Positions 1-64,000 of a stretch of DNA of 64,000 nt are shown here, piece after piece. A program made the translations under genes and the position numbers. Origin of the DNA: Parafrankia sp. EUN1f. GTDB lineage: Bacteria; Actinomycetota; Actinomycetes; Frankiales; Frankiaceae. Within the stretch, counting starts at the first letter, position 1, and each line of letters starts with the position of its first letter. The DNA lies in the NCBI RefSeq assembly GCF_000177675.1, contig NZ_ADGX01000008.1, positions 1 to 64,000 on the forward strand, read 5' to 3'. The notes below the pieces were generated by a model that ran no database searches, was not told where the DNA came from, and saw only the letters and a list, made by a program, of their open reading frames with translations.

Positions 1-798
1 TCCTCAAAGGAGATCACGATCCCGAGCGGTCTACTCGGCCAGGATTACACCACTGCGGTCAACCGTCTGAAGGCTGGCGGGTGGACGGGGCAGCCCCAGC
101 AGAAGGCCCAGGAGAGCGACCAGGCGGCCAATACCGTCCTGGCGGTCGATCCCACCGAAGGATCGAAGATTGCCTCCGACGCCGCGGTCACCTTCACAGT
201 CGCGGCGGCGCCGAATGAGGTACTCGTCCCCGCCAACCTGGTCGGCATGACCGAGCAGAAGGCGAGGGACGCCCTCAGCGCGCTCGGCCTCGAAGCCAGC
301 GTCATGCCCTACTACGAGGCCGCCAAGCAGGACGTGGGCGAGGTCGAGCAATCCGAGCCGGCGGCCGGGTCCTCCGTTCCCAAGAACTCCACGGTGACGA
401 TCTCGGTGGTCAACAAGAACGTCAACGTGCCGGACGTGCGGAACCTGGACGTCCAGACGGCCACCGTGAAGCTCGAGTCGTACGGGCTCAAGGTCGAGAA
501 GGCTCTGAGGCCGGATCCGTCCAGGCAGCCCGGCACGGTCGCCAACCAGAATCCAGTCGGCAGCGCTGCGCCCCGCGGCAGCACCGTGCAGATCATCGTC
601 GTGGCGGCGAGCCAGCAGACGACCTCACCGACCCCGACCGGCGACTCGGGTGAGCCTGAGGAGACACCGTCTCCCGAGCACACGACTCCCCCAGCCAGCA
701 CCACGCCGCCGACGAGCACTACTCCGACGGCAACGGCGACAGCAGGGTCGGGTCTGGGGGGCTTGGGTCTGGGCGGCGGCCGGCCCGGCAGCGGCTGA
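1..798 (+). CDS. pknB: Ser/Thr protein kinase PknB, C-terminal PASTA part (5' end outside window)
   Basis: The open frame runs in from base 1 without a start and ends at TGA 796-798, giving 265 residues. It holds three consecutive PASTA repeats of about 65 residues (roughly 3-75, 76-138 and 139-203), each with the typical start (VP-x-L/V) and a DA-x-x-x-L helix, followed by a Thr/Pro-rich and Gly-rich tail. In Actinobacteria such extracellular repeats belong to PknB, which senses muropeptides or lipid II and regulates cell-wall growth and division. The kinase domain and membrane helix lie to the left of the window. The neighbouring pabA, DUF881 gene and crgA fit the conserved pknB locus. Confidence 0.9.
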   Translation, partial: SSKEITIPSGLLGQDYTTAVNRLKAGGWTGQPQQKAQESDQAANTVLAVDPTEGSKIASDAAVTFTVAAAPNEVLVPANLVGMTEQKARDALSALGLEASVMPYYEAAKQDVGEVEQSEPAAGSSVPKNSTVTISVVNKNVNVPDVRNLDVQTATVKLESYGLKVEKALRPDPSRQPGTVANQNPVGSAAPRGSTVQIIVVAASQQTTSPTPTGDSGEPEETPSPEHTTPPASTTPPTSTTPTATATAGSGLGGLGLGGGRPGSG

Positions 799-822
799 CG
801 GCAGCCAACTGTCTGACCTGAT

Positions 823-852
823 CCGAGCCGGCGGCCACCGCCGCCGGCTCGG
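823..852. terminator. Bidirectional hairpin terminator between pknB and pabA
   Basis: A perfect 12-bp inverted repeat, CCGAGCCGGCGG at 823-834 and its complement at 841-852, encloses a 6-base loop. It lies 25 bp after the pknB stop and just before the 3' end of the convergent pabA gene, so it can serve both transcripts. No T tract follows, as is common in high-GC genomes. Confidence 0.75.
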
Positions 853-858
853 CCGTTC

Positions 859-1527
859 TCAGGCGAAGGCGGCCAGGCGCAGCGTTTCGACCTCCGCGGA
901 CAGCGCGGGGGCGAGCCGCCGGGCCGCCCCACCGTCGCCGCAGGTCTCCAGCCAGCGGGCGAGCATGAGGTGGCCGCCCTGGGTCAGCACCGACTCGGGA
1001 TGGAACTGGACGCCTTCCAGCGGCAGCTCGCGGTGCCGCATGGCCATCACCACACCGCTTTCGGTGCGCGCCGTCACCTGGATCTGCGCGGGCAGGGTGT
1101 GCTCCTCCACCGCCAGCGAGTGGTAGCGCGTCGCGGTGAACGGCGAGGGCAGGTCCGCCAGCACGCCGACCTGCTCGTGATGCACCACCGAGGTCTTGCC
1201 GTGCAGCAGCTCCGGAGCCCGGTCGACCGTGGCGCCGTAGGCCACCCCGAGCGCCTGATGCCCCAGGCAGACGCCGAGGAGTGGAAGGCGACGCTCAGCA
1301 CAGGCGTGCACCATCGGGATGCTGACCCCGGCCGCCTCGGGAGTCCCCGGGCCCGGGGAGAGGAGCACGCCGTCAACACCGAGCCCGTCGAGGCCGTCCA
1401 GCCCGTCGAGGGCGGCCGGGTCGATCTCGTCGTTGCGGCGCACCACGCACTCCGTCTCCAGCTGGCCCAGGTACTGGACCAGGTTGAACACGAACGAGTC
1501 GTAGTTGTCGACGACCAGGATCCGCAT
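859..1527 (-). CDS. pabA: Glutamine amidotransferase, anthranilate/aminodeoxychorismate synthase component II
   Basis: This 222-residue class I glutamine amidotransferase supplies ammonia to the chorismate-using partner of folate (or tryptophan) synthesis. It starts MRILVVDNYDSF, has the nucleophile motif GVCLGHQ with catalytic Cys, and a C-terminal FHPES with catalytic His and Glu. The ATG at 1525-1527 was chosen over an upstream in-frame start because GGGAGG lies directly before it and the family normally begins at this residue. A short (LDG) repeat lies near residues 45-55. The position beside pknB is conserved in Actinobacteria, where it is usually annotated pabA or trpG; the sequence alone does not decide between the two. 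Confidence 0.85.
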   Translation of the reverse strand: MRILVVDNYDSFVFNLVQYLGQLETECVVRRNDEIDPAALDGLDGLDGLGVDGVLLSPGPGTPEAAGVSIPMVHACAERRLPLLGVCLGHQALGVAYGATVDRAPELLHGKTSVVHHEQVGVLADLPSPFTATRYHSLAVEEHTLPAQIQVTARTESGVVMAMRHRELPLEGVQFHPESVLTQGGHLMLARWLETCGDGGAARRLAPALSAEVETLRLAAFA

Positions 1528-1635
1528 CGGACCTCCCACAGGCACCGCACCGCGCGAAGACACCGCACCACGCCAGCCGGCAGGTGCTGGATCCATCCTG
1601 CCGCACGCTCGGCGCGTCCAGCTCCCGCCGGCGGC

Positions 1636-2559
1636 TCAGGGCCCGGTCGTCAGTGATCCGCCGGTGTACGCGGGCAGCACCAGATCCGCCTCGGAGGTGA
1701 CGCGGTAGCCCAGGCCGTAGGCAGCTACGTAGTCCCGGTAGAGCGCCACCCCCGGATCCGTGTCCAGCACGTTCCGCAGGGCGCCCGGATCACCGATCGC
1801 GCTGATGCGAAACGGGGGTGAGTAGACCTGGTCCTCCAGCAGGAGGGTGTTCCCCACGCAGCGCACTGCCGTCCGGGGGGTCACCCGCTGGCCCATGATG
1901 GCCATCGCCTCCGCACCGCCCGACCACAGCGCGTTCACCACGGCCTGGACGTCCTGCTGATGTACGACGAGATCGTTCGGGCCGGGGGAGGGCACTCCGG
2001 CGGGCAGCGGCCCGCCTCGGCTCTCCCGCGGCGCGTCGTCCAGCTCCACGGTCACCGCCGGCCCACGCACGGCCGTGAGTCCGACCTGCGCCGCGAGATC
2101 CGCACGCCGAAGCAGCGGGTCCACCGGCGCGGGTGGGGCGGTAACGGGGACAGGAGCAGGGACGGTGACGGAGGGCTCCGGCTGGTCCTCGACCGGCGCT
2201 GGGGACCGCGCCGGCGCCGGCTCGGACGGCGCCGACGAGGGCGCAGTCCCCAGCGCCTCCCGATCGGCCCGGACCCGTTCCGACTCCTCGTCGAGGCGAC
2301 GGCGCTCCGCCGCCACGAAACCCGCGGCGCTCAGCACCCCCGTTCCCCCGGGCCGGCCACTCCGGGGCGCGCTGACCGCCTCCGCGACCACGACGGCGAC
2401 CACGACGGCGACCAGCGCCGCCGCCAGGACCCGCCACCCGGCCGTGGCGCGCGCGTTCGCACCGCGCTGGCCCGCGCCGCCGCTCTCACCCGAGCTGCTG
2501 GCCTCCGCCGAGCTACTGCTCTCGTCCGCGCCGCCGCTCTCGTCCGCGCCGCCTGTCAT
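1636..2559 (-). CDS. DUF881 family membrane-anchored protein
   Basis: The 307-residue product has a Ser/Gly/Glu-rich cytoplasmic leader (1-40), one transmembrane helix (about 43-65), a charged stretch that may form a coiled coil (about 80-105), a Pro/Ala-rich linker and a C-terminal DUF881 domain (about 145-300). The latter includes NDLVVHQQDVQ, then a GAEA-x-x-I-x-GQRVTP segment typical of the family. DUF881 genes sit next to crgA and pabA in many Actinobacteria and are suspected to act in the cell envelope or division; the molecular role is unknown. No strong ribosome site precedes the ATG, so the start is less certain than the frame. Confidence 0.75.
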   Translation of the reverse strand: MTGGADESGGADESSSSAEASSSGESGGAGQRGANARATAGWRVLAAALVAVVVAVVVAEAVSAPRSGRPGGTGVLSAAGFVAAERRRLDEESERVRADREALGTAPSSAPSEPAPARSPAPVEDQPEPSVTVPAPVPVTAPPAPVDPLLRRADLAAQVGLTAVRGPAVTVELDDAPRESRGGPLPAGVPSPGPNDLVVHQQDVQAVVNALWSGGAEAMAIMGQRVTPRTAVRCVGNTLLLEDQVYSPPFRISAIGDPGALRNVLDTDPGVALYRDYVAAYGLGYRVTSEADLVLPAYTGGSLTTGP

Positions 2560-2892
2560 GTCGTCCGTCGCGTTTCGGGCCTTTCTGTGTGGCGCCGCCG
2601 GGAACCGGCCGCGGCTGGCAGGACGTCGACCACCACGATTCCCCGCCGCAGGTTACGCCGCGTGCCACACCTCGCACACCGGCAGGACCACGCTGGGCAT
2701 GGCGCTGGATGCTGCAGTGCCAGGGCCTGCCGGGCTCCGGCGGCGGCATCATGACATCCGGCGCAGACATGTCGGCCGTGCCCACAGCTTCCGCACGGTC
2801 ACCCTGTCTACCCTGGTGACGAACTTCGGAGATGACGTCGACCAAGCGACCCGGTCGGCGCGCCGTGTGAACCTGGTCACGAGGAGCTCGCA
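2560..2892. other. Divergent intergenic region DUF881 gene / crgA
   Basis: These 333 bp hold the promoters of two divergent genes. A spaced inverted repeat (GTCACC at 2798-2803, GGTGAC at 2815-2820) lies about 75 bp before crgA and could be an operator or part of its leader. I see no coding region or RNA gene. Confidence 0.4.
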
Positions 2893-3159
2893 GTGCCCGA
2901 ATCCCGATCCCGGAAGCCGAAGAAGTCGACGGCGACTGCCCCCGGGGGCAGTACGCGCGCCCCCAAGCGCAAGCCGCCGTCGCCGCCCTGGTTCGGCGCC
3001 ATGATTCTGGCGTTCTTCCTGATCGGGATCGCCTACCTGCTCGTCTACTACTTCTCCAACGGCGGCGTGCTGGGGATGGAGAGCCTCGGCGGCTGGAACA
3101 TCCTCATCGGGTTCGGGTTCGTGGTCATCGGCCTCGCCGTGTCTACCCAGTGGCGCTGA
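2893..3159 (+). CDS. crgA: Cell division protein CrgA
   Basis: This 88-residue protein has a Lys/Pro-rich cytoplasmic N-terminus and two transmembrane helices (about 36-55 and 65-83) joined by a short loop, and ends in the typical TQWR. CrgA is a small actinobacterial divisome protein that binds FtsZ and PBPs/FtsI and coordinates septation. The GTG start at 2893 follows a GAGGAG-like site. It is a typical length for the family and lies in its conserved neighbourhood near pknB and the replication origin. Confidence 0.92.
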   Translation: MPESRSRKPKKSTATAPGGSTRAPKRKPPSPPWFGAMILAFFLIGIAYLLVYYFSNGGVLGMESLGGWNILIGFGFVVIGLAVSTQWR

Positions 3160-3210
3160 CCACCCGACGACTGCCGGCTGTGCCAACGGTGTGACTTCCA
3201 CGCGTGTTGT

Positions 3211-3242
3211 TCGTCCACAACCGTTGTCCACAATGTGGATAT
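3211..3242. promoter_or_regulatory. Cluster of three DnaA-box-like 9-mers
   Basis: Within 32 bp there are TCGTCCACA (3211-3219), TTGTCCACA (3224-3232) and, on the other strand, ATATCCACA (3234-3242). The second is the exact actinobacterial DnaA-box consensus, the first a known variant and the third a near match. They sit 50-80 bp after the crgA stop in the gap before the convergent GH15 gene. One further exact box occurs inside the coding sequence at 11258-11266. Confidence 0.55.
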
Positions 3243-3320
3243 CCAGAGCCTCGCGCCCTTATGCCCGATGTGCCAGCCGCTACCGGCGCCCGGACCTGCT
3301 GCGCCCGGACCTGCTGATGG

Positions 3321-5243
3321 TCAGCCGGCGGAGGACGGCCGTGTGTACGAATCGCCGTCCTCCGCCCTGATCACATACATGACAGCGTTGATCAACGCCA
3401 GGTGGGTGAAGGCCTGCGGGAAGTTCCCCAGGTGCCGGCCGTCGGCCGGGTCGATCTCCTCGGCGTAGAGATCCAGCGGGCTCGCCAGGCTCAGCAGCCG
3501 TTCGCAGAGCTGGCGGGCCCGGGTCACCTCGCCGATCTCCACCAGGGCCGAAACCAACCAGAACGAGCAGATGAGGAACGCGCCCTCCTCGCCTGCGACG
3601 CCGTCGTCGGTCTGGTCCGTCCGGTAGCGCAGCACCAGTCCGTCGACGGTCAGCTCGTCCGCGACGGCGAGCACGGTCGCCTTGACCCGGTCGTCCGTCG
3701 GCGGCAGGAAGCCCAGCAGGGGCATCAGCAGCACGGAGGCGTCCAGCGCGGCCGAACCGTAGTACTGGGTGAACACACCGCGGTCGTCGACGCCCTTGGC
3801 CAGCACGTCCGCGTGGATCTCAGCGGCGATCTCGCTCCAGCGCTCGGCGGTGGCGTAGTCGCCGCGCATCTGGGCGAGACGCCGTCCACGGTCCAACGCC
3901 ACCCAGCACAGCATCTTGGACACGGTGAAGTGCTGCGGCTTGCCGCGGACCTCCCACATGCCCCGATCGGGCTCCTGCCAGTGCTCCGCGGCGGCCTCGA
4001 CCAGCCGGACGAGCACCGGCCACAGCCGCTCCGACAGGTAGTCCCGCGAGCGGGTGTGCAGGTAGACCGAATCGAGGATGACGCCCCACACGTCGTGCTG
4101 GCGCTGCTTCGCCGCCTCGTTGCCGATCCGGACGGGCGTGGCACCGTCGTACCCGGACAGATGCCCGAGGATCTCCTCGTCGATCCGGGGCTCGCCACCC
4201 ACCCGGTACATCACCTGGATGTCGTCGGCGTTCTCGGCGACGTCCGCGATGAACGAGAAGAAGTCGTTGGCCTCGGAGTCGAGGCCGAGGGTGTAGAGAC
4301 CCCACAGCGCGAACGTCGAGTCCCGGATCCAGCTGTACCGGTAGTCCCAGTTCCGTTCCCCCTGCGGGGTCTCCGGCAGCGACGTCGTCGCGGCGGCGAG
4401 CAGCGCGCCGGTGGGGGCGTAGGTGAGGCCTTTGAGCGCCAGGGCGCTGCGCTGCAGGTGCTGGCGCCACGGGTGGTCCGGGAACGTCCCGCGCGAGAGC
4501 CACTGCCGCCAGAACTCGGTGGTGCGCTCGACGGCCGAGCAGGCCTGCTGGTAGCTGTCGGGAAGCATCGGGTCCTCCGCGCGCCAGGTCAGCGCGACGA
4601 AGGCGGTGTCCCCCTCCCGCAGGGTCGTCCTGGCCAGGGCCCGCCGGCCGTCGAAGCCCAGCCGCAGGTCGGTGCGCAGCCGCAGGGAGAGCAGCGAGGA
4701 CGGACCGGGGTCCGAACCGGCGTGGGAGATGACCCCTGTGGAGTAGTCATTTCCTTCGTAGCACCACGACTCGGGGCTTCTGCCGTAGTCGAAGTTGGGT
4801 TCGCAGACGAGGCTCAGATCGACCTCCCCGTGCTCGCAGCGCGCCAGCCGCAGCAGGACGTGGGCGGCGTCCCAGTCGCCCGGTGTGCGGCGGTGCGTCT
4901 TGGAGCGCCGGTGGGTTCGATGCCACCGATCGACCACCAGGCAGTCCGTGACGATGAGCCAGCCGGTCGGTGTCTGCCAGGTGGTCTCCAGGACGTTGGT
5001 GCCCGGCAGGTACCGCCGCCCGGCCGGGATGAACGTCCGATCCGGACCGAAGCGGAAACCGCCGGCGGCACGGTCCAGCACGGCACCGAACATGCTCGGC
5101 GCGTCCGGTCTGGGCACGCACATCCACTCGACGTTGCCGCTCGGGGCCACCAGGCAGTTCGACTCGCAGTCCGAGAGGAACCCGTACTCGGCGATCGGTG
5201 GGAAGGGGCCGCCCCCACCTCGTCGCATCGGTATCTTCGCCAC
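3321..5243 (-). CDS. Glycoside hydrolase family 15 protein, probable trehalase
   Basis: The 640-residue protein begins with the block IPMRRGGGGPFPPIAEYGFL, shared with the mycobacterial GH15 trehalases (Rv2402 type), and has an N-terminal beta-rich domain followed by an (alpha/alpha)6 barrel. The WDYRYSWIRDS motif near the middle is characteristic of GH15. Such enzymes hydrolyse alpha,alpha-trehalose to glucose; related GH15 members act on other alpha-glucans, so the substrate is inferred. The GTG at 5241-5243 was chosen over an ATG 90 bp upstream because GAAGGGGG precedes it and it matches family N-termini. No signal peptide is visible, which suggests a cytoplasmic enzyme. Confidence 0.85.
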   Translation of the reverse strand: MAKIPMRRGGGGPFPPIAEYGFLSDCESNCLVAPSGNVEWMCVPRPDAPSMFGAVLDRAAGGFRFGPDRTFIPAGRRYLPGTNVLETTWQTPTGWLIVTDCLVVDRWHRTHRRSKTHRRTPGDWDAAHVLLRLARCEHGEVDLSLVCEPNFDYGRSPESWCYEGNDYSTGVISHAGSDPGPSSLLSLRLRTDLRLGFDGRRALARTTLREGDTAFVALTWRAEDPMLPDSYQQACSAVERTTEFWRQWLSRGTFPDHPWRQHLQRSALALKGLTYAPTGALLAAATTSLPETPQGERNWDYRYSWIRDSTFALWGLYTLGLDSEANDFFSFIADVAENADDIQVMYRVGGEPRIDEEILGHLSGYDGATPVRIGNEAAKQRQHDVWGVILDSVYLHTRSRDYLSERLWPVLVRLVEAAAEHWQEPDRGMWEVRGKPQHFTVSKMLCWVALDRGRRLAQMRGDYATAERWSEIAAEIHADVLAKGVDDRGVFTQYYGSAALDASVLLMPLLGFLPPTDDRVKATVLAVADELTVDGLVLRYRTDQTDDGVAGEEGAFLICSFWLVSALVEIGEVTRARQLCERLLSLASPLDLYAEEIDPADGRHLGNFPQAFTHLALINAVMYVIRAEDGDSYTRPSSAG

Positions 5244-5444
5244 CGTTCCCCCTTCACCGGTCCGGACACCCGGAACGACCGCCGCAAAACGGCCGCAACT
5301 TTCAGTAAGGCTAAGAACGCGAATGGTAATCACGGCGTCATGCGGCGCAAGCGCACGTGCCGGGACGTCGGCAAACTGACACCGTCACCGGGCACCCTGA
5401 GCGAAGGGCACTGAGCGAAGGGCACCGGGCGAAGGGAGCGACCG

Positions 5445-5891
5445 ATGACGCCGGCCGAGCTGTCCTGGTCCCCTCCGCTGCTGCGCTGCGCCGGGTACGC
5501 CGTGGGAGGCCTCGTGCTGCTCGTCGTGGCGGCGGTGTCCGACCTTGCCTGGCGGGTCGCGTCGCTGGACAACGCGGGGCGCCTGCTCGTCGGCCTGGTG
5601 GGCCTGGGCCTGGTGGGCCTGGCCGTGCGCGACGCGGTGGCGCGGCCGGCGCTGCGGCTGACGTCCGGCGGCCTCGACCTCGTGGACGGGCTACGCCGGC
5701 GGCACCTGCCCTGGGCGGCGATCACCGGTGTGCGCGCGGCGGCCCTGAGTCACGGCCGGCGCCTGGTGCACGTGCGCACGCTGGAGATCGAGACGCTTGA
5801 CGGCCCGGTGTTCCTCAGCCGCCGCCAGCTCGGCACGGACCCCACGCCGATCGCGACCATCATCGAGGAGCACCGCGCGCGCCTCGGCTGA
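5445..5891 (+). CDS. PH-domain (bPH6-like) membrane protein
   Basis: This 148-residue protein has two hydrophobic segments (about 15-32 and 43-60) and a C-terminal beta-rich domain (about 62-145) resembling the bacterial PH domain of small actinobacterial antigens. The ATG at 5445 follows a GAAGGGAG ribosome site. It diverges from the GH15 gene with about 200 bp between them. Function is unknown; members of the family are thought to be membrane-associated adaptors. Confidence 0.65.
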   Translation: MTPAELSWSPPLLRCAGYAVGGLVLLVVAAVSDLAWRVASLDNAGRLLVGLVGLGLVGLAVRDAVARPALRLTSGGLDLVDGLRRRHLPWAAITGVRAAALSHGRRLVHVRTLEIETLDGPVFLSRRQLGTDPTPIATIIEEHRARLG

Positions 5892-5898
5892 CTTCCCC

Positions 5899-5934
5899 GC
5901 GCACGCGGCGAGCGTCCCGGGCGCACGCGGCGAG
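5899..5934. repeat. 14-bp direct repeat
   Basis: GCGCACGCGGCGAG occurs at 5899-5912 and again at 5921-5934, two helical turns apart. It lies in the 47-bp gap between the stops of two convergent genes. It may be a slippage product or a weak terminator; no function is evident. Confidence 0.5.
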
Positions 5935-5938
5935 TGCC

Positions 5939-7144
5939 CTAGACCGGCAGCCCCAGCGAGGACGTCTTCACGACGGCCGCCGCGAAGAGAACACCGATGA
6001 GTGTCAGCACCGCGGCCGCCTCGGCGCCCCCGCGGCGCGCCGGCATGTAGGCGTAGATCGCGCCGACGATGGTCCCGGCCACCAGCCCACCGATGTGGCC
6101 CCAGCGGTCGATGCTGCTGAGCGAGAACGTGATCGCGAAGTTCAGCACGATCAGGATCAGAATCTGGGTGGTGTCAGCCCGCATTCGGCGGGCGATCACA
6201 TAGAACGCGCCGAAGAAGCCGAAGATCGCGGTCGATGCGCCGAGCGAGCTCGTCTCCAGGCCGTTCACGACATAGCTCAGGACGTTCCCCCCGACCGCGC
6301 CGGCGAGAAACAGCCCGATCAGCCGAAGTCGCCCGACGACCGCCTCCAGCTGGTGACCCATGATGAACAGCGCGTACAGGTTCACCAGGATGTGCAGGAA
6401 GTTCCCGTGCAGGAAGGCGGCCGCGACAAACCGGTAGTACTGGTCGTAGAAGGCGATGTCGACGCCGCTGAGCAGGAAGTCCAGGCTGAACTGGTTCAGG
6501 TTGTTCCCGCTCCGGTCGAGCCCGGGCAGGCCCTGCAGGACGTAGGCGACCGCGCACAGGCCCATGAGCACCTGGGTGACCAGCCCCTGCCGGCCACGCC
6601 CGACCCGGCTCCCGAAACCCGGCCTGCTCCGGCTGCCGGGCCGAGCCGAGCCAGCACGCCCGGAGCCGCCGCCGGATTCCTCCGGGCAGTGAAAGCCGAC
6701 GGCCGCCGGCCGCATGCAGTCCGGGCAGATCGGTCGCCCGCATCGCTGGCAGGAGACGTACGTCTCGCGCTCCGGATGCCGGTAGCAGTGCGGCTGCTCC
6801 AAGGAGCCGGGCTGACCAGCCTGAGCGGGCTGGTCGGGCTGGCTCCAGGAGCCAGGCTGACCAGGTTGGCCCGCGGGGCCGGGCTGGCTCCAGGGCCCGG
6901 GCTGACCGGACTCGTTCGAAGGAGTCGGCTGGCCGGGCAGAACGGCGCCCCCGGGCGTGATCGGCCCACCCCACCTCCCCGGCTGATCAGGCGCGGGAAC
7001 AGCGCCGGGCGAGACCTCCCCGGAGGTTCCCGCCGTGACCGGGCCCGACTCGACACCGCCACCGCCACCGCCGGGCGGCGACGGCGTCACATCCCGCGGG
7101 CCGGCCGGGGCACGGCCGCCGTCACCCGCCGACGGTTCGGTCAC
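5939..7144 (-). CDS. Rhomboid family intramembrane serine protease with zinc-ribbon N-terminus
   Basis: The 401-residue protein starts with a long low-complexity Pro/Gly/Gln-rich region (1-120), then a B-box/zinc-ribbon-like motif CYRHPERETYVSCQRC...CPDC (about 121-155), and a rhomboid domain with six or seven helices (about 180-395). The catalytic Ser is in GASTAIFG and the catalytic His in HIGGLVAG. Rhomboids cut substrates inside the membrane. It starts with GTG only 10 bp after the cyclophilin gene, so both are probably one transcript; this pair is conserved near the actinobacterial origin. The low-complexity leader makes the exact start uncertain. Confidence 0.85.
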   Translation of the reverse strand: MTEPSAGDGGRAPAGPRDVTPSPPGGGGGGVESGPVTAGTSGEVSPGAVPAPDQPGRWGGPITPGGAVLPGQPTPSNESGQPGPWSQPGPAGQPGQPGSWSQPDQPAQAGQPGSLEQPHCYRHPERETYVSCQRCGRPICPDCMRPAAVGFHCPEESGGGSGRAGSARPGSRSRPGFGSRVGRGRQGLVTQVLMGLCAVAYVLQGLPGLDRSGNNLNQFSLDFLLSGVDIAFYDQYYRFVAAAFLHGNFLHILVNLYALFIMGHQLEAVVGRLRLIGLFLAGAVGGNVLSYVVNGLETSSLGASTAIFGFFGAFYVIARRMRADTTQILILIVLNFAITFSLSSIDRWGHIGGLVAGTIVGAIYAYMPARRGGAEAAAVLTLIGVLFAAAVVKTSSLGLPV

Positions 7145-7154
7145 GGCCGGACTC

Positions 7155-7682
7155 TCAGACGGACCGACGGTCGATGACGATCTCCTGGATCACGACGTCC
7201 GTCTTCGGACGGTCCTGCGCGCCCGTCTCCACCTTGCCGATCGCGTCGACGACCTCGGTGCCCCGGGTGACCTCACCGAAGATCGTGTGCTTGCGGTTCA
7301 GCCAGTCGGTGGCAGCGGTCGTGATGAAGAACTGGGAGCCGTTGGTGCCGGGCCCGGCGTTCGCCATCGCGAGCAGGTAGGGCTTGTTGAACTGCAGGTC
7401 GGGGTGGAACTCGTCCGCGAACTTGTAGCCGGGGCCGCCGCGGCCGCTGCCCAGCGGGTCCCCGCCCTGGATCATGAAGTTCGGGATCACGCGGTGGAAG
7501 ATGGTCCCGCTGTACAGCGGAACACCGTTCTTCTTCTCACCGGTGTTCGGGTCGGTCCACTCCCGGCTTCCGGTGGCGAGCCCGACGAAGTTCTTGACCG
7601 TCTTCGGCGCGTGATCGGGGAACAACCTGATCTCGATGTCGCCCTGAGTCGTGCGCAGCGTCGCGTACAGCTCCTCGGCCAT
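7155..7682 (-). CDS. ppiA: Peptidyl-prolyl cis-trans isomerase, cyclophilin type
   Basis: The 175-residue protein is a compact cytoplasmic cyclophilin. It shows the family signature around [15 protein letters not shown], then [16 protein letters not shown] and [12 protein letters not shown], including the catalytic Arg and the Phe, Gln and Trp/His binding residues. It catalyses proline isomerisation during folding. There is no signal peptide. It lies directly upstream of the rhomboid gene in what looks like a two-gene operon, as in other Actinobacteria. Confidence 0.93.
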
Positions 7683-8030
7683 GGCCTGCCTTCTCTCCGT
7701 CTTCGTCTTTCATCACGTACGGCTTGTCTCGCCCGATCGTATGCCGCCCCACCGAGCCGCATCGGTCACGTGGCGTGCCAGCTCCGGGCAGGGCGGCACC
7801 ATCCCGCCCGACGGGCCCGCCGGGGACAGCATCGGGCATGTGTCGCAAGCGTAGGTGACACGGCACTGTGGGCCGCCGTGGTTGTAAGAGCCGGCGCACG
7901 GGGTACGGGAGACTGCACAGATCTTGACGGAGCGCTTCAGCCGGTGGGGCTCCCACCACGCGCACGCCCTCACCTCCGATCGCGACACCCGACGACGCAG
8001 TCAGACGACGCAGTCAGCGGAAGGGAACCC
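7683..8030. other. Divergent intergenic region ppiA / coiled-coil gene
   Basis: These 348 bp carry two divergent promoters. I checked for the tRNA-Leu often found near this locus in Actinobacteria and saw none. The only notable structure is the tandem repeat at 7991-8016. Confidence 0.4.
7991..8016. repeat. 13-bp tandem repeat upstream of a coiled-coil gene
   Basis: GACGACGCAGTCA is repeated twice head to tail at 7991-8003 and 8004-8016, ending 14 bp before the ATG at 8031. It overlaps the leader of that gene and could influence translation or bind a regulator. Confidence 0.5.
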
Positions 8031-8741
8031 ATGAGCACAACACTCAAGGACAGACTGGCGCACGTGACGGACAGTGCGCCGGTGAGCGGGCTCCCGGGCG
8101 CCGCGCGCACCGTGGCCGACCGCGCCGGTGTCGCCGCGACGAAGGCCGCTTTCAAGGCAGGCAGTACAGCCGGTTCCGCGGCGCAGGCGACACGCGGTGT
8201 GGGCAGCACCCTCGCGCACCGGGTCACCGACGTCTCCGCCACCGGCGGCGCGGCGGCCAGCAAGGCGGCGGGGCTCGCGGCCGGCAAGGCCTCCGACGTC
8301 TCGGGGCGGACCTCGCGGCGCATCGAGAAGGCACGTACCAGCGCGGAGATCTCCGCGGAGCGCGCCCGGATGGCCACCGAACTGCGGCTCGAGAAGTCGC
8401 GCTCACGGCGCGCGATCCGCTCGGAGTCGAAGGCCCGCGAGCGGGCTGACCGTGCGCAGGAGCTGCTCGAGAAGCGGCTGGAGAAGGCGGAGGCACGGCT
8501 CGCGCGGGTGCACCGGCGGCGGAGGCGCGAGTTCGTCGCCGTGTTCCTGCTCGCCGGGGGTGCGGTCGCCGCTGTCGCGGCGCGCCGCTACCTTTCGTCC
8601 GCCGACGAGGCGACGATCACGGCCGAGCCCGTACCGCCGGTGCGCAGCAACATCACGGACGGGGTCGGGCCCGAGGCGACCTCCGGGCTGGAGGAGATGC
8701 CGGGTGTGGACGCGATGACCGAAGCCGGCCGCCGTTCCTGA
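8031..8741 (+). CDS. Hypothetical Ala-rich coiled-coil protein with one membrane helix
   Basis: I do not recognise this 236-residue protein. It has an Ala/Gly/Ser-rich first half (1-90), a highly charged helical stretch of Glu, Arg and Lys likely to form a coiled coil (about 95-165), a transmembrane helix (about 165-185) and a short acidic tail. The ATG at 8031 has AAGGGAA before it; an in-frame extension further upstream overlaps the ppiA promoter and was rejected. Its stop directly abuts the stop of the convergent GMC gene, with no base between. A membrane-tethered scaffold role is possible but speculative. Confidence 0.7.
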   Translation: MSTTLKDRLAHVTDSAPVSGLPGAARTVADRAGVAATKAAFKAGSTAGSAAQATRGVGSTLAHRVTDVSATGGAAASKAAGLAAGKASDVSGRTSRRIEKARTSAEISAERARMATELRLEKSRSRRAIRSESKARERADRAQELLEKRLEKAEARLARVHRRRRREFVAVFLLAGGAVAAVAARRYLSSADEATITAEPVPPVRSNITDGVGPEATSGLEEMPGVDAMTEAGRRS

Positions 8742-10511
8742 TCACCCGACGTCGTAGCGTCCTGGCGCGCTCGCCGGGACAGCCGGGCTGGCCGGTGCGA
8801 CCGGGGCGATCCGCCGATATGGTGCGCCCAGCTCCGGGCGCGGGTCGGGTTCGCCCCGGTTCGGCCAGCAGGCCATGGCCCGCTCGGCCATGGCCGTGAT
8901 GGTCAGGGACGGGTTGACCCCCAGGTTCGCCGGCACCGCGGCACCGTCCACCACGTGCAGGCCCGGATAACCGAACACTCGGTGGTACGGATCGACCACG
9001 CCACGCGAGGGATCGGTGGAAAGTACCGCACCGCCGAGAATGTGCGCGGTGATGGGAATGTCCGCGAGCTCGGTGATCGCGGTGCCGGGCTGGCCGCCCA
9101 TCCGCTCGGCGACCAGCCGGGTGGCGCGGTTGCCCTCCGGAATCCAGGTCGGGCTCGGCTCGCCGTGCCCCGGCCGGCTGGTCAGCCATGAGATCCCGAA
9201 CGGACCACGGCGCCGGCGGACCGTCAACGAGTTGTCCCGGGACTGCATGACAAGAGCGATCATGGTTCGCTCCGACCAGCGCCAGGGCAGCGTGAGCAGG
9301 AGCCGCTGGGGGCGGCGGGCCACGGTCAGCAGGAACTTCACCCAGCGGGGCATCCGCCCACCGCCGTCGGTCATGGCGGTGGACAGCAGCGCCATGAGGT
9401 TGCTGCCCCGGCCGTAGCGCACCGGCTCCACATGGGTGTGATCGTTGGGATAGAAGGACGAGGTGATCGCGACACCGCGGGCGATCCGGCTGTCCGGCCG
9501 CAGCTTGCTCGCACCCAGGATGGCCTCGGAGTTCGTCCTGGTCAGATAACCCAACCGCGCGGAGAGCGCAGGCAGTTGCCCCTCGTCCCGCATGGCCAGC
9601 AGCAGGCGTTGGGTGCCCAGGGCGCCGGCGGCGAACACCACCTGCCGGGCTCTGAAGCGGCGGACGCCGTCCCGGCGGCGACGACCGCCGCCGCCGGTGG
9701 GCACCGCCTCGATCTCGTAGCCACCTTGGCCGTCGGGACGAACGGCGCGCACGGTGGTGTCGGGCACGATCCGAGCGCCGAGACGCTCTGCCAGGTACAG
9801 GTAGTTGTAGTCCAGGGTGTTCTTGGCGCCGCGGCGGCACCCGGTCATGCACTCGCCGCACTCGACGCAGCCTGTGCGGCTGGGCCCGGCGCCGCCGAAG
9901 TAGGGATCGCGGACTGTCACTCCCGGCTCACGCCGGCCATCTCGCCCGAAGAAGACACCGACGTCAGTCAGACGGAAGGTGTCCGCGACGCCCAGATCAC
10001 CCGCGACCGCCCGGAACACCTCGTCCGCCAGGGTCGTCGACGGGTTCCGGGTGGAACCGAGCATCCGCTCGGCCTGGTCGTAGTACGGCGCGAGCTCTGA
10101 CCGCCAGTCAGTGACGTCGGCCCACTGTGGATCGCGGTAGAAGGCCTCCAGCGGGCGGTAGAGCGTGTTCGCGTAGACGACGGAACCGCCGCCGACAGCG
10201 GCCCCGGACAGCACCAGCACCTTGCCGAGCAGGGTGATCCGCTGGATGCCGCGGCATCCGAGCCGGGGCATCCACAGGTAGCTACGGAGGTCCCAGCTCG
10301 TCTTCGGCAGGGTCGTGGGGCTGAACCGCTGACCGGCCTCGACCACGGTGACCTGGTAGCCCTTTTCCGCGAGCCGAAGCGCGGCGACGCTGCCCCCGAA
10401 GCCGCTTCCGATCACCAGGACATCACAGTCAGCGGAACCCGCGACGCCGCCCGGCCCCTCGACGGCCGCCCCTACACGTTCGGTCCCGTCACCGCCCATG
10501 TGCCCCATCAT
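8742..10511 (-). CDS. GMC-family flavin oxidoreductase, cholesterol-oxidase-like
   Basis: The 589-residue protein has an N-terminal FAD-binding fold (VIGSGFGGSVAALRLAEKG, about 33-51, then VVEAGQRF) and a C-terminal FAD/substrate lobe ending LHVVDGAAVPANLGVNPSLT. A Cys-rich motif CVECGECMTGC near residue 220 is typical of the mycobacterial ChoD-like branch. Family members oxidise sterols or other alcohols using FAD. The substrate here is inferred only; the presence of other lipid-oxidation genes in the window is compatible with a sterol or hydroxy-lipid. Two adjacent ATGs (10509 and 10506 on this strand) compete as start. Confidence 0.8.
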   Translation of the reverse strand: MMGHMGGDGTERVGAAVEGPGGVAGSADCDVLVIGSGFGGSVAALRLAEKGYQVTVVEAGQRFSPTTLPKTSWDLRSYLWMPRLGCRGIQRITLLGKVLVLSGAAVGGGSVVYANTLYRPLEAFYRDPQWADVTDWRSELAPYYDQAERMLGSTRNPSTTLADEVFRAVAGDLGVADTFRLTDVGVFFGRDGRREPGVTVRDPYFGGAGPSRTGCVECGECMTGCRRGAKNTLDYNYLYLAERLGARIVPDTTVRAVRPDGQGGYEIEAVPTGGGGRRRRDGVRRFRARQVVFAAGALGTQRLLLAMRDEGQLPALSARLGYLTRTNSEAILGASKLRPDSRIARGVAITSSFYPNDHTHVEPVRYGRGSNLMALLSTAMTDGGGRMPRWVKFLLTVARRPQRLLLTLPWRWSERTMIALVMQSRDNSLTVRRRRGPFGISWLTSRPGHGEPSPTWIPEGNRATRLVAERMGGQPGTAITELADIPITAHILGGAVLSTDPSRGVVDPYHRVFGYPGLHVVDGAAVPANLGVNPSLTITAMAERAMACWPNRGEPDPRPELGAPYRRIAPVAPASPAVPASAPGRYDVG

Positions 10512-10629
10512 GCCGCCGGAGTGCTGAACGTCGCTGGGAACCCGCCGAGGATGCCCGCAGCGCCTTCAGCGCCGCGGCGCCCGCAGCTGCGCGACGCCCT
10601 GGGGACCGCCGGCCTCGACAGCCATCCGC

Positions 10630-12852
10630 TCAGGGTTCCTGAGCGGGGTCCTCCAGCGGCTCCATCGCCGGCTCAAGATCGAGCGCCGGTTGTTCCTGCC
10701 GCTCTTCTACCTCCCACTTCTCCTGCGTCTGCTGTTGCTCCTGCTTCTCACGCTGCTCCTGTGCCTGCTGTTTTTCCAGCGCTTCCTGCGCACCGGCCTC
10801 CGCCGCGGCCACGATCGCCGCCAGATCTGGCGGCGGCGGCAACGCCTGCGGCGTCGGTAACGGAAGCGGATCCGCGGGGGCGCTGGAATTCGCCGACGTC
10901 GACGCGGGTGGGGCGCCCGAGCCCCGCGCACCCGTCCGGCGCGTGCCCGACTGGCCACCTTGGGCCGAGGGCCGCCGAGGCGGTGCGGCGGAGACGGGAG
11001 AGCCTCCGGCCGGGCCGCCGGCGGACGCCGCCGCCGGCCTGGTGGTCGCCGAGGTCGTGACCGCTCGCACCGGACCAGACGGTGAGTCCGTACCACTTCC
11101 GCTTCCGCCCGCCGCGGACGCACCTGCGGAACGTGACGCGGGCCGAGAGGCCGACTTCGGCTTCGATGGCCGGTCCGGCATGGCCCGCCAGCCGAGGCAC
11201 GACTTGCAACTGCATTCGGTCACGCCCAGCGGCAGGCGGTCCATGCGCCACCGAATGTTGTCCACAACCCCGCCGTCGTTCACCCAGACACCGTTGGCGA
11301 CGAAGTTCACCAGATGGGTGGCCAGCTCGACCGGCGCCCAGTTGCTCTCGCACAGCACGTCGAAGACTTTTTTGTGCAGTTCGGCGAAGTCCTCGGCCGG
11401 GCAGCGCAGCATGTTCGCGAGGATGTCGATCACCTGGCGGGTGGCCGTACGGATCTCCTCCATGGCGGGATCCGGTTCGGGCTCCGGCTCACGCTCGGCC
11501 TCGGCCTCCGCCTCGCGATCGGTCTCCGCCTCGCGATCGGTCTCCGCCTCGCGATCGGTCTCCGCCTCGCGATCGGTCTCCGCCTCGCGATCGGTCTCCG
11601 GCTCGGGGTCCGGCTCCGGCTCGGGGTCCGACCCGGGCGGCTGCCCGCCCGACTCGATCGACGACCCGAGTGCTACCGGGCCGGATACCAGCACGGCACT
11701 GCCACCGTCTTCGGCTCGCTGGGTCTCCGCCGCTCGCGGCGCGTCGGCCAACAGCGACGTCGGACCGGCGAGCGGCGGACCAGCATTGGTTTGTGGCTCG
11801 GTGTCTGCTCCCGCGCCGAACGTCACCGCGCCGACCGACGAACCGCCGGCCGTGACCGCCGGCGTCGGGTCCCCCACGACTGGCGAACCGCCGGTCGACG
11901 CCGCATACCCGGCCAGGCCGGCCGAGCCGGAGACCGCGTGCAGGTGCCCGGCCGCAGCAGGCCCGGGCTGGCTCCCCGGCGCCGGGACCACAGCGGCGCC
12001 CGCCGAGCCGAAGGGCACGTAGGCGGTCTCGCCGACAGCGGCGGCGCGCTCGTCGTAGTTGGTATCGGGCCCCGCCGCCGAACCGGTCGGAGCGGCAGCA
12101 CCACGCCCCACGGTGGCGGACGACTGCATGGCCGCCGCACGCGGGTCCGTCACAGCCGCCGGCTCGAGGTTTCGCGGCTTGCGACGGACCCGGACGACCC
12201 CACGGCCAGCCGAACTGTACGTCGCACGCTTGCGACGCCGTAGCAGCGCCGGCCGCTCGGCCGGCGTGCCCGTGGGGAAGTCATCCTCCAGGGGCGGCGC
12301 AGCCTGGATCGAAGGCCGAGGCGACGCCGCAGCCTGACCCGACGGCGTGGTCGACTCCGCTCGGCCGGGATCCGCGACGCCCTCGGCCGGACCGGGCTCG
12401 CCAGCCGCGCCGAGGCCAGCACCCGAACCGGATCCGACAGCCGGACCGGCGAGGGCGATCTCCCCTGCCTGCGCGACCATGCTCGGCACGCTCAGCAGGT
12501 ACCGTGCCGGCCGGCCCGCCGCAGGACGGATGATCGTCACCAGCCAGCCCTTGGCACGCAGGGCCGACAGCTGGCGCTGGGAGTGGGTGCGGCTGAAGTT
12601 GGTCATCCCGCAGAGGTCCGGAAGGCCCGGCGAGGCGATGTAGGACCCGCTGGGCGCGGGTGGACCCGCCGGGGTGGCAAGGTTGGCGACCAAGGTGGCG
12701 ACGAGCCGCATCGCCGGTGTCACGCCCGAGTTGGCGTTGAGGACGGCCTTTCGCCAGGCCTCCACGTCCGCGACGGGTACTCCTCGGTCAGGAGTGCAGA
12801 CCATCACCAGCGCGCCGGGAATGAGCAACTGGGTCGTGGCGTCGGAATCCAC
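10630..12852 (-). CDS. Large disordered protein with N-terminal winged-helix domain
   Basis: The 740-residue protein has an ordered N-terminal region (about 1-130) containing a winged-helix-like segment, with NFSRTHSQRQLSALRAKGWL as recognition helix, and a second ordered block (about 455-560) with two Cys pairs (CSCKSC). The rest is Ala/Pro/Gly/Glu-rich and probably disordered, with an acidic (DREAET)5 repeat before the second block and a Gln/Glu-rich C-terminus. The GTG at 12850-12852 is preceded by GGAGGGAAGGAGG, better than the upstream ATG. It resembles actinobacterial conserved helix-turn-helix proteins of unknown role; DNA binding is an inference. Confidence 0.7.
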   Translation of the reverse strand: MDSDATTQLLIPGALVMVCTPDRGVPVADVEAWRKAVLNANSGVTPAMRLVATLVANLATPAGPPAPSGSYIASPGLPDLCGMTNFSRTHSQRQLSALRAKGWLVTIIRPAAGRPARYLLSVPSMVAQAGEIALAGPAVGSGSGAGLGAAGEPGPAEGVADPGRAESTTPSGQAAASPRPSIQAAPPLEDDFPTGTPAERPALLRRRKRATYSSAGRGVVRVRRKPRNLEPAAVTDPRAAAMQSSATVGRGAAAPTGSAAGPDTNYDERAAAVGETAYVPFGSAGAAVVPAPGSQPGPAAAGHLHAVSGSAGLAGYAASTGGSPVVGDPTPAVTAGGSSVGAVTFGAGADTEPQTNAGPPLAGPTSLLADAPRAAETQRAEDGGSAVLVSGPVALGSSIESGGQPPGSDPEPEPDPEPETDREAETDREAETDREAETDREAETDREAEAEAEREPEPEPDPAMEEIRTATRQVIDILANMLRCPAEDFAELHKKVFDVLCESNWAPVELATHLVNFVANGVWVNDGGVVDNIRWRMDRLPLGVTECSCKSCLGWRAMPDRPSKPKSASRPASRSAGASAAGGSGSGTDSPSGPVRAVTTSATTRPAAASAGGPAGGSPVSAAPPRRPSAQGGQSGTRRTGARGSGAPPASTSANSSAPADPLPLPTPQALPPPPDLAAIVAAAEAGAQEALEKQQAQEQREKQEQQQTQEKWEVEERQEQPALDLEPAMEPLEDPAQEP
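11515..11598. repeat. 18-bp in-frame tandem repeat encoding (DREAET)n
   Basis: GCGATCGGTCTC starts five times at 11515, 11533, 11551, 11569 and 11587, exactly 18 bp apart. On the minus strand it codes for five hexapeptides in an acidic disordered segment. The near-perfect identity of the units suggests recent expansion and likely length variation between strains. Confidence 0.9.
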
Positions 12853-13824
12853 GTTTCCTCCTTCCCTCCTTCCTGGTGGCCTGTGGTCGCCTGGTGCGCG
12901 GGGCACTGACCCCGTCAACTCCCGTGCCCGCAACCGGGTGGTCACGCAGCGACGACTGCCGGTCGGCGCGTTCGATGGTCTTTGCTATCAGTCGCGGAGG
13001 GCCTCCACGGCGGCTAGATCGCGTTGTTCTGAGGTCTCACCGTTGTCCGATCGAATTTTCGAGCAATTGACCGTCGCGTGCGTATGACTCCGGGCACGCA
13101 ACACCATCACCCGAGAGCGGGTCTCGTCGAATGCAGCATTGTCATCCGTAACCAGCCGGGGCTTCTCAGTCAGCCCCGGGGGGAAGAGACAACGATACGC
13201 GGACCCTCGGCCGGACCCGCACGCTACTCCGCCGCACTACGGGACACGCCGGACGCAGTCACCCCGCGCCCACACGGGGAACACAGGCTGTTCATCACCC
13301 TCACGGCCAGCCACGATCCCACCCCGCCCAATAGCCGGGCCGGCAGCCTGAGCAGGCAACTGGAAGTACACAATGAGCACACACCCGCCGGCATCCCAAT
13401 GGACGCGGATGGCCAGGAAAGCTGCGCCCCGGATGACTCCCGCGCAGCACACCGGTGCGGAACGCGCAGTGCGCGCGGACACGGAGAGATCACAAAGCAG
13501 AGCGCGCACGGCCGCACACGCCCGGCGGCGGTACGCCTGATCCGAGGCGGTTTTCTCCGATAATCGCCACTCGAGAGTACACACGTAACACAACGATGAA
13601 GATCTAAATACGCAATCATCGACATACACCCGTGGTGCCACTCACCACAAAAGCGACAACCGATTGACACTCGGCCCGGCGCCTGCGCCCAAGCCGAGGC
13701 GTCACTGGCCACAGCCACCGGCCAGAGCGGCCAGAGCGCAGCATCGCCCGCAGGTTCCAGTCAGGCAGGCCGGGTAGGTCCGCCACAGGGACCGTGCCGG
13801 CATGTCATCGCGGGAGGGAGCTCC
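12853..13824. other. Long non-coding gap upstream of the universal stress gene
   Basis: These 972 bp have no convincing coding region: the open frames here lack ribosome sites and have uneven codon use. The stretch 13560-13660 is richer in A and T than the surroundings and likely contains promoters. An inverted repeat GTGGTG-N5-CACCAC lies at 13632-13648. A terminator-like hairpin lies at 13156-13179. Confidence 0.5.
13156..13179. terminator. Orphan hairpin in the long non-coding gap
   Basis: CCGGGGCT at 13156-13163 pairs perfectly with AGCCCCGG at 13172-13179 around an 8-base loop. It lies about 300 bp downstream of the divergent promoter of the winged-helix gene and 650 bp before the Usp gene, so it does not end any annotated gene. 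It could end a small RNA or attenuate a long leader. Confidence 0.4.
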
Positions 13825-14898
13825 ATGACCGACGACATCCGAAGCAGCCGTGGCGTCGGCGGCGTCGCCTCCACCCGTGGCAGCAGCGCTTCCAGCGGTA
13901 CCGCCAAGACCGACATCGTCGTCGGGATCGACGGTTCACCGGGATCCGAGTCCGCGCTGCGGTGGGCGATCGACGAGGCCGTCCGGCGGGGCGCGCGGAT
14001 CCGCGCGGTTCTCGGGTCATGCGCCGGGGAGCAGCCGCCCACGGTTCGCCGCTCTGCCGAGGCAGTCGCCGGCCCGCATGACGAGGAGGCGCTGGCCTGG
14101 GCCGCCAGCCAGATCCTGCATGAGGAACTCGACGCCGTGCCGATTCCGACGGGACTCGACATCGTCGAGGAGGTCGTCGACGCTTCGGGCACCGAGGCGC
14201 TGCTCACCTCCGGCCGGGACGCCGCGATGATCGTCGTCGGTACACGAGGCCGTGGGCTGCTTCATCGTCTCCGGATCGGTTCGGTGAGTGCCTCCGTCGC
14301 CGTGCACTCACCGGTGCCTGTCGTCGTCGCCCGCACACGCCGGCCGTCGGATGACGCCGAAGCGGGGCGCGCTGACTCCTCCGACAGCGGGCCCGCCGGA
14401 CCCGCCGGCCCAGCGCCCGCCGGCCCAGCGCCCGAGACCGAGGCGGACACCGTGCACCCGGTGGTCGTCGGGGTCGACGGCTCGCCGAACTCACTCGCGG
14501 CGCTGCGTTGGGCGGCGAGCGAGGCAGCGCTGCGCGGCGCACCGCTGCATGTCGTGCACGCCTGGCTCGCGGCGATCCCGCTTCCGTTCGCCGAGAGCTC
14601 GGCCGAGATCCTGCCGGCGCTCGAGGATCAGGCTCGGCATGTACTGGACGAATCGATCGAGGCAGCCCTCGGCACCAGCGAGACCACGGACACGCGGAAG
14701 GTACGGGAGATCGACGTTCACAAGCTGCTGGTGGCGGCCTCCGCGACTCGAGCCCTGCTCGATGCGAGCCGGGACGCCGATCTGCTGGTCGTCGGGGCAC
14801 GTGGCAAGGGCGGGTTCGCCGAGCTTCTCCTGGGCTCGGTCAGCCATCAGACGATGCTGCACTCGGCCGCGCCGGTCGCCATCATCCGGGACGTCTGA
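13825..14898 (+). CDS. Universal stress protein with two tandem Usp domains
   Basis: The 357-residue protein contains two Usp folds (about 30-170 and 210-355) joined by a Gly/Pro/Ala-rich linker. Each begins with VVGIDGSPGS or VVGVDGSPNS and ends with a G-x-x-G-x(8-9)-G(S/T) ATP-binding block, here RGRGLLHRLRIGS and RGKGGFAELLLGS. ATP-binding tandem Usps act as cytoplasmic stress and dormancy sensors in Actinobacteria. The ATG at 13825 follows GGGAGGGAG. It ends 13 bp from the convergent calpain-like gene. Confidence 0.9.
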   Translation: MTDDIRSSRGVGGVASTRGSSASSGTAKTDIVVGIDGSPGSESALRWAIDEAVRRGARIRAVLGSCAGEQPPTVRRSAEAVAGPHDEEALAWAASQILHEELDAVPIPTGLDIVEEVVDASGTEALLTSGRDAAMIVVGTRGRGLLHRLRIGSVSASVAVHSPVPVVVARTRRPSDDAEAGRADSSDSGPAGPAGPAPAGPAPETEADTVHPVVVGVDGSPNSLAALRWAASEAALRGAPLHVVHAWLAAIPLPFAESSAEILPALEDQARHVLDESIEAALGTSETTDTRKVREIDVHKLLVAASATRALLDASRDADLLVVGARGKGGFAELLLGSVSHQTMLHSAAPVAIIRDV

Positions 14899-14911
14899 CC
14901 TAGCCGCCGGT

Positions 14912-16633
14912 CTACCCGCGACCGGTCGCACCGAGCTGGAGTGTTCGAACGTCCGGGCGCAGGCTCGCCCACTGGCGCCAGACCAGCCGGTCGTCGGAGG
15001 CGGTCTGATCCCACGGGCTCCGGACGAGGACCCGCCCCGTGGGAGGGTCCGCGGCGAGGATCGCGTAGGCGTGCCCAGGGACAAGACCCGATGAGCCGGT
15101 CACACGAGCGCGGGTCGACAAGGTCACCACGTCACCTGCCGCAAGCCTGGCGGCTATGCCCTCGACCGAGGTCTGGTCGGGATCGACCCGATCCGGCTCC
15201 ACTCCGGTCAGCTGTCGCATCGCGACCGCCGGATCACCGCCGTCGGTGCCCGCGTAGCTTCCGGCCAGCCGCGCGTAGGCCTTCTCGTACAGGGCGACCC
15301 ACAGCTCCGGATCACCGTCGGCGTTCTCCGCACCCGCGCCGATCTCCCGCTGGGTCTCCGCCTCCTCGGGCAGGCTCCTGGTGATCGTCACCGCGATTGG
15401 GCCCGGGGTGGCGCCCGCCCCGCCCGGAAAGGTGACGGTGACCGTGCCGTTCGGGTTCTCGCGGAGATTGCGGCGCAGGAGCCCTGGATCCGCGCGGACG
15501 ATGCCGATGAGAGCGGCGAGCAGGTAGCAGTCACCCACTCGGCCCTGCCGGACGTCCGACGGGGTCGCGCCCCGGACCCAGACCGGCTCGCCGGTGTGGT
15601 CGTGGAGGACGAGCCCGGCGGCGGCGCCGCGGGCCGGGCTCCCCGCCCGGTGCCAAGGCCCGTAGCCGGCACCCGGGGGCGGGTCGAGCCACGGGAACAG
15701 CTGCACGATCTCGCCGAGCATCGACGACGGCGCGACCCGAAGGATCACGTCGGCGATCGAGACAACTGCCGGTAGGAGGCTCAGCGTGCCGAGGTCGAGC
15801 CGGGCGGGCGCCAGGCCCACCGCGGTGGCCAGCACCTGGAGCGGACGCCCCCGCAACCCGCTGATCACCTGCGACGCGACGCCCGCCTCCAGCCGTGCCA
15901 GCTGCTCGGCGATGGCCCGCAGCTCACGAACACCCAGTTTCAGCGGGTTGGTGCCGATGGCCGTGACCAGCTCGGCGACGGCGGAGCTCGCTTCCTCGGC
16001 ACTCGGCCGGGCCGGCGGCGCATGCGGCCGGACCAGGATGATCCCAGCCCCACCCCAGCCGGCCGACGAGGCCTCCGCAGCAGCGGAGGCGGCGAGGCGG
16101 CGGTCGATCGCCGCAGCCATGACCCCGGCCTCGGCACGTACCAGGTCGAGGCCCTGGCAGGCTCCGGCGGCTCGCCCTAGCGAGCCCATGTCGCCGACGA
16201 GACGGGCCGCCTGGCGCTCGGCGACCCGTAATCGGCGAGCCAGCTCCGCGAGCCGCTCCGGCTCGAAACAGACGGCGCCATCCTCGGCGCCGGCCGCCCC
16301 CGGGCCGCCACCCAGGCCGGCGGCCGCAGCCACACCAGTCGCGGCGACGCCGGCCACGCCGGAGGCCTGCTGCCCCATCCCAGCAGGAACGGGATCCGGG
16401 CGGGAATCCAGTGCGTCCGCCCGCTCCCGGGCCCGGCGGGCACCGATGACCAGTGCCTGCCACCAGGCATCGATACGGGCGTGGCAGCGCCGCTGCCAGG
16501 GCGACCGCCAGGTGCTGTCATTGTCGAGAGCGATCACCGGCACAAGCAGCAGAAGGCTCTCCGCTGCCGCGCGACGCAGGGCAGCGACCAGGCCGCGACG
16601 CGACGCGGCCTCTCCCTCACCGACAGCAACCAC
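14912..16633 (-). CDS. Calpain-like (C2 family) cysteine protease
   Basis: The 573-residue protein has a long Ala-rich helical N-terminal half and a C-terminal protease domain (about 330-573). The active-site Cys is in QGRVGDCYLL (near residue 366) and the His in GHAYAI (near 522). The position of the third calpain residue, normally Asn in an NPW motif, reads SPW here, so activity is uncertain. Bacterial calpain-like proteases are poorly studied; the N-terminal region might form oligomers or bind partners, as no signal peptide is seen. The GTG start lacks a clear ribosome site and could lie further inside. Confidence 0.75.
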   Translation of the reverse strand: MVAVGEGEAASRRGLVAALRRAAAESLLLLVPVIALDNDSTWRSPWQRRCHARIDAWWQALVIGARRARERADALDSRPDPVPAGMGQQASGVAGVAATGVAAAAGLGGGPGAAGAEDGAVCFEPERLAELARRLRVAERQAARLVGDMGSLGRAAGACQGLDLVRAEAGVMAAAIDRRLAASAAAEASSAGWGGAGIILVRPHAPPARPSAEEASSAVAELVTAIGTNPLKLGVRELRAIAEQLARLEAGVASQVISGLRGRPLQVLATAVGLAPARLDLGTLSLLPAVVSIADVILRVAPSSMLGEIVQLFPWLDPPPGAGYGPWHRAGSPARGAAAGLVLHDHTGEPVWVRGATPSDVRQGRVGDCYLLAALIGIVRADPGLLRRNLRENPNGTVTVTFPGGAGATPGPIAVTITRSLPEEAETQREIGAGAENADGDPELWVALYEKAYARLAGSYAGTDGGDPAVAMRQLTGVEPDRVDPDQTSVEGIAARLAAGDVVTLSTRARVTGSSGLVPGHAYAILAADPPTGRVLVRSPWDQTASDDRLVWRQWASLRPDVRTLQLGATGRG

Positions 16634-16748
16634 GTTCGTAACGCTAGATGGTCATCAGCCCACCGTGACGGCGCGTTCAGCGAGAGACAACACCGAGTTC
16701 CGGATCGCCTGCCCCGATCCTGGGCCGGTCCGGAGCCGCCGACGCTGA

Positions 16749-17939
16749 TCAGAGTCCGGCGGCCGCCATCACCTGGAGGCAGCGGGTCTCCAGGTGGCAG
16801 ACCATCTTCCAGTAGTCACGGAACGCCGGGTTCGTGGTCTGTCCGTGGTGGTAGCGGAAGTAGATCTGTTGCGCGATCACCGCCAGCCGGAACAGCCCGA
16901 ACACCTGGTAGAAGGGCCACCGACCGATGTCGACGCCTCGGCGCGCTCCGTAGTACTCGACTATCTCGGCCCGGGTGGGCATGCCGGGGCTGTGGCTGGG
17001 CTGGCGCCGGGTGAGGCGGTAGATCTCGTCGTCGTCCGCCTGTACCCAGTAGGCGAGCGCGCCCCCGAGGTCCATCAGTGGATCGCCGATCGTCGCCATC
17101 TCCCAGTCCAGCACTCCGCTGATCCGCGGTAGGCCGTCCGCGGTCGGCTGGGACACGTCGAAAACCACGTTGTCCAGCCGGAAGTCGTTGTGAATCAGAC
17201 AGGAGGCGACATCCTCCGGCGCGTACTCGGCGAGCCAGCTCATGATCGCCTCGTAGGACGGGACGTTCGGCGTACGCGCATCCCGGTAGCGACGCGTCCA
17301 TCCGCGGATCTGCCGGCCCACGTAGCCGGCGCCACGCCCGAGGTCTGACAGCCCGTGGGCGGCCGGGTCGATGTCGTGCAGCTCGACCAGCAGATCCACA
17401 ACCTTGAAGGCGAGCTGGCGGGTCCGGACGGGATCCAGCGTGAGCGAGCGCGGGAACTCCGATCGGGGGATGACGCCGGGCACCTTCTCCATGACGTAGA
17501 AGTCCGAGCCGATCACGGTCGGGTCATCGCAGAAGGCGACCATGCGGGGCACGTACCGGAACGCTGGCCGCAGCCGGGTCTGCACCCGGAACTCACGTGC
17601 CATGTCGTGCGCACCGGTCGCCTTCCGCCCCCGCGGCGGGCGGCGCAGAACAAAATCCCGATCCTGGTAGCGAAGCAGATAGGTGAGGTTGGAGGCGCCG
17701 CCCGAGAACTGCCGGACCTCGGGACGGCCAGCAGGCGGGACGGTCTGGACCTCCCTCGCGGCCTCATCGTCCGCCCGTGTACCGAGGCCCTCGGCAGCGG
17801 CGGCTGGCGCCGCGGCGCCGGGAGTATCTGGATCAGTCTGTTTCCGAAGGTACTGGCGCAACCAGTCGTCCACTGCGGGTATGTCGAGCGCGTCCTCGTC
17901 CCGCACCGGGCGTGACCCCGCCAGATCATCCACGACCAT
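16749..17939 (-). CDS. APH/ACAD10-11-type phosphotransferase
   Basis: The 396-residue protein has a kinase fold with an N-lobe FSGGASNLTYLLR nucleotide loop (about 80-95), a hinge YVMEKVPG, the catalytic HNDFRLDNV (near 248) and the metal-binding DWEMATIGDP (near 277). It belongs to the aminoglycoside-phosphotransferase-like family that includes the kinase part of mammalian ACAD10/11, which phosphorylates hydroxyacyl-CoAs. The first 70 residues are an extension with an Ala/Pro-rich linker. It is a distant paralogue of the kinase at 33660-34682. The exact substrate is unknown. Confidence 0.78.
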   Translation of the reverse strand: MVVDDLAGSRPVRDEDALDIPAVDDWLRQYLRKQTDPDTPGAAAPAAAAEGLGTRADDEAAREVQTVPPAGRPEVRQFSGGASNLTYLLRYQDRDFVLRRPPRGRKATGAHDMAREFRVQTRLRPAFRYVPRMVAFCDDPTVIGSDFYVMEKVPGVIPRSEFPRSLTLDPVRTRQLAFKVVDLLVELHDIDPAAHGLSDLGRGAGYVGRQIRGWTRRYRDARTPNVPSYEAIMSWLAEYAPEDVASCLIHNDFRLDNVVFDVSQPTADGLPRISGVLDWEMATIGDPLMDLGGALAYWVQADDDEIYRLTRRQPSHSPGMPTRAEIVEYYGARRGVDIGRWPFYQVFGLFRLAVIAQQIYFRYHHGQTTNPAFRDYWKMVCHLETRCLQVMAAAGL

Positions 17940-18046
17940 CGGTAGAGCCTAGTGCTCATGCTGGCGTTCGGGGAGCCCGGACGGTTCCAGGAACAATCCA
18001 GAATCCCTTGTACGACAGACGATTGTCGGGGCCGGCGGGCGAGTGG

Positions 18047-19216
18047 TCAGCCAGCCCGCCCGCTGGCGGGCTCCGCGCCCGGCGGCTCCACCAGGTCGAG
18101 GGACGGGCCGCCCAGGTCGCGAGACGGGCTGCCGTCCACGAGCGCTCGCTGATCGGGCAGGCCGACGGACGTCGCCTCGGTTCCACCAGGCTTGTTCCGA
18201 GCGGCCGGAACCGAAAGTGGGCTTTTCGTGGCCACCGCCGCGGCACCCCGGTCGGGCTGTCCTTCCAACGCTGCCTGGGCCCCCGCCTGCAGCTGTGCTG
18301 CCCCTGCGGGCGCCTGAGCCACGAACGGCACCTGAACCGCCACCGGGACCTGAGCGCCGGACCGTACCCCGGCCCAGGCCGTGCGGGACACGGAGCGCAG
18401 CCGGGTCTGCACTTCCGGCCTGGTCATGAGGACCGAGAGCGCGACCAGGCCACCACCGATGACGCCATCCATCCAGTAGTGGTTCGCCGTGATCACGACA
18501 ACGATGACGGTCAGTACCGGATGCAGGATCATCAACCAGCGCGCCCGGGCCCGCAGGATGGTGACCGTCCCCCACGCAACGATGATCGACCAGCCGACGT
18601 GCAGGCTCGGCATCGCGGCGTACTGGTTCGCCACCTTGTCGCCGGCCGAGTAGGGCGACGGGCCGAAGACCGCGCCGGTGTCGACGAGCGACACATGCGG
18701 CAGCACCTGCGGCAGGAAACGCGGCGGCGCCAGCGGGTACAGCATGTGGATCACCAGCGCGGCACCCGTCGAGGCGAGGATGACCATCCGCACCCGCGGC
18801 CACGCGTCCCGATGCCGGAGCATGACCCACAGCAGGAACGCGATAGAGGCCGGGAAGTGCACGCCGATGTAGAAACGGTTCGCCAGCTCCAGCAGCTCCG
18901 TCGAGTGCAGCGCGAGGCGTTGGAGCGCGGATTCGTCGGGCAGGTCGATGAGCCGTTCGAAGCTCCAGACGTCCCGGGCGTTGGCCAGCGCCTGCGGCTC
19001 TCGGCCGACGGCGAGCTGGCGGCCGAGCCGGTAGACCATGAACAACGCGGCCATGAGCAGCACCTGGCCGCTGTAGAACAGCGCCAAGGACGTTGCCCGA
19101 CCCAGCCGGGTGGCGTGCAGCCAGGACGTCCGCAAGGTCACCGCCAGCGGCGGAACCGCCACCGGCCCGGTCGCGGACCGTCCCTGGTCACGCGAAGGAA
19201 TCGGAATGCTCACCAT
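18047..19216 (-). CDS. PAP2-superfamily membrane protein (inositolphosphotransferase/phosphatase-like)
   Basis: The 389-residue protein has about six transmembrane helices (residues 30-280) and a Gly/Ala/Pro-rich cytoplasmic tail. The acid-phosphatase motifs are present as MPSLHVGWS (near 197) and HYWMDGVIGG (near 245), with an upstream lipid-phosphate loop YPLAPPRFLP that marks the Aur1/Ipt1-like branch. Such proteins transfer or remove phosphate-linked head groups on membrane lipids. The ATG at 19214-19216 is preceded by GGGAGGG. The substrate cannot be read from the sequence. Confidence 0.78.
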   Translation of the reverse strand: MVSIPIPSRDQGRSATGPVAVPPLAVTLRTSWLHATRLGRATSLALFYSGQVLLMAALFMVYRLGRQLAVGREPQALANARDVWSFERLIDLPDESALQRLALHSTELLELANRFYIGVHFPASIAFLLWVMLRHRDAWPRVRMVILASTGAALVIHMLYPLAPPRFLPQVLPHVSLVDTGAVFGPSPYSAGDKVANQYAAMPSLHVGWSIIVAWGTVTILRARARWLMILHPVLTVIVVVITANHYWMDGVIGGGLVALSVLMTRPEVQTRLRSVSRTAWAGVRSGAQVPVAVQVPFVAQAPAGAAQLQAGAQAALEGQPDRGAAAVATKSPLSVPAARNKPGGTEATSVGLPDQRALVDGSPSRDLGGPSLDLVEPPGAEPASGRAG

Positions 19217-20006
19217 GAGCCCTCCCGGCGCGTCTCACGCCCTTCCGACGACATGCCCTGTTAACCCTCCCGTTCCTACCGGCCGATCGGTAAGCAGAGC
19301 AAGGATCGAATCCCTGTGACGCCCCACTCATCCCACAACACAGCCGGGTACTGACACTCCGTCACCACCCCCGGCGGATCGCCCGATCAGGGTCACCGCG
19401 GTGACTCGCCGACTTGTCGCACCGGTCGGCAGTGAAGTGACAGTGAGATAAACCAACAGCGAACAACCCTCGGCTATTTCCACCACATGGGCGCGCTTGT
19501 CCCGTCGCTCTGTCAGGCGGGCGACACCGAACGGTCACCCCCGCGCAAGGCCTGCACGGTCGCCAGCGGCTGCCAACGTGCCACTCCGCGCCTTCCCTGG
19601 CAACAGGCACACCCCGGCGCAGCCACCGCCGCCCCATCCGAAGCCGCAAGAGACGTCGCCCTCACGGCCCACACCAACCGGGCCGATCGTGGTCTATATC
19701 ACATAGGTTGCCAGCAGCGGGGACGCAGGAACATCCCTCGATCAACCCATACGCCCGGCGAAGCACGCAAAATTGATGAAGCGGACCTTCACGGCATGCG
19801 TCCCTTCCGACCTGCCGGTGGCCGCGAACCGTGTTACCCCGGAACTACCGCTCCGCCCGAACGGCCCAGGGCGCCACGTCCCAGGACGCCATGACCCCGG
19901 GAGGCCGCGACCGGCGGAGCCGCCGGGCGATGGTGGCGGGACGGCTGCTCCGGGCGTGCCACCTCGATCGCTGGCATCGCGCACCGAGGCCGAAGGGAGA
20001 AACATC
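19217..20006. other. Intergenic region without recognisable gene
   Basis: These 790 bp separate the PAP2 gene from a small DUF1918 gene. I see the promoter region of the former and a CCGATCGG palindrome near 19284, but no convincing coding frame, RNA gene or repeat. Open frames here lack ribosome sites. Confidence 0.45.
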
Positions 20007-20213
20007 ATGTACGCATCGGTAGGCGACCGCTTCGTCGTCCACGGCCGGACGGTCGGGGACCCCGAGCGTCACGGCGTGATCATCGAGGTCCGCGGGACCG
20101 CCGGCGGGCCGCCGTTCATGGTCCGCTGGGACGACGGCCACGAGGGCCTTTTCTTCCCTGGCGCCGACTCGAACATCGAGCTGCGGCCGGCACGTGAGCA
20201 TGTGACCGTCTGA
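20007..20213 (+). CDS. DUF1918 small protein
   Basis: The 68-residue protein has the DUF1918 pattern: an SH3-like beta barrel beginning MYASVGDRFVVHG, then RHGVI-x-EV and PPFMVRWDDGHEGLFFPG. Such small proteins are widespread in Actinobacteria and have no known function. The ATG at 20007 follows GAAGGGAGA; a longer frame reaching upstream has no ribosome site and was rejected. Confidence 0.85.
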   Translation: MYASVGDRFVVHGRTVGDPERHGVIIEVRGTAGGPPFMVRWDDGHEGLFFPGADSNIELRPAREHVTV

Positions 20214-20618
20214 AAGCTGGCCCCGGCGCCCCACGGCCCACTTCCCCCAGCACCCGCTCGTGCCTCTGGGGCGCCGGCGGCCCGCCACGCGCAGTCCGCC
20301 ACGGGCTGGACGTCCACCCGCTCCCCGGGCGGCCCGGACGTCGGTTCAGCCAGATCAATCGCCCGATCGGGGCACCGGCCCCACCACCGCCACAGGCAAT
20401 TGTGCCTGCCCGGACCAAACCACCACGGTGCGCGACAGAAACGACTACCTGTTGGCACGTACGGTCTGTCCGGGTCCCAGTTCAGCTCCGGTCCGGAATG
20501 ATTGCCGTACGCCAGGGGTCGGCACCTGGATGTGATGTTCGCTATACACCATGGAAACCGTCTCGGGTGTTCCCCCACGGGGGTGCACCGAGCGCAACGC
20601 TGATCCCGGAGCAACTTG
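20214..20618. other. Intergenic region before the MMPL transporter gene
   Basis: These 405 bp contain the leader and promoter of the transporter gene. I see no gene, clear riboswitch or long repeat. Confidence 0.4.
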
Positions 20619-23315
20619 ATGCCAAGTTCGTCAGTGCCGTCTGACAGGTCTTCCCGACCAGGCGGCACGGCCCGTTTCTGGTTCGGCGTCGGGCGGGTGG
20701 TCGGTAGCCGTACCGGCCTGGTCGCAGCCGTCACCGCGATCGTCACGGTGGCACTCGGACTTGGCCTGACCAGGCTGGAGTTCACCACCGGTCAGGAGAA
20801 CTACCTCAACGCGGACTCGCAGGTCGCGAAGGACAACGTCGCCTATCAGGACCTCTTCGGCGGTCAGGCGATGATCACACTCTTCACGACGAAGCCCGAC
20901 GCCGACCTGGTTGATCTCTTCACCGCCGCCAACGTCAAGAAGTTCCGGGATCTGTCGGCCACCCTGGAGAAGGACCCTCGCATCGAGAGCGTGATCACGC
21001 CGCTCACGGCGCTCCAGTTCACCGCGAATCTCGTGACCAGCTCGGACGGTCAGATCATCAACAGCGCGGCCGGGAAGATCCTGCTGGCGGCGCAGCAGCG
21101 TGATCCCGACCCGAAGTCCCAGGCAGTTCGGCTCGCCGACTCGCTGCGGACGCTGGAGCGGGCGAACGCGATTCCCGAGGATCAGCGCACGTTCGATGAT
21201 CCGGCCTGGGTCGATTTCTTGCTGCATGACAACTCCGGGGGCATCCGCAAGTCACTGCAGTCGTTCTTCCCGACGGACAAGAACGCGCAGATGATCGTGC
21301 GGCTGACCGGAAACGCCTCGATCAAGGAGGAGGGCAAGGGCGCCACCACGGTCGAGAACGCCATGAACGGGCTGACCTTCGACAACGCCGACGTCATGAC
21401 CACCGGCGCGGCGGTCCTGCTCCGTGACATCAACGACTACCTGCGCGGCGGCTTCCTCACTCTGGGTGGAATTTCGCTGCTCATCATGGCCGCGCTGCTG
21501 CTGGTCGCGTTCGCCGTCCGCTGGCGGCTGCTGCCCCTGGCGGTCGTGGGCATCGGGCTGGTGTGGGCCTTCGGGCTGGCCGGCTACCTGGACATCCCGC
21601 TCTCGGTGGTCACCATCGCCGGCATGCCGGTCCTGCTCGGCGTCGGCATCGACTTCGCCGTGCAGCTACACAGCCGGGTCCAGGAGGAAGCGCAGCTCGA
21701 CCGGGCCCGGGAACCCGTCGCAGCGGCGCTGGGCCACCTCATGCCGGCGCTGGCGCTGGCCACCGTCGCCGGTGTCATCGCGTTCCTCGCGCTGGAGTTC
21801 AGCGAGGTCCCGATGATCCGTGACTTCGGCGTCCTGCTCGCCATCGGACTGCCGGTCATCGTCCTCGCGACCGTGCTGCTCAGCACCGCCTCGCTCGGCT
21901 TCCGGGAGCGCCGCTCCCCCACCGCGCCGAAGGACGCCTCACGCGGCGCGCTCGGCCACACTGTCGTCTGGCTCGGATCCCTGCCCCGGCTGGCGGCGAT
22001 CCCGCTCGTCGTCATCGCCGCCGGCATCTTCGCCGGTGGGCTCGTCGTCGAAGGTGACCTCAAGGTCCAGACGGACCCGGAGAAGTGGGTCAACCAGAAC
22101 TCCCAGGTCGTGCACGACATCCAGTACCTCAAGGCGCAGACCGGTTCCAGCAGCGAGCTGGGCATCTTCATCCAGTCGGACGACATCTTCGACGACAGGA
22201 CCGTCAAGTTCGTCCACGACCTCGCCTACCAGCAGCTCGACGAGCACCCCAAGGAGCTGCTGACGGCGTCCAGCCTGGTGACCACGGTCAGCTTCCTCAT
22301 GGAGGTGCCGAACACCACCCTGCTCGCGCCGACCGGCAAAGACATCCGGCTGGCGTATGACGTCACACCGGAACCGATCAGGAAGAGCACCGTCGACATC
22401 GACGGGAAGGCACTCAACCTGATCTTCCGCACCGGGCCGGGAGCGCTGGAGGAACGCGCCGTCGTCGTGAACGACATCCGGGACACGGTCACTCCCCCGG
22501 AGGGAATCCGCGCGACACCGTCGGGTCTCGCCGTCGTCGGCACCGGGCTGCTGGAGAACTTCGAGAAGAACCGCGTGGAGCTGACCTACTTCGCGTTGAT
22601 CGGCGTTTTCATCATCCTGCTGCTGCGCCACCTGAACATCGTCCGCGCGGTGGTGTCGGTGGTTCCGGTGCTGATCGCGGTGGGTCTGACGGCCATCATC
22701 TCCCGGCTCGCGGGCTTCGAGCTCAGCCCGCTCACCGCGGTCGGCGGACCACTCGTGATCGCACTCTGCACCGAGTTCACCACGCTGATCGTCATGCGGC
22801 ACATCGAAGAACGACAGCGTGGGCGGGACCCGCTGGCAGCCACCGAGGAGGCGGCGGCCCGGACCGGAGTCGCCTTCATGGTCTCGGCGCTCGCCGCCGT
22901 GATCGGAATCGTGGTCCTGGCGTTCAGCTCGCTGCCGCTGCTGCGCGACTTCGGCCTCGTGGTGGCCCTCAACGTCGGGGTGGCTCTGCTCTCGGCGCTG
23001 ATCGTGCTGCCGCCGCTGCTGCTGTGGGCGGACGAACGCGGCTGGGTCTACCGCGGCCCGCAGCTGGTGCCCGCCGGCACCGGCTCCGCCGCGCCGCTGC
23101 CGGCCTCCGTGGTGCCGACAGCTCCCGCACCGGCCTCCGCGGCACCCGCCTCCACGGCACGGGCGTCCGCGGCGCCTGCGGCCGTGGTGCCGGCGGCCGC
23201 CGCACCGGCCGACGACGCGGTCGGCCCCAGTGCCGACCCCGGTGCCGGGGGCACGGTCGAGCCCGCCACCGGTGACACCGCCAAGCCCACGGCTGGTGGC
23301 ACGGCCGAGAGCTGA
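20619..23315 (+). CDS. MMPL/RND family (HAE3-like) transporter
   Basis: The 898-residue protein has the duplicated RND plan: a membrane helix (about 27-47), a large extracytoplasmic loop, a helix bundle (about 280-460), a second loop and a second bundle (about 640-805). Ala/Pro-rich residues form a tail of about 85 positions. Sequences GVGIDFAVQLHSR and LCTEFTTLIVMRH mark the two sterol-sensing-like bundles. MMPL proteins export lipids or hydrophobic compounds using the proton gradient. The ATG at 20619 was preferred over the adjacent TTG; GGAG lies 9 bp before it. The gene stands alone and is closed by a strong hairpin. Confidence 0.85.
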   Translation: MPSSSVPSDRSSRPGGTARFWFGVGRVVGSRTGLVAAVTAIVTVALGLGLTRLEFTTGQENYLNADSQVAKDNVAYQDLFGGQAMITLFTTKPDADLVDLFTAANVKKFRDLSATLEKDPRIESVITPLTALQFTANLVTSSDGQIINSAAGKILLAAQQRDPDPKSQAVRLADSLRTLERANAIPEDQRTFDDPAWVDFLLHDNSGGIRKSLQSFFPTDKNAQMIVRLTGNASIKEEGKGATTVENAMNGLTFDNADVMTTGAAVLLRDINDYLRGGFLTLGGISLLIMAALLLVAFAVRWRLLPLAVVGIGLVWAFGLAGYLDIPLSVVTIAGMPVLLGVGIDFAVQLHSRVQEEAQLDRAREPVAAALGHLMPALALATVAGVIAFLALEFSEVPMIRDFGVLLAIGLPVIVLATVLLSTASLGFRERRSPTAPKDASRGALGHTVVWLGSLPRLAAIPLVVIAAGIFAGGLVVEGDLKVQTDPEKWVNQNSQVVHDIQYLKAQTGSSSELGIFIQSDDIFDDRTVKFVHDLAYQQLDEHPKELLTASSLVTTVSFLMEVPNTTLLAPTGKDIRLAYDVTPEPIRKSTVDIDGKALNLIFRTGPGALEERAVVVNDIRDTVTPPEGIRATPSGLAVVGTGLLENFEKNRVELTYFALIGVFIILLLRHLNIVRAVVSVVPVLIAVGLTAIISRLAGFELSPLTAVGGPLVIALCTEFTTLIVMRHIEERQRGRDPLAATEEAAARTGVAFMVSALAAVIGIVVLAFSSLPLLRDFGLVVALNVGVALLSALIVLPPLLLWADERGWVYRGPQLVPAGTGSAAPLPASVVPTAPAPASAAPASTARASAAPAAVVPAAAAPADDAVGPSADPGAGGTVEPATGDTAKPTAGGTAES

Positions 23316-23382
23316 GGCATTCGAGCGCTCGAAACAGTGCGATGGCTCGCTCCGCGTGACGCGGGACAACGTGCTATCCGGT

Positions 23383-23422
23383 GAAGACCCGGCCCGATGT
23401 GACGCGACCGGGCCGGGTCTTC
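23383..23422 (+). terminator. Terminator of the MMPL gene
   Basis: GAAGACCCGGCCCG at 23383-23396 pairs perfectly with its complement at 23409-23422 around a 12-base loop, 67 bp after the transporter stop. A 14-bp palindrome, TTCGAGCGCTCGAA, also lies at 23320-23333 just after the stop codon. Confidence 0.8.
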
Positions 23423-23556
23423 GCGGTTCCTCACGCCTATGGCACGCTCAAAGCTCACACCGCCGTCTGCCAATGACGGTCGCAGAGCCGGCCGGCAGCG
23501 GAACGTGACACCGCCACAGAGGCTCGGCAGCCATCCGAGCGCAACGAGGAGAAGGC

Positions 23557-24993
<1,437 letters not shown>

Positions 24994-25007
24994 TCTTCCA
25001 GGTTCCA

Positions 25008-25048
25008 CGACGAGGGCCGTCCCCGTTCCCGGGGGGCGGCCCTCGTCG
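25008..25048. terminator. Bidirectional terminator after ahcY
   Basis: CGACGAGGGCCG (25008-25019) pairs with CGGCCCTCGTCG (25037-25048), and the inner CCCC/GGGG tracts extend the stem. It lies 15 bp after the ahcY stop and 3 bp before the 3' end of the convergent gene. Confidence 0.8.
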
Positions 25049-25050
25049 CG

Positions 25051-25725
25051 TCACCCCACGTCAGGCCGCACAGTGTCAGGCTTCGCCGCCTCGGGCTTCA
25101 CATCGTCCGGCTTCACAGCATCAGGCTTCGCGGGGTCAGACGTAGCGGCGGACGGGGCGGCAGACGGGGCCGTGCGGTACCGGCACACCGCCGTCCAGGT
25201 GATCTTCGAGTGTCGATGTGACGGTGCGTGCACCGACCGGGCGGTGGCGGCACTGCCAGCGGCCTGCGCGTCCAGCTCCGACGTGTCCAGCTCTGAGGCA
25301 AGGGTGTACCAGCCCGCGGGCAGGTAGGCCCCGGAACGCGCCACCTCCGCGGACTCGAAGCCGGCCGGAATCTCGTCGGGTACCAGCAGTTCGCGGGCCC
25401 CGGTGCCGCAGCCCACGTCGTTGGACGCGGCGACCCCCGCGCTCGGCTGGGCCCGGCCCGAGCCCGTCTCGCACAGGATGGCGGACCGCGGCGGCCAGAA
25501 GGAGGCCGTCTGCGCGTAGTACCCGGCGGCGAGTTCCACCGGTGCGCCGGCATCCGGCTCGTCACCCGGGGCGCTCACCGTGTACTCCCGCCCGCCGGGG
25601 CATTCGGCTGCCGGCGTGCCACCCGCCTGGGCCGCCGGCTGACCGGCCACCGCGAGCGCGCCCACGACGGTCAGAACAGCGGCGAGCCCCACCCTGCCGA
25701 TCCGAATTGATCGCATGACTGTCAC
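25051..25725 (-). CDS. Secreted protein of unknown function with KPD-rich C-terminus
   Basis: I do not recognise this 224-residue protein. It has a signal peptide (about 1-33, with a cleavage-like AQA), a mature part with several Cys (CPGG, ILCETG, VGCGTG, VCRYR) suggesting disulfides, and a degenerate tail with repeated Lys-Pro-Asp/Glu units. The GTG at 25723-25725 has AAGGGG at usable distance; an ATG three codons later and an earlier in-frame ATG are alternatives. It could be a small cell-surface protein; it has no obvious partner next to it. Confidence 0.6.
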   Translation of the reverse strand: MTVMRSIRIGRVGLAAVLTVVGALAVAGQPAAQAGGTPAAECPGGREYTVSAPGDEPDAGAPVELAAGYYAQTASFWPPRSAILCETGSGRAQPSAGVAASNDVGCGTGARELLVPDEIPAGFESAEVARSGAYLPAGWYTLASELDTSELDAQAAGSAATARSVHAPSHRHSKITWTAVCRYRTAPSAAPSAATSDPAKPDAVKPDDVKPEAAKPDTVRPDVG

Positions 25726-26071
25726 CGAGAACACCCCTTCCTGCACAGGGAGTCAGACAAACACGTCGGACGGACGTCGACGCCCAGCTGCCGGGCAACA
25801 CACGCGCTGTCGTCTTGACGACACAAGCCCCATCACACCGTCACGCGGCTCCGCCGCCGGCACGCGCCGCGGAACCGCGCGACAACCATGACAATCTCCA
25901 TAAATGCCGGAAATGGGATGTCGGTGCTCACTTACCGGCGGCATCCACCCCATGACATGAATGACCCAGATGCGGCGCGCCTGGAGCGTAGCGGTAGGAA
26001 TCCCTCAGCGATGCAGGCCAGGCCGGGCAGGCGCCATGCGTGCCGGCAGACATCTGTGGAACAAGAGGAAA
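25726..26071. other. Divergent intergenic region, secreted protein / amidase
   Basis: These 346 bp hold two divergent promoters. The part around 25880-25930 is relatively rich in A and T. I see no further gene or strong structure. Confidence 0.4.
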
Positions 26072-26866
26072 ATGGCGACCACTCTCTACCCACCTGCGAC
26101 CTACCGCCCGGTCCGGAACACCTCGGGCGCCATGACGCAGCCGACCCGCGGCCTGATTCCGCACGTCCAGGTCGGCAACGGATCGTTGTTCGGATGGTTC
26201 GACAACCCGGCCAGCGAGGTGAGCGCACATCTGTGGCTGGCGAAGACGGGCGAGTTCGAACAGTACGTCCCGTTCGACCGTCGGGCCTGGGCGCAGGCCG
26301 CGGGAAACTCGTTCTGGATCAGTGTCGAGTGCGAGGGGTACGACACCGAGGACTACACGCCGATCCAGATCACCCGGCTCGGTGAGTTCTTCGCGTGGGG
26401 AATCCGCGAATTCGGCTGGCGGGCTGAGATCACCGATTCGGTGAACGGCTACGGGCTCGGCACCCACCGCATGGGTGGCGCGGCTTGGGGAGCGCATTCC
26501 TGCCCCGGGGAGATCCGGGCCAACCGCAGAGGAGACATCCTGGCGGCCGCGCTGGGCCCCGCCACGCTGGCGGACCCCCGCCAGCGCTACGCGGGCATGC
26601 CGACCCTGCGGGAGAAGTCCCGCGGGCCCGAGGTCGTCACCCTCCAGAACGCACTGAACATCATCTTTGGTCACGAGGCGACCTCCGGCGACCCTTACCG
26701 GCTCGTCCCCGACGGGGTGTACGGCCCGCTGACGACCGCGCGGGTGGCGGCCGTGCAGCGTTATGCGACGCCATGGTTCGGACGCATTCCCGACGACGGC
26801 ATCTGCGGCCCCAACACCTGGCGCAAGATCGGATATGTGCTCACAGGCATGAACCGGCAGGTTTAG
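26072..26866 (+). CDS. N-acetylmuramoyl-L-alanine amidase with peptidoglycan-binding domain (endolysin-like)
   Basis: The 264-residue protein has an Amidase_2/PGRP-like domain (about 15-160) with probable zinc ligands in GLIPHVQ (His), GAHSCPG (His and Cys) and the acidic residue in VECEGYDTED. A PG_binding_1-like domain follows (about 185-260: VVTLQNALN, then DGVYGPLTTARVAAVQ). It would cleave the amide bond between MurNAc and L-Ala. The ATG at 26072 has AGAGGA before it. No signal peptide is present, which is more like a phage endolysin than a secreted autolysin, but no other phage gene is adjacent. Confidence 0.8.
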   Translation: MATTLYPPATYRPVRNTSGAMTQPTRGLIPHVQVGNGSLFGWFDNPASEVSAHLWLAKTGEFEQYVPFDRRAWAQAAGNSFWISVECEGYDTEDYTPIQITRLGEFFAWGIREFGWRAEITDSVNGYGLGTHRMGGAAWGAHSCPGEIRANRRGDILAAALGPATLADPRQRYAGMPTLREKSRGPEVVTLQNALNIIFGHEATSGDPYRLVPDGVYGPLTTARVAAVQRYATPWFGRIPDDGICGPNTWRKIGYVLTGMNRQV

Positions 26867-26952
26867 CGCAGGCTCTGGGGCGACGAAAATCCGCTGTTCT
26901 TCGGACGGCCTGGGACCCCGGGGGCACAGCGGACTCCGGGGACACAGGCCGC

Positions 26953-28350
26953 TCAGGCCCGGCGCACGGCCTCCTTGAACGCGACGCGGGCACCGGTTCG
27001 GAGGACCGCGTTGTGGTAGATCCGGCCGGTGATCCGGATGAGCAGGCCGATCAGGGCCAAGGCCAGGAGCACGGACAGGACGAGCTGCCAGAGCGGCGCC
27101 ACCCCGAGCGCGATACGCATCGGCATGAGCAGCGGAGAGAACAGCGGAACCAGGGAGAGGATCTCGACCAGGCCGTTGTCGGGATCACCGGGCAGAATCG
27201 AGACCCCGACCACCCAGGGGACGATGAGCGCCAGCACGATGGGGCTGGAGATTCCGCCGAGATCCTCCTGCCTGGACACCATCGCGCCGACCGCGGCGAA
27301 CGGCAGCGCGTACAGGAAGAATCCGATCACGTACCAGGCCACGGACCAGATGACGGTACCGGTCGCCTCGCTGGATGGCAGCTCGAGCGCGCCGGTGGTC
27401 AGCGCGGCGATCAGCCCACCGCCGGCGATCACGACCATCTGGATCAGCGCCACCAGGCCGATACCCAGGACCTTGCCCGCCATGAGCGTCCACGGCCGGA
27501 CCGTCGACAACAGCAGCTCCACGACCCGGCTCGACTTCTCCTCAACGACGCCCTGCGAGACCGCCGGTCCGAAGAGCATCAGGCCCATGTAGATCAGGAA
27601 CGCCGATGCCAGCCCCAGGAAAAGCCGTTCGTCCTGGTCATCCGGGACGGGGTCGAGCTCCGCGACGTCCAGGCCGGCGGCAGCCACGGTCTCGTTGACC
27701 CGGGCCGGATCCCCGCCGAGCACGCTGATCTCGTTGTCGAGCACCTGTTGCCGGGCCAGCACCGCGAGCACCCCACGCAGGTCTTCGCTCAGCTCCTCCT
27801 TGACCGTGACCCGCAGACCGCTCGGAGCGGCGGTCACCAGCACGTCGAGATCACCGTCGGAGACCTCGCGCAGCCCGGTGGCCTCGTCGGGCACCTCACG
27901 GGTCGCGACGTCGACACCCAGGCCACCGGCGACGGCCTCAAGCGGATCGGCGAGCACGGACTCCGCCGCGATGAAACCGACCGACTTCGCCGACTCGTGC
28001 CCACCCAGCAGGCTGATCACCACCGAAGCGCCGACCAGCAGCACGAGGAACGCGGCCGTCGTGATCACGAAGACCTTCGAACGCAGCCGGATGGCCAGCT
28101 CCCGCCCGGCGACGAGGCGCACCACCACCCAGGCGGCCAGGGGAGGGAACCCGCCAGGCTCGGCCGCCTCCGCAGCCGCCAGTCCGGACGCCTGACCGGA
28201 CGCCAGTCCGGACGCCGGGGCGGCCGGCGGGGCAGCCGGCGGCCCGGTCACCCAAGCCCCGCGGTCGTCCGGCGGCCTGCCACCCTGCGTCGGGAAGCTG
28301 GGGAGTTGTCCCGTGTCTCCGTCGGACCCGCCGTCGGCTCCGGTGCTCAT
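26953..28350 (-). CDS. ABC-2 type exporter permease (NatB/YhaP-like)
   Basis: The 465-residue protein has a Pro/Ala-rich leader, a membrane helix (about 90-115), a large extracytoplasmic domain (about 120-245) and five more helices (about 250-445). This plan matches ABC-2 permeases of the NatB/YhaP group that export sodium, peptides or drugs. The ATG overlaps the stop of the ATPase gene (ATGA at 28347-28350), so both are translated together and form one transporter. Confidence 0.85.
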   Translation of the reverse strand: MSTGADGGSDGDTGQLPSFPTQGGRPPDDRGAWVTGPPAAPPAAPASGLASGQASGLAAAEAAEPGGFPPLAAWVVVRLVAGRELAIRLRSKVFVITTAAFLVLLVGASVVISLLGGHESAKSVGFIAAESVLADPLEAVAGGLGVDVATREVPDEATGLREVSDGDLDVLVTAAPSGLRVTVKEELSEDLRGVLAVLARQQVLDNEISVLGGDPARVNETVAAAGLDVAELDPVPDDQDERLFLGLASAFLIYMGLMLFGPAVSQGVVEEKSSRVVELLLSTVRPWTLMAGKVLGIGLVALIQMVVIAGGGLIAALTTGALELPSSEATGTVIWSVAWYVIGFFLYALPFAAVGAMVSRQEDLGGISSPIVLALIVPWVVGVSILPGDPDNGLVEILSLVPLFSPLLMPMRIALGVAPLWQLVLSVLLALALIGLLIRITGRIYHNAVLRTGARVAFKEAVRRA

Positions 28351-29435
28351 ACCGCCGTCTCCTCATCCGCCGCCCGCACGTCGTTGCCGGAGCTCGCCAG
28401 CCCGGCAGGCGCAGTCAGCCCGGCAGGACCCGACCGCCCAGCAGGGCTCGGGACGTCACCAGGCCCGGCGGCGCCGGCCCCGGGCACCACGTGCCCCAGG
28501 GCGGGTGGCACGGCGGCGGAGCCACCGGCCACGGCGGGGACGGTGGTCACCGAGCGGAACAGCTCCGCCAGCGTCGGCCGGCGGCGACGGAACTCGCGCA
28601 CCGGCCCGGCGGCCAGCGCCCGCCGCAACAGATCCTGATCATCAGCTCCCGGGGCGAGATCGACGGTCGTCCGGTCGCCCTCGGTGTGGCGGACGGTGAT
28701 TCCGGGCAGGTCGAGCGCCCACCCGGTGGGCGCGCCGGGCACCTCCACCACGATCTGCTCGGTCCCGGCCCTGCGCAGCTCATCCACCGTGCCGCAGGCG
28801 ACCATACGGCCCGAGGCGACGATGCCGACCCGGTCACAGAGCCGCTCGACGAGCTCCAGCTGGTGGCTGGAGAACACCACGGGGACTCCGGCCGCGCTGC
28901 GTTCGCGCAGAACCTGGCTCATCACGTCGACCGCGACCGGGTCCAGGCCGGAGAACGGCTCGTCGAGCACGAGGACCTCCGGGTCGTGGACGAGCGCCGC
29001 GGCGAGCTGAACCCGCTGCTGGTTGCCGAGGCTGAGGTTCTGGACCTCGTCGTCGCGCCGTGCCGCCACACCGAGCCGCTCCAGCCACGCCTCGGCGCTG
29101 CGTCGGGCGGCCCCGGCCGGCATCCCGTGCAGCCGGGCCAGGTAGACGATCTGGTCCCGGACCTTCATCTTGGGGTAAAGACCCCGCTCTTCCGGCATGT
29201 AGCCGATCCGGCGGCGGACGGCGAGGTCGACCGGCCGACCGGCCCAGCGGACCTCACCGGCATCGGCCGCGAGGACCCCGAGCACGATCCGCATCGTCGT
29301 CGTCTTGCCAGCGCCGTTGCTGCCGACGAAACCGAAAAGCTCCCCGGCGCGCACGTCAAAGGTCATGCCGTCGAGTGCGGTCACCTCGCCGTAGCGTTTG
29401 CGAACACCGTCGATCTCCAGACGCCTGTTCGCCAT
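28347..29435 (-). CDS. ABC exporter ATP-binding protein
   Basis: The 362-residue ATPase has Walker A GSNGAGKTT (about 39-47), the signature LSLGNQQ (about 137), Walker B VLVLDEP and a C-terminal domain typical of NatA/YhaQ-like drug or Na+ exporters, then a Pro/Ala-rich tail. The ATG at 29433-29435 is preceded by GGAGGTGG; in-frame sequence upstream of it is not conserved-looking and was excluded. It is the first gene of the two-gene transporter operon. Confidence 0.9.
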   Translation of the reverse strand: MANRRLEIDGVRKRYGEVTALDGMTFDVRAGELFGFVGSNGAGKTTTMRIVLGVLAADAGEVRWAGRPVDLAVRRRIGYMPEERGLYPKMKVRDQIVYLARLHGMPAGAARRSAEAWLERLGVAARRDDEVQNLSLGNQQRVQLAAALVHDPEVLVLDEPFSGLDPVAVDVMSQVLRERSAAGVPVVFSSHQLELVERLCDRVGIVASGRMVACGTVDELRRAGTEQIVVEVPGAPTGWALDLPGITVRHTEGDRTTVDLAPGADDQDLLRRALAAGPVREFRRRRPTLAELFRSVTTVPAVAGGSAAVPPALGHVVPGAGAAGPGDVPSPAGRSGPAGLTAPAGLASSGNDVRAADEETAV

Positions 29436-29848
29436 CAGCCACCTCCGGATCGCCCCCGACGCGCGGTCGATGACATCGTAACGGCAGAAAGCGATGCCAC
29501 TTTGATATCGAATCGCAGCTCGACCGGTCGTGCGCCGCAGGCGCGGATGGCCGCCGAGACAGCGTGGAACCGGGCCTATCCGCTCATTCATGCATTCACT
29601 GGCCCGAGCCGGGCAGTCGTTCGTGGAATCAGCCCGTGTTTCGTTTGACCGCGGCACCAGAACCGATCGAAACGCGGGGATGCCGGCTGCCTGCCACCGC
29701 TGGGCAAGCAGTGGGCGAGCGGCGGTGCGAAGATCTGAGGATTTTCGTCGCACTGGCCACCACGGCCCTCCGGCCTTGCTCGGCGGCAGCGGCAGCCGCA
29801 GCGCCCGCAACCCCCGCCGCGGGCCGCCCTGCCGTCAGGTGGCCGAGA
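29436..29848. other. Intergenic region between uppP and the ABC operon
   Basis: These 413 bp contain the promoter of the ABC operon. I see no gene; the open frames are short and without ribosome sites. Confidence 0.4.
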
Positions 29849-30685
29849 TCAGGTGGCCGAGATGAGGCCGGTTCCCAGCAGGAAGAGCAGCACGCTGCCG
29901 AGGGCGAGCCGGTAGATGATGAAGACGCTGTAGCTGTGCCGCGCGACGAACTTGAGCAGCCAGGAGATGGCGAAATAGGCGGTCACGAAACTCACCGCCG
30001 TCGCGGTGATGGTCATGGTCCAGCCGACACCGCTCGAGATGTTGGCCGACTCGGTGACGACCTGGAGCAGCGCCGCGGCGAAAAGCGCGGGGATGGAGAG
30101 GAAGAACGACAGCCGGGTCACCGTGACGCGGTCGATCCCGCGCAGCAGACCGGCCGACATCGTCGAGCCGGAACGCGAGATCCCGGGAATCAGTGCCATG
30201 CACTGCACGACCCCGATGACCAGGGTGTCCTTCCAGGTGACGTCGTCCTCGTGGCGCTTCTGGGTGGCGACGCGGTCGGCATAGGCCATGACCCCGCTCC
30301 ACCCGACCAGCGCGAGGCTGACGAACCACAGACTTCGCAGGGTCGTCTCGATCTGGTCCTTGAACAGTAGCCCGACGATCCCGATCGGGATTGACCCGAC
30401 GATCACGGCCACACCGAACCGGAAGTCCGGATGGTCCCGGTACGCCGGGCGCGTCGCCCCGCGGCCCAGGGCCGCGATGATGCGCCGGAAATCGCGCCGG
30501 AGATACAGCAGCGTGGCAAAGACCGCACCAACCTGGATGATCGCGGTGAAGGCGGTGATGTCCGGGCTGTCGATCTCGTAACCGAGCGCCTTCTCCATGA
30601 TCGTCAGGTGACCGGTGCTGGAGATCGGGAGAAACTCGGTCAGCCCTTCGACCGCACCGAAGAAAACCGCTTCGACGATATTCAT
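29849..30685 (-). CDS. uppP: Undecaprenyl-diphosphatase
   Basis: The 278-residue membrane protein has about eight helices and the family motifs EGLTEFLPISSTGH (about 14-27) and PGISRSGST (about 168-176), which line the active site. It removes a phosphate from undecaprenyl pyrophosphate so that the lipid carrier for peptidoglycan synthesis can be reused; loss or overproduction alters bacitracin tolerance. The ATG at 30683-30685 has a GGAAGGA-like site before it. It stands as a single gene. Confidence 0.95.
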   Translation of the reverse strand: MNIVEAVFFGAVEGLTEFLPISSTGHLTIMEKALGYEIDSPDITAFTAIIQVGAVFATLLYLRRDFRRIIAALGRGATRPAYRDHPDFRFGVAVIVGSIPIGIVGLLFKDQIETTLRSLWFVSLALVGWSGVMAYADRVATQKRHEDDVTWKDTLVIGVVQCMALIPGISRSGSTMSAGLLRGIDRVTVTRLSFFLSIPALFAAALLQVVTESANISSGVGWTMTITATAVSFVTAYFAISWLLKFVARHSYSVFIIYRLALGSVLLFLLGTGLISAT

Positions 30686-31034
30686 CCAAGTCCTTCCTCG
30701 GCACCCACCTCCGACCAGCGGACGGCAGAAGTGTATGCCGGGAAAGATCAGCTATTCGCACCGGGTCCGCCACCGACCGCTTCCACGGGCTGGTCTCGGC
30801 GGACGGCCAGGCCGACGACCAGCCACGACGACCAGCAGACGCCCGCGAGCAGCGACATCAGCGCGGACAGCGACCACCACAGCCGGCAGCGCCGCGGCCT
30901 GTCGCGCGGCCTGTGCCCACCTTCCGATCCCCACCCGCCGGAGGCCCTCCGCCGGCGCGGGCGCAGAATATACTTCTGCGCGGAACAGAAGAAAATTCCG
31001 CGCCTGTTCCATCCCGCATCCAAAGGACGGCGAC
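30686..31034. other. Divergent intergenic region uppP / TetR regulator
   Basis: These 349 bp carry the promoters of two divergent genes. The right end holds a dense set of inverted repeats (30961-31010) that look like the operator of the regulator. No other gene is seen. Confidence 0.5.
30961..31010. promoter_or_regulatory. Composite operator upstream of the TetR gene
   Basis: Three perfect inverted repeats overlap: GCGCAGAA/TTCTGCGC (30961-30968, 30974-30981, 5-bp gap), GCGCGGAA/TTCCGCGC (30978-30985, 30996-31003) and GGAACAG/CTGTTCC (30982-30988, 31004-31010). The core CAGAATATACTTCTG at 30964-30978, followed 7 bp later by CAGAA, recurs almost exactly at 36006. It ends 24 bp before the GTG start of the regulator, a position suited to autorepression. 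Confidence 0.7.
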
Positions 31035-31697
31035 GTGAGCGACACTACCGGAGTGGAATGGCACGATGTGCCGACGTCGGTTCGTGCCGCGGTCGACCGG
31101 GCACTGAACCGCCATCAGCGGGATGCGTTGAGTGAGGTCGAGCAGATCCTCAACGCCGCGCTGCGGGTCGCGGTCCGTGTTTCGCCCGCCGAGCCAAAAG
31201 TCGCCGACATCGTTGCCGAGGCCGGCACGTCCAACCAGACCTTCTACCGGTACTTCGCCGGTAAGAACGAGCTGATGCACGCCGTGCTCGAGCGGGGGAT
31301 CATGCTCGTGAACTCCTATCTGCGCCACCAGATGGCGAAGCATTCCGAGCCGGTCGGCCAGCTGACCGCCTGGGTCGAAGGCATGATCGCGCAGATCACC
31401 CGGCCGACCGTGGCCCAGCAGGGCACCACGGTGAACCGGCTGCTCGCCCGCGCCGGCGAGTCCGCTCCAGGGCGCGCCGCCCTGGACGGGCAGCTCGGCG
31501 ACCTGCTCATCGCTCCGCTGACCGCGGCCGGCCGCCCACGGCCGGACCTCGACGCCCGGGTGATCCAGGACGCGGTGCTCGGCGCCATGCAACGCCATGT
31601 GGAGCCCGGCACGATCCCCGACGAGGACGAGCAGCGCCACCTCGTCGACTTCTGCGTCGCGGTCATCGAACGCCCACCGGCAGGCCGCGGCGAGTGA
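31035..31697 (+). CDS. TetR family transcriptional regulator
   Basis: The 220-residue protein has an N-terminal TetR helix-turn-helix (about 30-80) with PKVADIVAEAGTSNQTFYRYFAGKNELM reduced here to its key words ADIVAEAG and FYRYFAGK, then an all-helical ligand domain. The GTG at 31035 follows AAGGACGG. It faces a terminator shared with the acyl-CoA gene cluster. Because the same operator core lies before the acyl-CoA dehydrogenase operon, it is probably a repressor released by an acyl-CoA. Confidence 0.85.
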   Translation: MSDTTGVEWHDVPTSVRAAVDRALNRHQRDALSEVEQILNAALRVAVRVSPAEPKVADIVAEAGTSNQTFYRYFAGKNELMHAVLERGIMLVNSYLRHQMAKHSEPVGQLTAWVEGMIAQITRPTVAQQGTTVNRLLARAGESAPGRAALDGQLGDLLIAPLTAAGRPRPDLDARVIQDAVLGAMQRHVEPGTIPDEDEQRHLVDFCVAVIERPPAGRGE

Positions 31698-31720
31698 TGC
31701 CCGGCCAGGGCGGTTCCACT

Positions 31721-31754
31721 GGCGCTGGCCCCGGCCGTTGGCGGGGCCAGCGCC
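31721..31754. terminator. Bidirectional terminator, TetR gene / oxidoreductase gene
   Basis: GGCGCTGGCCCC (31721-31732) pairs perfectly with GGGGCCAGCGCC (31743-31754) around a 10-base loop, between two convergent stops. Confidence 0.8.
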
Positions 31755-31776
31755 GGTTAGAGCCGGTCAGCCCTGG

Positions 31777-32766
31777 TCAGCCCTGGCCGTTGCCTGCGAT
31801 GCGGAGAACCGTTTTTCCGATCGCATGACCGTCGGCCACGTAGCGCAGAGCGGCGGCGCTCTCCTCGAAGGCGAAGGTCGCGCCGATGTGCGGACTGACC
31901 TTGCCGGCGGCGAAGAGCTCCATGAGCTCCCGCTCGTTACGCCGCAGCTCATCCGGGGCGTGGGTGCCGAGATCACGCAGCTGCATCCCGGTGACCTGGA
32001 TTCCCTTGAGCAGCACCAGGTTGAGCGGAATCCGCGGAATCGTGCCCGCGGCGAAGCCAACCGTGACGAACCGGCCGCGCCACCGCAGGCAACGCAGCGC
32101 CGGCTCGGCCAGATCGCCTCCGACCGGGTCGATCACGACGTCGGCCCCGTCGGGAAGCGTCTTCTTCAGCGCCGCACGCAGGTCCGTCGAACGATGATCG
32201 ATGAGGTTGGTGGCTCCGTTGGCCGCGGCGACCTCCAGCTTCCGCGCCGAGGACGCCACCGCCGTCACGGTCGCTCCCAGCGCCACGCCGAGCTGCACCG
32301 CGGCCAGCCCCACGCCACCACCGGCGCCGAGCACGACGAGCTGCTCGCCAGGCGCCAGGGCGGCCGCCGACCGGAGCATGTGGTACGAGGTGCGGTGCGC
32401 GACCCCGAAGGCGGCGGCGACGTCGTCGGAGATCCCGTCCGGGGTGCGGGTGACACCCTCGGCGCGGCCGAGGGCCACCTCGCCGAACCCGCCGACGATG
32501 CCGGAACCGAAGACGCGGTCACCGACAGCCAGGCCGGTGACCCCCTCCCCGACCGTTTCGACCACCCCGGCGAACTCACTTCCCGGCACGAACGGCGGCG
32601 GCACCTTGATCTGGTACTCGCCGGCGACCAGCAACACGTCGGAGAAGTTGACGGCTGCCGAGTGCACCCGCACGGCGACCTGGCCCGCTTCGGGAACCGG
32701 GGTCGGGAACTCCTCGACCCGGACGACATCCGGCGGGCCGTACTCACGGCAGACAGCGGCCCGCAT
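31777..32766 (-). CDS. NADPH:quinone oxidoreductase-like MDR protein
   Basis: The 329-residue protein is a zinc-free medium-chain dehydrogenase/reductase. It has the GroES-like N-domain (AAVNFSDVLLVAGEYQ) and a Rossmann domain with VLGAGGGVGLAAVQLG (about 143-158). It would reduce quinones, enals or enoyl-CoA compounds with NADPH. It lies 105 bp after the enoyl-CoA hydratase gene on the same strand and may be the last gene of the operon, although the gap, which contains two copies of a 15-bp repeat (32798-32812 and 32816-32830), could hold its own promoter. Confidence 0.82.
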   Translation of the reverse strand: MRAAVCREYGPPDVVRVEEFPTPVPEAGQVAVRVHSAAVNFSDVLLVAGEYQIKVPPPFVPGSEFAGVVETVGEGVTGLAVGDRVFGSGIVGGFGEVALGRAEGVTRTPDGISDDVAAAFGVAHRTSYHMLRSAAALAPGEQLVVLGAGGGVGLAAVQLGVALGATVTAVASSARKLEVAAANGATNLIDHRSTDLRAALKKTLPDGADVVIDPVGGDLAEPALRCLRWRGRFVTVGFAAGTIPRIPLNLVLLKGIQVTGMQLRDLGTHAPDELRRNERELMELFAAGKVSPHIGATFAFEESAAALRYVADGHAIGKTVLRIAGNGQG

Positions 32767-32871
32767 CTCAGCGGCCCCAGCCCCGGCCCCGGCCGCGGGC
32801 GACGACGGGGGCGGAGGCGACGACGGGGGCAGCTGGGACGCAGGTGATGCAGGTGAAGGCCTCCGGCAAGG

Positions 32872-33663
32872 TCAGCGTCCCTTCCACTGGGGCTCACGCT
32901 TCTCGATGAACGCCATCGCGCCCTCCTTGGCGTCCTCGCTGGCGAAGACGGCCGGTGAGAGCTGCGCCATCCGCTCCTGACCACGGGCGGAATCGGCCGC
33001 GGCGGCCCGGACGATCTCCTTCGTCGCCGCGACGGCCAGCGGACCGTTGGCGGCGACGCGCCCCGCGAGCGCGAGCGCCGCCTCGAGCACCTGTGCCGGC
33101 TCGACCACCGTGTTGACGAGCCCGAGCTGCTGCGCGCGGGCCGCGTCGAACAGGTCCCCGGTGAGGGTCAGCTCGAGCGCGAGCGCCAACGGCAGCCGGC
33201 TGCCGATCGCGACGGCACCGCCACCGGCGGCCAGCAGCCCCCGCTTCACCTCGGGCAGGCCGAACTTCGCCGCGGACGAGGCCACGACCAGGTCACAGGA
33301 GAGCAGCAGCTCGAAGCCGCCACCGACCGCGGTGCCGTTCGCCGCGCCGATGAGGGGGACCGTCACCTCCCCCTTCGTCAGCCGCCCGTAGGCCTCGAGG
33401 CCCTTCTTGTCCTCCTCCGAGCCGCCCCCGTAGCTGGCGCCCTTGGTGAAGGCCTTGAGGTCCATGCCCACGCAGAACGCCCGGTCGCCGGTGGCGGTGA
33501 GGATCGCCGCCCGGATCTCGGGATCGGACTCGGCCTCGATGATCGCCAGGCCGATCGCGCTCAGGAGCGAGGGGGTCAGCGCGTTGCGCGCCTCCGGGCG
33601 GTTGAGCCGGATGACCAGGGTGGCGCCGACGCGCTCCAGCAGGATTTCGGAAGTGTCGCTCAT
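32872..33663 (-). CDS. Enoyl-CoA hydratase/isomerase family protein
   Basis: The 263-residue crotonase has the oxyanion-hole segments AFCVGMDLKAF (about 61-71) and NGTAVGGGFEL (about 108-118). One catalytic Glu of classical hydratases appears to be replaced near residue 139 (LPEVKRG keeps a Glu), so hydratase or isomerase activity cannot be told apart here. Its ATG overlaps the stop of the kinase gene (ATGA at 33660-33663), showing translational coupling. It likely acts in beta-oxidation of the compound handled by the operon. Confidence 0.87.
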   Translation of the reverse strand: MSDTSEILLERVGATLVIRLNRPEARNALTPSLLSAIGLAIIEAESDPEIRAAILTATGDRAFCVGMDLKAFTKGASYGGGSEEDKKGLEAYGRLTKGEVTVPLIGAANGTAVGGGFELLLSCDLVVASSAAKFGLPEVKRGLLAAGGGAVAIGSRLPLALALELTLTGDLFDAARAQQLGLVNTVVEPAQVLEAALALAGRVAANGPLAVAATKEIVRAAAADSARGQERMAQLSPAVFASEDAKEGAMAFIEKREPQWKGR

Positions 33664-34682
33664 GACCGGTAGTCTGTCGTCTCGGCCAGGTCCGCCGCCT
33701 CTTTCATCGCGCCCAGCACGACAGGCCCGAACGACTGCAGCTTGACGTCGTCACCCGCCCGCTGGAAGCCCTGCTCCAGCACGATGGCGATCTTGAACTT
33801 GGCGAGGATCAGGTAGTAGTCGAAGTCGTCGACCTGCCGGCCGGAAACCTCCGCGTAGTGCGCGAGAAGCTGCGACCTCGTCGGCATGGCGTAGAGATCC
33901 GCGTAGCCCTTGCCGGTCAGCTCGCGTGAGCTGGTGTCCTCCGGCCAGCTCTGCAGCATCCAGGCCAGGTCGAGTTTGGGGTCGCCGACCGTCCCCATCT
34001 CCCAGTCGACGATCGCGGCCAGCTTTGCCGGCGCGCCGTGCCGGAACATGACGTTCGCGAACTGGTAGTCGCCGTGCATGAGCCCGGGGACGAAGTCGAT
34101 CGGCCGGTGGGTGCGCAGCCAGTTCGCGGCGACGTCGAAGCCGGGCAGCTCCCGCTTCTTGATCCGCTCCAGGAAGGCCGTCCAGCGGTCGACCTGCCGC
34201 TCGTGGAAACCGTCGGGCCGGCCGAGGTCGTGCAGGCCCCGGGCCTGCCAGTCCACCTTCGACAGCAGCGCGATGCCCTCGGCGAGCTGGTAGGACAGGC
34301 CCTTGCGGGCTTCCAGGTCGGAGGCGAACGGCTCCGGCCAGGCACCGCGGGTGTCCATCGGCGACCAGCCGTCGACGAAGCCCATCAGGTAGAAGGTGCG
34401 ACCGAGAACCGCGGGGTCGTCGCACATGCCGAGTGCCTCGGTGTGCGGGACGTCCGTCCCGTCGAGGGCCTCGATGATGCGCCACTCCCGCAGGATGCCG
34501 GCGTCGCGGCTGGCGGGCGCCGTCGCCGGCGGGATCCGCAGCGCGCCGTGCAGCTCACCGCGCCGGATCTCGTAGATCTCGTTCTGGGTGCCACCGGAGA
34601 CGTACCGGGCCTCGATCGGCTCGCCCTTGCCGGGCAGGCCGGTCTCGTCGAGCCAGGTCGCAAGGCGGTCGATGTCGATCAC
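33660..34682 (-). CDS. APH/ACAD10-11-type acyl-CoA kinase
   Basis: The 340-residue protein has the kinase-fold nucleotide loop YVSGGTQNEIYEI (about 23-35), catalytic HGDYQFANVMF (near 198) and metal-binding DWEMGTVGDPKLD (near 222). In bacteria and mammals relatives phosphorylate 4-hydroxyacyl-CoA, after which an ACAD-type partner eliminates phosphate (LvaA/LvaC; ACAD11). Here it is placed exactly between an acyl-CoA dehydrogenase and a hydratase with 4-bp overlaps on both sides. The GTG at 34680-34682 overlaps the dehydrogenase stop. Confidence 0.85.
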   Translation of the reverse strand: MIDIDRLATWLDETGLPGKGEPIEARYVSGGTQNEIYEIRRGELHGALRIPPATAPASRDAGILREWRIIEALDGTDVPHTEALGMCDDPAVLGRTFYLMGFVDGWSPMDTRGAWPEPFASDLEARKGLSYQLAEGIALLSKVDWQARGLHDLGRPDGFHERQVDRWTAFLERIKKRELPGFDVAANWLRTHRPIDFVPGLMHGDYQFANVMFRHGAPAKLAAIVDWEMGTVGDPKLDLAWMLQSWPEDTSSRELTGKGYADLYAMPTRSQLLAHYAEVSGRQVDDFDYYLILAKFKIAIVLEQGFQRAGDDVKLQSFGPVVLGAMKEAADLAETTDYRS

Positions 34683-35980
34683 AGGTTCCCCACTTCGTGG
34701 TCCAGGAACTCGGCGTACTTCTCCTTGGCCGCGGCGAGGCGCTTCGGCAGGTGCTGCGTGGGCCAGATGTCGTCGCTGGGCTTGTAGTCCCGCAGGACCT
34801 GCTTGGCGACGGTGACCTTGTGCACCTCGGTCGGCCCGTCGGCGAGGCCCATGACGTACGAGCCCATCACCATCTGGTGGAACGGCATCTCGTTGCTGGC
34901 GCCCAGCGCGCCGTGGACCTGCAGCGAACGCGACGCGATGTCGTGCAGGACCGCCGGCATCACGACCTTCACGGCGGCGATGTCCTTGCGGACCTTGCGG
35001 TAGTCGTTGTGCTTGTCGATCGCCCACGCGGTGTGGATCACGAGCAGCCGGAACTGCTTGAGCTGGGCGTACGAGTCGGCGATGAAGCCCTGGACGAACT
35101 GCTTGTCGGCCAGCAGGCTGCCCTGGGTGCGCCGGCTCAGCGCCCGCTCGCACATCATGTCCAGCGCCTTCTGCGCCAGGCCGATCGTGCGCATGGCGTG
35201 ATGGATCCGACCGCCGCCGAGGCGGGTCTGGGCGATCGCGAACGCCTGGCCCTCGCCACCGAGCAGCGCGTCGTCGGGAACCCGCACGTTCTCGTAGTGG
35301 ATGAGGGCATGATGCCCCTCGCCCAGCGGCTCGCCCGGCAGCCCGACGTTGCGGACGATGTTGATGCCCGGTGTGTCCGTCGGGATCAGGAACATCGACA
35401 TGCCCCGGTACGCGCCCGCGTCGGGGTTGGTGACCACCATGACGATGACGAACCGCGCCGTGCTGGCGTTCGAGGAGAAGAACTTCCAGCCGTTGATGAC
35501 CCAGCCGTCACCGTCCTTCTCCGCCCGGCAGGTGAACTGGGTCGGGTCCGAACCGGCCTGCGGCTCGGTCATCGAGTAGGACGAGAAGCACTCACCGTCC
35601 AGCAGGGGCTGCAGGTACTGCTTCTTCTGCGCCTCCGTGCCGTAGTGCGCGATGATCTCGGCGTTGCCGGTGTCCGGCGCCTGGCAGCCGAAGATGAGCG
35701 GCGCCCAGCTGGAGCGGCCCAGGATCTCGTTGAGCAGCGACAGCTTCAGCTGCCCATGCCCCTGACCGCCCAGCGCGGGGCCGAGATGCGTGGCCCACAG
35801 CCCACGCTCCCTGACCTGCGCGCGCAGTGGATCAATGACCCGCCTGAGGTTCTCATCCGGCGGGACGAACTGCATGTTCGGCCAGGCGAGATCCAGCGGC
35901 TCGACCTCCTCGCGGACGAACTCGTCCGCCCAGTCGAGCTGGGCCTGGTACTCGGGCTCCGTCTCGAAATCCCACGCCAT
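34679..35980 (-). CDS. Acyl-CoA dehydrogenase (ACAD10/11-like)
   Basis: The 433-residue flavoenzyme has the three-domain ACAD fold: MTEPQAGSDPTQF (about 137-149) binding flavin and substrate, an FFSSNAS segment and a helical C-domain with QVHGALGASNEMP and GPTEVHK (about 390). The position and partner genes suggest a role in turning 4-phospho-acyl-CoA into enoyl-CoA instead of simple dehydrogenation, but this is an inference. The ATG at 35978-35980 was chosen over a GTG nine bases upstream because GAGAGGAG has correct spacing only to the ATG. Confidence 0.88.
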   Translation of the reverse strand: MAWDFETEPEYQAQLDWADEFVREEVEPLDLAWPNMQFVPPDENLRRVIDPLRAQVRERGLWATHLGPALGGQGHGQLKLSLLNEILGRSSWAPLIFGCQAPDTGNAEIIAHYGTEAQKKQYLQPLLDGECFSSYSMTEPQAGSDPTQFTCRAEKDGDGWVINGWKFFSSNASTARFVIVMVVTNPDAGAYRGMSMFLIPTDTPGINIVRNVGLPGEPLGEGHHALIHYENVRVPDDALLGGEGQAFAIAQTRLGGGRIHHAMRTIGLAQKALDMMCERALSRRTQGSLLADKQFVQGFIADSYAQLKQFRLLVIHTAWAIDKHNDYRKVRKDIAAVKVVMPAVLHDIASRSLQVHGALGASNEMPFHQMVMGSYVMGLADGPTEVHKVTVAKQVLRDYKPSDDIWPTQHLPKRLAAAKEKYAEFLDHEVGNL

Positions 35981-36005
35981 CGTCGGCACTCCTCTCGGCG
36001 GGCCT

Positions 36006-36032
36006 CAGAATAGCGTTCTGCCAGCACAGAAC
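36006..36032. promoter_or_regulatory. Putative TetR operator upstream of the acyl-CoA dehydrogenase operon
   Basis: CAGAATAGCGTTCTG (36006-36020) is an inverted repeat and is followed after 6 bp by CAGAA, so that GTTCTG (36015-36020) and CAGAAC (36027-36032) form a second inverted repeat. The same arrangement CAGAATA-N3-TTCTG-N6/7-CAGAA lies before the TetR gene. It is 26 bp before the dehydrogenase ATG, overlapping the expected promoter or leader. Confidence 0.65.
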
Positions 36033-36122
36033 ACAACTTCCATGCTCCTGGAACTAGGATCCTCGGCGGCCGTCCCGCCAGCCTGTCAGCCGGCCGGCGA
36101 GCCGGGCCCCGAACACGCGAAA

Positions 36123-36148
36123 GGGGCCGCCGGGTGACCGGCGACCCC
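36123..36148. terminator. Terminator after the amidohydrolase gene
   Basis: GGGGCCGCCGG (36123-36133) pairs with CCGGCGACCCC (36138-36148) with one mismatch and a 4-base loop, 16 bp beyond the amidohydrolase stop on the minus strand. Confidence 0.65.
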
Positions 36149-36164
36149 TCCCGTACTCGCTGCC

Positions 36165-37427
36165 TCAGGCGCTCTGCGCCTGCTTCTCGGCGAAGAGGCG
36201 CGCCCACTCCTTGCGGGAGCGGATGGCGGTGTCGACGTCCGTGGCGATGGCGCGCCGGGCGCCGACGGTGGCCCGCTCACGGGGGATCTCGGCGAACGGG
36301 TCCCAGTTGAAGAACCGGCAGGCGTTCTCCCAGGTGATCTTGTTGATCTCCTCGTCGTTCGCCCCGGCCTGCTCGAGCTCGTTGAGGACGAACTCGGGTG
36401 CGTCCGGCCAGATCGAGTCGGAGTGCGGGTAGTCGCACTCCCAGGCGATGTTGTCGATGCCGATCTCGCGGCGCAGCTTCAGCGAGGTCGGGTCGGTGAC
36501 GTAGCAGGCCAGCGAGTGCTCGCGGAACACCTCGCTGGGCAGCCGGCCGCCGAAGTCGCGGCGCAGCCACTTCTGGTTGGTGTAGTGCCGGTCGCAGCGG
36601 TCCAGGTAGAAGGGGATCCAGCCGATGCCGCCCTCGGAGAACGCGAACTTCAGGTTCGGGTAGTTGCGCATCGCCGGGCCCCACAGCAGGTCCTGCACCG
36701 CCAGCGACGAGATCTGGCACGCCAGGATGATCAGGTTGTCGATCGGGCCGTCGGGCGCCAGCTTCAGCGCGCCGAAACCGGTGCCGATGTGCAGGCACAT
36801 CACCAGGCCGGTGTCCGACAGCGCCTCGAACACCGGCGCCCAGAACTCCAGGTTGTGGTAGCTGGGCAGGCCTTCGAGGTGCGGCAGCTCCGGCATCGTG
36901 ACGGCGCGGCAGCCCTTGGCGGCGACCCGGCGGATCTCGTTCACCATCAGCTGCGGGTCCCAGGTGGGCAGCAGCGCGAGCGGGATGAACCGGCCCGGGT
37001 AGGTGCCGGCCCACTCGTCGATGTGCCAGTTGTTGTACGCCTGGATCATGGTGACGGTGGTGTCGGTCTTGTAGTGGTTGAGGTGCCCGGCCGAGAACCC
37101 CGCGAAGGTCGGGAAGCACATCGAGGCCAGGATGCCGTTGCGGTCCATGTCCCGCACCCGGTCATGGATGTCGTACACACCCGGGCGCATCTCCGCGAAC
37201 CCGGCCGGGTCCTTGCCCCACTCCTCGGCGGGCCAGGAGACGACCGCGTTCAGGCCGCTGACACCGGTGACCCGGCCCTGGTAGATCCACTGGTCGACGC
37301 CCTTGTCGTTGCGAACGACATGCGGCGCCTGGTCCGCCAGCTTCGCCGGAACGTGGTTCTTGAACATGTCGGGCGGCTCGACCACGTGGTCGTCGATGCT
37401 CACCAGGATCATGTCGTCGATGTTCAT
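36165..37427 (-). CDS. Amidohydrolase family (TIM-barrel) protein
   Basis: The 420-residue protein is an Amidohydro_2-type hydrolase or decarboxylase. It starts with a conserved SIDDHVVEPPDMF, where D-x-H provides metal ligands, and continues with CLHIGTGFG (His) and ECDYPHSDSIWP (Asp/His). Enzymes of this group in Actinobacteria often occur in lipid or aromatic degradation clusters, such as near acyl-CoA dehydrogenases. The ATG at 37425-37427 was chosen because GAGGAGG precedes it; the longer frame adds 41 atypical residues. It shares strand with the acyl-CoA operon but has its own promoter region. Confidence 0.85.
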   Translation of the reverse strand: MNIDDMILVSIDDHVVEPPDMFKNHVPAKLADQAPHVVRNDKGVDQWIYQGRVTGVSGLNAVVSWPAEEWGKDPAGFAEMRPGVYDIHDRVRDMDRNGILASMCFPTFAGFSAGHLNHYKTDTTVTMIQAYNNWHIDEWAGTYPGRFIPLALLPTWDPQLMVNEIRRVAAKGCRAVTMPELPHLEGLPSYHNLEFWAPVFEALSDTGLVMCLHIGTGFGALKLAPDGPIDNLIILACQISSLAVQDLLWGPAMRNYPNLKFAFSEGGIGWIPFYLDRCDRHYTNQKWLRRDFGGRLPSEVFREHSLACYVTDPTSLKLRREIGIDNIAWECDYPHSDSIWPDAPEFVLNELEQAGANDEEINKITWENACRFFNWDPFAEIPRERATVGARRAIATDVDTAIRSRKEWARLFAEKQAQSA

Positions 37428-37863
37428 GGGCCTCCTCGACCTCCCGTACGGGAGTGTGCTCCCGACCACACCATTACTTCTACGCTCTCCGCTTCTGACC
37501 GTCTCCGCACAGTCGGCCAGGAAACACGCGAAACCGGCCAGCACCAGCACAAACCCTGCGCCTCGTAGCCGCGTTGCGTCGATGCGTCATGCCAGCCCGG
37601 CGCGACGGGGAGCCGACCGATTCCCGTGCCGATCCCCGTCCGGCCGGCCGGCCAGGTCGCCATCCATCTCCAACAGTGACCCACCGTGCGCGCGGGCGCC
37701 ATCGATCAGGCGCCGTAAAGGCATCGTCGAGGCGCCGTGCGCCGCGCCCACCACGTGAAGAACGTCGCACGGTGGTGGCCTGGGTCCGGGACGTAACCAG
37801 GGTGCTTTTCTCCGATGATCCCGACACCGCGTCAGGGATCGGCATCCACGCAGAGGCGGGCTG
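37428..37863. other. Divergent intergenic region, amidohydrolase / F420-type reductase
   Basis: These 436 bp carry two divergent promoters. Next to the amidohydrolase start there is a perfect 14-bp palindrome, CTCCCGTACGGGAG (37441-37454), that overlaps a second inverted repeat GGGAG-TGTG-CTCCC (37450-37463); they could be an operator. No gene is seen. Confidence 0.5.
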
Positions 37864-38295
37864 ATGAGCAGGAAGATGTACAGCGCGCAGGAGATCAAGG
37901 AATTCATCGAGGAGTTCCGGGCCAACGGGGGCCGACCTGCGGGCCTCTTCGAGGGCGCCACGCTGCTGCTGCTGGACAGCGGCCCCGAGCCGGACGGGTC
38001 ACCGCACGTGTGCCCGCTGAACTTCTACCCCGACAAGGGCCGCTACTACGTCTTCGCCGCCAACGACGGCGCCGACGAGGATCCCCGCTGGCTGGGCCAG
38101 CTGCGGGCCAACCCCGCCGCCACCATCGAGGTCGACGGCAAGGTCCTGCAGGTGACCGCCGTCGAGCTGCACGGCGGCGAGCGCAGCTCGATCTACGCGC
38201 GCCAGGCCGCCCGCAACCCGCAGTTCGAGCACTTCCAGAATCTGACGTCCCGGGTCATACCGGTCGTCGCGCTCGTCCCCACCAAGGGCGCCTGA
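37864..38295 (+). CDS. Deazaflavin (F420)-dependent nitroreductase family protein
   Basis: The 143-residue protein has the split beta-barrel of the Ddn/FDOR family: GATLLLLDS, then CPLNFYPDKGRYYVFAANDG, then WLGQLRANPAATIEVDG (about 72-88), with the typical N-P-x-A/V pattern. Such enzymes use reduced F420 to reduce quinones or nitro compounds. The N-terminal 30 residues are helical. The ribosome site before ATG 37864 is weak (GAGGCGGG). Confidence 0.82.
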   Translation: MSRKMYSAQEIKEFIEEFRANGGRPAGLFEGATLLLLDSGPEPDGSPHVCPLNFYPDKGRYYVFAANDGADEDPRWLGQLRANPAATIEVDGKVLQVTAVELHGGERSSIYARQAARNPQFEHFQNLTSRVIPVVALVPTKGA

Positions 38296-38312
38296 CCGGA
38301 CGGCGGCTCCGC

Positions 38313-38380
38313 CCAGCTCCACGCGAGAACCAGCTCCACGCGAGAACCAGCTCCACTCCGGAACCGGCTCCACACCGAAT
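38313..38380. repeat. Four 17-bp degenerate tandem repeats
   Basis: Units start at 38313, 38330, 38347 and 38364. The first two are identical (CCAGCTCCACGCGAGAA), the third and fourth have diverged by a few bases. The array begins 18 bp after the stop of the Ddn-like gene and is followed immediately by a hairpin. Confidence 0.85.
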
Positions 38381-38381
38381 C

Positions 38382-38411
38382 CGGTGCCCCGTCAGCTTCG
38401 GCGGGGCACCG
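38382..38411 (+). terminator. Hairpin after the 17-bp repeat array
   Basis: CGGTGCCCCG (38382-38391) pairs perfectly with CGGGGCACCG (38402-38411) around a 10-base loop. It probably ends the Ddn-like transcript. Confidence 0.65.
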
Positions 38412-38497
38412 CACCTGGACGCGACGTCGACAGCACATGCGTGTCGCACGACACATGCACTGTGCACAGCACCTGCTCCCTGCGCTAGTCATGCATA

Positions 38498-38728
38498 GTG
38501 CACATCTGCGCACAAGCATCGCGCCCATCGGTCAAGGTCACACGAACGGAGCCGGTCCCGGCGGAGAACGGCATCCGGGTGTGCCTGGCGATCTGTGCCG
38601 GCAGCGCGGCCCTGGCCGCGCTCGTGGAGCTCGCCATCCCGAGGCTGCAAGCCCCCGTCCCGGCCGCCACCCCGGCTTCCGCCCCGGCGGCGGCTCCAGT
38701 GGCTGCGCCTGCTCCGATCACCCGTTAA
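38498..38728 (+). CDS. Possible small Ala/Pro-rich membrane protein
   Basis: A 76-codon frame from GTG 38498 encodes a short basic N-terminus, one hydrophobic segment (about 30-48) and an Ala/Pro-rich tail. Codon use is GC3-rich over most of its length, but no clear ribosome site exists and no family is recognised. It lies upstream of the MarR gene on the same strand. It may equally be leader DNA. Confidence 0.3.
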   Translation: MHICAQASRPSVKVTRTEPVPAENGIRVCLAICAGSAALAALVELAIPRLQAPVPAATPASAPAAAPVAAPAPITR

Positions 38729-38764
38729 GCGGCGCATTGAATCGCCTGTGAAGCGGCACATTGA
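38727..38764. repeat. Direct repeat before the MarR gene
   Basis: AAGCGGCGCATTGA (38727-38740) recurs with one change as AAGCGGCACATTGA (38751-38764), 24 bp apart or just over two helical turns. It lies 58-95 bp before the TTG start of the MarR gene, a likely regulator-binding position. Confidence 0.55.
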
Positions 38765-38821
38765 TAGGAAGGCGGCACACCTGCGGGTGGCCTGTCTGTC
38801 AGCCGAAGGAGGAGACGGGAA

Positions 38822-39301
38822 TTGAGTGAACGGGAGATCGCCCAGCTCGAACACGAGCTTGTGCTCCTGACGCGTCACCCATCCATGGGAGCGTTCGCCG
38901 GTGGCTGGGACCCGGGCAGCCAACAGCTGGAGCGCAGTGCATATCTCCTGATGGGCCGGCTCGAGAGCGCGGGCCCCCAGTCCATCGGGCAGCTGGCCGA
39001 GACCTTCCGGCTCAACGCCTCCACCGTGAACCGGCAGACCGCGGCCATGCTGCGCGCCGGGCTCGTCGAGCGCATCCTCGACCCCGCCGGTGGCATGGCG
39101 CGAATGTTCCGGCTCACCCCGTACGGCAGGGAGCGGCTGGACCAGCACCGCTCGTGGTCGGTACGCGGCCTGGAGCGCGTCCTCACCGACTGGGACCCCA
39201 CCGAGATCAGCGAACTCGTCCGGTCGTTGAGCCGCCTCAACCGCAGCATCCAGCACCGGATCGAGAACCCGATGCCCGAGAAAGTGAACGCGGCGAGGTA
39301 A
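38822..39301 (+). CDS. MarR family transcriptional regulator
   Basis: The 159-residue protein has a MarR winged helix: AYLLMGRLESAGPQSIGQLA, then a recognition helix LNASTVNRQTAAMLRAGLVER, and the wing AGGMARMFRLTPYGRERL (about 88-105). MarR proteins are dimeric repressors that react to small molecules or redox state. The TTG at 38822 is used because GGAGGAG precedes it at good distance. Direct repeats lie in its upstream region. Its target is unknown. Confidence 0.85.
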   Translation: MSEREIAQLEHELVLLTRHPSMGAFAGGWDPGSQQLERSAYLLMGRLESAGPQSIGQLAETFRLNASTVNRQTAAMLRAGLVERILDPAGGMARMFRLTPYGRERLDQHRSWSVRGLERVLTDWDPTEISELVRSLSRLNRSIQHRIENPMPEKVNAAR

Positions 39302-39459
39302 GCAGGCGGGCAGCACCGGCCACGCTCAGGCCCGGTGCGGCCGGACCACCCGGCGGCGCAGATCCTCATCCCAGCGGGGAAGGATCTACGTTCGCGCGCC
39401 AGAGGGCATTTCAGGTGCTGGAATCCACCAACCGTGGCCGGCTGCGCGCCCTCCACACC

Positions 39460-40761
39460 TCAGAGTGCGGGCGAGGCAAGAGAGGGATCCGCCCCGCTGG
39501 CGACCCTGCGTAGTGGCTGGCTGCCGCCGCCGCCGCCGTACCAGTCCAGACAGAAGACTGTCGCGTCGTCGGCCAGGTCGTTCTTCGTGGCCCGCAGGAC
39601 CCTGCTGGTGAGATCTTGGACGAGCTCCCTTGGATGCAGGTCCCGTGTCTCAACGAGCGCGGCGGGCAGATCGACTCGTGCGGCGTTGCGTTCCATCATG
39701 CCGTCGGTGACCAACAGCAGCCGGTCTCCGGGAACGAGCAGAAAACCGTGGATGCTGTAACGCCCATCCTCGAACATGCCAAACGGAGGATCCGCCGGGA
39801 AGGAAAGCACCTGTACATGACCTTCCCGCAGCAGATAGAACGGCACATGCCCCGCGTTCACCACCGCGGCGGCACCGGAGAGCAGATCGACCTGCAGCAA
39901 CAGGCCGGTGACGAACTGGTCGGAGCTGATCTGCGCGGCCATCATCGTGTTCGCACGTGTGACCTGCTCGGCGAGATCTCCACCTCGGCGACGGACGTTA
40001 CGCAGGCTGCTGACCAGAAGGGTCGCCAGCAGCGCCGCGGTCAACCCATGCCCCATCGCATCGGTCAGTGACACATCCAGCCGGGAACGCTCGAAGCTGT
40101 AGTCAAAGGTGTCGCCCGCCACCGCCCCAGCGGGCTCCAGCCAGCCTGCCACTGTCACCTGGGCGCCCTCACAGGTGAACGACTCCGGTAGCAGCCGACG
40201 CTGAATCTCCGCGGCCAAGCCCAGCGGGACGGAACGCTGACCCCACTCGAACAGATCCGTATAGCGCCGACTGGTTATCACAATGTAGGCCAGCGCATGC
40301 CCGACGGTAGCCACGGCATCGATTGCATCGGCGGAGGAGCCTGCGGGCAGCCGAGCCTCCAGCACCCCGATCGCCTCACCCCGGGCCGTGACGGGAACCC
40401 ATACGTGCGTACTGGACTCACAATGATCAACCTGTACCCGTTGAGTTCGCATCACCCGCCCCTCAACAGTGCCCTCCACCGGCACCCGCTCCGTCGTGTC
40501 GTCGTCCGCATGTCGACGCCTCTGGGCCAACCGTGCCAGGTAACCGCCCGCATAGTCCGCGATCAGAAAGGAGACCTCCAGCGCGCCGATCGTCCGGGCC
40601 AGCTCACCGGCCACCGCCTGCACAACATCGGCAGGAGCAGCACGCTCTACCGCTGTCAGCAGCTCCCGCAAGTCGATCGACCCGGACAGCAACACACCCC
40701 CTATGATATCCACCACCGAGGATTTTGGCCCGCCCGACCACGCCGACCCCCGGAACGGCAC
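39460..40761 (-). CDS. GAF domain and PP2C (SpoIIE-type) serine phosphatase
   Basis: The 433-residue protein has a GAF sensor domain (about 45-175) and a PP2C phosphatase domain (about 185-415). The phosphatase motifs include GDTFDYSF, where AVAGDTFDY keeps the metal-binding Asp, then TDAMGHGLTAALLA and VTDGMMERN and DDATVFCLDW. Such proteins dephosphorylate anti-anti-sigma factors and so control alternative sigma factors in stress. No kinase or STAS gene is adjacent. The GTG start at 40761 is tentative; GTG codons 45 bp further in are alternatives. Confidence 0.85.
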   Translation of the reverse strand: MPFRGSAWSGGPKSSVVDIIGGVLLSGSIDLRELLTAVERAAPADVVQAVAGELARTIGALEVSFLIADYAGGYLARLAQRRRHADDDTTERVPVEGTVEGRVMRTQRVQVDHCESSTHVWVPVTARGEAIGVLEARLPAGSSADAIDAVATVGHALAYIVITSRRYTDLFEWGQRSVPLGLAAEIQRRLLPESFTCEGAQVTVAGWLEPAGAVAGDTFDYSFERSRLDVSLTDAMGHGLTAALLATLLVSSLRNVRRRGGDLAEQVTRANTMMAAQISSDQFVTGLLLQVDLLSGAAAVVNAGHVPFYLLREGHVQVLSFPADPPFGMFEDGRYSIHGFLLVPGDRLLLVTDGMMERNAARVDLPAALVETRDLHPRELVQDLTSRVLRATKNDLADDATVFCLDWYGGGGGSQPLRRVASGADPSLASPAL

Positions 40762-40933
40762 GCATCAACCTGGAAGTGATATCTCTGTCGCTTTCCGTAT
40801 TTCGGTGCAGAAATAGACAAGAAAATCATTTCCTGTAATGGACGAGGATACTTCCACTATTTCCGTCAGTCGCACCGGTCACCAGCAGTGGTTGGTGAGC
40901 CGCCGGGCCTATTTGGTTCCGGGGCGGATTCGT

Positions 40934-42538
40934 TCAGGGCGGAGGAAGCGCACCTTCCTCGTGGTCGAGTTCGTTTTCGAGGTGGCGGAGGGAGATGTCG
41001 GAAAGCTGCCCGGAGTCCCGCCAGAGCTGAAGCTCGTCACGCTCGGCCTCAATCATCGCCCGTCGGACGCGGCCAAACGTGTCTGTCGGGCTCTCGGGGA
41101 GAATCTGCTCGTCGGAAGGGGCGTTCAACGCCTTCAGGCTGTCCTCGCTGCGTTGTTTCCGGTCCTCCGCGGCTCTGCTGAGCCGCTCGACGAGAACGTC
41201 GGGAATCGGCTCGTGCGCCTGCAGGGACCTGAGCGTTCGCAGGCCGGCCTCGGCCGCCGCGGCCCGGGCCCGGGCGCGCTGGCGCCGGCCCTCGTCGGCG
41301 TCGGGCCGCACTCCCAGCCGCCGTAGCAGCGGCCCGAAGGTCAGGCCCTGCCCGACGAGGGTGAGCAGGACGGTGCTGTAGGCGCAGAACAGCAGCAGGT
41401 CGCGGTGTGGGAATGCGACGGCGTCGGTGGACAGCGGCAGCGCGAACACGGCGGCGAGCGAGATCACGCCCCGCATACCGGACCAGGAAAGTGCCACGAG
41501 CTCACGGCCGGACAGGTGAGGGTGCGGAGAGAGGAATCGAAGCCGCGTCGGCAGCAGGGCGGGGAGCAGCAGCCAGAACACTCGGGTCAGGAGCACCCCG
41601 CCGATCGTCACCGCGGCGGCGGCCAGAACAGTGCCCACGGAATAGTCCGCGATGGCGGGAACGACGGCGACGAACTGCTGGCCGATGAGGAGGAATACGA
41701 ATCCTTCGAGCAGGAGGTCCACCAGGCGCCAAACCGCGAGGGCGTGCAGCCGGGCAGCGCCGGAGAGCAGTTGCCGGGACTGGTGGCCCAGGACGAGCCC
41801 AGCGGTGGCGACGGCGAGGACACCGGAGGCGTGCATGGCCTCGGCCGGCAGGTAGGCAGCGAAAGGGGTCGCCAGGGAGACCGCGGTCTCGGCGACCGGC
41901 TCCTCGATCCGGCGCCGCAGCTGCCCGATGAGCCAGGCGACGGCGATCCCCCCGACGAAACCGCCAAACACAGCGGCCAGGAACCGTCCGATGACGAACG
42001 GGACGTCGAACGGGACGTCGAACGGACCGTTGACGACCGCGGCGACCGCCACCGTGTACAAGGTCAGCGCCGTCGCGTCGTTGAGCAGGCTTTCGCCCTC
42101 GATGACGGTGCGCAGCCTGTCCGGCAGGCCGACGCGTCGTCCGATGGACAGAGCCGACACGGCGTCCGGGGGCGCCAGCGCCGCGCCAAGGGCGCAGGCT
42201 GCGGCGAATGGCAGACCCGGTACCACCGCCACCAGCAGGCCGCCGACGACGAGCGTGGTAGCAACGACGAGCAGGACGGACAGCGAGATCACCGCCCGCC
42301 GATTCGCCCGGATCTCCAGCAGGCTCGCGCCCAGCGCGGCGGAGAACAGCAACGGCGGGATGACCAGCACCAGGATGATGTCGGGTTCAAGCCGCAGGTC
42401 CGGGCCGGGCAGCAGCGTGTAGACGGCGCTGGCGCCGACAAGGAGCACCGGGGCTGGGAGACCGAACCGGCGCGCGGCCAAGGCCGCCCCCACCACGAGG
42501 GCCATCGCGAGCAGGCCGAACGCTATCCCGTCGAGCAT
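40934..42538 (-). CDS. CPA1 family Na+/H+ antiporter
   Basis: The 534-residue protein has about twelve transmembrane helices (1-405) and a charged cytoplasmic tail (410-534) with a likely coiled coil. The ion-binding segment APPDAVSALSIG and EGESLLNDATAL carry the expected Asp/Asp pair of CPA1 exchangers. It would exchange Na+ (or K+) for H+ and control cytoplasmic pH. A 12-bp duplication encodes FDVPFDVP near residue 175. No operon partner is evident. Confidence 0.9.
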   Translation of the reverse strand: MLDGIAFGLLAMALVVGAALAARRFGLPAPVLLVGASAVYTLLPGPDLRLEPDIILVLVIPPLLFSAALGASLLEIRANRRAVISLSVLLVVATTLVVGGLLVAVVPGLPFAAACALGAALAPPDAVSALSIGRRVGLPDRLRTVIEGESLLNDATALTLYTVAVAAVVNGPFDVPFDVPFVIGRFLAAVFGGFVGGIAVAWLIGQLRRRIEEPVAETAVSLATPFAAYLPAEAMHASGVLAVATAGLVLGHQSRQLLSGAARLHALAVWRLVDLLLEGFVFLLIGQQFVAVVPAIADYSVGTVLAAAAVTIGGVLLTRVFWLLLPALLPTRLRFLSPHPHLSGRELVALSWSGMRGVISLAAVFALPLSTDAVAFPHRDLLLFCAYSTVLLTLVGQGLTFGPLLRRLGVRPDADEGRRQRARARAAAAEAGLRTLRSLQAHEPIPDVLVERLSRAAEDRKQRSEDSLKALNAPSDEQILPESPTDTFGRVRRAMIEAERDELQLWRDSGQLSDISLRHLENELDHEEGALPPP

Positions 42539-42592
42539 GCTTCACGTTTGATCGGACACGGATGCACACGCGGGCAGGAGACGGCGGCTCGG

Positions 42593-42781
42593 TCAGTAGT
42601 CAGGCTGGCGGCCCTCCAGAAGCCAGGTCTCGATGTCACTCACCCGCCACAGATCAAAATACGGCGCCGAATGAACCGGCCTGGGAAAATCCGCCCGGAG
42701 ACACAGCCGCCTGGCCCGTTCCGCCGAAATAGCCAACCGGTGGGCGATGCCCGCGGTCGTCAACAGATCATTACCCACCAT
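42593..42781 (-). CDS. Small AlpA/excisionase-like helix-turn-helix protein
   Basis: The 62-residue protein is a single MerR-like winged helix: LLTTAGIAHRLAISAERARRL followed by the wing FPRPVHSAPYFDLWRVSDIETWL. Such proteins bind DNA as excisionases or small regulators. It lies alone, 55 bp from the antiporter start on the same strand, and diverges from the reductase-desaturase operon, so it could regulate that operon. No integrase is nearby. Confidence 0.65.
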   Translation of the reverse strand: MVGNDLLTTAGIAHRLAISAERARRLCLRADFPRPVHSAPYFDLWRVSDIETWLLEGRQPDY

Positions 42782-42929
42782 ACCGCCATGCTACGCGAGA
42801 ACTCTCCCAAGCCGTGGATGCGTCGCCCCGGGCTTCCACGGCGCCGAAGCGATCCCGGGCCACTGCGTCGGCTTCGCGGATGTCTTTCCCGGTGTCTTCC
42901 CATCAGTATGGTCGACGAGGCGGAGGTGG

Positions 42930-42944
42930 GGTTACCGTGTAACC
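42930..42944. promoter_or_regulatory. Inverted repeat upstream of the reductase-desaturase operon
   Basis: GGTTAC (42930-42935) and GTAACC (42939-42944) form a perfect inverted repeat with a 3-bp spacer, 83 bp before the reductase ATG. The size and symmetry fit an operator of a TetR-like or small HTH regulator. Confidence 0.5.
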
Positions 42945-43027
42945 TGCCAGCTGGCGGGCCCGAATATGCCCTCGCCGAAATCGGTGGCAAATTCCATCAA
43001 CCGCCCGCCCGCGACACGAGGAGAGTG

Positions 43028-44104
43028 ATGCTGGGCATCAGGGGGCTCCTCGGCGCCGTCGCGGACACCATGACATGTCCACTGAGACCGGACGACTACT
43101 GGGCGATAATTAATCCGCTATGGTCACGGCGCGAGCTGTCCGGGCGTGTCGCGAAGATTATCCCGGAGACGTCCGACACCTCGACGGTCGTTGTCCGGCC
43201 CGGGCGGGGCTGGCGAGGGGGCCTGGCGGGTCAGCACGTCAGTGTCGGCGTGAGCATCGAGTGCGTGTGGCATCGGCGGACCTTCTCACTGTCGTCTCCG
43301 CCCGGCCGCCCGGATGGCCTCATCGCCCTCACGGTGAAAGCCAGGCCGGATGGTCTGGTGTCCCGGCATATCGTGCACGGGCTTCGCCCGGGCCAGATCC
43401 TTCGGCTCGGGCACCCTTCGGGACGGTTCGTGCTGCCAGACGCGCCGCCGGCCCGCCTGCTCTTCGTGACCGCCGGCAGCGGGATCACTCCGGTGATGTC
43501 GATGCTCCGGCACCTCGCCGAGGGCGGGGCGATGCCCGACGTCTTCCTCGCGCATTCTGCGCGGAACGCGTCGGAGGTCATCTTCGGTGCGGAACTTCGC
43601 CGGATGGCGGCCCGCTTCCCAACGATGAGCCTGTATGAGCACCACACCCGCCCGACCGACGGCCGGCCCGTGGCGCGGCTGACGATGGCCGGGCTTTCCG
43701 CGATCTGCACCGACCTCCCGGAGCGGCTGGCCTGGGTGTGCGGGCCACGCGGGATGATCGACGATGCCGAGTCGTACTGGCGGGAGTCCGGCATCGGCGA
43801 TCGACTGGTCACGGAGAGATTCCATCCGGTGACATTCCCCGGCGGGCAGGGAGGGCGGGTGCGCTTCGCCCGGAGCAGTCGGGAGACGACCGTGAGCGGG
43901 GATACCTCATTGCTGATCGCGGGTGAGGACGCGGGCGTCATCATGCCCAGCGGCTGCCGGATGGGTGTCTGCCACAGCTGTCTCGCTCCGCTTGTCAGGG
44001 GCCAGGTCCGCAATCTGCGCACCGGCGAGGAGCACGGCATTCCGGGCGATCTCATCCCGACCTGTGTGTCCGCTCCGGCCCGCGACGTCGACATCGATCT
44101 GTGA
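43028..44104 (+). CDS. Ferredoxin-NAD(P)H reductase with C-terminal 2Fe-2S domain
   Basis: The 358-residue protein has an FAD domain with RTFSLSSPPGR (about 84-94), a nucleotide domain with FVTAGSGITPVMSMLRHL (about 148-165) and a plant-type ferredoxin domain (about 275-358) with the C-R-M-G-V-C-x2-C cluster motif and a fourth Cys in PTCVS. This plan matches Rv3230c, the electron donor of the stearoyl-CoA desaturase DesA3 in mycobacteria. It ends 10 bp before the desaturase gene, so they are surely co-expressed. The ATG follows GAGGAGAG. Confidence 0.92.
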   Translation: MLGIRGLLGAVADTMTCPLRPDDYWAIINPLWSRRELSGRVAKIIPETSDTSTVVVRPGRGWRGGLAGQHVSVGVSIECVWHRRTFSLSSPPGRPDGLIALTVKARPDGLVSRHIVHGLRPGQILRLGHPSGRFVLPDAPPARLLFVTAGSGITPVMSMLRHLAEGGAMPDVFLAHSARNASEVIFGAELRRMAARFPTMSLYEHHTRPTDGRPVARLTMAGLSAICTDLPERLAWVCGPRGMIDDAESYWRESGIGDRLVTERFHPVTFPGGQGGRVRFARSSRETTVSGDTSLLIAGEDAGVIMPSGCRMGVCHSCLAPLVRGQVRNLRTGEEHGIPGDLIPTCVSAPARDVDIDL

Positions 44105-44114
44105 GGAGCGACGG

Positions 44115-45221
44115 ATGGCAGCATCGACCCACCTCAGCGCCGGTGACATCGAGGAACTCGGCGAGGAGCTCGACCGCCTTCGCGCGGAGGTCCTCGCGAG
44201 CAGGGGAGAGGACGACGCCCGGTACATCCGACGGGTGATCGCGGCGCAACGCGGACTGGAGGCCGGCGGCCGACTGGTAATGCTCGCCTCCCTGCTTCCG
44301 CCGGCATGGCTGGCCGGTACGGCGATGCTCACCCTCGCCAAGATTCTTGAGAACATGGAGATCGGGCACAACGTCCTGCACGGGCAGTGGGACTGGATGC
44401 GCGACCCGCAGATACACTCCACCACCTGGGAATGGGATTCGGCGTCTCCCGCTGCCCAGTGGAAATATTCGCACAACTATGTTCACCATACCTACACGAA
44501 CGTTCTCGGGCGAGATCGGGACCTCGGGTACAGTATGCTCAGGGTGACTCCCGAGCAGCCGTGGCACCCCATCTACCTGGCGCAGCCGCTGTACAACCTG
44601 GCGCTCGCGGTGGTCTTCGAGTGGGGAATCGCCCTCTACGATGTCGAGATCGAAAAGGCCTGGCGTCGAGAAAAGGACCTCGGCGAGACCCTGAATCACC
44701 TCGGCAGCGCTCTCATGAAGGTCTTCCGCCAGGGCAGAAAAGATTACGTCGTATTTCCGCTGCTCGCCGGACCGGCGTTTCTCCCCGTACTGCTCGGCAA
44801 CCTCACCGCGAACATCTCCAGGAATATCTGGGCGCATACCATCATCTTCTGCGGCCATTTTCCCGGCGGCACCAGGACCTTCACCGAGGAGGAGATCGAA
44901 GGCGAGAGCCGAGCGGAGTGGTACCTGCGGCAGCTGCTTGGATCCGCGAACATCAACGGCCCAGCGGTGCTTCACCTCCTCAGCGGTAACCTCAGCCACC
45001 AGATCGAGCACCACCTCTTTCCCGACCTGCCCAGCAATCGGTACGCGCAGATCGCCCCTCAGGTCCGCGACCTGTGCGAGCGGTTCGGCCTCCCGTACAC
45101 GACCGGCTCGCTTCCCCGGCAGACCGCGAACGTCTGGAGACGCATCCTGCGTCTGGCGCTACCCGGGGCCACTCGGCCCACGGCAGGCGAGACCTCGTCG
45201 GAGCCGGTCACCTCCACCTGA
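44115..45221 (+). CDS. Membrane fatty-acid (acyl-CoA) desaturase, DesA3-like
   Basis: The 368-residue integral membrane desaturase shows the three histidine boxes: GHNVLHGQ (about 79-86), HNYVHHTYTN (about 117-126) and HQIEHHLFPD (about 297-306), which bind the diiron centre. It inserts a double bond, most likely delta-9 in stearoyl-CoA, using electrons from the reductase encoded just upstream. The product contributes to membrane fluidity. GAGGAG lies before the ATG. Confidence 0.92.
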   Translation: MAASTHLSAGDIEELGEELDRLRAEVLASRGEDDARYIRRVIAAQRGLEAGGRLVMLASLLPPAWLAGTAMLTLAKILENMEIGHNVLHGQWDWMRDPQIHSTTWEWDSASPAAQWKYSHNYVHHTYTNVLGRDRDLGYSMLRVTPEQPWHPIYLAQPLYNLALAVVFEWGIALYDVEIEKAWRREKDLGETLNHLGSALMKVFRQGRKDYVVFPLLAGPAFLPVLLGNLTANISRNIWAHTIIFCGHFPGGTRTFTEEEIEGESRAEWYLRQLLGSANINGPAVLHLLSGNLSHQIEHHLFPDLPSNRYAQIAPQVRDLCERFGLPYTTGSLPRQTANVWRRILRLALPGATRPTAGETSSEPVTST

Positions 45222-45860
45222 GCCGCGTGTGCCGTGTGCCGGCGCCGCCTGGCCAGAGCTCCCACGTGATGGCCGCTCTGGGGCTGAGCAGCCAGAGGGA
45301 TCCGTGGAGAACTTCCTCGGCGGAGCCCCCGCGGACAAGCCTGGCCAAGGGCGCAGCTGGAAGCCTTGGCTACACATCTGGCTACACAATGCTCAACTTC
45401 ACCCCCGCCAGGTCGGGCAAAGCCCGACGCTTGGGGGTCCGGGGGTCGCCCCCCGGGCAGACATCACAACCACGGCGAAGCCGGCCAGTCGCCGGCGAGC
45501 AGTCGACGAGTGGACAAAACCGTCCACAATACGAACCACTACCCGAACATCGTTGCGCCGCTCATATCGCTCGACACCTGAACATCCCAGGCCGCCTACC
45601 TGCGGCTTCGTGCCGCTGAACCCGTTATGGCGACCCGCAGCCACACTGCCAGGCGCGCGCCCACGCCAGGCCGCCGTGTCAAAACAAGGCGGAAACGGGC
45701 ACGGCATCAGGTCGGGCAGGTGGGCGCGTGACCGCCCACCTGCCCTCCTGCCGGGTCACCACGTTGGACATCATCAGCGAGAGATCGACCGGGGCTGCGG
45801 CCATTGCGGCTGCGTGCTGAGCATCACGTTTCGCTGCTGCGGCCCCGGCATGCCCGGCGG
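45222..45860. other. Non-coding gap left of the copper island
   Basis: These 639 bp contain no convincing gene. There is a short direct repeat, GGCTACACA, around 45368-45387 and a GC-rich stretch with runs of G and C near 45430-45465. The composition is more mixed than in nearby genes, as in remnants of mobile DNA, but I cannot name an element. Confidence 0.4.
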
Positions 45861-46166
45861 TCAGTGTTTGACGAGGCGGGTGGTGTCTCGAAGGGTCGCC
45901 AACCGGGCACGGTACTCCTGTTCGTTGATCTCGCCGCGGGCGAAGCGATCAGCCAGAATCTCCTCGGGAGAGGGTGCAGCTGGCCCATGAGCCGCTCCAG
46001 ACTCGCTGGGCGAGCGCGTTACAGAGGGCCTCCGTGCGTCGGAGCGGATCAGGGCTCGTACGAGCAGCACCGCCCCGGTGATGAGCACAGCCCAGAACAG
46101 CAGCATGCCGATGGACATGGCGAACCAGCCCCAACCACCAATATTGTGATAATACCAATACATCAT
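45861..46166 (-). CDS. SHOCT-domain small membrane protein
   Basis: The 101-residue protein starts with an aromatic-rich segment, MMYWYYHNIGGWGW, followed by a transmembrane helix (about 15-36), a linker and a C-terminal SHOCT motif (EEILADRFARGEINEQEYRARL, key words EEILADRFARGEI). SHOCT domains are short helical modules found at the ends of membrane proteins and thought to aid oligomerisation. The ATG at 46164-46166 follows GGGAGGTAAG. Similar proteins are common beside copper-resistance genes in Actinobacteria. Confidence 0.82.
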   Translation of the reverse strand: MMYWYYHNIGGWGWFAMSIGMLLFWAVLITGAVLLVRALIRSDARRPSVTRSPSESGAAHGPAAPSPEEILADRFARGEINEQEYRARLATLRDTTRLVKH

Positions 46167-46202
46167 CACACACTTACCTCCCGGAGCGGCGGGGTGACGG
46201 CC

Positions 46203-46382
46203 ATGCAGTGGGACCCGCACCGCGCCCCCTACATTCTCAAAGCGTGCACCCGCTGCCGCCGGAGCGCAGGGGACGTTCGGCCGGGAGTGTCCGGCGAACG
46301 ACTCTATTGCGTTTTCGGTGGTGACTGTGGACTAGCCGAGGACGATGCGGGGGCGAAGCCTACTGATCGGGCCGGTCGCTGA
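46203..46382 (+). CDS. Small Cys-rich protein, possible metal-binding
   Basis: A 59-codon frame from ATG 46203 encodes CTRCRRSAG in its first third and LYCVFGGDCGL later, so four Cys in two pairs could bind a metal ion. It has a purine-rich stretch (GGAGCGGCGGGG) before the ATG and diverges from the SHOCT gene. It is not a family I know. Its place at the edge of a copper cluster makes a metal role plausible but unproven. Confidence 0.4.
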   Translation: MQWDPHRAPYILKACTRCRRSAGDVRPGVSGERLYCVFGGDCGLAEDDAGAKPTDRAGR

Positions 46383-46442
46383 TATTCCCTTCCTCATGAG
46401 ACGGCCGAATTGTCGCGAACACCCGTGCCCCTTCGGAATCGT

Positions 46443-47420
46443 CTACTCGAGACCGACGTCAGCGAGATGACGTGACGTGGTGGCCTCAGTGCAGTGGGAG
46501 GCGAGATCTGTAGCGGCCGGCAGGGCGACGGCCGCCAGCGGTGTGGCCGCGAACGACACAGCGACCAACAGTCTGGAGAGCATGGCGAGCCGTGTGCGCC
46601 GGGGTCGTGGAGTAACGAGGCGGAGGACTCGTTCGGTGGTTGCGGTGCCAGTCGCGTTGAGCGGGCTGGTGACCGGATGCTGGGCCGAGGCGGGTACGGC
46701 AAGGCGGAGAACGGCCTGCGCGAGGGTGGCCGGGGTGGCGCGGCGCAGCGCCTTGTCGTCGGCTGCGAGCTCCACGAGCCGGCGGACCTCGCTTAGCGCG
46801 AGGGTGAAGAGCGGCATGCGCGGGAATGCGGTGGCGAGGATGGCGGGGAGAAGGACGATGACGTGGTGACGGCCGCTTAGGTGGGCTCGTTCGTGAGCGA
46901 GGACGGCTGCCAGTTCCGCGGGTGAGAGGACGTCCAGGGCGCCACGCGTCAGCACGATGTGTCCGCCGTCGCCGGGGACGCAGAACGCGCTCGGCCGCGG
47001 ATGGTCGAGGACGACCACGCCGGTTCCGGCTGGCTCGCCAAGCAGACGGAGGTCGCAGCGATGTTGACGACGTTCGCGCCGCGCCGCTCGGCAGACCAGG
47101 TAGCCGGAGTGGACAGTCCGGCTCACGATCCAGCCGATGATGACAAGGCCGGCGTAGTCGCTCGATCCGGCCGGCGCACGCAGTTGTGGTGGCCAACCGC
47201 AACCTTGGAGCAGGAGGACGAAGGCGTCACCGAGGGTGTGCAGCGAAGTCACCAGGACTGCTGCGGCCAGCAACGCGACACTCAGGACGGAGGCGGCCGC
47301 GACGAGCCAGGTACCCGCGGCCAGTCGGGGTGCGTGCGAGGTCCATCCGGCCTGGCTGAGCTGGCGAGGGAGGAGGACTCCGACAACGGTGACATAGACG
47401 ACCAGGAGGGCGAGGCTCAC
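46443..47420 (-). CDS. M56 family (BlaR1-like) membrane metalloprotease
   Basis: The 325-residue protein has three or four membrane helices (about 1-20, 35-65, 85-110, 290-315) around a cytoplasmic protease domain with the zinc motif HERAH (about 178-182) and a downstream Glu in RLVELAADDKA. M56 proteases cleave BlaI/MecI-type repressors in response to a signal. Unlike BlaR1 it has no sensor domain. Its GTG overlaps the stop of the BlaI-like gene (47417-47420), showing a coupled pair. Confidence 0.88.
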   Translation of the reverse strand: MSLALLVVYVTVVGVLLPRQLSQAGWTSHAPRLAAGTWLVAAASVLSVALLAAAVLVTSLHTLGDAFVLLLQGCGWPPQLRAPAGSSDYAGLVIIGWIVSRTVHSGYLVCRAARRERRQHRCDLRLLGEPAGTGVVVLDHPRPSAFCVPGDGGHIVLTRGALDVLSPAELAAVLAHERAHLSGRHHVIVLLPAILATAFPRMPLFTLALSEVRRLVELAADDKALRRATPATLAQAVLRLAVPASAQHPVTSPLNATGTATTERVLRLVTPRPRRTRLAMLSRLLVAVSFAATPLAAVALPAATDLASHCTEATTSRHLADVGLE

Positions 47421-47821
47421 GAGGTCTCGTCCTCGACGCGTGCTGATTCGGCCGCCCGTGGGGGATGGCTTTGGTGCCAGCGCAGGGCCTCCTGGAGCGC
47501 CTCGTATTCGGCGGGGCCCATGGTGTCGACGAAGTGCAGCAGCGCCAGCCCTCTGTCGTCGGTCGTGGACAGCACGTCGCGCATCATTCTGGCGGTGTAC
47601 TCGCCTCTGCTGAGCGCAGGGCGGTACTGGTAGGAGCGGCCGACGCGATCTCGGACGAGCCACCCCTTGTGGAACAGTCGGTCCATGACGGTCATGACGG
47701 TGGTGTAGGCGAGCGGCCTCGTAGACTGAAGGGCGTCTCGCACGTCGCGCACGGCGACCGGACCGCGGGCCGCCCACAACTGGTCCATGAGCTCGGCTTC
47801 GAGGGCTCCCAGCCGTTCCAC
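47417..47821 (-). CDS. BlaI/MecI/CopY family repressor
   Basis: The 134-residue repressor has a winged helix (about 1-75: LEAELMDQLWAA, then YTTVMTVMDRLFHKGWL) and a C-terminal dimerisation part. The family controls beta-lactam or copper genes. The GTG at 47819-47821 has GGAAGGGCGG before it; earlier in-frame codons look non-conserved. It lies downstream of DUF305 and DUF6153 genes and upstream of the M56 protease. Its probable sites are the ACTAC-N5-GTAGT repeats at 49106-49335. Confidence 0.88.
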   Translation of the reverse strand: MERLGALEAELMDQLWAARGPVAVRDVRDALQSTRPLAYTTVMTVMDRLFHKGWLVRDRVGRSYQYRPALSRGEYTARMMRDVLSTTDDRGLALLHFVDTMGPAEYEALQEALRWHQSHPPRAAESARVEDETS

Positions 47822-47963
47822 CGTTCCGCCCTTCCGGTCGTCAGTTGTCGTCGTCAGGACCTTCGCGACGACCGATATTCGCGTTCGTCGTGCCGAGTGT
47901 CGCATTTGGGATCCGAGGTGCCCCGGGGCTCCCGCCCGCGCACTGGTGCCCCAGGGCCCTTGG

Positions 47964-48575
47964 CTATCCGATGCCGAGCAGGCGCTTCATGGTTTCGACT
48001 TCTGCGGCCTGTGTGGACTCGATCGTCCTTGCCAGGGCAACGGCGTCGGGGAACCGCCCGTCCCGCTGTTCGGTGCGTGCCATCTCGATCGCGCCCCCGT
48101 GGTGCCGGATCATCATTTCAAGGAACCTGCGGTCGAAGTCGGGACCGGACGCCCGCTGGAGGGCGGCCATGTCGTCCTCCGACATCATTCCCATGTCGCT
48201 GGTGCCGTGACCGCCACCGTGGCCCCCGGCGCCGGACATCGCGGTGGGTTGACCCCACGTCTCAAGCCAGCCGGTCATCGTTTCGATCTCCGGTGCTTGC
48301 GCGGTCCCGACCTGCTGGGCCAGCGTGAGCACCGCCGGGTCGGCGGCTCGCCCGGGTGCCAGCTCCGCCATCCTCACGGCCTGCTGGTGGTGCGGGATCA
48401 TCATCTGGGCGAACATCACGTCCGCGTCGTTGTGGTCGCTGGCGCTGACATCGCCGTCGCTTCCTGCCGTCGTGGACGCAGGTGTCGCCGGGGTGCTGTC
48501 GCCCCCGCACGCCGCGAGCATGGCTGTCAGTGCCAGTGCTACGGCGGCGAGTCCAAGGTGGTGTCTTCTTCGCAC
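47964..48575 (-). CDS. DUF305 lipoprotein, copper-associated
   Basis: The 203-residue protein has a lipoprotein signal (LAAC, Cys near residue 23) and two copies of the DUF305/ferritin-like helical hairpin: FAQMMIPHHQQAVRMAE (about 55-71) and FLEMMIRHHGGAIEMA (about 150-165). The repeated M-M-I-x-H-H motifs are likely metal ligands, plus a Gly/His/Met-rich linker. DUF305 proteins are common in copper resistance loci. It forms part of the unit with BlaI and DUF6153. Confidence 0.9.
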   Translation of the reverse strand: MRRRHHLGLAAVALALTAMLAACGGDSTPATPASTTAGSDGDVSASDHNDADVMFAQMMIPHHQQAVRMAELAPGRAADPAVLTLAQQVGTAQAPEIETMTGWLETWGQPTAMSGAGGHGGGHGTSDMGMMSEDDMAALQRASGPDFDRRFLEMMIRHHGGAIEMARTEQRDGRFPDAVALARTIESTQAAEVETMKRLLGIG

Positions 48576-48667
48576 GAGTCGTCCTCGGTGTCGGGGTTGC
48601 CTACGGGGCTGAGGCCGGAGCCGTCGAGCGCGCGGGCTGGCGTGCGTGACGTCCGACGCCGGTCAGC

Positions 48668-49072
48668 TCACAGCCGCCACACGCAGTAGACAGATAGGTC
48701 GGTCACGTGCCGAGGCGGTGGCGTTTGCGGTGGGTCGCCACGCGTCCTGGTGGAGGCGGAGGCACCGAGGGGGGTGGGCGCGGCCGCCAGGCAGTGCTGT
48801 TCGCCGTCGTGAACCGGCTCGGGCTCGTCACGGAACACCGCCGAGCAGAGCGTGCCTTGGTGGCCGTGGGGTTCGGCCCCAGGTTCGTGCGAGTGGGACC
48901 AGTGCGGGTGAACGTCGCGATCGGTTCCCTGCGCACAGGGCGGCGAAGCGAGCGCGTGCGCCTGCACGGCCAGGCCGGCGTGCATCGCCAGCAGCCCGAG
49001 CAGGACGGCTGACACGAACGTGAGTCGAGCCCAGAGCCCGCCGTGTCGTGCCGGTGCTTCGCCGCGCCTCAC
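48668..49072 (-). CDS. DUF6153-like His-rich membrane protein
   Basis: The 134-residue protein has one transmembrane helix (about 18-38) and a His/Cys-rich outer part (HPHWSHSHEPGAEPHGHQG, then C and HC). It resembles the actinobacterial DUF6153 family found in copper clusters. The GTG at 49070-49072 follows GGGAGAGG. It is the first gene of the minus-strand unit and its promoter holds repressor-type repeats. Confidence 0.7.
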   Translation of the reverse strand: MRRGEAPARHGGLWARLTFVSAVLLGLLAMHAGLAVQAHALASPPCAQGTDRDVHPHWSHSHEPGAEPHGHQGTLCSAVFRDEPEPVHDGEQHCLAAAPTPLGASASTRTRGDPPQTPPPRHVTDLSVYCVWRL

Positions 49073-49105
49073 GTCAGCCTCTCCCGCGTCCGCCGCCCGG
49101 AGACT

Positions 49106-49335
49106 ACTACAGCGGCTAGTTGTTGGCCGACCGCTATCTACTGGTCCCCGTAGTAGGTATTGCGGATCACTTATCCCCATCGGAGCGTTGGACGCGCCCC
49201 GTCCACGCGACGACAGGGCGGCCGTGGACCATCGAGAACGAGCATTCCGGCCACTGTCTCCGTCGCCCTGTCGACAGCCAGACAGAGCGCTGCCACCGGT
49301 CACCGCCGACCCGCTTTTCTACTACGTGCAGTAGT
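49106..49335. promoter_or_regulatory. Three BlaI/CopY-type operator repeats in the divergent copper promoter region
   Basis: A perfect inverted repeat ACTAC-GTGCA-GTAGT lies at 49321-49335. Imperfect versions are ACTAC-AGCGG-CTAGT at 49106-49120 and ACTGG-TCCCC-GTAGT at 49140-49154. The two on the left flank the likely promoter of the minus-strand unit and the perfect one lies 265 bp before the plus-strand TauE-cupredoxin gene. The 15-bp shape with the TAGT half-site fits BlaI-family sites known from Actinobacteria. The rest of the gap 49073-49599 holds no gene. Confidence 0.7.
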
Positions 49336-49599
49336 GGTTTAGCGTAGCCTTCGGCCACCCGCGCCGGACCGCGTGCCGATCCTGGCGCGGTCTCGGCGCT
49401 CCCTTCGACATGCAGTCGGGCAGAACCAAGGTTCCGTCCTTCCTCCGGAGACCTCTGCGAGAGACGCCGGACACGGCAGCCGGTATGCGGCCGCCAGCCT
49501 GCGACGTCGGGCGTCGGTACCAGCGCCTTCTCACGGGCCGCCCAGCTGGTGCTCGACCGGGAGTCCTTCGGTACCCATGTCCGCCGTCGCGGAGGTTCG

Positions 49600-50730
49600 G
49601 TGAATCTCGCAACTGTTCTCGTGACCGGCCTGTTTGAGGGCGGGGTGTCCTGTGCCGCGGTCCAGGGCGGACTGCTTGCCGGTCTGATCACCCGGCAGCG
49701 TGCCGCGGCGGCGGGATCAGCGCGGCTGCCCGGTGGCGCACCCGTCCGAGGCCGCCACTCGGCCCGTGTCCAGCGCGCGCGGCCTGCTCCAGGACCGCTG
49801 TCGCCGCAGGCGGGGAAGGGGCCGGGTTGGCGCGCGCAGCTCGGCGACGACCTCGCGTCGGTCGGTGGGTTTCTGGCCGGCAAGCTGGTCTCGCACGTCG
49901 CACTCGGGGCGCTGCTGGGAGCGGCTGGCAGCGCGGTGGAACTCTTGGTCGACGCGCGCACCTGGCTACAGATCGGCGCAGGCCTGCTGATCATGCTGTT
50001 CGGTCTCGCCCAGCTGGGCGTACCCGGATTCCGTCGCGTCGTCGTGGAACCGCCCGCGTCCTGGACGAGGATCGTCCGCAGGCGCGCCCGTTCCCAGGCC
50101 GCGTTGGCACCGGCGCTGCTCGGCCTGGCCACCGTGCTCATCCCGTGCGGCGTGACACTGTCGGTGGAGGCGCTGGCACTCGCGTCCGGGTCCGCGCTGG
50201 CGGGCGCGGCCACGATGGGTGTGTTCGTCCTCGGCACCGGCCCGCTGTTCGCCGTCCTCGGCTACGCCGCCCGCAGGACCGCGACCGCGTGGCGCGGCCG
50301 ACTGGCCGTGGTCACTGGACTGGTCGTGCTGGCGATGGGGCTCTACACCCTCAACGGCGGCCTGCAGCTCGCCGGCTCGCCCCTGGCCGCCAACCGGCTC
50401 GCCGAAACCCTCGGTTTCGCCCAGCTGCCGGCGGCCGACGCGTCCGCCGCCTCGACCGCCGAGGGCCACCAGACCGTGGAAATCAACGCTCGCGCCGACT
50501 CCTACAGCCCAGGCAACGTCCAGGTGCAGGCCGGTGTCCCCACCACGCTGGTCGTGCACTCGGACAACGTGCAGGGCTGCATCCGATCGTTCGTCATCCC
50601 TGACCGCGACGTCGAGAAGATCCTGCCCTCGCAGGGCGACACGATGATCGACCTCGGCGTCCTGGAGCCCGGCCAGCTGCGCTACGCGTGCGGCATGGGC
50701 ATGTACACCGGCCTCATCACCGTCGTCTGA
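49600..50730 (+). CDS. TauE/SafE-like (DsbD-like) membrane protein fused to a cupredoxin-like domain
   Basis: The 376-residue protein has six transmembrane helices (about 1-270) with conserved Cys in GGVSCAAVQGG and LIPCGVTLS, as in heavy-metal transporters of the TauE/SafE or DsbD type. A C-terminal cupredoxin-like domain (about 290-376) carries HSDNVQGC, RSFVIP and CGMGMYTG, so His, Cys and Met could bind copper. The GTG at 49600 follows GGAGGTTCG. It may move or reduce copper at the membrane; the exact reaction is unknown. Confidence 0.8.
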   Translation: MNLATVLVTGLFEGGVSCAAVQGGLLAGLITRQRAAAAGSARLPGGAPVRGRHSARVQRARPAPGPLSPQAGKGPGWRAQLGDDLASVGGFLAGKLVSHVALGALLGAAGSAVELLVDARTWLQIGAGLLIMLFGLAQLGVPGFRRVVVEPPASWTRIVRRRARSQAALAPALLGLATVLIPCGVTLSVEALALASGSALAGAATMGVFVLGTGPLFAVLGYAARRTATAWRGRLAVVTGLVVLAMGLYTLNGGLQLAGSPLAANRLAETLGFAQLPAADASAASTAEGHQTVEINARADSYSPGNVQVQAGVPTTLVVHSDNVQGCIRSFVIPDRDVEKILPSQGDTMIDLGVLEPGQLRYACGMGMYTGLITVV

Positions 50731-50771
50731 CCACGTCCACGTCGATCGCACAAGGAGAACGGAGTACCACG

Positions 50772-50993
50772 GTGCCCGTCACCACGCACACATTCCACAT
50801 TGAAGGAATGCACTGCGGCAGCTGCTCGCTGCTCATCGACGATGCGCTGGAGGACCTGCCAGGTGTGCGCAGCGCCCGGACCGCCCTCAGACAGGCGCGC
50901 ACCACGGTCGAGCTCGACCTCAGCCAGAACAGCTCGCAGGACGTGGTCAAGGCGATCGAAGAACTCGGCTACCGGGCCTCGCCGCTGCTGTGA
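50772..50993 (+). CDS. HMA-domain copper chaperone
   Basis: The 73-residue protein is a single heavy-metal-associated domain with the motif GMHCGSC (about residues 12-18) in a beta-alpha-beta-beta-alpha-beta fold. It would carry Cu+ between partners. GTG 50772 has GGAG before it. The stop overlaps the GTG of the next gene (50990-50993). Confidence 0.88.
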   Translation: MPVTTHTFHIEGMHCGSCSLLIDDALEDLPGVRSARTALRQARTTVELDLSQNSSQDVVKAIEELGYRASPLL

Positions 50994-51844
50994 CGGACCC
51001 TGGCAGCGGACACGCGAGTTGGCAGCACTCCATCTCTCCTGACCACCGCATGAGGCAAACCGCGGACGCTCCACCGACCGCACCGCTCATCATCCGCCGG
51101 ACGGGACGCCACGCGGCACGCACGACGGGTCGGAGGCGAACCGATCCACGGATCATGGCCGATGTGGGGGCAGGCAGGATCACGGCGGCGTTCGCGTCAC
51201 TCGGTGCCGCCGCCACCCATGTCGCTGTCGCGCCAGGCCACTTCGGTGACTGGCCGCTGTCAGGTGTGTTCTTCTTCGCGACGGCGGTCTTCCAGGCAGG
51301 CTGGGCGCTCGCCGTGATGCGAGGGGCCGGCGGGCGGACGATGGCGGCGGGCCTGCTGGTCAACGCCGGGTCGGTCCTGTTGTGGGCTGTCAGCCGGACC
51401 TCCGGGCTGCCCGTCGGCCCCCACTCCGGCATAGCCGAACAGGTCGACAGAGTCGACCTCACCACGGTCGCGTTCGAGGTGGCGGTCTGCGTCCTCGCGC
51501 TGTGGTGCCTGTGGTCCCGGCACGCGCGCGGGTTCCGCTCCTCGTTCAGCGCGGCCGTCGTGATCGGTGCCGCTGGCGCCGGTGTTACCGGCCTCGCGAT
51601 GCCCGCAGTGGAGCTCGCCGGTTCACACAGCCACGGCCACGAGACCACGGACGAGTCCGTCCCGCACTCCCACGGTCAGGACGGGGAGCATCCAGCGACC
51701 CCGACCCCGACCCCGACCCCAGGCGGCGGCGAAGGCGGGACGCCCCCCACACCACCGACAGTGGGCGAGACCGGCGAACCGGAGCGGCTTGCGCCCGCGT
51801 CGAGCCACACCCATCGCCCCGGCACCGCACCTCACGACGACTGA
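50990..51844 (+). CDS. Membrane protein with His-rich tail, copper cluster
   Basis: I do not recognise a family for this 284-residue protein. It has a basic N-terminus (1-55), five likely transmembrane helices (about 65-210) and a periplasm-like tail with HSHGH, PHSHGQ and HTH clusters. Its start overlaps the stop of the HMA gene, showing coupling, though an ATG at 51155 is an alternative. The tail suggests metal binding. It ends the first plus-strand unit before the CsoR-type operator. Confidence 0.7.
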   Translation: MTDPGSGHASWQHSISPDHRMRQTADAPPTAPLIIRRTGRHAARTTGRRRTDPRIMADVGAGRITAAFASLGAAATHVAVAPGHFGDWPLSGVFFFATAVFQAGWALAVMRGAGGRTMAAGLLVNAGSVLLWAVSRTSGLPVGPHSGIAEQVDRVDLTTVAFEVAVCVLALWCLWSRHARGFRSSFSAAVVIGAAGAGVTGLAMPAVELAGSHSHGHETTDESVPHSHGQDGEHPATPTPTPTPGGGEGGTPPTPPTVGETGEPERLAPASSHTHRPGTAPHDD

Positions 51845-51987
51845 GTCCGGCTTCCCGCGCTTCCGCACTGGCGGGTGACGTAGGACGGCACGCTCGATCG
51901 GCCAGGGCGGGGCGATGGACGTGGGAAGGCGAGTCGACCGCGCGTTCCTTCTACCAGCAGCAGCGAAGGGCGCACCCCTTCCCCTGG

Positions 51988-52004
51988 ATACCCCCCGGGG
52001 GTAT
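51988..52004. promoter_or_regulatory. CsoR-type copper operator
   Basis: ATACCCCCCGGGGGTAT is a near-perfect inverted repeat with the TACCC...GGGTA shape bound by the copper-sensing repressor CsoR in Actinobacteria. It lies 86 bp before copZ. No csoR-like gene exists in the window, so the repressor must be encoded elsewhere. Confidence 0.78.
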
Positions 52005-52089
52005 GTTCGGTACGTCGAGTTGGCCGCCGCCAGTACGCGCGGCCCGTCGAGTACCGGCGCATCACCAGACTCCGAGAGAGGACCTCCCG

Positions 52090-52296
52090 ATGACCACGAC
52101 CACCTACACCGTCACGGGCATGACCTGCGCGCACTGCGTCGCCTCGGTCACCGAGGAAGTCGGCGAGATCGCCGGCGTCACCGACGTGGCCGTGGACCTG
52201 GGCTCCGGCGCGGTCACCGTGACCAGCGGCCAGGAGCTCGATCCGACCAGGGTGCGCACCGCGGTCGAGGAGGCCGGCTACCAGCTCGTCGGCTGA
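52090..52296 (+). CDS. copZ: Copper chaperone CopZ (HMA domain)
   Basis: The 68-residue protein has one heavy-metal-associated fold with GMTCAHC (about 10-16), which binds Cu+ and passes it to CopA. The ATG at 52090 follows GAGAGGACC. It is the first gene of the operon that contains copA and is next to the CsoR-type site. Confidence 0.93.
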   Translation: MTTTTYTVTGMTCAHCVASVTEEVGEIAGVTDVAVDLGSGAVTVTSGQELDPTRVRTAVEEAGYQLVG

Positions 52297-52352
52297 AGCC
52301 GGCGCCCCTGCGGGTCGCGGCCACGGCCAGGCCCCGCGAGAAGGGAGTGCTA

Positions 52353-53306
52353 ATGAACACGATCGCGAGACTGTCCGCCTTCGGCACAGCGCTCGCCCTG
52401 GTCATCGGTGGTGCCTACGGCGTCGGCGCGGCGGTCGGTCCGCTGGACGCGGTCACCGCCAGCCCGGAGCACAGCTCCGACACCGGCGGCACCGGCCACG
52501 GCGGCGGGGACGGCCACGGCGGCGCCGCCGACGACGCCTCGGACCTGCCGGGCGGGTTGGCGTCGAGCCTGAGCGGCTACACCTTCACACCCACCGTGTC
52601 GACCTTGACACTGGATGACACGGACGACTTCACGTTCCGGATCACCGGGCCCGGCGGGGAAGCCGTCACCGCCTTCGACGTCGAGCACGACAGGCGGATG
52701 CACCTGATCGTGGTGCGCCGCGACGGCAGCGCGTTCCAGCACCTCCATCCGACGATGGCACCCGACGGGACCTGGTCGGTTCCCCTGCGGGTGCACGCAG
52801 CCGGTTCCTACCGGGCGTTCGCGGACTTCACCCCCACCGGCGCCACGGCCGTCACCCTGGGCGTCGACCTGACCGCCCCGGGCCTGTTCGAGCCGATAGC
52901 CCACCTGCCGGACCGCCATGCCTCGGTGGACGGCTACGAGGTGACTCTCGCCGGCGACCTGGTCGGCGCGCAGGCATCGCCGCTCACCCTGACGGTTCGC
53001 AGGGACGGGCAGCCGGTGACGGACCTGGAGCCCTACCTCGGCGCCCACGGGCACCTGGTGGCGCTGCGCGAGGGCGACCTGGCCTACCTGCACGTACATC
53101 CCGACGGTGGGGACACGTCAGCCGGCCCGGACATCCCGTTCGTCGCCGACGTGCCGACCGAAGGCCGCTACCGGCTGTTCCTCGACTTCCGGCATGACGG
53201 AGTCGTCCGCACCGCGGAGTTCACGGTGCCCACCGGACCGGCCGGGCCGGACGCCGCCACGACATCGCCCGCGGCGGGGCACGCCGACGACAGTCACGGG
53301 CACTGA
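52353..53306 (+). CDS. Secreted His/Gly-rich copper-cluster protein
   Basis: The 317-residue protein has a signal peptide (about 1-30), a Gly/His-rich stretch (SSDTGGTGHGGGDGHGG), and two beta-rich modules (about 75-180 and 185-300) with HDRRMHLIVVRRD, FQHLHPTM, HGHLVALR and YLHVHPDG, where His pairs recur in the same pattern in each. The end is again His-rich (HADDSHGH). Similar proteins occur beside CopA in Actinobacteria, with likely roles in extracytoplasmic copper binding. AAGGGAG precedes the ATG. Confidence 0.8.
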   Translation: MNTIARLSAFGTALALVIGGAYGVGAAVGPLDAVTASPEHSSDTGGTGHGGGDGHGGAADDASDLPGGLASSLSGYTFTPTVSTLTLDDTDDFTFRITGPGGEAVTAFDVEHDRRMHLIVVRRDGSAFQHLHPTMAPDGTWSVPLRVHAAGSYRAFADFTPTGATAVTLGVDLTAPGLFEPIAHLPDRHASVDGYEVTLAGDLVGAQASPLTLTVRRDGQPVTDLEPYLGAHGHLVALREGDLAYLHVHPDGGDTSAGPDIPFVADVPTEGRYRLFLDFRHDGVVRTAEFTVPTGPAGPDAATTSPAAGHADDSHGH

Positions 53307-53330
53307 TCGCGAGAGGAGACACCGGCCGGC

Positions 53331-55736
53331 ATGAGCACCACCACGCACTCCACCACCACGCACTCCACCGCCACGACGCCGCACGCCACCGACGCCCTGG
53401 TCACCGAGATCGAGCTCACGATCGGCGGGATGACCTGCGCTTCCTGCGCCAACCGGATCGAACGCAAGCTCAACAAGCTCGACGGCGTCACCGCCACCGT
53501 CAACTACGCCACCGAGAAAGCCCGGGTGAGCGCCCCCGAGGGCGTCGACCCGACCATGCTGGTCGCCCAAGTGAAGGCAGCCGGCTACACGACCGAACTA
53601 CCCCGGCCTCCGGCCGCGGACCTGGAACCGGCCGCGGGTGTGGCCGAGACCGAACCCGATCCGACCCGGCCACTGCGCCACCGCCTGATCACCAGCGTCG
53701 TGCTCGCGGTTCCGGTCATCGCGATGGCGATGGTCCCAGCGCTGCAGTTCACGAACTGGCAGTGGTACTCACTCGTCCTGGCGAGCCCCGTCGTGACCTG
53801 GGCCGCCTGGCCCTTCCACCGCGCCGCCTGGACGAACCTTCGACACGGCGCCGCGACGATGGACACGCTGATCTCGATCGGTGTCGGTGCGGCGTTCGGC
53901 TGGTCCCTGTACGCCCTGCAGTTCGGCACAGCCGGGACACCGGGGATGACGCACCCCTTCGAGCTGACGATCACCCGCGGCGACGGCACCGGCGACATCT
54001 ACCTGGAAGTCGCGGCCGGAGTCACCACCTTCATCCTCGCCGGACGCTACTTCGAGGCACGCGCCAGGCGACAGGCCGGCGCCGCACTGCGCGCGCTGCT
54101 CGAACTCGGCGCCAAGGACGTCGCGGTCCTGCGGGACGGCACGGAGATCCGGGTCCCGATCGGGCAGCTGGCCGTCGGCGAGCGGTTCGTCGTCCGGCCC
54201 GGCGAGCGGATCGCCACCGACGGCGTGGTCGACGAAGGCTCCTCCGCCGTCGACGCCTCGATGCTGACCGGCGAATCCGTCCCCGTGGAGGTCGCCCCAG
54301 GCGACGCCGTCACCGGAGCGACCGTGAACGCCGGCGGGCGACTGGTCGTGCGTGCCACCCGGGTCGGCGCCGACACCCAGCTGGCCCAGATGGCCAGGCT
54401 CGTCGAGGACGCCCAGAACGGCAAGGCCGCCGCGCAGCGGCTCGCCGACCGGATCTCCGGCGTGTTCGTACCTGTCGTCATCACCCTGGCCGCGGCCACC
54501 CTGGCCTTCTGGCTCGGCGCGGGGGCCGGCCCGGCCGCCGCGTTCACCGCCGCGGTCGCCGTACTGATCATCGCCTGCCCGTGCGCCCTCGGGCTGGCCA
54601 CCCCGACAGCACTGCTGGTCGGAACGGGCCGGGGAGCGCAGCTCGGCATCCTCATCAAAGGCCCCGAAGTACTTGAATCCACCCGGCGCGTCGACACGAT
54701 CGTGCTCGACAAGACCGGCACCGTCACCACGGGACGCATGAACCTGGTCGAGATCCACGTCGCCGCCGGTGTGGATGAGACCGAGATGCTCCGGCTCGCC
54801 GGAGCGTTGGAGAACGCGTCCGAACACCCGATCGCCGCCGCGGTCGCCCGCGGCGCCCGCGAGCGGGTCGGCGACCTGCCCGGCGTCGAGGAGTTCAGCA
54901 ACCTTGAAGGACTCGGCGTCCAGGGAGTTGTCGACGGGCACGCCGTCCTCATCGGGCGGACGGCCCTTCTGGAGAAGTGGAGCCAACCGCTGCCGCCCGA
55001 CCTCGCCGCAGCCAGGACCACTGCCGAGGCGGCCGGCCGCACCGCCGTCGGCGTCGCCTGGGACGGGAAGGCCCGCGCCGTCCTCGTCGTCGCGGACGTC
55101 GTGAAACCCACCTCAGCACAGGCCGTCACCCAGCTCCGCCAGCTGGGGCTCACCCCCGTGCTGCTCACCGGCGACAACACGGCCGTCGCCCGCACGGTCG
55201 CGGCAGAAGTCGGCATCGAAGCCAGCCCGGACACCCTCATCGCGGAGGTGCTGCCAGCCGACAAGGCCGACGTGATCAGGCGCCTGCAGGCCGAGGGCAA
55301 GGTCGTCGCGATGGTCGGCGACGGCGTCAACGACGCCCCCGCCCTCGCCCAGGCCGACCTCGGCCTTGCCATGGGCACCGGCACCGACGTCGCCATCGAG
55401 GCCAGCGATCTCACCCTCGTCCGCGGCGACCTGCGGGCCGCCGCCGACGCGATCCGCCTCTCCCGCCGCACCCTGGCAACCATCAAGGGCAATCTGTTCT
55501 GGGCCTTCGCCTACAACCTCGCGGCACTGCCCCTGGCAGCGGCAGGCCTGCTCAACCCGATGATCGCCGGCGCCTCCATGGCCTTCAGCTCGGTGTTCGT
55601 CGTCGCCAACAGCCTGCGACTACGCCGCTTCACCGCACACGTCGACAGCCCACCCACCACGACAGCACCCATCCCCCGACGCCGCCGGGACGGCCCAAAT
55701 ACATCCATCCAAGCCCCGGCCACTCCGCGCGGCTGA
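53331..55736 (+). CDS. copA: Copper-exporting P1B-type ATPase CopA
   Basis: The 801-residue ATPase has an N-terminal HMA domain with GMTCASC (about 31-37), eight transmembrane helices, the ion-binding [11 protein letters not shown] (about 415-425), the phosphorylation site DKTGTVTTG (about 460), SEHPIAAA and the hinge [12 protein letters not shown] (about 660). The CPC plus class features indicate Cu+ export at the expense of ATP. It lies 24 bp after the secreted His-rich gene and closes the copZ operon. A Thr/His-rich leader precedes the HMA domain. Confidence 0.95.
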
Positions 55737-55879
55737 CCACCCTCGCACTCGATCAACCAACCTGTCGACCAACGATGTAGTTGAAAGGCGCGCGACCTTC
55801 CCGCCGCGTCCGTGAACCTCCATGGCGCCGGCCGTCCGGGTGCTGTGTCTGCCCATGGCCACGGCCCTCCGCCGTCGCC

Positions 55880-56211
55880 GGCCGGCTCGCATGCACCATT
55901 GGTGCATCAATCCCGAGGCCCGGTGCTGCCGCCGAGGGCCGAGCAGCTCATCGCCGCCGTGGCCCCACTACGGCTCGACCCCGCGGACGCCTGGGCCGTC
56001 GCCGGCATCGTGAACGGCTACACCCTCGGCCACGCGCTCCGCATCGCCCACCCGGCCGCCGACGCCGGGCAGCAGCCCTACCCGATTGTCGACCCCGCCG
56101 TCTTCCCCCACCTCGCCCGCGCGCTCCGCGCGCGCACCCGAACGCGACGACGCCACCTTCACCACCGGCCTCGACGGCATAGCACGACGCTTCGTCCATC
56201 CAGGACGGTAG
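55880..56211 (+). pseudogene. TetR-family regulator remnant (no HTH, frameshifted)
   Basis: One frame encodes LIAAVAPLRLDPADAWAVAG (about 55953-56012) and GYTLGHALRIAHPAADAG, and ends its recognisable part with DPAVFPHLARALRA, the typical C-terminal domain of a TetR_C repressor. After about 56135 the homology continues in another frame with ERDDATFTTGLDGIARRF, ending at TAG 56209-56211. The DNA-binding N-terminus is missing. It lies between copA and the tRNA scar and is thus a decayed gene. A 17-bp near-palindrome (55891-55907, arms ATGCACCA/TGGTGCAT) lies at its start. Confidence 0.7.
55891..55907. repeat. 8-bp-arm inverted repeat with one central base
   Basis: ATGCACCA and TGGTGCAT flank a single T. 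It is the right size for a TetR-type operator and lies in the truncated regulator remnant. Confidence 0.5.
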
Positions 56212-56382
56212 CCACTACGCTGAGTAGCAAGGCTATCGAAGGCTGCGATGGGACTCGAACCACCCAGGAGTATCTAGACCTGCGCAAACGCGGCGCCGCG
56301 ATCCGACAGGCGCCCTGCCGCACCAGAAAAAAGATCAGTAGATTTGAACGATTTCGCAGGTCAGCATCTACGTGACCCTGCG

Positions 56383-56427
56383 TGGTGGAGACGAGGGGAC
56401 TTGAACCCCTAACCCCTGCCTTGCAAA
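56383..56427 (-). tRNA. 3' fragment of tRNA-Ala(TGC): attachment-site scar
   Basis: Read on the minus strand the 45 bases comprise half the anticodon loop (TTTGCAA, anticodon TGC), the 3' anticodon stem, the variable loop, a full T arm with TTCAAGT, the 3' acceptor strand with U at position 70 (the Ala identity pair), A73 and encoded CCA. The 5' half is absent; sequence beyond 56427 is unrelated. This matches the att core left by actinomycete integrative elements that use tRNA 3' ends. Since the tRNA points left, the element extends to the right and the intact gene should lie at its other end. Confidence 0.88.
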
Positions 56428-56791
56428 CTGAGCGGATCACGTCCCTGCGGGGTCGGTCGTCGTACGACCTGCACCGAGTGCACGGGTGGAGCGTGTCATG
56501 CGTCCCGCGCCGTCCCACTCAATCGCACCCGTCTCCACGCGCCGTGTTCGCGGATTCGTTCGCGTGGCCTGGCGGCCGTCAGCCCCGTGATCACCGGCGT
56601 TGAGCGTTCCACCAGGCGTTCGGCACCGAGGCCCTGTGACCCACCGTGGCAGCCCGTTGGGTGATAGCGGCTAGCAGTTCCCCCTGCTATCGCTAGCAGG
56701 TCCGCTAGCAGCCGAATGCGCCCCTGACCAGCCATCTAGCGGCTAGCAGGCCGACAGCTCTCCTCCCATCGAACCCGCCAGGAGCCGCCTC
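56428..56791. other. Left end of the integrated element with repeat cluster
   Basis: These 364 bp lie between the tRNA scar and the first element gene. They hold small palindromes (GTCGTACGAC at 56459-56468; TGCAC-CGA-GTGCA near 56471-56483) and, from 56670 on, the GCTAGCAG repeats. They could include integrase arm sites. No gene is seen. Confidence 0.5.
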
Positions 56792-56818
56792 ATGCACCCT
56801 CATGCCACTCCTGCTAGC
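56670..56818. repeat. GCTAGCAG octamer cluster
   Basis: GCTAGCAG occurs at 56670-56677, 56692-56699, 56704-56711 and 56742-56749, and in reverse (CTGCTAGC) at 56811-56818. A near match, CTGCTATC (56684-56691), makes an imperfect palindrome with the second copy. The last copy is inside the 5' end of the HTH gene. It looks like a multi-site operator or a recombination/replication locus. Confidence 0.75.
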
Positions 56819-57268
56819 GGCGCGCCGTCGCATCACGAGCTGTCACCGTCGGCAACATCGGCCGGAACGGCGCCGTTGCCGGTTGGCGACGTCTCGCCCA
56901 TCGGGGAGGATGGCCCGGTGACCGCAGGATCGCCTGACCCGGACCTCGAATGGTGGACGACGTCCGACGTCGCCGAGTACCTCGGTGTCCGCGTTGGAAC
57001 GGTCAGCGCCTACCGGAAAAGTGGTCGGTTGCCAGAGCCTGACCAGACGGTTGGACGTACGCACATGTGGCGCCCTGGCCGCATCGTCGAGTGGCACGCA
57101 TCCCGCACCCGCGTCGGCGTAGGCGGACGGCCTCGGAACGAGGTTGTCGCCGAGCCAGCCGGACACACGGTCGACGAAACGCCGGTCGAATCGGCTCCGG
57201 AACCCAGTGATTCCGGAACCATCATTGTCGCATCGGAAGGTGGAGCCAGTGTCAGCGGAATCAGTTGA
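56792..57268 (+). CDS. MerR/AlpA-like helix-turn-helix protein, excisionase-type candidate
   Basis: The 158-residue protein has a disordered leader (1-50), a helix-turn-helix with WWTTSDVAEYLGVRVGTVSAY (key words DVAEYLGV, TVSAYRKSGRLPEPD) and a wing RTHMWRPGRIVEWHASR (about 85-105), followed by an acidic tail. Such small winged helices act as excisionases or regulators in integrative elements. The ATG at 56792 has AGGAG before it; GTG 56922 is an alternative. The upstream region has octamer repeats that it might bind. The stop overlaps the next gene by 20 bp. Confidence 0.7.
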   Translation: MHPHATPASGAPSHHELSPSATSAGTAPLPVGDVSPIGEDGPVTAGSPDPDLEWWTTSDVAEYLGVRVGTVSAYRKSGRLPEPDQTVGRTHMWRPGRIVEWHASRTRVGVGGRPRNEVVAEPAGHTVDETPVESAPEPSDSGTIIVASEGGASVSGIS

Positions 57269-57644
57269 GCGCGTCGGCTCCGCAACAATCGCCGATCATT
57301 TCCGTAAAGAAATCGAACTAGGCAATCTTTCTCCCGGTCAAAAACTACCTACAATTAGAGATATAGCGAAAGACTGGGGAGTCTCACGTCCGACCGCAGA
57401 TAAGGCCATAGCGATTCTCCAGATGGAGAATCTTGTTCGGACTGCGGGGCGAGGTGGGACCACGGTATGCGGCAACGAAGATCGGGTTGATTCGGCGCTG
57501 CTAGTCGAAGTTGATGAAGATCTAGAGATCTCATCCACCGAGATTATTACGGCATCGGAGAGCGTTGCGCGTCAGCTCAACGTCGCCGCCGGGGGGTCAA
57601 TTCTAGTCGTTCGTCTGCGCAGGAAGGCTCGCGACATCGCGTAG
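57249..57644 (+). CDS. GntR-family regulator, truncated
   Basis: The 131-residue protein has a complete GntR winged helix (about 10-75: ATIADHFRKEIELGNLSPGQ, LPTIRDIAKDWGVSRPTADK, reduced to key words) but only the first third of a UTRA ligand domain (about 95-131). Full family members have about 240 residues. The coding region is clearly richer in A and T (for example 57290-57420) than its neighbours, which suggests transfer from another genome. The last 42 bp overlap the 3' end of the convergent gene. Regulators of this kind (KorSA type) repress transfer genes of integrative elements. Confidence 0.75.
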   Translation: MSAESVERVGSATIADHFRKEIELGNLSPGQKLPTIRDIAKDWGVSRPTADKAIAILQMENLVRTAGRGGTTVCGNEDRVDSALLVEVDEDLEISSTEIITASESVARQLNVAAGGSILVVRLRRKARDIA

Positions 57645-58870
57645 GTTATCGAGATAATCGCGCACCTCGGCATTATCGGGATTGCGTTCTTGCAGGACGG
57701 CCGAAAGCTCGCGAGAACACATGAGAAGTGACGGTATCGACTGACGGTCCCCCCGCAGCGCCCTTTGCCCGTACGCGACAGCTTGGTCTACGTCACCTTG
57801 ACGTGCGGCTACGACCCCGAGCGTTATCCTGGCCTCGGCATTTCGCATCGGAGAGCGTTCGCGGCCACTAAAGTCGGTTCCGGCTTCGATTACATGGCGA
57901 GCATAGGTCTCTGCCAGGCGATCTTCGCCAAGGATGCGGTAGCAGTCCATGGCGTAGAAATCGAACTTCGCAGGGTCGACCACGAAGTGGTTTTCAATGT
58001 TGTCGGGGTATGGCAGCTGCTCAAGCATCGATCTCCCCTGATCAAGGGCGACTTCCACTTGACGCCGGTCCCCAATTCTCGCCCACGCTTTTGCCCGTTG
58101 GGCTGCGAGCTGCACCGCCACCCCCGAGTTCGGCGCCACGTGCTGCCCTGCCTCACCGGCGACAATGGTTCCACGATAATCGCCCTGTGTAAGGCAGTAC
58201 CAGGCTTGCATCTCGTGTGCCCACCCAGAGATTTCCGCCTGCCCCGCCTCATTGCCGAGCGACATCGCCGCTCTTCGGGTGGCCTCGGCTCCCCGCTTGT
58301 CTCCTAGGTCGTACTCCACGCAGCCGACCAGAAGTGCTAGCCAGCCTGCTTGCATCAGCAGTTCCCGGTGCTGCGCGAGCGTCAGCCGTTGGTCTAGGAG
58401 GCCGGTAATCCGTCCGAGCCAGGCGCGCCCCTCCACCTGGAGCTGAAGCGACGGCGACGAGGCATATTCGCAACACAGTCGCTCGGTCGTGATTGCCAAT
58501 GCGTCTAGCGTTCCCTGGCCAAGATCGGACATTCTCATTCGAGAGACGATCTCAAGCGTGCCCATTCCCGTGGCTGCCAAAAGATCTCCTCGGACGAAGG
58601 TGATTTCGGTGCTGGAAATAGTGCACCGGTCACTGTACCGAATGTTTTCGCGAGTAGCGGTTTGTAGAAGTCGTCTGGGACGGTTTCCCCTGCCTCCCAG
58701 CGCTTCCAGTTGCGAATCAGATTGCTGTCGCTGGTTAGCGCTGTGGCGCCCGCGTGGCCGCGCAAGGCGCGAACGGCCTCGGCTTGAGACCAGCCCCGGG
58801 CGTCTCGTTCCTCGCGGAGTCTTCGAGCCCAGGCGGGACGTTGACCGTCGGTACTCGAGTCGTTGGCCAC
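57603..58870 (-). pseudogene. XRE-type regulator with TPR-like C-terminus, split by a frameshift
   Basis: The 5' frame (58870 to 58535) encodes an HTH_3-like domain (WARRLREERDARGWSQAEAV...NLIRNWKRWEAG, key words) and then diverges to a stop. Around 58575-58600 the family sequence continues in a second frame as DLLAATGMGTLEIVSRMRM and runs to TAG at 57603, giving a long helical TPR-like region of about 310 residues with repeated ARITLGVVAARQGDVDQAVAY-type units. One inserted base would restore a single protein of about 420 residues. It may be a real mutation, a sequencing error or a rare programmed shift. Confidence 0.75.
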
Positions 58871-58943
58871 GGGAGCCTCCCTCTCTTGAGCGTTCGCCTA
58901 CGAGTGTGAGGCTTCCGCCCGAGGCCGAGTAGTGACGGTTTCG

Positions 58944-58974
58944 GGGGACATGGCCTGTCCCCACACTTGTCCCC
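58944..58974. promoter_or_regulatory. Three 7-mer operator units at 12-bp spacing
   Basis: GGGGACA (58944-58950) is followed by TGTCCCC at 58956-58962 and again at 58968-58974, so starts are exactly 12 bp apart: the first two form an inverted repeat and the second and third a direct repeat (extended as TGTCCCCACA). They are 74-104 bp upstream of the XRE gene on the minus strand and 195 bp upstream of the next plus-strand gene. They are the likely site of the XRE regulator. A looser inverted repeat CAGTGA/TCACTG lies at 59002-59024. Confidence 0.65.
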
Positions 58975-59051
58975 ACATCGTCACCGTCTTGTCACCTTAC
59001 GCAGTGATCTGTCCTGTCTCACTGTGGCGACATGGCCGGTTGCGGAACGGC

Positions 59052-59080
59052 TTGACATACGGCCTAGGCCAAAGCAGTAT
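59052..59080 (+). promoter_or_regulatory. Sigma-70-type promoter before the 59170 operon
   Basis: TTGACA at 59052-59057 and CAGTAT at 59075-59080 are separated by 17 bp, which contain a GGCCTAGGCC palindrome (59061-59070). It lies 90 bp before the ATG at 59170. The -35 element is a perfect match, unusual in so GC-rich DNA. Confidence 0.55.
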
Positions 59081-59169
59081 GGCCTACATCGAAAGCGGAC
59101 CCCGGTGCCAGCCGCCAAGCAACGCACCGGGGTCGGTGCACCGAACGCCCTGGTGAGAGGAACCGAACG

Positions 59170-59811
59170 ATGCTTCTTGAGCGTACTTCCGCGCGTCCGG
59201 TCGGGTCGATGCCCGCTGGTGGCGGAGCCCCGAACGCGGCTCCGATCTTCGATGAGGATCTGCACGGGCCGACGTGCGGTTACCTGGCTGCGCGGGTGCC
59301 GCTGACGTACGCGCTGATGGTCGCCGCGTTGGTCGATGGCGAGACCCTGACCCGCGAGGATCTCCGCACCCCTGCGGAGGTCCGCCACGAAGTCGAGTTC
59401 CACATCGCGTTCCGTGGGATGGCCTCGGTGTTCGAGACGGCCGACCGGCTGTCCTGGGAAAGGGTGGGCACTGACGAGTGGGTGGTGTTCTGCCGCCAGG
59501 CCGTCATGGAGATGCTCGCCGCTGAGGGTGTCATCTCCGGTGTCGACCAGCTCACGGCCGACGAGCTGGCCGCCGGTCTGATGCACCTGAGCGACCGGGA
59601 TGCCGAGGACCTGACGAACCCGATCGACGTCCGGTACGAACTCACCCGGATCGCCTACACCCGAGGGGTCGACGCCTTCCGCCAGGCCGCCGCCGAGCCG
59701 TTCGAGGTTGACGCCCCCGCGTTCGACACCGAGGCGCACGCCTGGCCGGGGTTCTGCCGGCAGGCCGTGGCCGGCATGCTCGCCTCCGACGCCGCGGCGG
59801 TGGCCGCGTGA
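59170..59811 (+). CDS. Hypothetical protein of the integrated element
   Basis: I do not recognise this 213-residue protein. It is acidic and mostly helical, with an internal similarity between FCRQAVMEMLAAEGV (about 114-128) and FCRQAVAGMLASDAA (about 195-209), which may be two copies of one motif. It has no membrane helix. The ATG follows GAGAGG. It overlaps the next gene by 4 bp (GTGA), and is thus the first gene of a coupled set of three. Confidence 0.7.
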   Translation: MLLERTSARPVGSMPAGGGAPNAAPIFDEDLHGPTCGYLAARVPLTYALMVAALVDGETLTREDLRTPAEVRHEVEFHIAFRGMASVFETADRLSWERVGTDEWVVFCRQAVMEMLAAEGVISGVDQLTADELAAGLMHLSDRDAEDLTNPIDVRYELTRIAYTRGVDAFRQAAAEPFEVDAPAFDTEAHAWPGFCRQAVAGMLASDAAAVAA

Positions 59812-60182
59812 GCACCGCACTTCTGATCCGTCCGTCGGCGGGAACCGCCCCGCCGCAGGTCCGGCCAGAGCAGGTGCCGGCCGCGACCGGCCCGGACATC
59901 AACCGTCTGTCGTGTGAGCGGGGGTGGTCCCGCGCGCGGCTGGTCCTCGAACTGCGCCGCGCCGCGACCGCCGGCCGCGCGACGCTTCCCGGGGACGAGA
60001 GTCTGAAGCGGATGATCCGCCAGTGGGCCAACGGGCAGCGTGGCCTGTCCCCCCTCTACGCCGATCTGCTCACCGCCGTGTTCGGGGTGCGGTTCGAGCC
60101 GTCCGCATCGCTGAACGGCTGCCCGGTGTGCGGCACAGCGCCAGGCGCCCCGGGATCGTGCACTCGGGTAGGTCACCGGTGA
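59808..60182 (+). CDS. Small XRE-like helix-turn-helix protein
   Basis: The 124-residue protein has a helix-turn-helix-like part (about 30-90: RLSCERGWSRARLVLELRRA, then LKRMIRQWANGQRGLSPLYADLL) resembling the N-terminus of Streptomyces XRE regulators. The C-terminus has two Cys pairs split as CPVCG and C near the end, possibly a zinc site. It starts with GTG that overlaps the previous stop and its own stop overlaps the next start. It probably binds DNA within the element. Confidence 0.65.
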   Translation: MSTALLIRPSAGTAPPQVRPEQVPAATGPDINRLSCERGWSRARLVLELRRAATAGRATLPGDESLKRMIRQWANGQRGLSPLYADLLTAVFGVRFEPSASLNGCPVCGTAPGAPGSCTRVGHR

Positions 60183-60487
60183 GCGTCGGGAATCCGTCGA
60201 CGCGGCGGCATCTGTTCGCCGCGTTCGGGGGTCGGTGCGGCTACTGCCTGACCGCCGACGCTGACCACCTCGACCACCTGGTGCCGCGTGCCGCCGGGGG
60301 CACCAACAGCCGGTTCAACCTGATACCGGCGTGCACCCCGTGCGGGACGTCGAAGGGCGCGCTGTCGGTCGCGGAGTGGGTGAGCCGCCGCGCGACCGGC
60401 ACCCCGACGACCGGTGCCGGCGCGCCGGCGCCCCCGGTGTACCGGGTGCCGATGAAGCCGGTGCACCACCAGCCCATCGCGGCCTGA
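60179..60487 (+). CDS. HNH endonuclease family protein
   Basis: The 102-residue protein has a compact HNH fold: CGYC (about 19-22), DHLDHLVPRAAGG with the catalytic His (about 32-36), N in NSRFNLIPAC, and a second CxxC in CTPCGTSKG. Such nucleases cleave or nick DNA and occur often in mobile elements. The start GTG overlaps the stop of the HTH gene, so both are made from one mRNA. A DNA-processing role in the element is inferred. Confidence 0.82.
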   Translation: MSVGNPSTRRHLFAAFGGRCGYCLTADADHLDHLVPRAAGGTNSRFNLIPACTPCGTSKGALSVAEWVSRRATGTPTTGAGAPAPPVYRVPMKPVHHQPIAA

Positions 60488-60554
60488 CACCGGACCGGTC
60501 GTCACACGGCGATCGGTCGAACCCCGATCCGCTGGTCGATCGTCAACCCGACTC

Positions 60555-60798
60555 GTACGTGTACGGCCGATCCGTACCGCTTGCCGGTGCCGACCTGCAC
60601 CGATCGACCCGCCGCCGCACCGCCGAAGTCGATCCGAACCCACGTACCGGTAACACGCGCCGGCTGGCGTACCGGTACGCCCATCCCGCCACGAGAGGTG
60701 ATGACGCATGCCCCGAACCAGCCTGCCCCCACCCGGGGGTCCGTCCGATCCGTCGCGTCCGACCGGGTGCGACAGGTCCCGCCCTACGTGGGCGGTAC
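60555..60798. repeat. GTAC-rich repeat cluster with a 14-bp palindrome
   Basis: GTAC tetramers lie at 60555, 60561, 60574, 60644, 60669, 60675 and 60795, mostly in CGTACCG or CGGTACG context. GCGTACCGGTACGC at 60667-60680 is a perfect palindrome. In GC-rich DNA about one such tetramer would be expected here. The cluster precedes the putative rep gene. Confidence 0.55.
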
Positions 60799-61012
60799 CG
60801 CACCGCACACCCGGACCGCGCACCGGCGCGGCTGCCTGCCTGGTGCGGTCGACGAGGTGCCCCCTCCCCCTTTCCGACGTGCCGCGCGGCACGTCGGAGG
60901 CCTACGGACGGAGTGCGGCGCCGCACCCCGTTCCGGCAGGTCACACACCGAACGTCGGGGGGAGGGGCATCTCATTCCCGGACCCCGTCGCAGCTGCGGC
61001 GGTGTGCGATGA
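60701..61012 (+). CDS. Possible small basic protein coupled to the Rep-like gene
   Basis: A 103-codon frame from ATG 60701 ends in TGA that overlaps the ATG of the ATPase gene (ATGA 61009-61012), a typical coupling arrangement. The product is Arg/Pro-rich and has no recognised domain. The GAGAGG before the start is too close for ideal initiation. Codon bias is only moderate. It may be a real leader gene or chance. Confidence 0.4.
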   Translation: MTHAPNQPAPTRGSVRSVASDRVRQVPPYVGGTAPHTRTAHRRGCLPGAVDEVPPPPFRRAARHVGGLRTECGAAPRSGRSHTERRGEGHLIPGPRRSCGGVR

Positions 61013-62628
61013 CCGGCCCGGACGGCACCCCGACCGAAGCGGGGTCGGTGCGTCATCTGCGCGTCGCCGCGCCGTCGCCTGGCGAGCAGGACGAACCGTT
61101 GCCCGGCATGCCCGCGACCGCCGGCCCGACCGGCGTCACCGGCGAGCAGGAGCAGGCCGACCCCGCGCCGGACGACGGCGGGTCCGGATCGCAGGCGACA
61201 CGGCTGGTCGCGCTGTCTCGTGAGCGGTACCGCGTCGTCCGCGGCAGCGACGGACGCGCCTACGCCGTGGACCTGACCGGCCCGATGATCGCCCTGTCGT
61301 TGCGCGGCAAGGACGGTCTACGCACCCGCCTGGCCACCGCGTACTACGACCGGTACGACTCGACCCCCGGCGGGGGTGCGCTGTCCGACGCCCTGACCGT
61401 GCTCGAAGGCGCAGCCGCCGAGGCCGAACCGGAATCGGTCGGTCTGCGGGTCGCCGCGACCGTCGATGGTGGCGTGGTCCTGGATCTGGGCACCGTGGAC
61501 GGGCGGTGTGTACAGGTCGACGCGCACGGCTGGACCGTGCTGGAACGGTCCCCAGTGCTGTTTCGCCGGACCGCGCTCACCAGCCCGTTGCCGATCCCCG
61601 CGCGGCCCGGTGACCTGGCCGCGTTGCGGGGGCTGGTGAACGTGTCCGAGGCTGGTTTCCGGCTGCTGGTCGGGTGGCTGGTCGCCGCGTTCCTGCCTGA
61701 CATCCCGCACCCGATCCTGGTGCTGACCGGCGAGCAGGGCACGGCGAAGTCCACCGCGGCGCGGATCACGGTCTGTCTGCTGGACCCGTCACCGGCGCCG
61801 TTGCGGTCCGCACCCCGCGACGTGCGGCAGTGGTCGGTCACCGCGTCCGCATCGTGGGTGGTCGCACTCGACAACGTGTCCGGGGTCGCGCCGTGGTTCT
61901 CCGACACCCTGTGCAAAGCCGTGACCGGTGACGGCATGGTCGACCGGGCCCTGTACACCGACGACGACGTCACCGTGATCAGCTACCGGCGCGTGCTGGC
62001 CATGACGTCGATCGACGCCGGTGATCTGGCCGGTGATCTGGCCGAACGGATTCTTCCGCTCGAACTCACCCGGATCGACCCGAGCAGGCGCCGGACCGAT
62101 GCCGAGATTTCCGCCGCCTACGACGCCGCGCGCCCCGCCGTCCTGGCCGCGCTGCTGGACCTGCTGTGCCAGGTACTGGCGGCCCTGCCGGGGGTGCGGG
62201 TAGCGGAGCTGCCCCGGATGGCGGACTTCGCCCGGGTCCTGGCCGCCCTCGACACGGTCACCGGCTGGACCACCCTGCCCGACTACACCACCGCCGCCGC
62301 CGACCTGGCCGCCACGGTCGTGGCCGCCGACCCGGTCGCTGATGCGGTCCGCCGGCACCTGGCCGACGTCCGGGTGTGGACCGGCACGGCGGACGCGCTC
62401 TACGCCCAGCTGCCGGCGCCGGACCCGAGGCCGCGCACCTGGCCGAAGTCCGCGCGCGGGATGTCCGGCGCCGTGCGCCGCGTGGCGCCGGCCCTACGCG
62501 CCCAGGGCGTCACGGTCGACTTCGCCCGGGAAGCGGGCGGCAACCGTGCGCGGCTGATCCACCTGGCCTACGACAGTTCACCGGATCGACCGTCCCGACC
62601 GTCCCAACCGTCCCTAGAGCCCCCGTGA
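61009..62628 (+). CDS. Rep-like P-loop ATPase (primase-helicase type) of the element
   Basis: The 539-residue protein has a disordered N-terminus (1-60), a mixed domain (about 65-200) and a P-loop domain (about 225-400) with Walker A GEQGTAKST (about 241-249), an acidic Walker B-like VVALDNVSG and a downstream sensor region RVLAMTSIDAGDLAGDLAERILPLELTRID. It resembles D5/DUF927-type helicases that drive plasmid and ICE replication. A charged C-terminal part ends in an (SRPSRPSQPS) tail made by the octamer repeats. It is the best replication-initiator candidate here. Confidence 0.75.
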   Translation: MTGPDGTPTEAGSVRHLRVAAPSPGEQDEPLPGMPATAGPTGVTGEQEQADPAPDDGGSGSQATRLVALSRERYRVVRGSDGRAYAVDLTGPMIALSLRGKDGLRTRLATAYYDRYDSTPGGGALSDALTVLEGAAAEAEPESVGLRVAATVDGGVVLDLGTVDGRCVQVDAHGWTVLERSPVLFRRTALTSPLPIPARPGDLAALRGLVNVSEAGFRLLVGWLVAAFLPDIPHPILVLTGEQGTAKSTAARITVCLLDPSPAPLRSAPRDVRQWSVTASASWVVALDNVSGVAPWFSDTLCKAVTGDGMVDRALYTDDDVTVISYRRVLAMTSIDAGDLAGDLAERILPLELTRIDPSRRRTDAEISAAYDAARPAVLAALLDLLCQVLAALPGVRVAELPRMADFARVLAALDTVTGWTTLPDYTTAAADLAATVVAADPVADAVRRHLADVRVWTGTADALYAQLPAPDPRPRTWPKSARGMSGAVRRVAPALRAQGVTVDFAREAGGNRARLIHLAYDSSPDRPSRPSQPSLEPP

Positions 62629-62812
62629 CCTGCACAAACACCCGGGACGGTTGCTCTGCCCGACCGTCCCACCCTGACGGCCAACCGTCCCACCCCCGGG
62701 ACGGTTGGCCACCCCGCCGGGACGGTCGCCCATCCCAACCGTCCCACCCCCGACACCCCGCCTGACCTGCGAAAACACCCGCCGCCGGGACGGTCGGGAC
62801 GGTCGGGACGGT
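62589..62812. repeat. Iteron-like array: 12 copies of ACCGTCCC / GGGACGGT
   Basis: Copies in forward form (ACCGTCCC) start at 62589, 62598, 62607, 62663, 62684 and 62738; reverse form (GGGACGGT) starts at 62644, 62698, 62719, 62787, 62796 and 62805. Each end has a triplet at 9-bp period, left forward and right reverse, so the array as a whole is an inverted repeat. A longer direct repeat, TGACCTGC-N2-AAACACCCG, occurs inside at 62626-62644 and 62763-62781. The first triplet is part of the coding end of the ATPase gene. It is likely an origin or transfer locus. Confidence 0.88.
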
Positions 62813-62843
62813 TGTTCCCGCACTCCGTTAGAAGGACCCGCCC

Positions 62844-63296
62844 ATGAACCCGACCGCACTGGCCGACCAGCTCACCGCCGCCGCCCGCGACGCACGCCGG
62901 CACCTCGACACCATCGCCGCCGCCGGACACGGCACCGTGCACCCGACCACCGACCCGACCGGGTGGCTGGTTGGCCAGATCCTGCGGACCGTGGCCGCAC
63001 TCACCAGCCCGACCGCCCGCGCCTGCCGCCACGTCACCGCCGCACCCCGCGTTCTGCACGCCGCCGTGTGGGCGCCCGGGATCGTCGTCTGCCCCGCCTG
63101 CGTCCGCCACCTGGCACCCGCGCCCGGTGAGGACAACCGGTGCGACCGGTGCCGGCGGACCGTCGCGCAGCTCCACCCGAGCACGGTGGCACTCGGGCCG
63201 CTCCTGATCGGCTACGGGCTGTGCCGCCGGTGCCAGCACACCGCCGGACTCGCCCCGCCCGGAGAGCGGGTAGAGGGGCGCCGCCAACCCCGCTGA
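62844..63296 (+). CDS. Zinc-ribbon-like hypothetical protein of the element
   Basis: The 150-residue protein has a helical N-terminal half and a C-terminal part with CPAC (about 82-85), CDRCRR (about 98-103) and CRRCQ (about 127-131), so up to three metal-binding Cys pairs. It is not a family I can name. The ATG follows GAAGGA. It begins 32 bp after the octamer array and its stop lies in a long palindrome, so it is probably co-regulated with the replication region. Confidence 0.7.
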   Translation: MNPTALADQLTAAARDARRHLDTIAAAGHGTVHPTTDPTGWLVGQILRTVAALTSPTARACRHVTAAPRVLHAAVWAPGIVVCPACVRHLAPAPGEDNRCDRCRRTVAQLHPSTVALGPLLIGYGLCRRCQHTAGLAPPGERVEGRRQPR

Positions 63297-63327
63297 AACA
63301 GGGGGGGCACTGCCCCCCCTGTTTCAG
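63293..63327. terminator. 35-bp perfect palindrome (17-bp arms, 1-base centre)
   Basis: CTGAAACAGGGGGGGCA at 63293-63309 is followed by one C and its exact complement at 63311-63327. It covers the stop codon of the preceding gene (TGA 63294-63296). As RNA it would be a strong terminator; with almost no loop it can also form a cruciform in DNA or bind a dimeric protein. Confidence 0.75.
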
Positions 63328-63383
63328 CCCCGACGCTAGGCCGACGCCGCCGGCGGTAGCCCCCGAACGTCACGCACAGCGAA

Positions 63384-63438
63384 GGGATGCGCCAAGGGAG
63401 GCCACCCACCCGAAGGGAGTTCTCCCTTCCCGCATCCC
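63384..63438. repeat. Nested inverted repeats
   Basis: Outer arms GGGATGCG (63384-63391) and CGCATCCC (63431-63438) enclose an inner hairpin GAAGGGAG (63412-63419) with CTCCCTTC (63422-63429) and a 2-base loop. It is followed by pyrimidine-rich tracts on this strand. Confidence 0.55.
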
Positions 63439-63754
63439 TCCCCCTCCCTCCCTCGGCCCACCAGCACGAACACCCCCCGAGGGAGGCACCGACCCGCCTC
63501 CCTCACCCCCGCCAGGACCCCCGAAATCGGCCTTCCAGCAGCTCCCTACCTCCCTCCCTCCCTCGCCGATCACACCCCACTCCGACCACAGAGAGTCACC
63601 GCGCGGGGGTGGTTGGCCGGCAGTGAGTTAGCCCCCGGGGCGACCTCGAAACCAGCCCGCAGAGCAGGCCCCACGACCCCGGCCTCACTCACCCCCGACG
63701 GCCAACCCACCTCACTCCCGCAGACCAGCACACATCTTGATCACCTAACCGTCG

Positions 63755-63839
63755 GGGTTAGAAATCTAACCCGCCACCGCCGATCTAACTCCCCACGATC
63801 ACCCCTGCCGACCCCGCAACGATCACACACCGTGATCGT
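63755..63839. promoter_or_regulatory. Two sets of operator repeats before the last gene
   Basis: Set one is GGGTTAGA-AA-TCTAACCC (63755-63772) with additional TCTAAC at 63784-63789 and CTAACC just upstream near 63745. Set two is ACGATCAC at 63795-63802 and again at 63819-63826, the latter paired with GTGATCGT (63832-63839) across 5 bp. Together they suggest two different regulators controlling the following genes. Confidence 0.6.
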
Positions 63840-63873
63840 CCGGGCGTCCGCCCGACCCCCGAGGGACACCGTC

Positions 63874-63942
63874 ATGCCGCCCGTCACCGCCCACTGGCGC
63901 CGCGCCCGACGCCAACCACCCCGCCCGGAACCGCACCGGTGA
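63874..63942 (+). CDS. Possible 22-residue leader peptide
   Basis: ATG 63874 has GAGGGA at good distance and a 22-residue, Arg/Pro-rich product. Its TGA overlaps the GTG of the next gene (63939-63942), suggesting translational coupling. It may control that gene's translation. No known family. Confidence 0.4.
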   Translation: MPPVTAHWRRARRQPPRPEPHR

Positions 63943-64000
63943 CCCGCCCGCACCTGCCCACCCCCGAGCAGGCCGACCACGACATCAACGGCACCCCCGG
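63939..64000 (+). CDS. 5' end of a gene running out of the window
   Basis: GTG 63939 opens a frame of 20 residues, starting VTRPHLPTPEQADHD, that continues beyond the end. Nothing can be said of its function. In related integrative elements transfer (TraB/FtsK-like) genes often follow the replication genes, but the fragment is too short to test this. Confidence 0.45.
   Translation, partial: MTRPHLPTPEQADHDINGTP

Follow-up and report, generated by a model that had tools for sequence, protein, structure and literature searches.

The integrative element and its initiator gene

The window, by which we mean the whole 64,000-bp stretch of DNA analysed, ends within a 9.37-kb integrative element (56384-65748) that continues past it on the 100,707-bp contig. 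The features of the element, including the octamer array at its centre of interest, are as follows.

56384-56427, + strand: attL, a 44-bp direct repeat of the 3' part of tRNA-Ala(TGC)
60200-60487, + strand: ORF resembling HNH endonucleases, located 5' of rep, with its start not fixed (PF01844, E 1.5e-7)
61009-62628, + strand: RepA-type initiator ATPase with an SF3/D5-like helicase fold (pFP11 homology, AlphaFold model, fold match)
62332-62571, + strand: codons of the C-terminal winged-helix domain (residues 442-521), the proposed octamer reader (AlphaFold model, octamer correlation)
62589-62614, + strand: left triplet, three ACCGTCCC at a 9-bp period, inside the coding end of repA
62626-62644, + strand: conserved element 1, TGACCTGCACAAACACCCG, whose TGA is the repA stop codon
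62644-62745, both strands: six inner octamers (-62644, +62663, +62684, -62698, -62719, +62738), dyad at about 62694.5
62763-62781, + strand: conserved element 2, TGACCTGCGAAAACACCCG, whose end lies shortly ahead of the right triplet
62787-62812, - strand: right triplet, three inverted octamers with a 9-bp period, forming a dyad with the left triplet around 62700.5
62844-63296, + strand: Cys-rich zinc-ribbon-like ORF (weak DZR_2 match, E 0.35)
contig 64070-64465: excisionase (xis)-like HTH protein
contig 64462-65682: tyrosine integrase (PF00589, E 2.9e-16)
contig 65705-65748, outside the window: attR, the second 44-bp copy

Beyond the array the element continues with the excisionase-like and integrase genes and then reaches tRNA-Ala(TGC). 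Among the element ORFs scanned, several of which belong to no family, we recognised neither a gene of the FtsK/SpoIIIE/TraB type nor phage-induced repressor, packaging or interference genes. A Prim-Pol gene is absent from the element; the genome has two, neither of them on contig NZ_ADGX01000008.1. On the minus strand, two overlapping frames at 57603-58870 encode sequences that resemble helix-turn-helix and TPR regulators, possibly parts of one frameshifted gene. The intergenic region before the excisionase-like gene (63380-63870) contains GGGAGG/CTCCCT and ATCTAAC repeats, which might be arm sites for the integrase or sites for a regulator. Elsewhere in the window, and unrelated to the element, an apparently coding 18-bp tandem repeat of 6.8 copies was found at 11501-11623.

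The ATPase is 42% identical over 505 amino acids (E 2e-108) to a protein of plasmid pFP11 which adjoins a Prim-Pol gene and iterons and which, from this gene position, we infer to be that plasmid's RepA. No family of the Pfam, NCBIfam and PHROGs libraries fitted the ATPase, and none convincingly fitted 45 homologues. A search of solved structures gave no match with the single protein sequence and P-loop matches only with a profile. The AlphaFold model built from 46 sequences (pLDDT 87) predicts an SF3 core followed by a C-terminal winged helix (residues 442-521). The solved fold closest to this model was the SaPI5 Rep protein (7ola; Z 20.6 over 373 residues, rmsd 6.1), followed by the poxvirus D5/E5 helicases with Z of about 18; PriRep1 bound to double-stranded DNA (7pds) matched residues 52-523 with Z 13.5. 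The homology to a plasmid RepA and the SF3-helicase fold support the Rep-like nature that the preliminary description had ascribed to this gene.

A dyad of twelve octamers at the 3' end of repA

The segment 62589-62812 contains 12 exact copies of the octamer ACCGTCCC or its complement GGGACGGT in 224 bp. Those on the + strand start at 62589, 62598, 62607, 62663, 62684, and 62738, those on the - strand at 62644, 62698, 62719, 62787, 62796, and 62805. The 64-kb window as a whole has 20 copies, 12 of which lie in these 224 bp, compared to 5.9 expected for the whole window. Of 1,000 shuffles of the surrounding kilobase that preserved dinucleotides, none gave any 8-mer more than 5 times within 224 bp. 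Two octamers at 9-bp distance (ACCGTCCCNACCGTCCC) occur at a single place in the 9.35-Mb genome, the array itself; the similar counts elsewhere in the genome that the preliminary description had named as evidence against a special system were not found for this pair. The 12 copies, the strict 9-bp triplets of opposite orientation at the outer edges and the six singles between them were all recovered as that description had given them. The left triplet forms the last codons of the ATPase gene (protein end ...DRPSRPSQPSLEPP*), as had also been proposed.

A point absent from the preliminary description is the overall symmetry of the array. Reverse complementation leaves the orientation string +++-++--+--- unchanged, so that the sites form an exact dyad with six in each half. 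The three outer pairs, that is the triplets, are centred at 62700.5 and the three inner pairs at 62694.5. The longer direct repeat said to lie inside the array is real: TGACCTGCNNAAACACCCG occurs at 62626 and at 62763, within the two conserved elements listed above. The array has a GC content of 73% and no AT-rich core.

This nested palindrome might alternatively be a structured RNA or DNA element, acting as a hairpin, a terminator or a stem-loop origin like that of pRN1. A single strand of the array folds far better than shuffled sequences (z -8.1), and the origin of pRN1, which is served by an initiator with a C-terminal winged helix, needs a stem-loop of ~100 bp behind the gene (PMC4234260). 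However, a hairpin requires neither an 8-bp word at a 9-bp direct period nor single copies in both orientations, and no T-run as expected for a terminator was found on the + strand of the array. We consider this explanation very unlikely as an account of the array, while a hairpin could coexist with a function as iteron origin.

Facing arrays beside homologous genes

A blastn search of the array DNA against plasmids yielded no useful match, which is expected if the octamer word changes between elements. The architecture was compared in homologues comprising 68 loci in genome contigs plus plasmids and viral contigs. At the 3' ends of the homologous genes, 619 matches with a period of 9 bp were counted in 56 of 67 loci, compared to 69 matches in 30 of 67 gene bodies; other periods were much weaker at the 3' ends, the next being 18, 12, and 21. 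When two or more copies at 9 bp had to be followed by two or more inverted copies, again at 9 bp, with one mismatch allowed, such facing pairs were present at the 3' ends of 33 of 71 loci, compared to 2 of 69 gene-body controls and 0.1 in shuffled sequences; the other 38 of the 71 loci failed this strict test. Both complete triplets were found at 12 of 71 loci (gene-body controls, 0 of 69; shuffles, 0.0). These loci are not independent of each other, the Nocardiopsis loci for example forming a clade, and the counts are no phylogenetic test.

A close counterpart is a twin element from another genome of the family (G003, complete, 5.43 Mb), where it is inserted in tRNA-Gly between 49-bp repeats. 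Its RepA is 87% identical to that of the window, and the twelve sites follow in the same order with near-identical spacing (L006). It carries a Prim-Pol gene (L097) and an ORF similar to the HNH-like ORF (L006/L097). In Actinospica (L026) the order of the 12 sites is the same and the spacing nearly identical at 59% protein identity. On small circular plasmids, 11 to 12 octamers come after the homologous gene and precede parA. The simplest arrays, at L053/L055, consist of just two facing triplets 15 bp apart.

At the same place, homologues from several bacterial phyla and an archaeon have facing arrays of other octamers. The words found were ACCGTCCG in Actinospica and other Frankia, GCCGTCAC in Kineococcus, CTACAGACC in Kineosporia, GCAGCCTCC in Nocardiopsis, TGCGTCAT in a proteobacterium, ACGTTCAC in Comamonas, TAACGTCA in Pyrinomonadaceae, and GTGAGCAT in a thaumarchaeon. 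The array is thus kept in related elements as an architecture and not as a sequence. A scan of viral contigs for octamer triplets gave a mixed result, with initiators of the same family (L182, L190), D5-type genes (L167, L168), and other matches that were simple, in part collagen-like, coding repeats or unrelated.

A second ATPase in the same genome as the window (L009, G000 contig C367:58410-59879; L008 in G021) is 48% identical and forms one open frame with a Prim-Pol domain; behind it, another word, GGCTACGC, occurs in 12 to 13 copies with triplets in both orientations. In the Nocardiopsis loci L014-L021 the entire array lies within the ATPase frame, which runs on into a C-terminal zinc-ribbon-like Cys motif. 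The 12-kb archaeal Methanothrix plasmid pH6Ac (NC_016637.1, L083) encodes an ATPase of the same family and has six copies of GCAAAGTT at 11-bp spacing, located upstream of the gene instead of behind it.

The preliminary description had also considered a cis-acting transfer locus of the clt type, which would be recognised by a TraB/FtsK translocase. The clt sites of Streptomyces plasmids contain short repeats and can overlap the end of a tra gene, as in pWTY27 (PMC3583192). Against this, no FtsK/SpoIIIE gene was recognised among the element ORFs scanned, and in the homologues the array goes with the 3' end of the initiator gene, even on small plasmids, whose array is situated between repA and parA. 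We regard a transfer function as highly improbable, and the assignment as clt was rejected since no adjacent TraB/FtsK gene was found among the element ORFs scanned.

The same layout was observed with two further types of initiator. Facing 9-bp arrays were present at the 3' ends of 6 of 17 DUF3631/RepAM loci and of 8 of 16 DUF3987 loci, some of the latter being near-duplicates. The RepAM genes of L120, L133, L134, and L135 end in such arrays. In the DUF3987 loci L146/L155/L156, facing triplets (GCGTTGG) occupy the last codons, and in L146 the whole array is coding (VGRVGSVG...NATDATDA). No sequence similarity to the RepA of the window was detected in the C-terminal part of the RepAM protein of L120, and the layout is therefore either older than several initiator families or convergent among them. 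RepAM has been predicted to be a rolling-circle initiator (PMC3218068). Theta initiation would be the better match for a facing iteron dyad, and if the RepAM/DUF3631 origins share the format, the rolling-circle assignment deserves to be tested again.

Candidate readers of the octamer and of a second element

Across 28 loci, octamer similarity followed the identity of the winged helices when the AAA core was controlled for (partial Mantel r 0.46, permutation p 0.0005). The control domains showed no such relation (N-terminal domain, -0.07; middle helices, 0.09). After close relatives had been dropped, the correlation with the winged helix was 0.37 to 0.40; the recognition helix alone gave a weak correlation (partial r 0.14, p 0.06). 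Some of the octamer assignments behind these values were manual, and phylogenetically the loci are not independent of one another. As winged helix and array are adjacent, recombination carrying both is the remaining alternative that could mimic co-evolution. From the sequence comparison, the octamer is apparently read by the C-terminal winged helix of the neighbouring helicase, supporting the earlier proposal that the adjacent ATPase serves the array.

The Cys-rich protein had been named as the other possible partner. The twin element L006 retains only a truncated remnant of its gene and has an intact array, and most homologous arrays have no Cys-rich neighbour. The protein was therefore dropped as octamer reader and is considered accessory, not a conserved partner of the array.

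The correlation with the winged helix also bears on the possibility that the array is a selfish or slippage-driven repeat expansion without function. Slippage can produce tandem 9-bp copies in coding DNA, and some of the viral-contig matches to octamer triplets were collagen-like coding repeats of this simple kind. It does not account for the exactness of the dyad, the inverted copies, the return of arrays with unrelated words at the same place beside homologous genes or the relation to the winged helix, and we attach almost no probability to it.

A second conserved sequence, TGAMCWG (TGA(A/C)C(A/T)G), represented in the window array by conserved element 1, was observed 33 times over 42 arrays compared to 4.3 expected. 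It was found at 21 loci, all actinomycete. It was not found in the non-actinomycete arrays and is thus not a general component. In the closest relatives it lies 9 to 11 bp after the left triplet and ~22 to 24 bp before the right triplet. TGAMCWG/TGACCTGC elements were also present in four of the six RepAM arrays. As the element remains constant while the octamer changes and is common to unlike initiators, it may have a reader of its own, and our guess is a primase start site or a host factor. A Prim-Pol is carried by the twin element and by related plasmids.

Proposed origin function and comparison with known systems

A dyad array at the 3' end of an initiator gene supports the iteron-origin architecture suggested by the preliminary description, and we regard 62589-62812 as very probably the iteron replication origin of the 9.37-kb element, judging from sequence. 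It is somewhat more probable than not that the origin loads two facing Rep hexamers, a head-to-head geometry that would suit twelve sites with six per half-dyad. In the proposed sequence of events, the element would first be excised by its integrase and RepA would then be made from the element's gene. RepA would bind the octamers via its C-terminal winged helix, with six sites per half-dyad and the facing triplets as anchors. Two hexamers would assemble head to head and open the DNA between them, whereupon bidirectional (theta) replication would start. As the array has 73% GC, no AT-rich core and a strong tendency of its single strands to fold, melting may occur by helicase action or by cruciform extrusion. 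The TGACCTGC elements would have another reader, perhaps a primase or a host factor. Octamers and winged helix would jointly drift or be exchanged, so that every element acquires an origin code private to it.

In iteron plasmids, the iterons frequently serve in handcuffing as well. The array might accordingly be bound by RepA or a regulator for copy-number control, autoregulation or incompatibility only, with the true origin elsewhere in the element; the lack of an AT-rich core inside the array and the presence of repeats in the intergenic region at 63.4-63.8 kb would agree with this. However, the minimal arrays of L053/L055 and of DUF3987 loci are two facing triplets around a short spacer, which suits helicase loading, and SaPI/PICI origins lie at the same place (PMC6092414). 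A purely regulatory array is therefore considered unlikely, and we retain its interpretation as the origin.

We see an even chance that the finding is a more general one. The layout of facing octamer triplets with 9-bp period, placed where the initiator gene ends, would then be an origin format of at least three mobile-element initiator families in several bacterial phyla and archaea. The word would be a private code that changes fast and is recognised by the C-terminal winged helix, and each half-origin, with six sites (12 for the complete form), would load one hexamer of a head-to-head pair. The array provides a sequence signature by which origin and initiator can be located in mobile elements that lack annotation, the initiators being a family for which Pfam, NCBIfam and PHROGs have no matching model. 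The natural variation of words and winged helices offers a way to learn a DNA-recognition code and to make compatible actinomycete vectors.

Among known systems, the Streptomyces theta replicons pFP11, pFP1, and pWTY27 are similar in that iterons in both orientations adjoin rep. Binding of RepA to iterons was shown for pWTY27 (PMC3583192), and according to a statement in the same source the RepA proteins of pFP11 and pFP1 bind their own iterons. pFP11 has the homologous presumed RepA (42% identity), and a Prim-Pol belongs to the module of the relatives. In contrast, the pFP11 iterons (GGGACGCAC) have a spacing of ~11 bp and lie ~550 bp behind the gene, with no facing triplets at the immediate 3' end of repA, whereas the window element has 9-bp triplets overlapping the gene end, a dyad of 12 sites and no Prim-Pol gene in its module.

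The Rep protein of SaPIs uses its C-terminal domain to bind iterons located immediately 3' of its gene and seems to do so as two hexamers (PMC7581432). PICIs have an origin with two iteron sets at the 3' end of rep, an organisation claimed for no other bacterial replicon (PMC6092414). Shared with the window element, whose array starts in the last repA codons, are the origin directly 3' of the initiator helicase, the two facing iteron sets and the SF3 fold with a C-terminal DNA-binding domain (PMC6092414, PMC7581432). The SaPI/PICI iterons, however, flank an AT-rich region, whereas the array of the window is 73% GC and has no such core; the window element also differs in its initiator family and in its Frankia-type host, and no phage-satellite genes were recognised among the ORFs scanned. 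For want of an AT-rich core, the assignment as PICI was rejected. AICEs resemble the element in the tyrosine integrase and the 44-bp att repeats in tRNA-Ala, but no Tra protein of the FtsK/SpoIIIE type was seen among the element ORFs scanned, and this assignment was rejected as well.

More distant parallels exist. The alpha/crr system of phage P4, compared at the level of published descriptions, has a primase-helicase whose C-terminal winged helix binds short iterons (PMC4234260). The pRN1 origin shares the initiator with a C-terminal winged helix and an inverted structure behind the gene that is conserved in structure and not in sequence (PMC4234260); in contrast to the array, no iterons are reported for it. 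The RepAM/DUF3987 initiators of actinobacterial elements share the facing 9-bp arrays at the 3' end, whereas RepAM differs in the lack of similarity noted for L120 and in its predicted rolling-circle mode (PMC3218068).

The claim that facing 9-bp triplets are unfamiliar in actinomycete integrative elements holds, as no description of them was found in the accessible literature. The broader claim of an undescribed system stands in part. RepA-iteron pairs in Streptomyces (PMC3583192) and two-set origins at the rep 3' end in PICIs (PMC6092414) are already known. New, as far as the accessible literature shows, are the occurrence of this format outside PICIs, which contradicts the claim that no other bacterial replicon is organised in this way (PMC6092414), its form as a 9-bp dyad, the exchange of words following the winged helix, and its presence in three initiator families.
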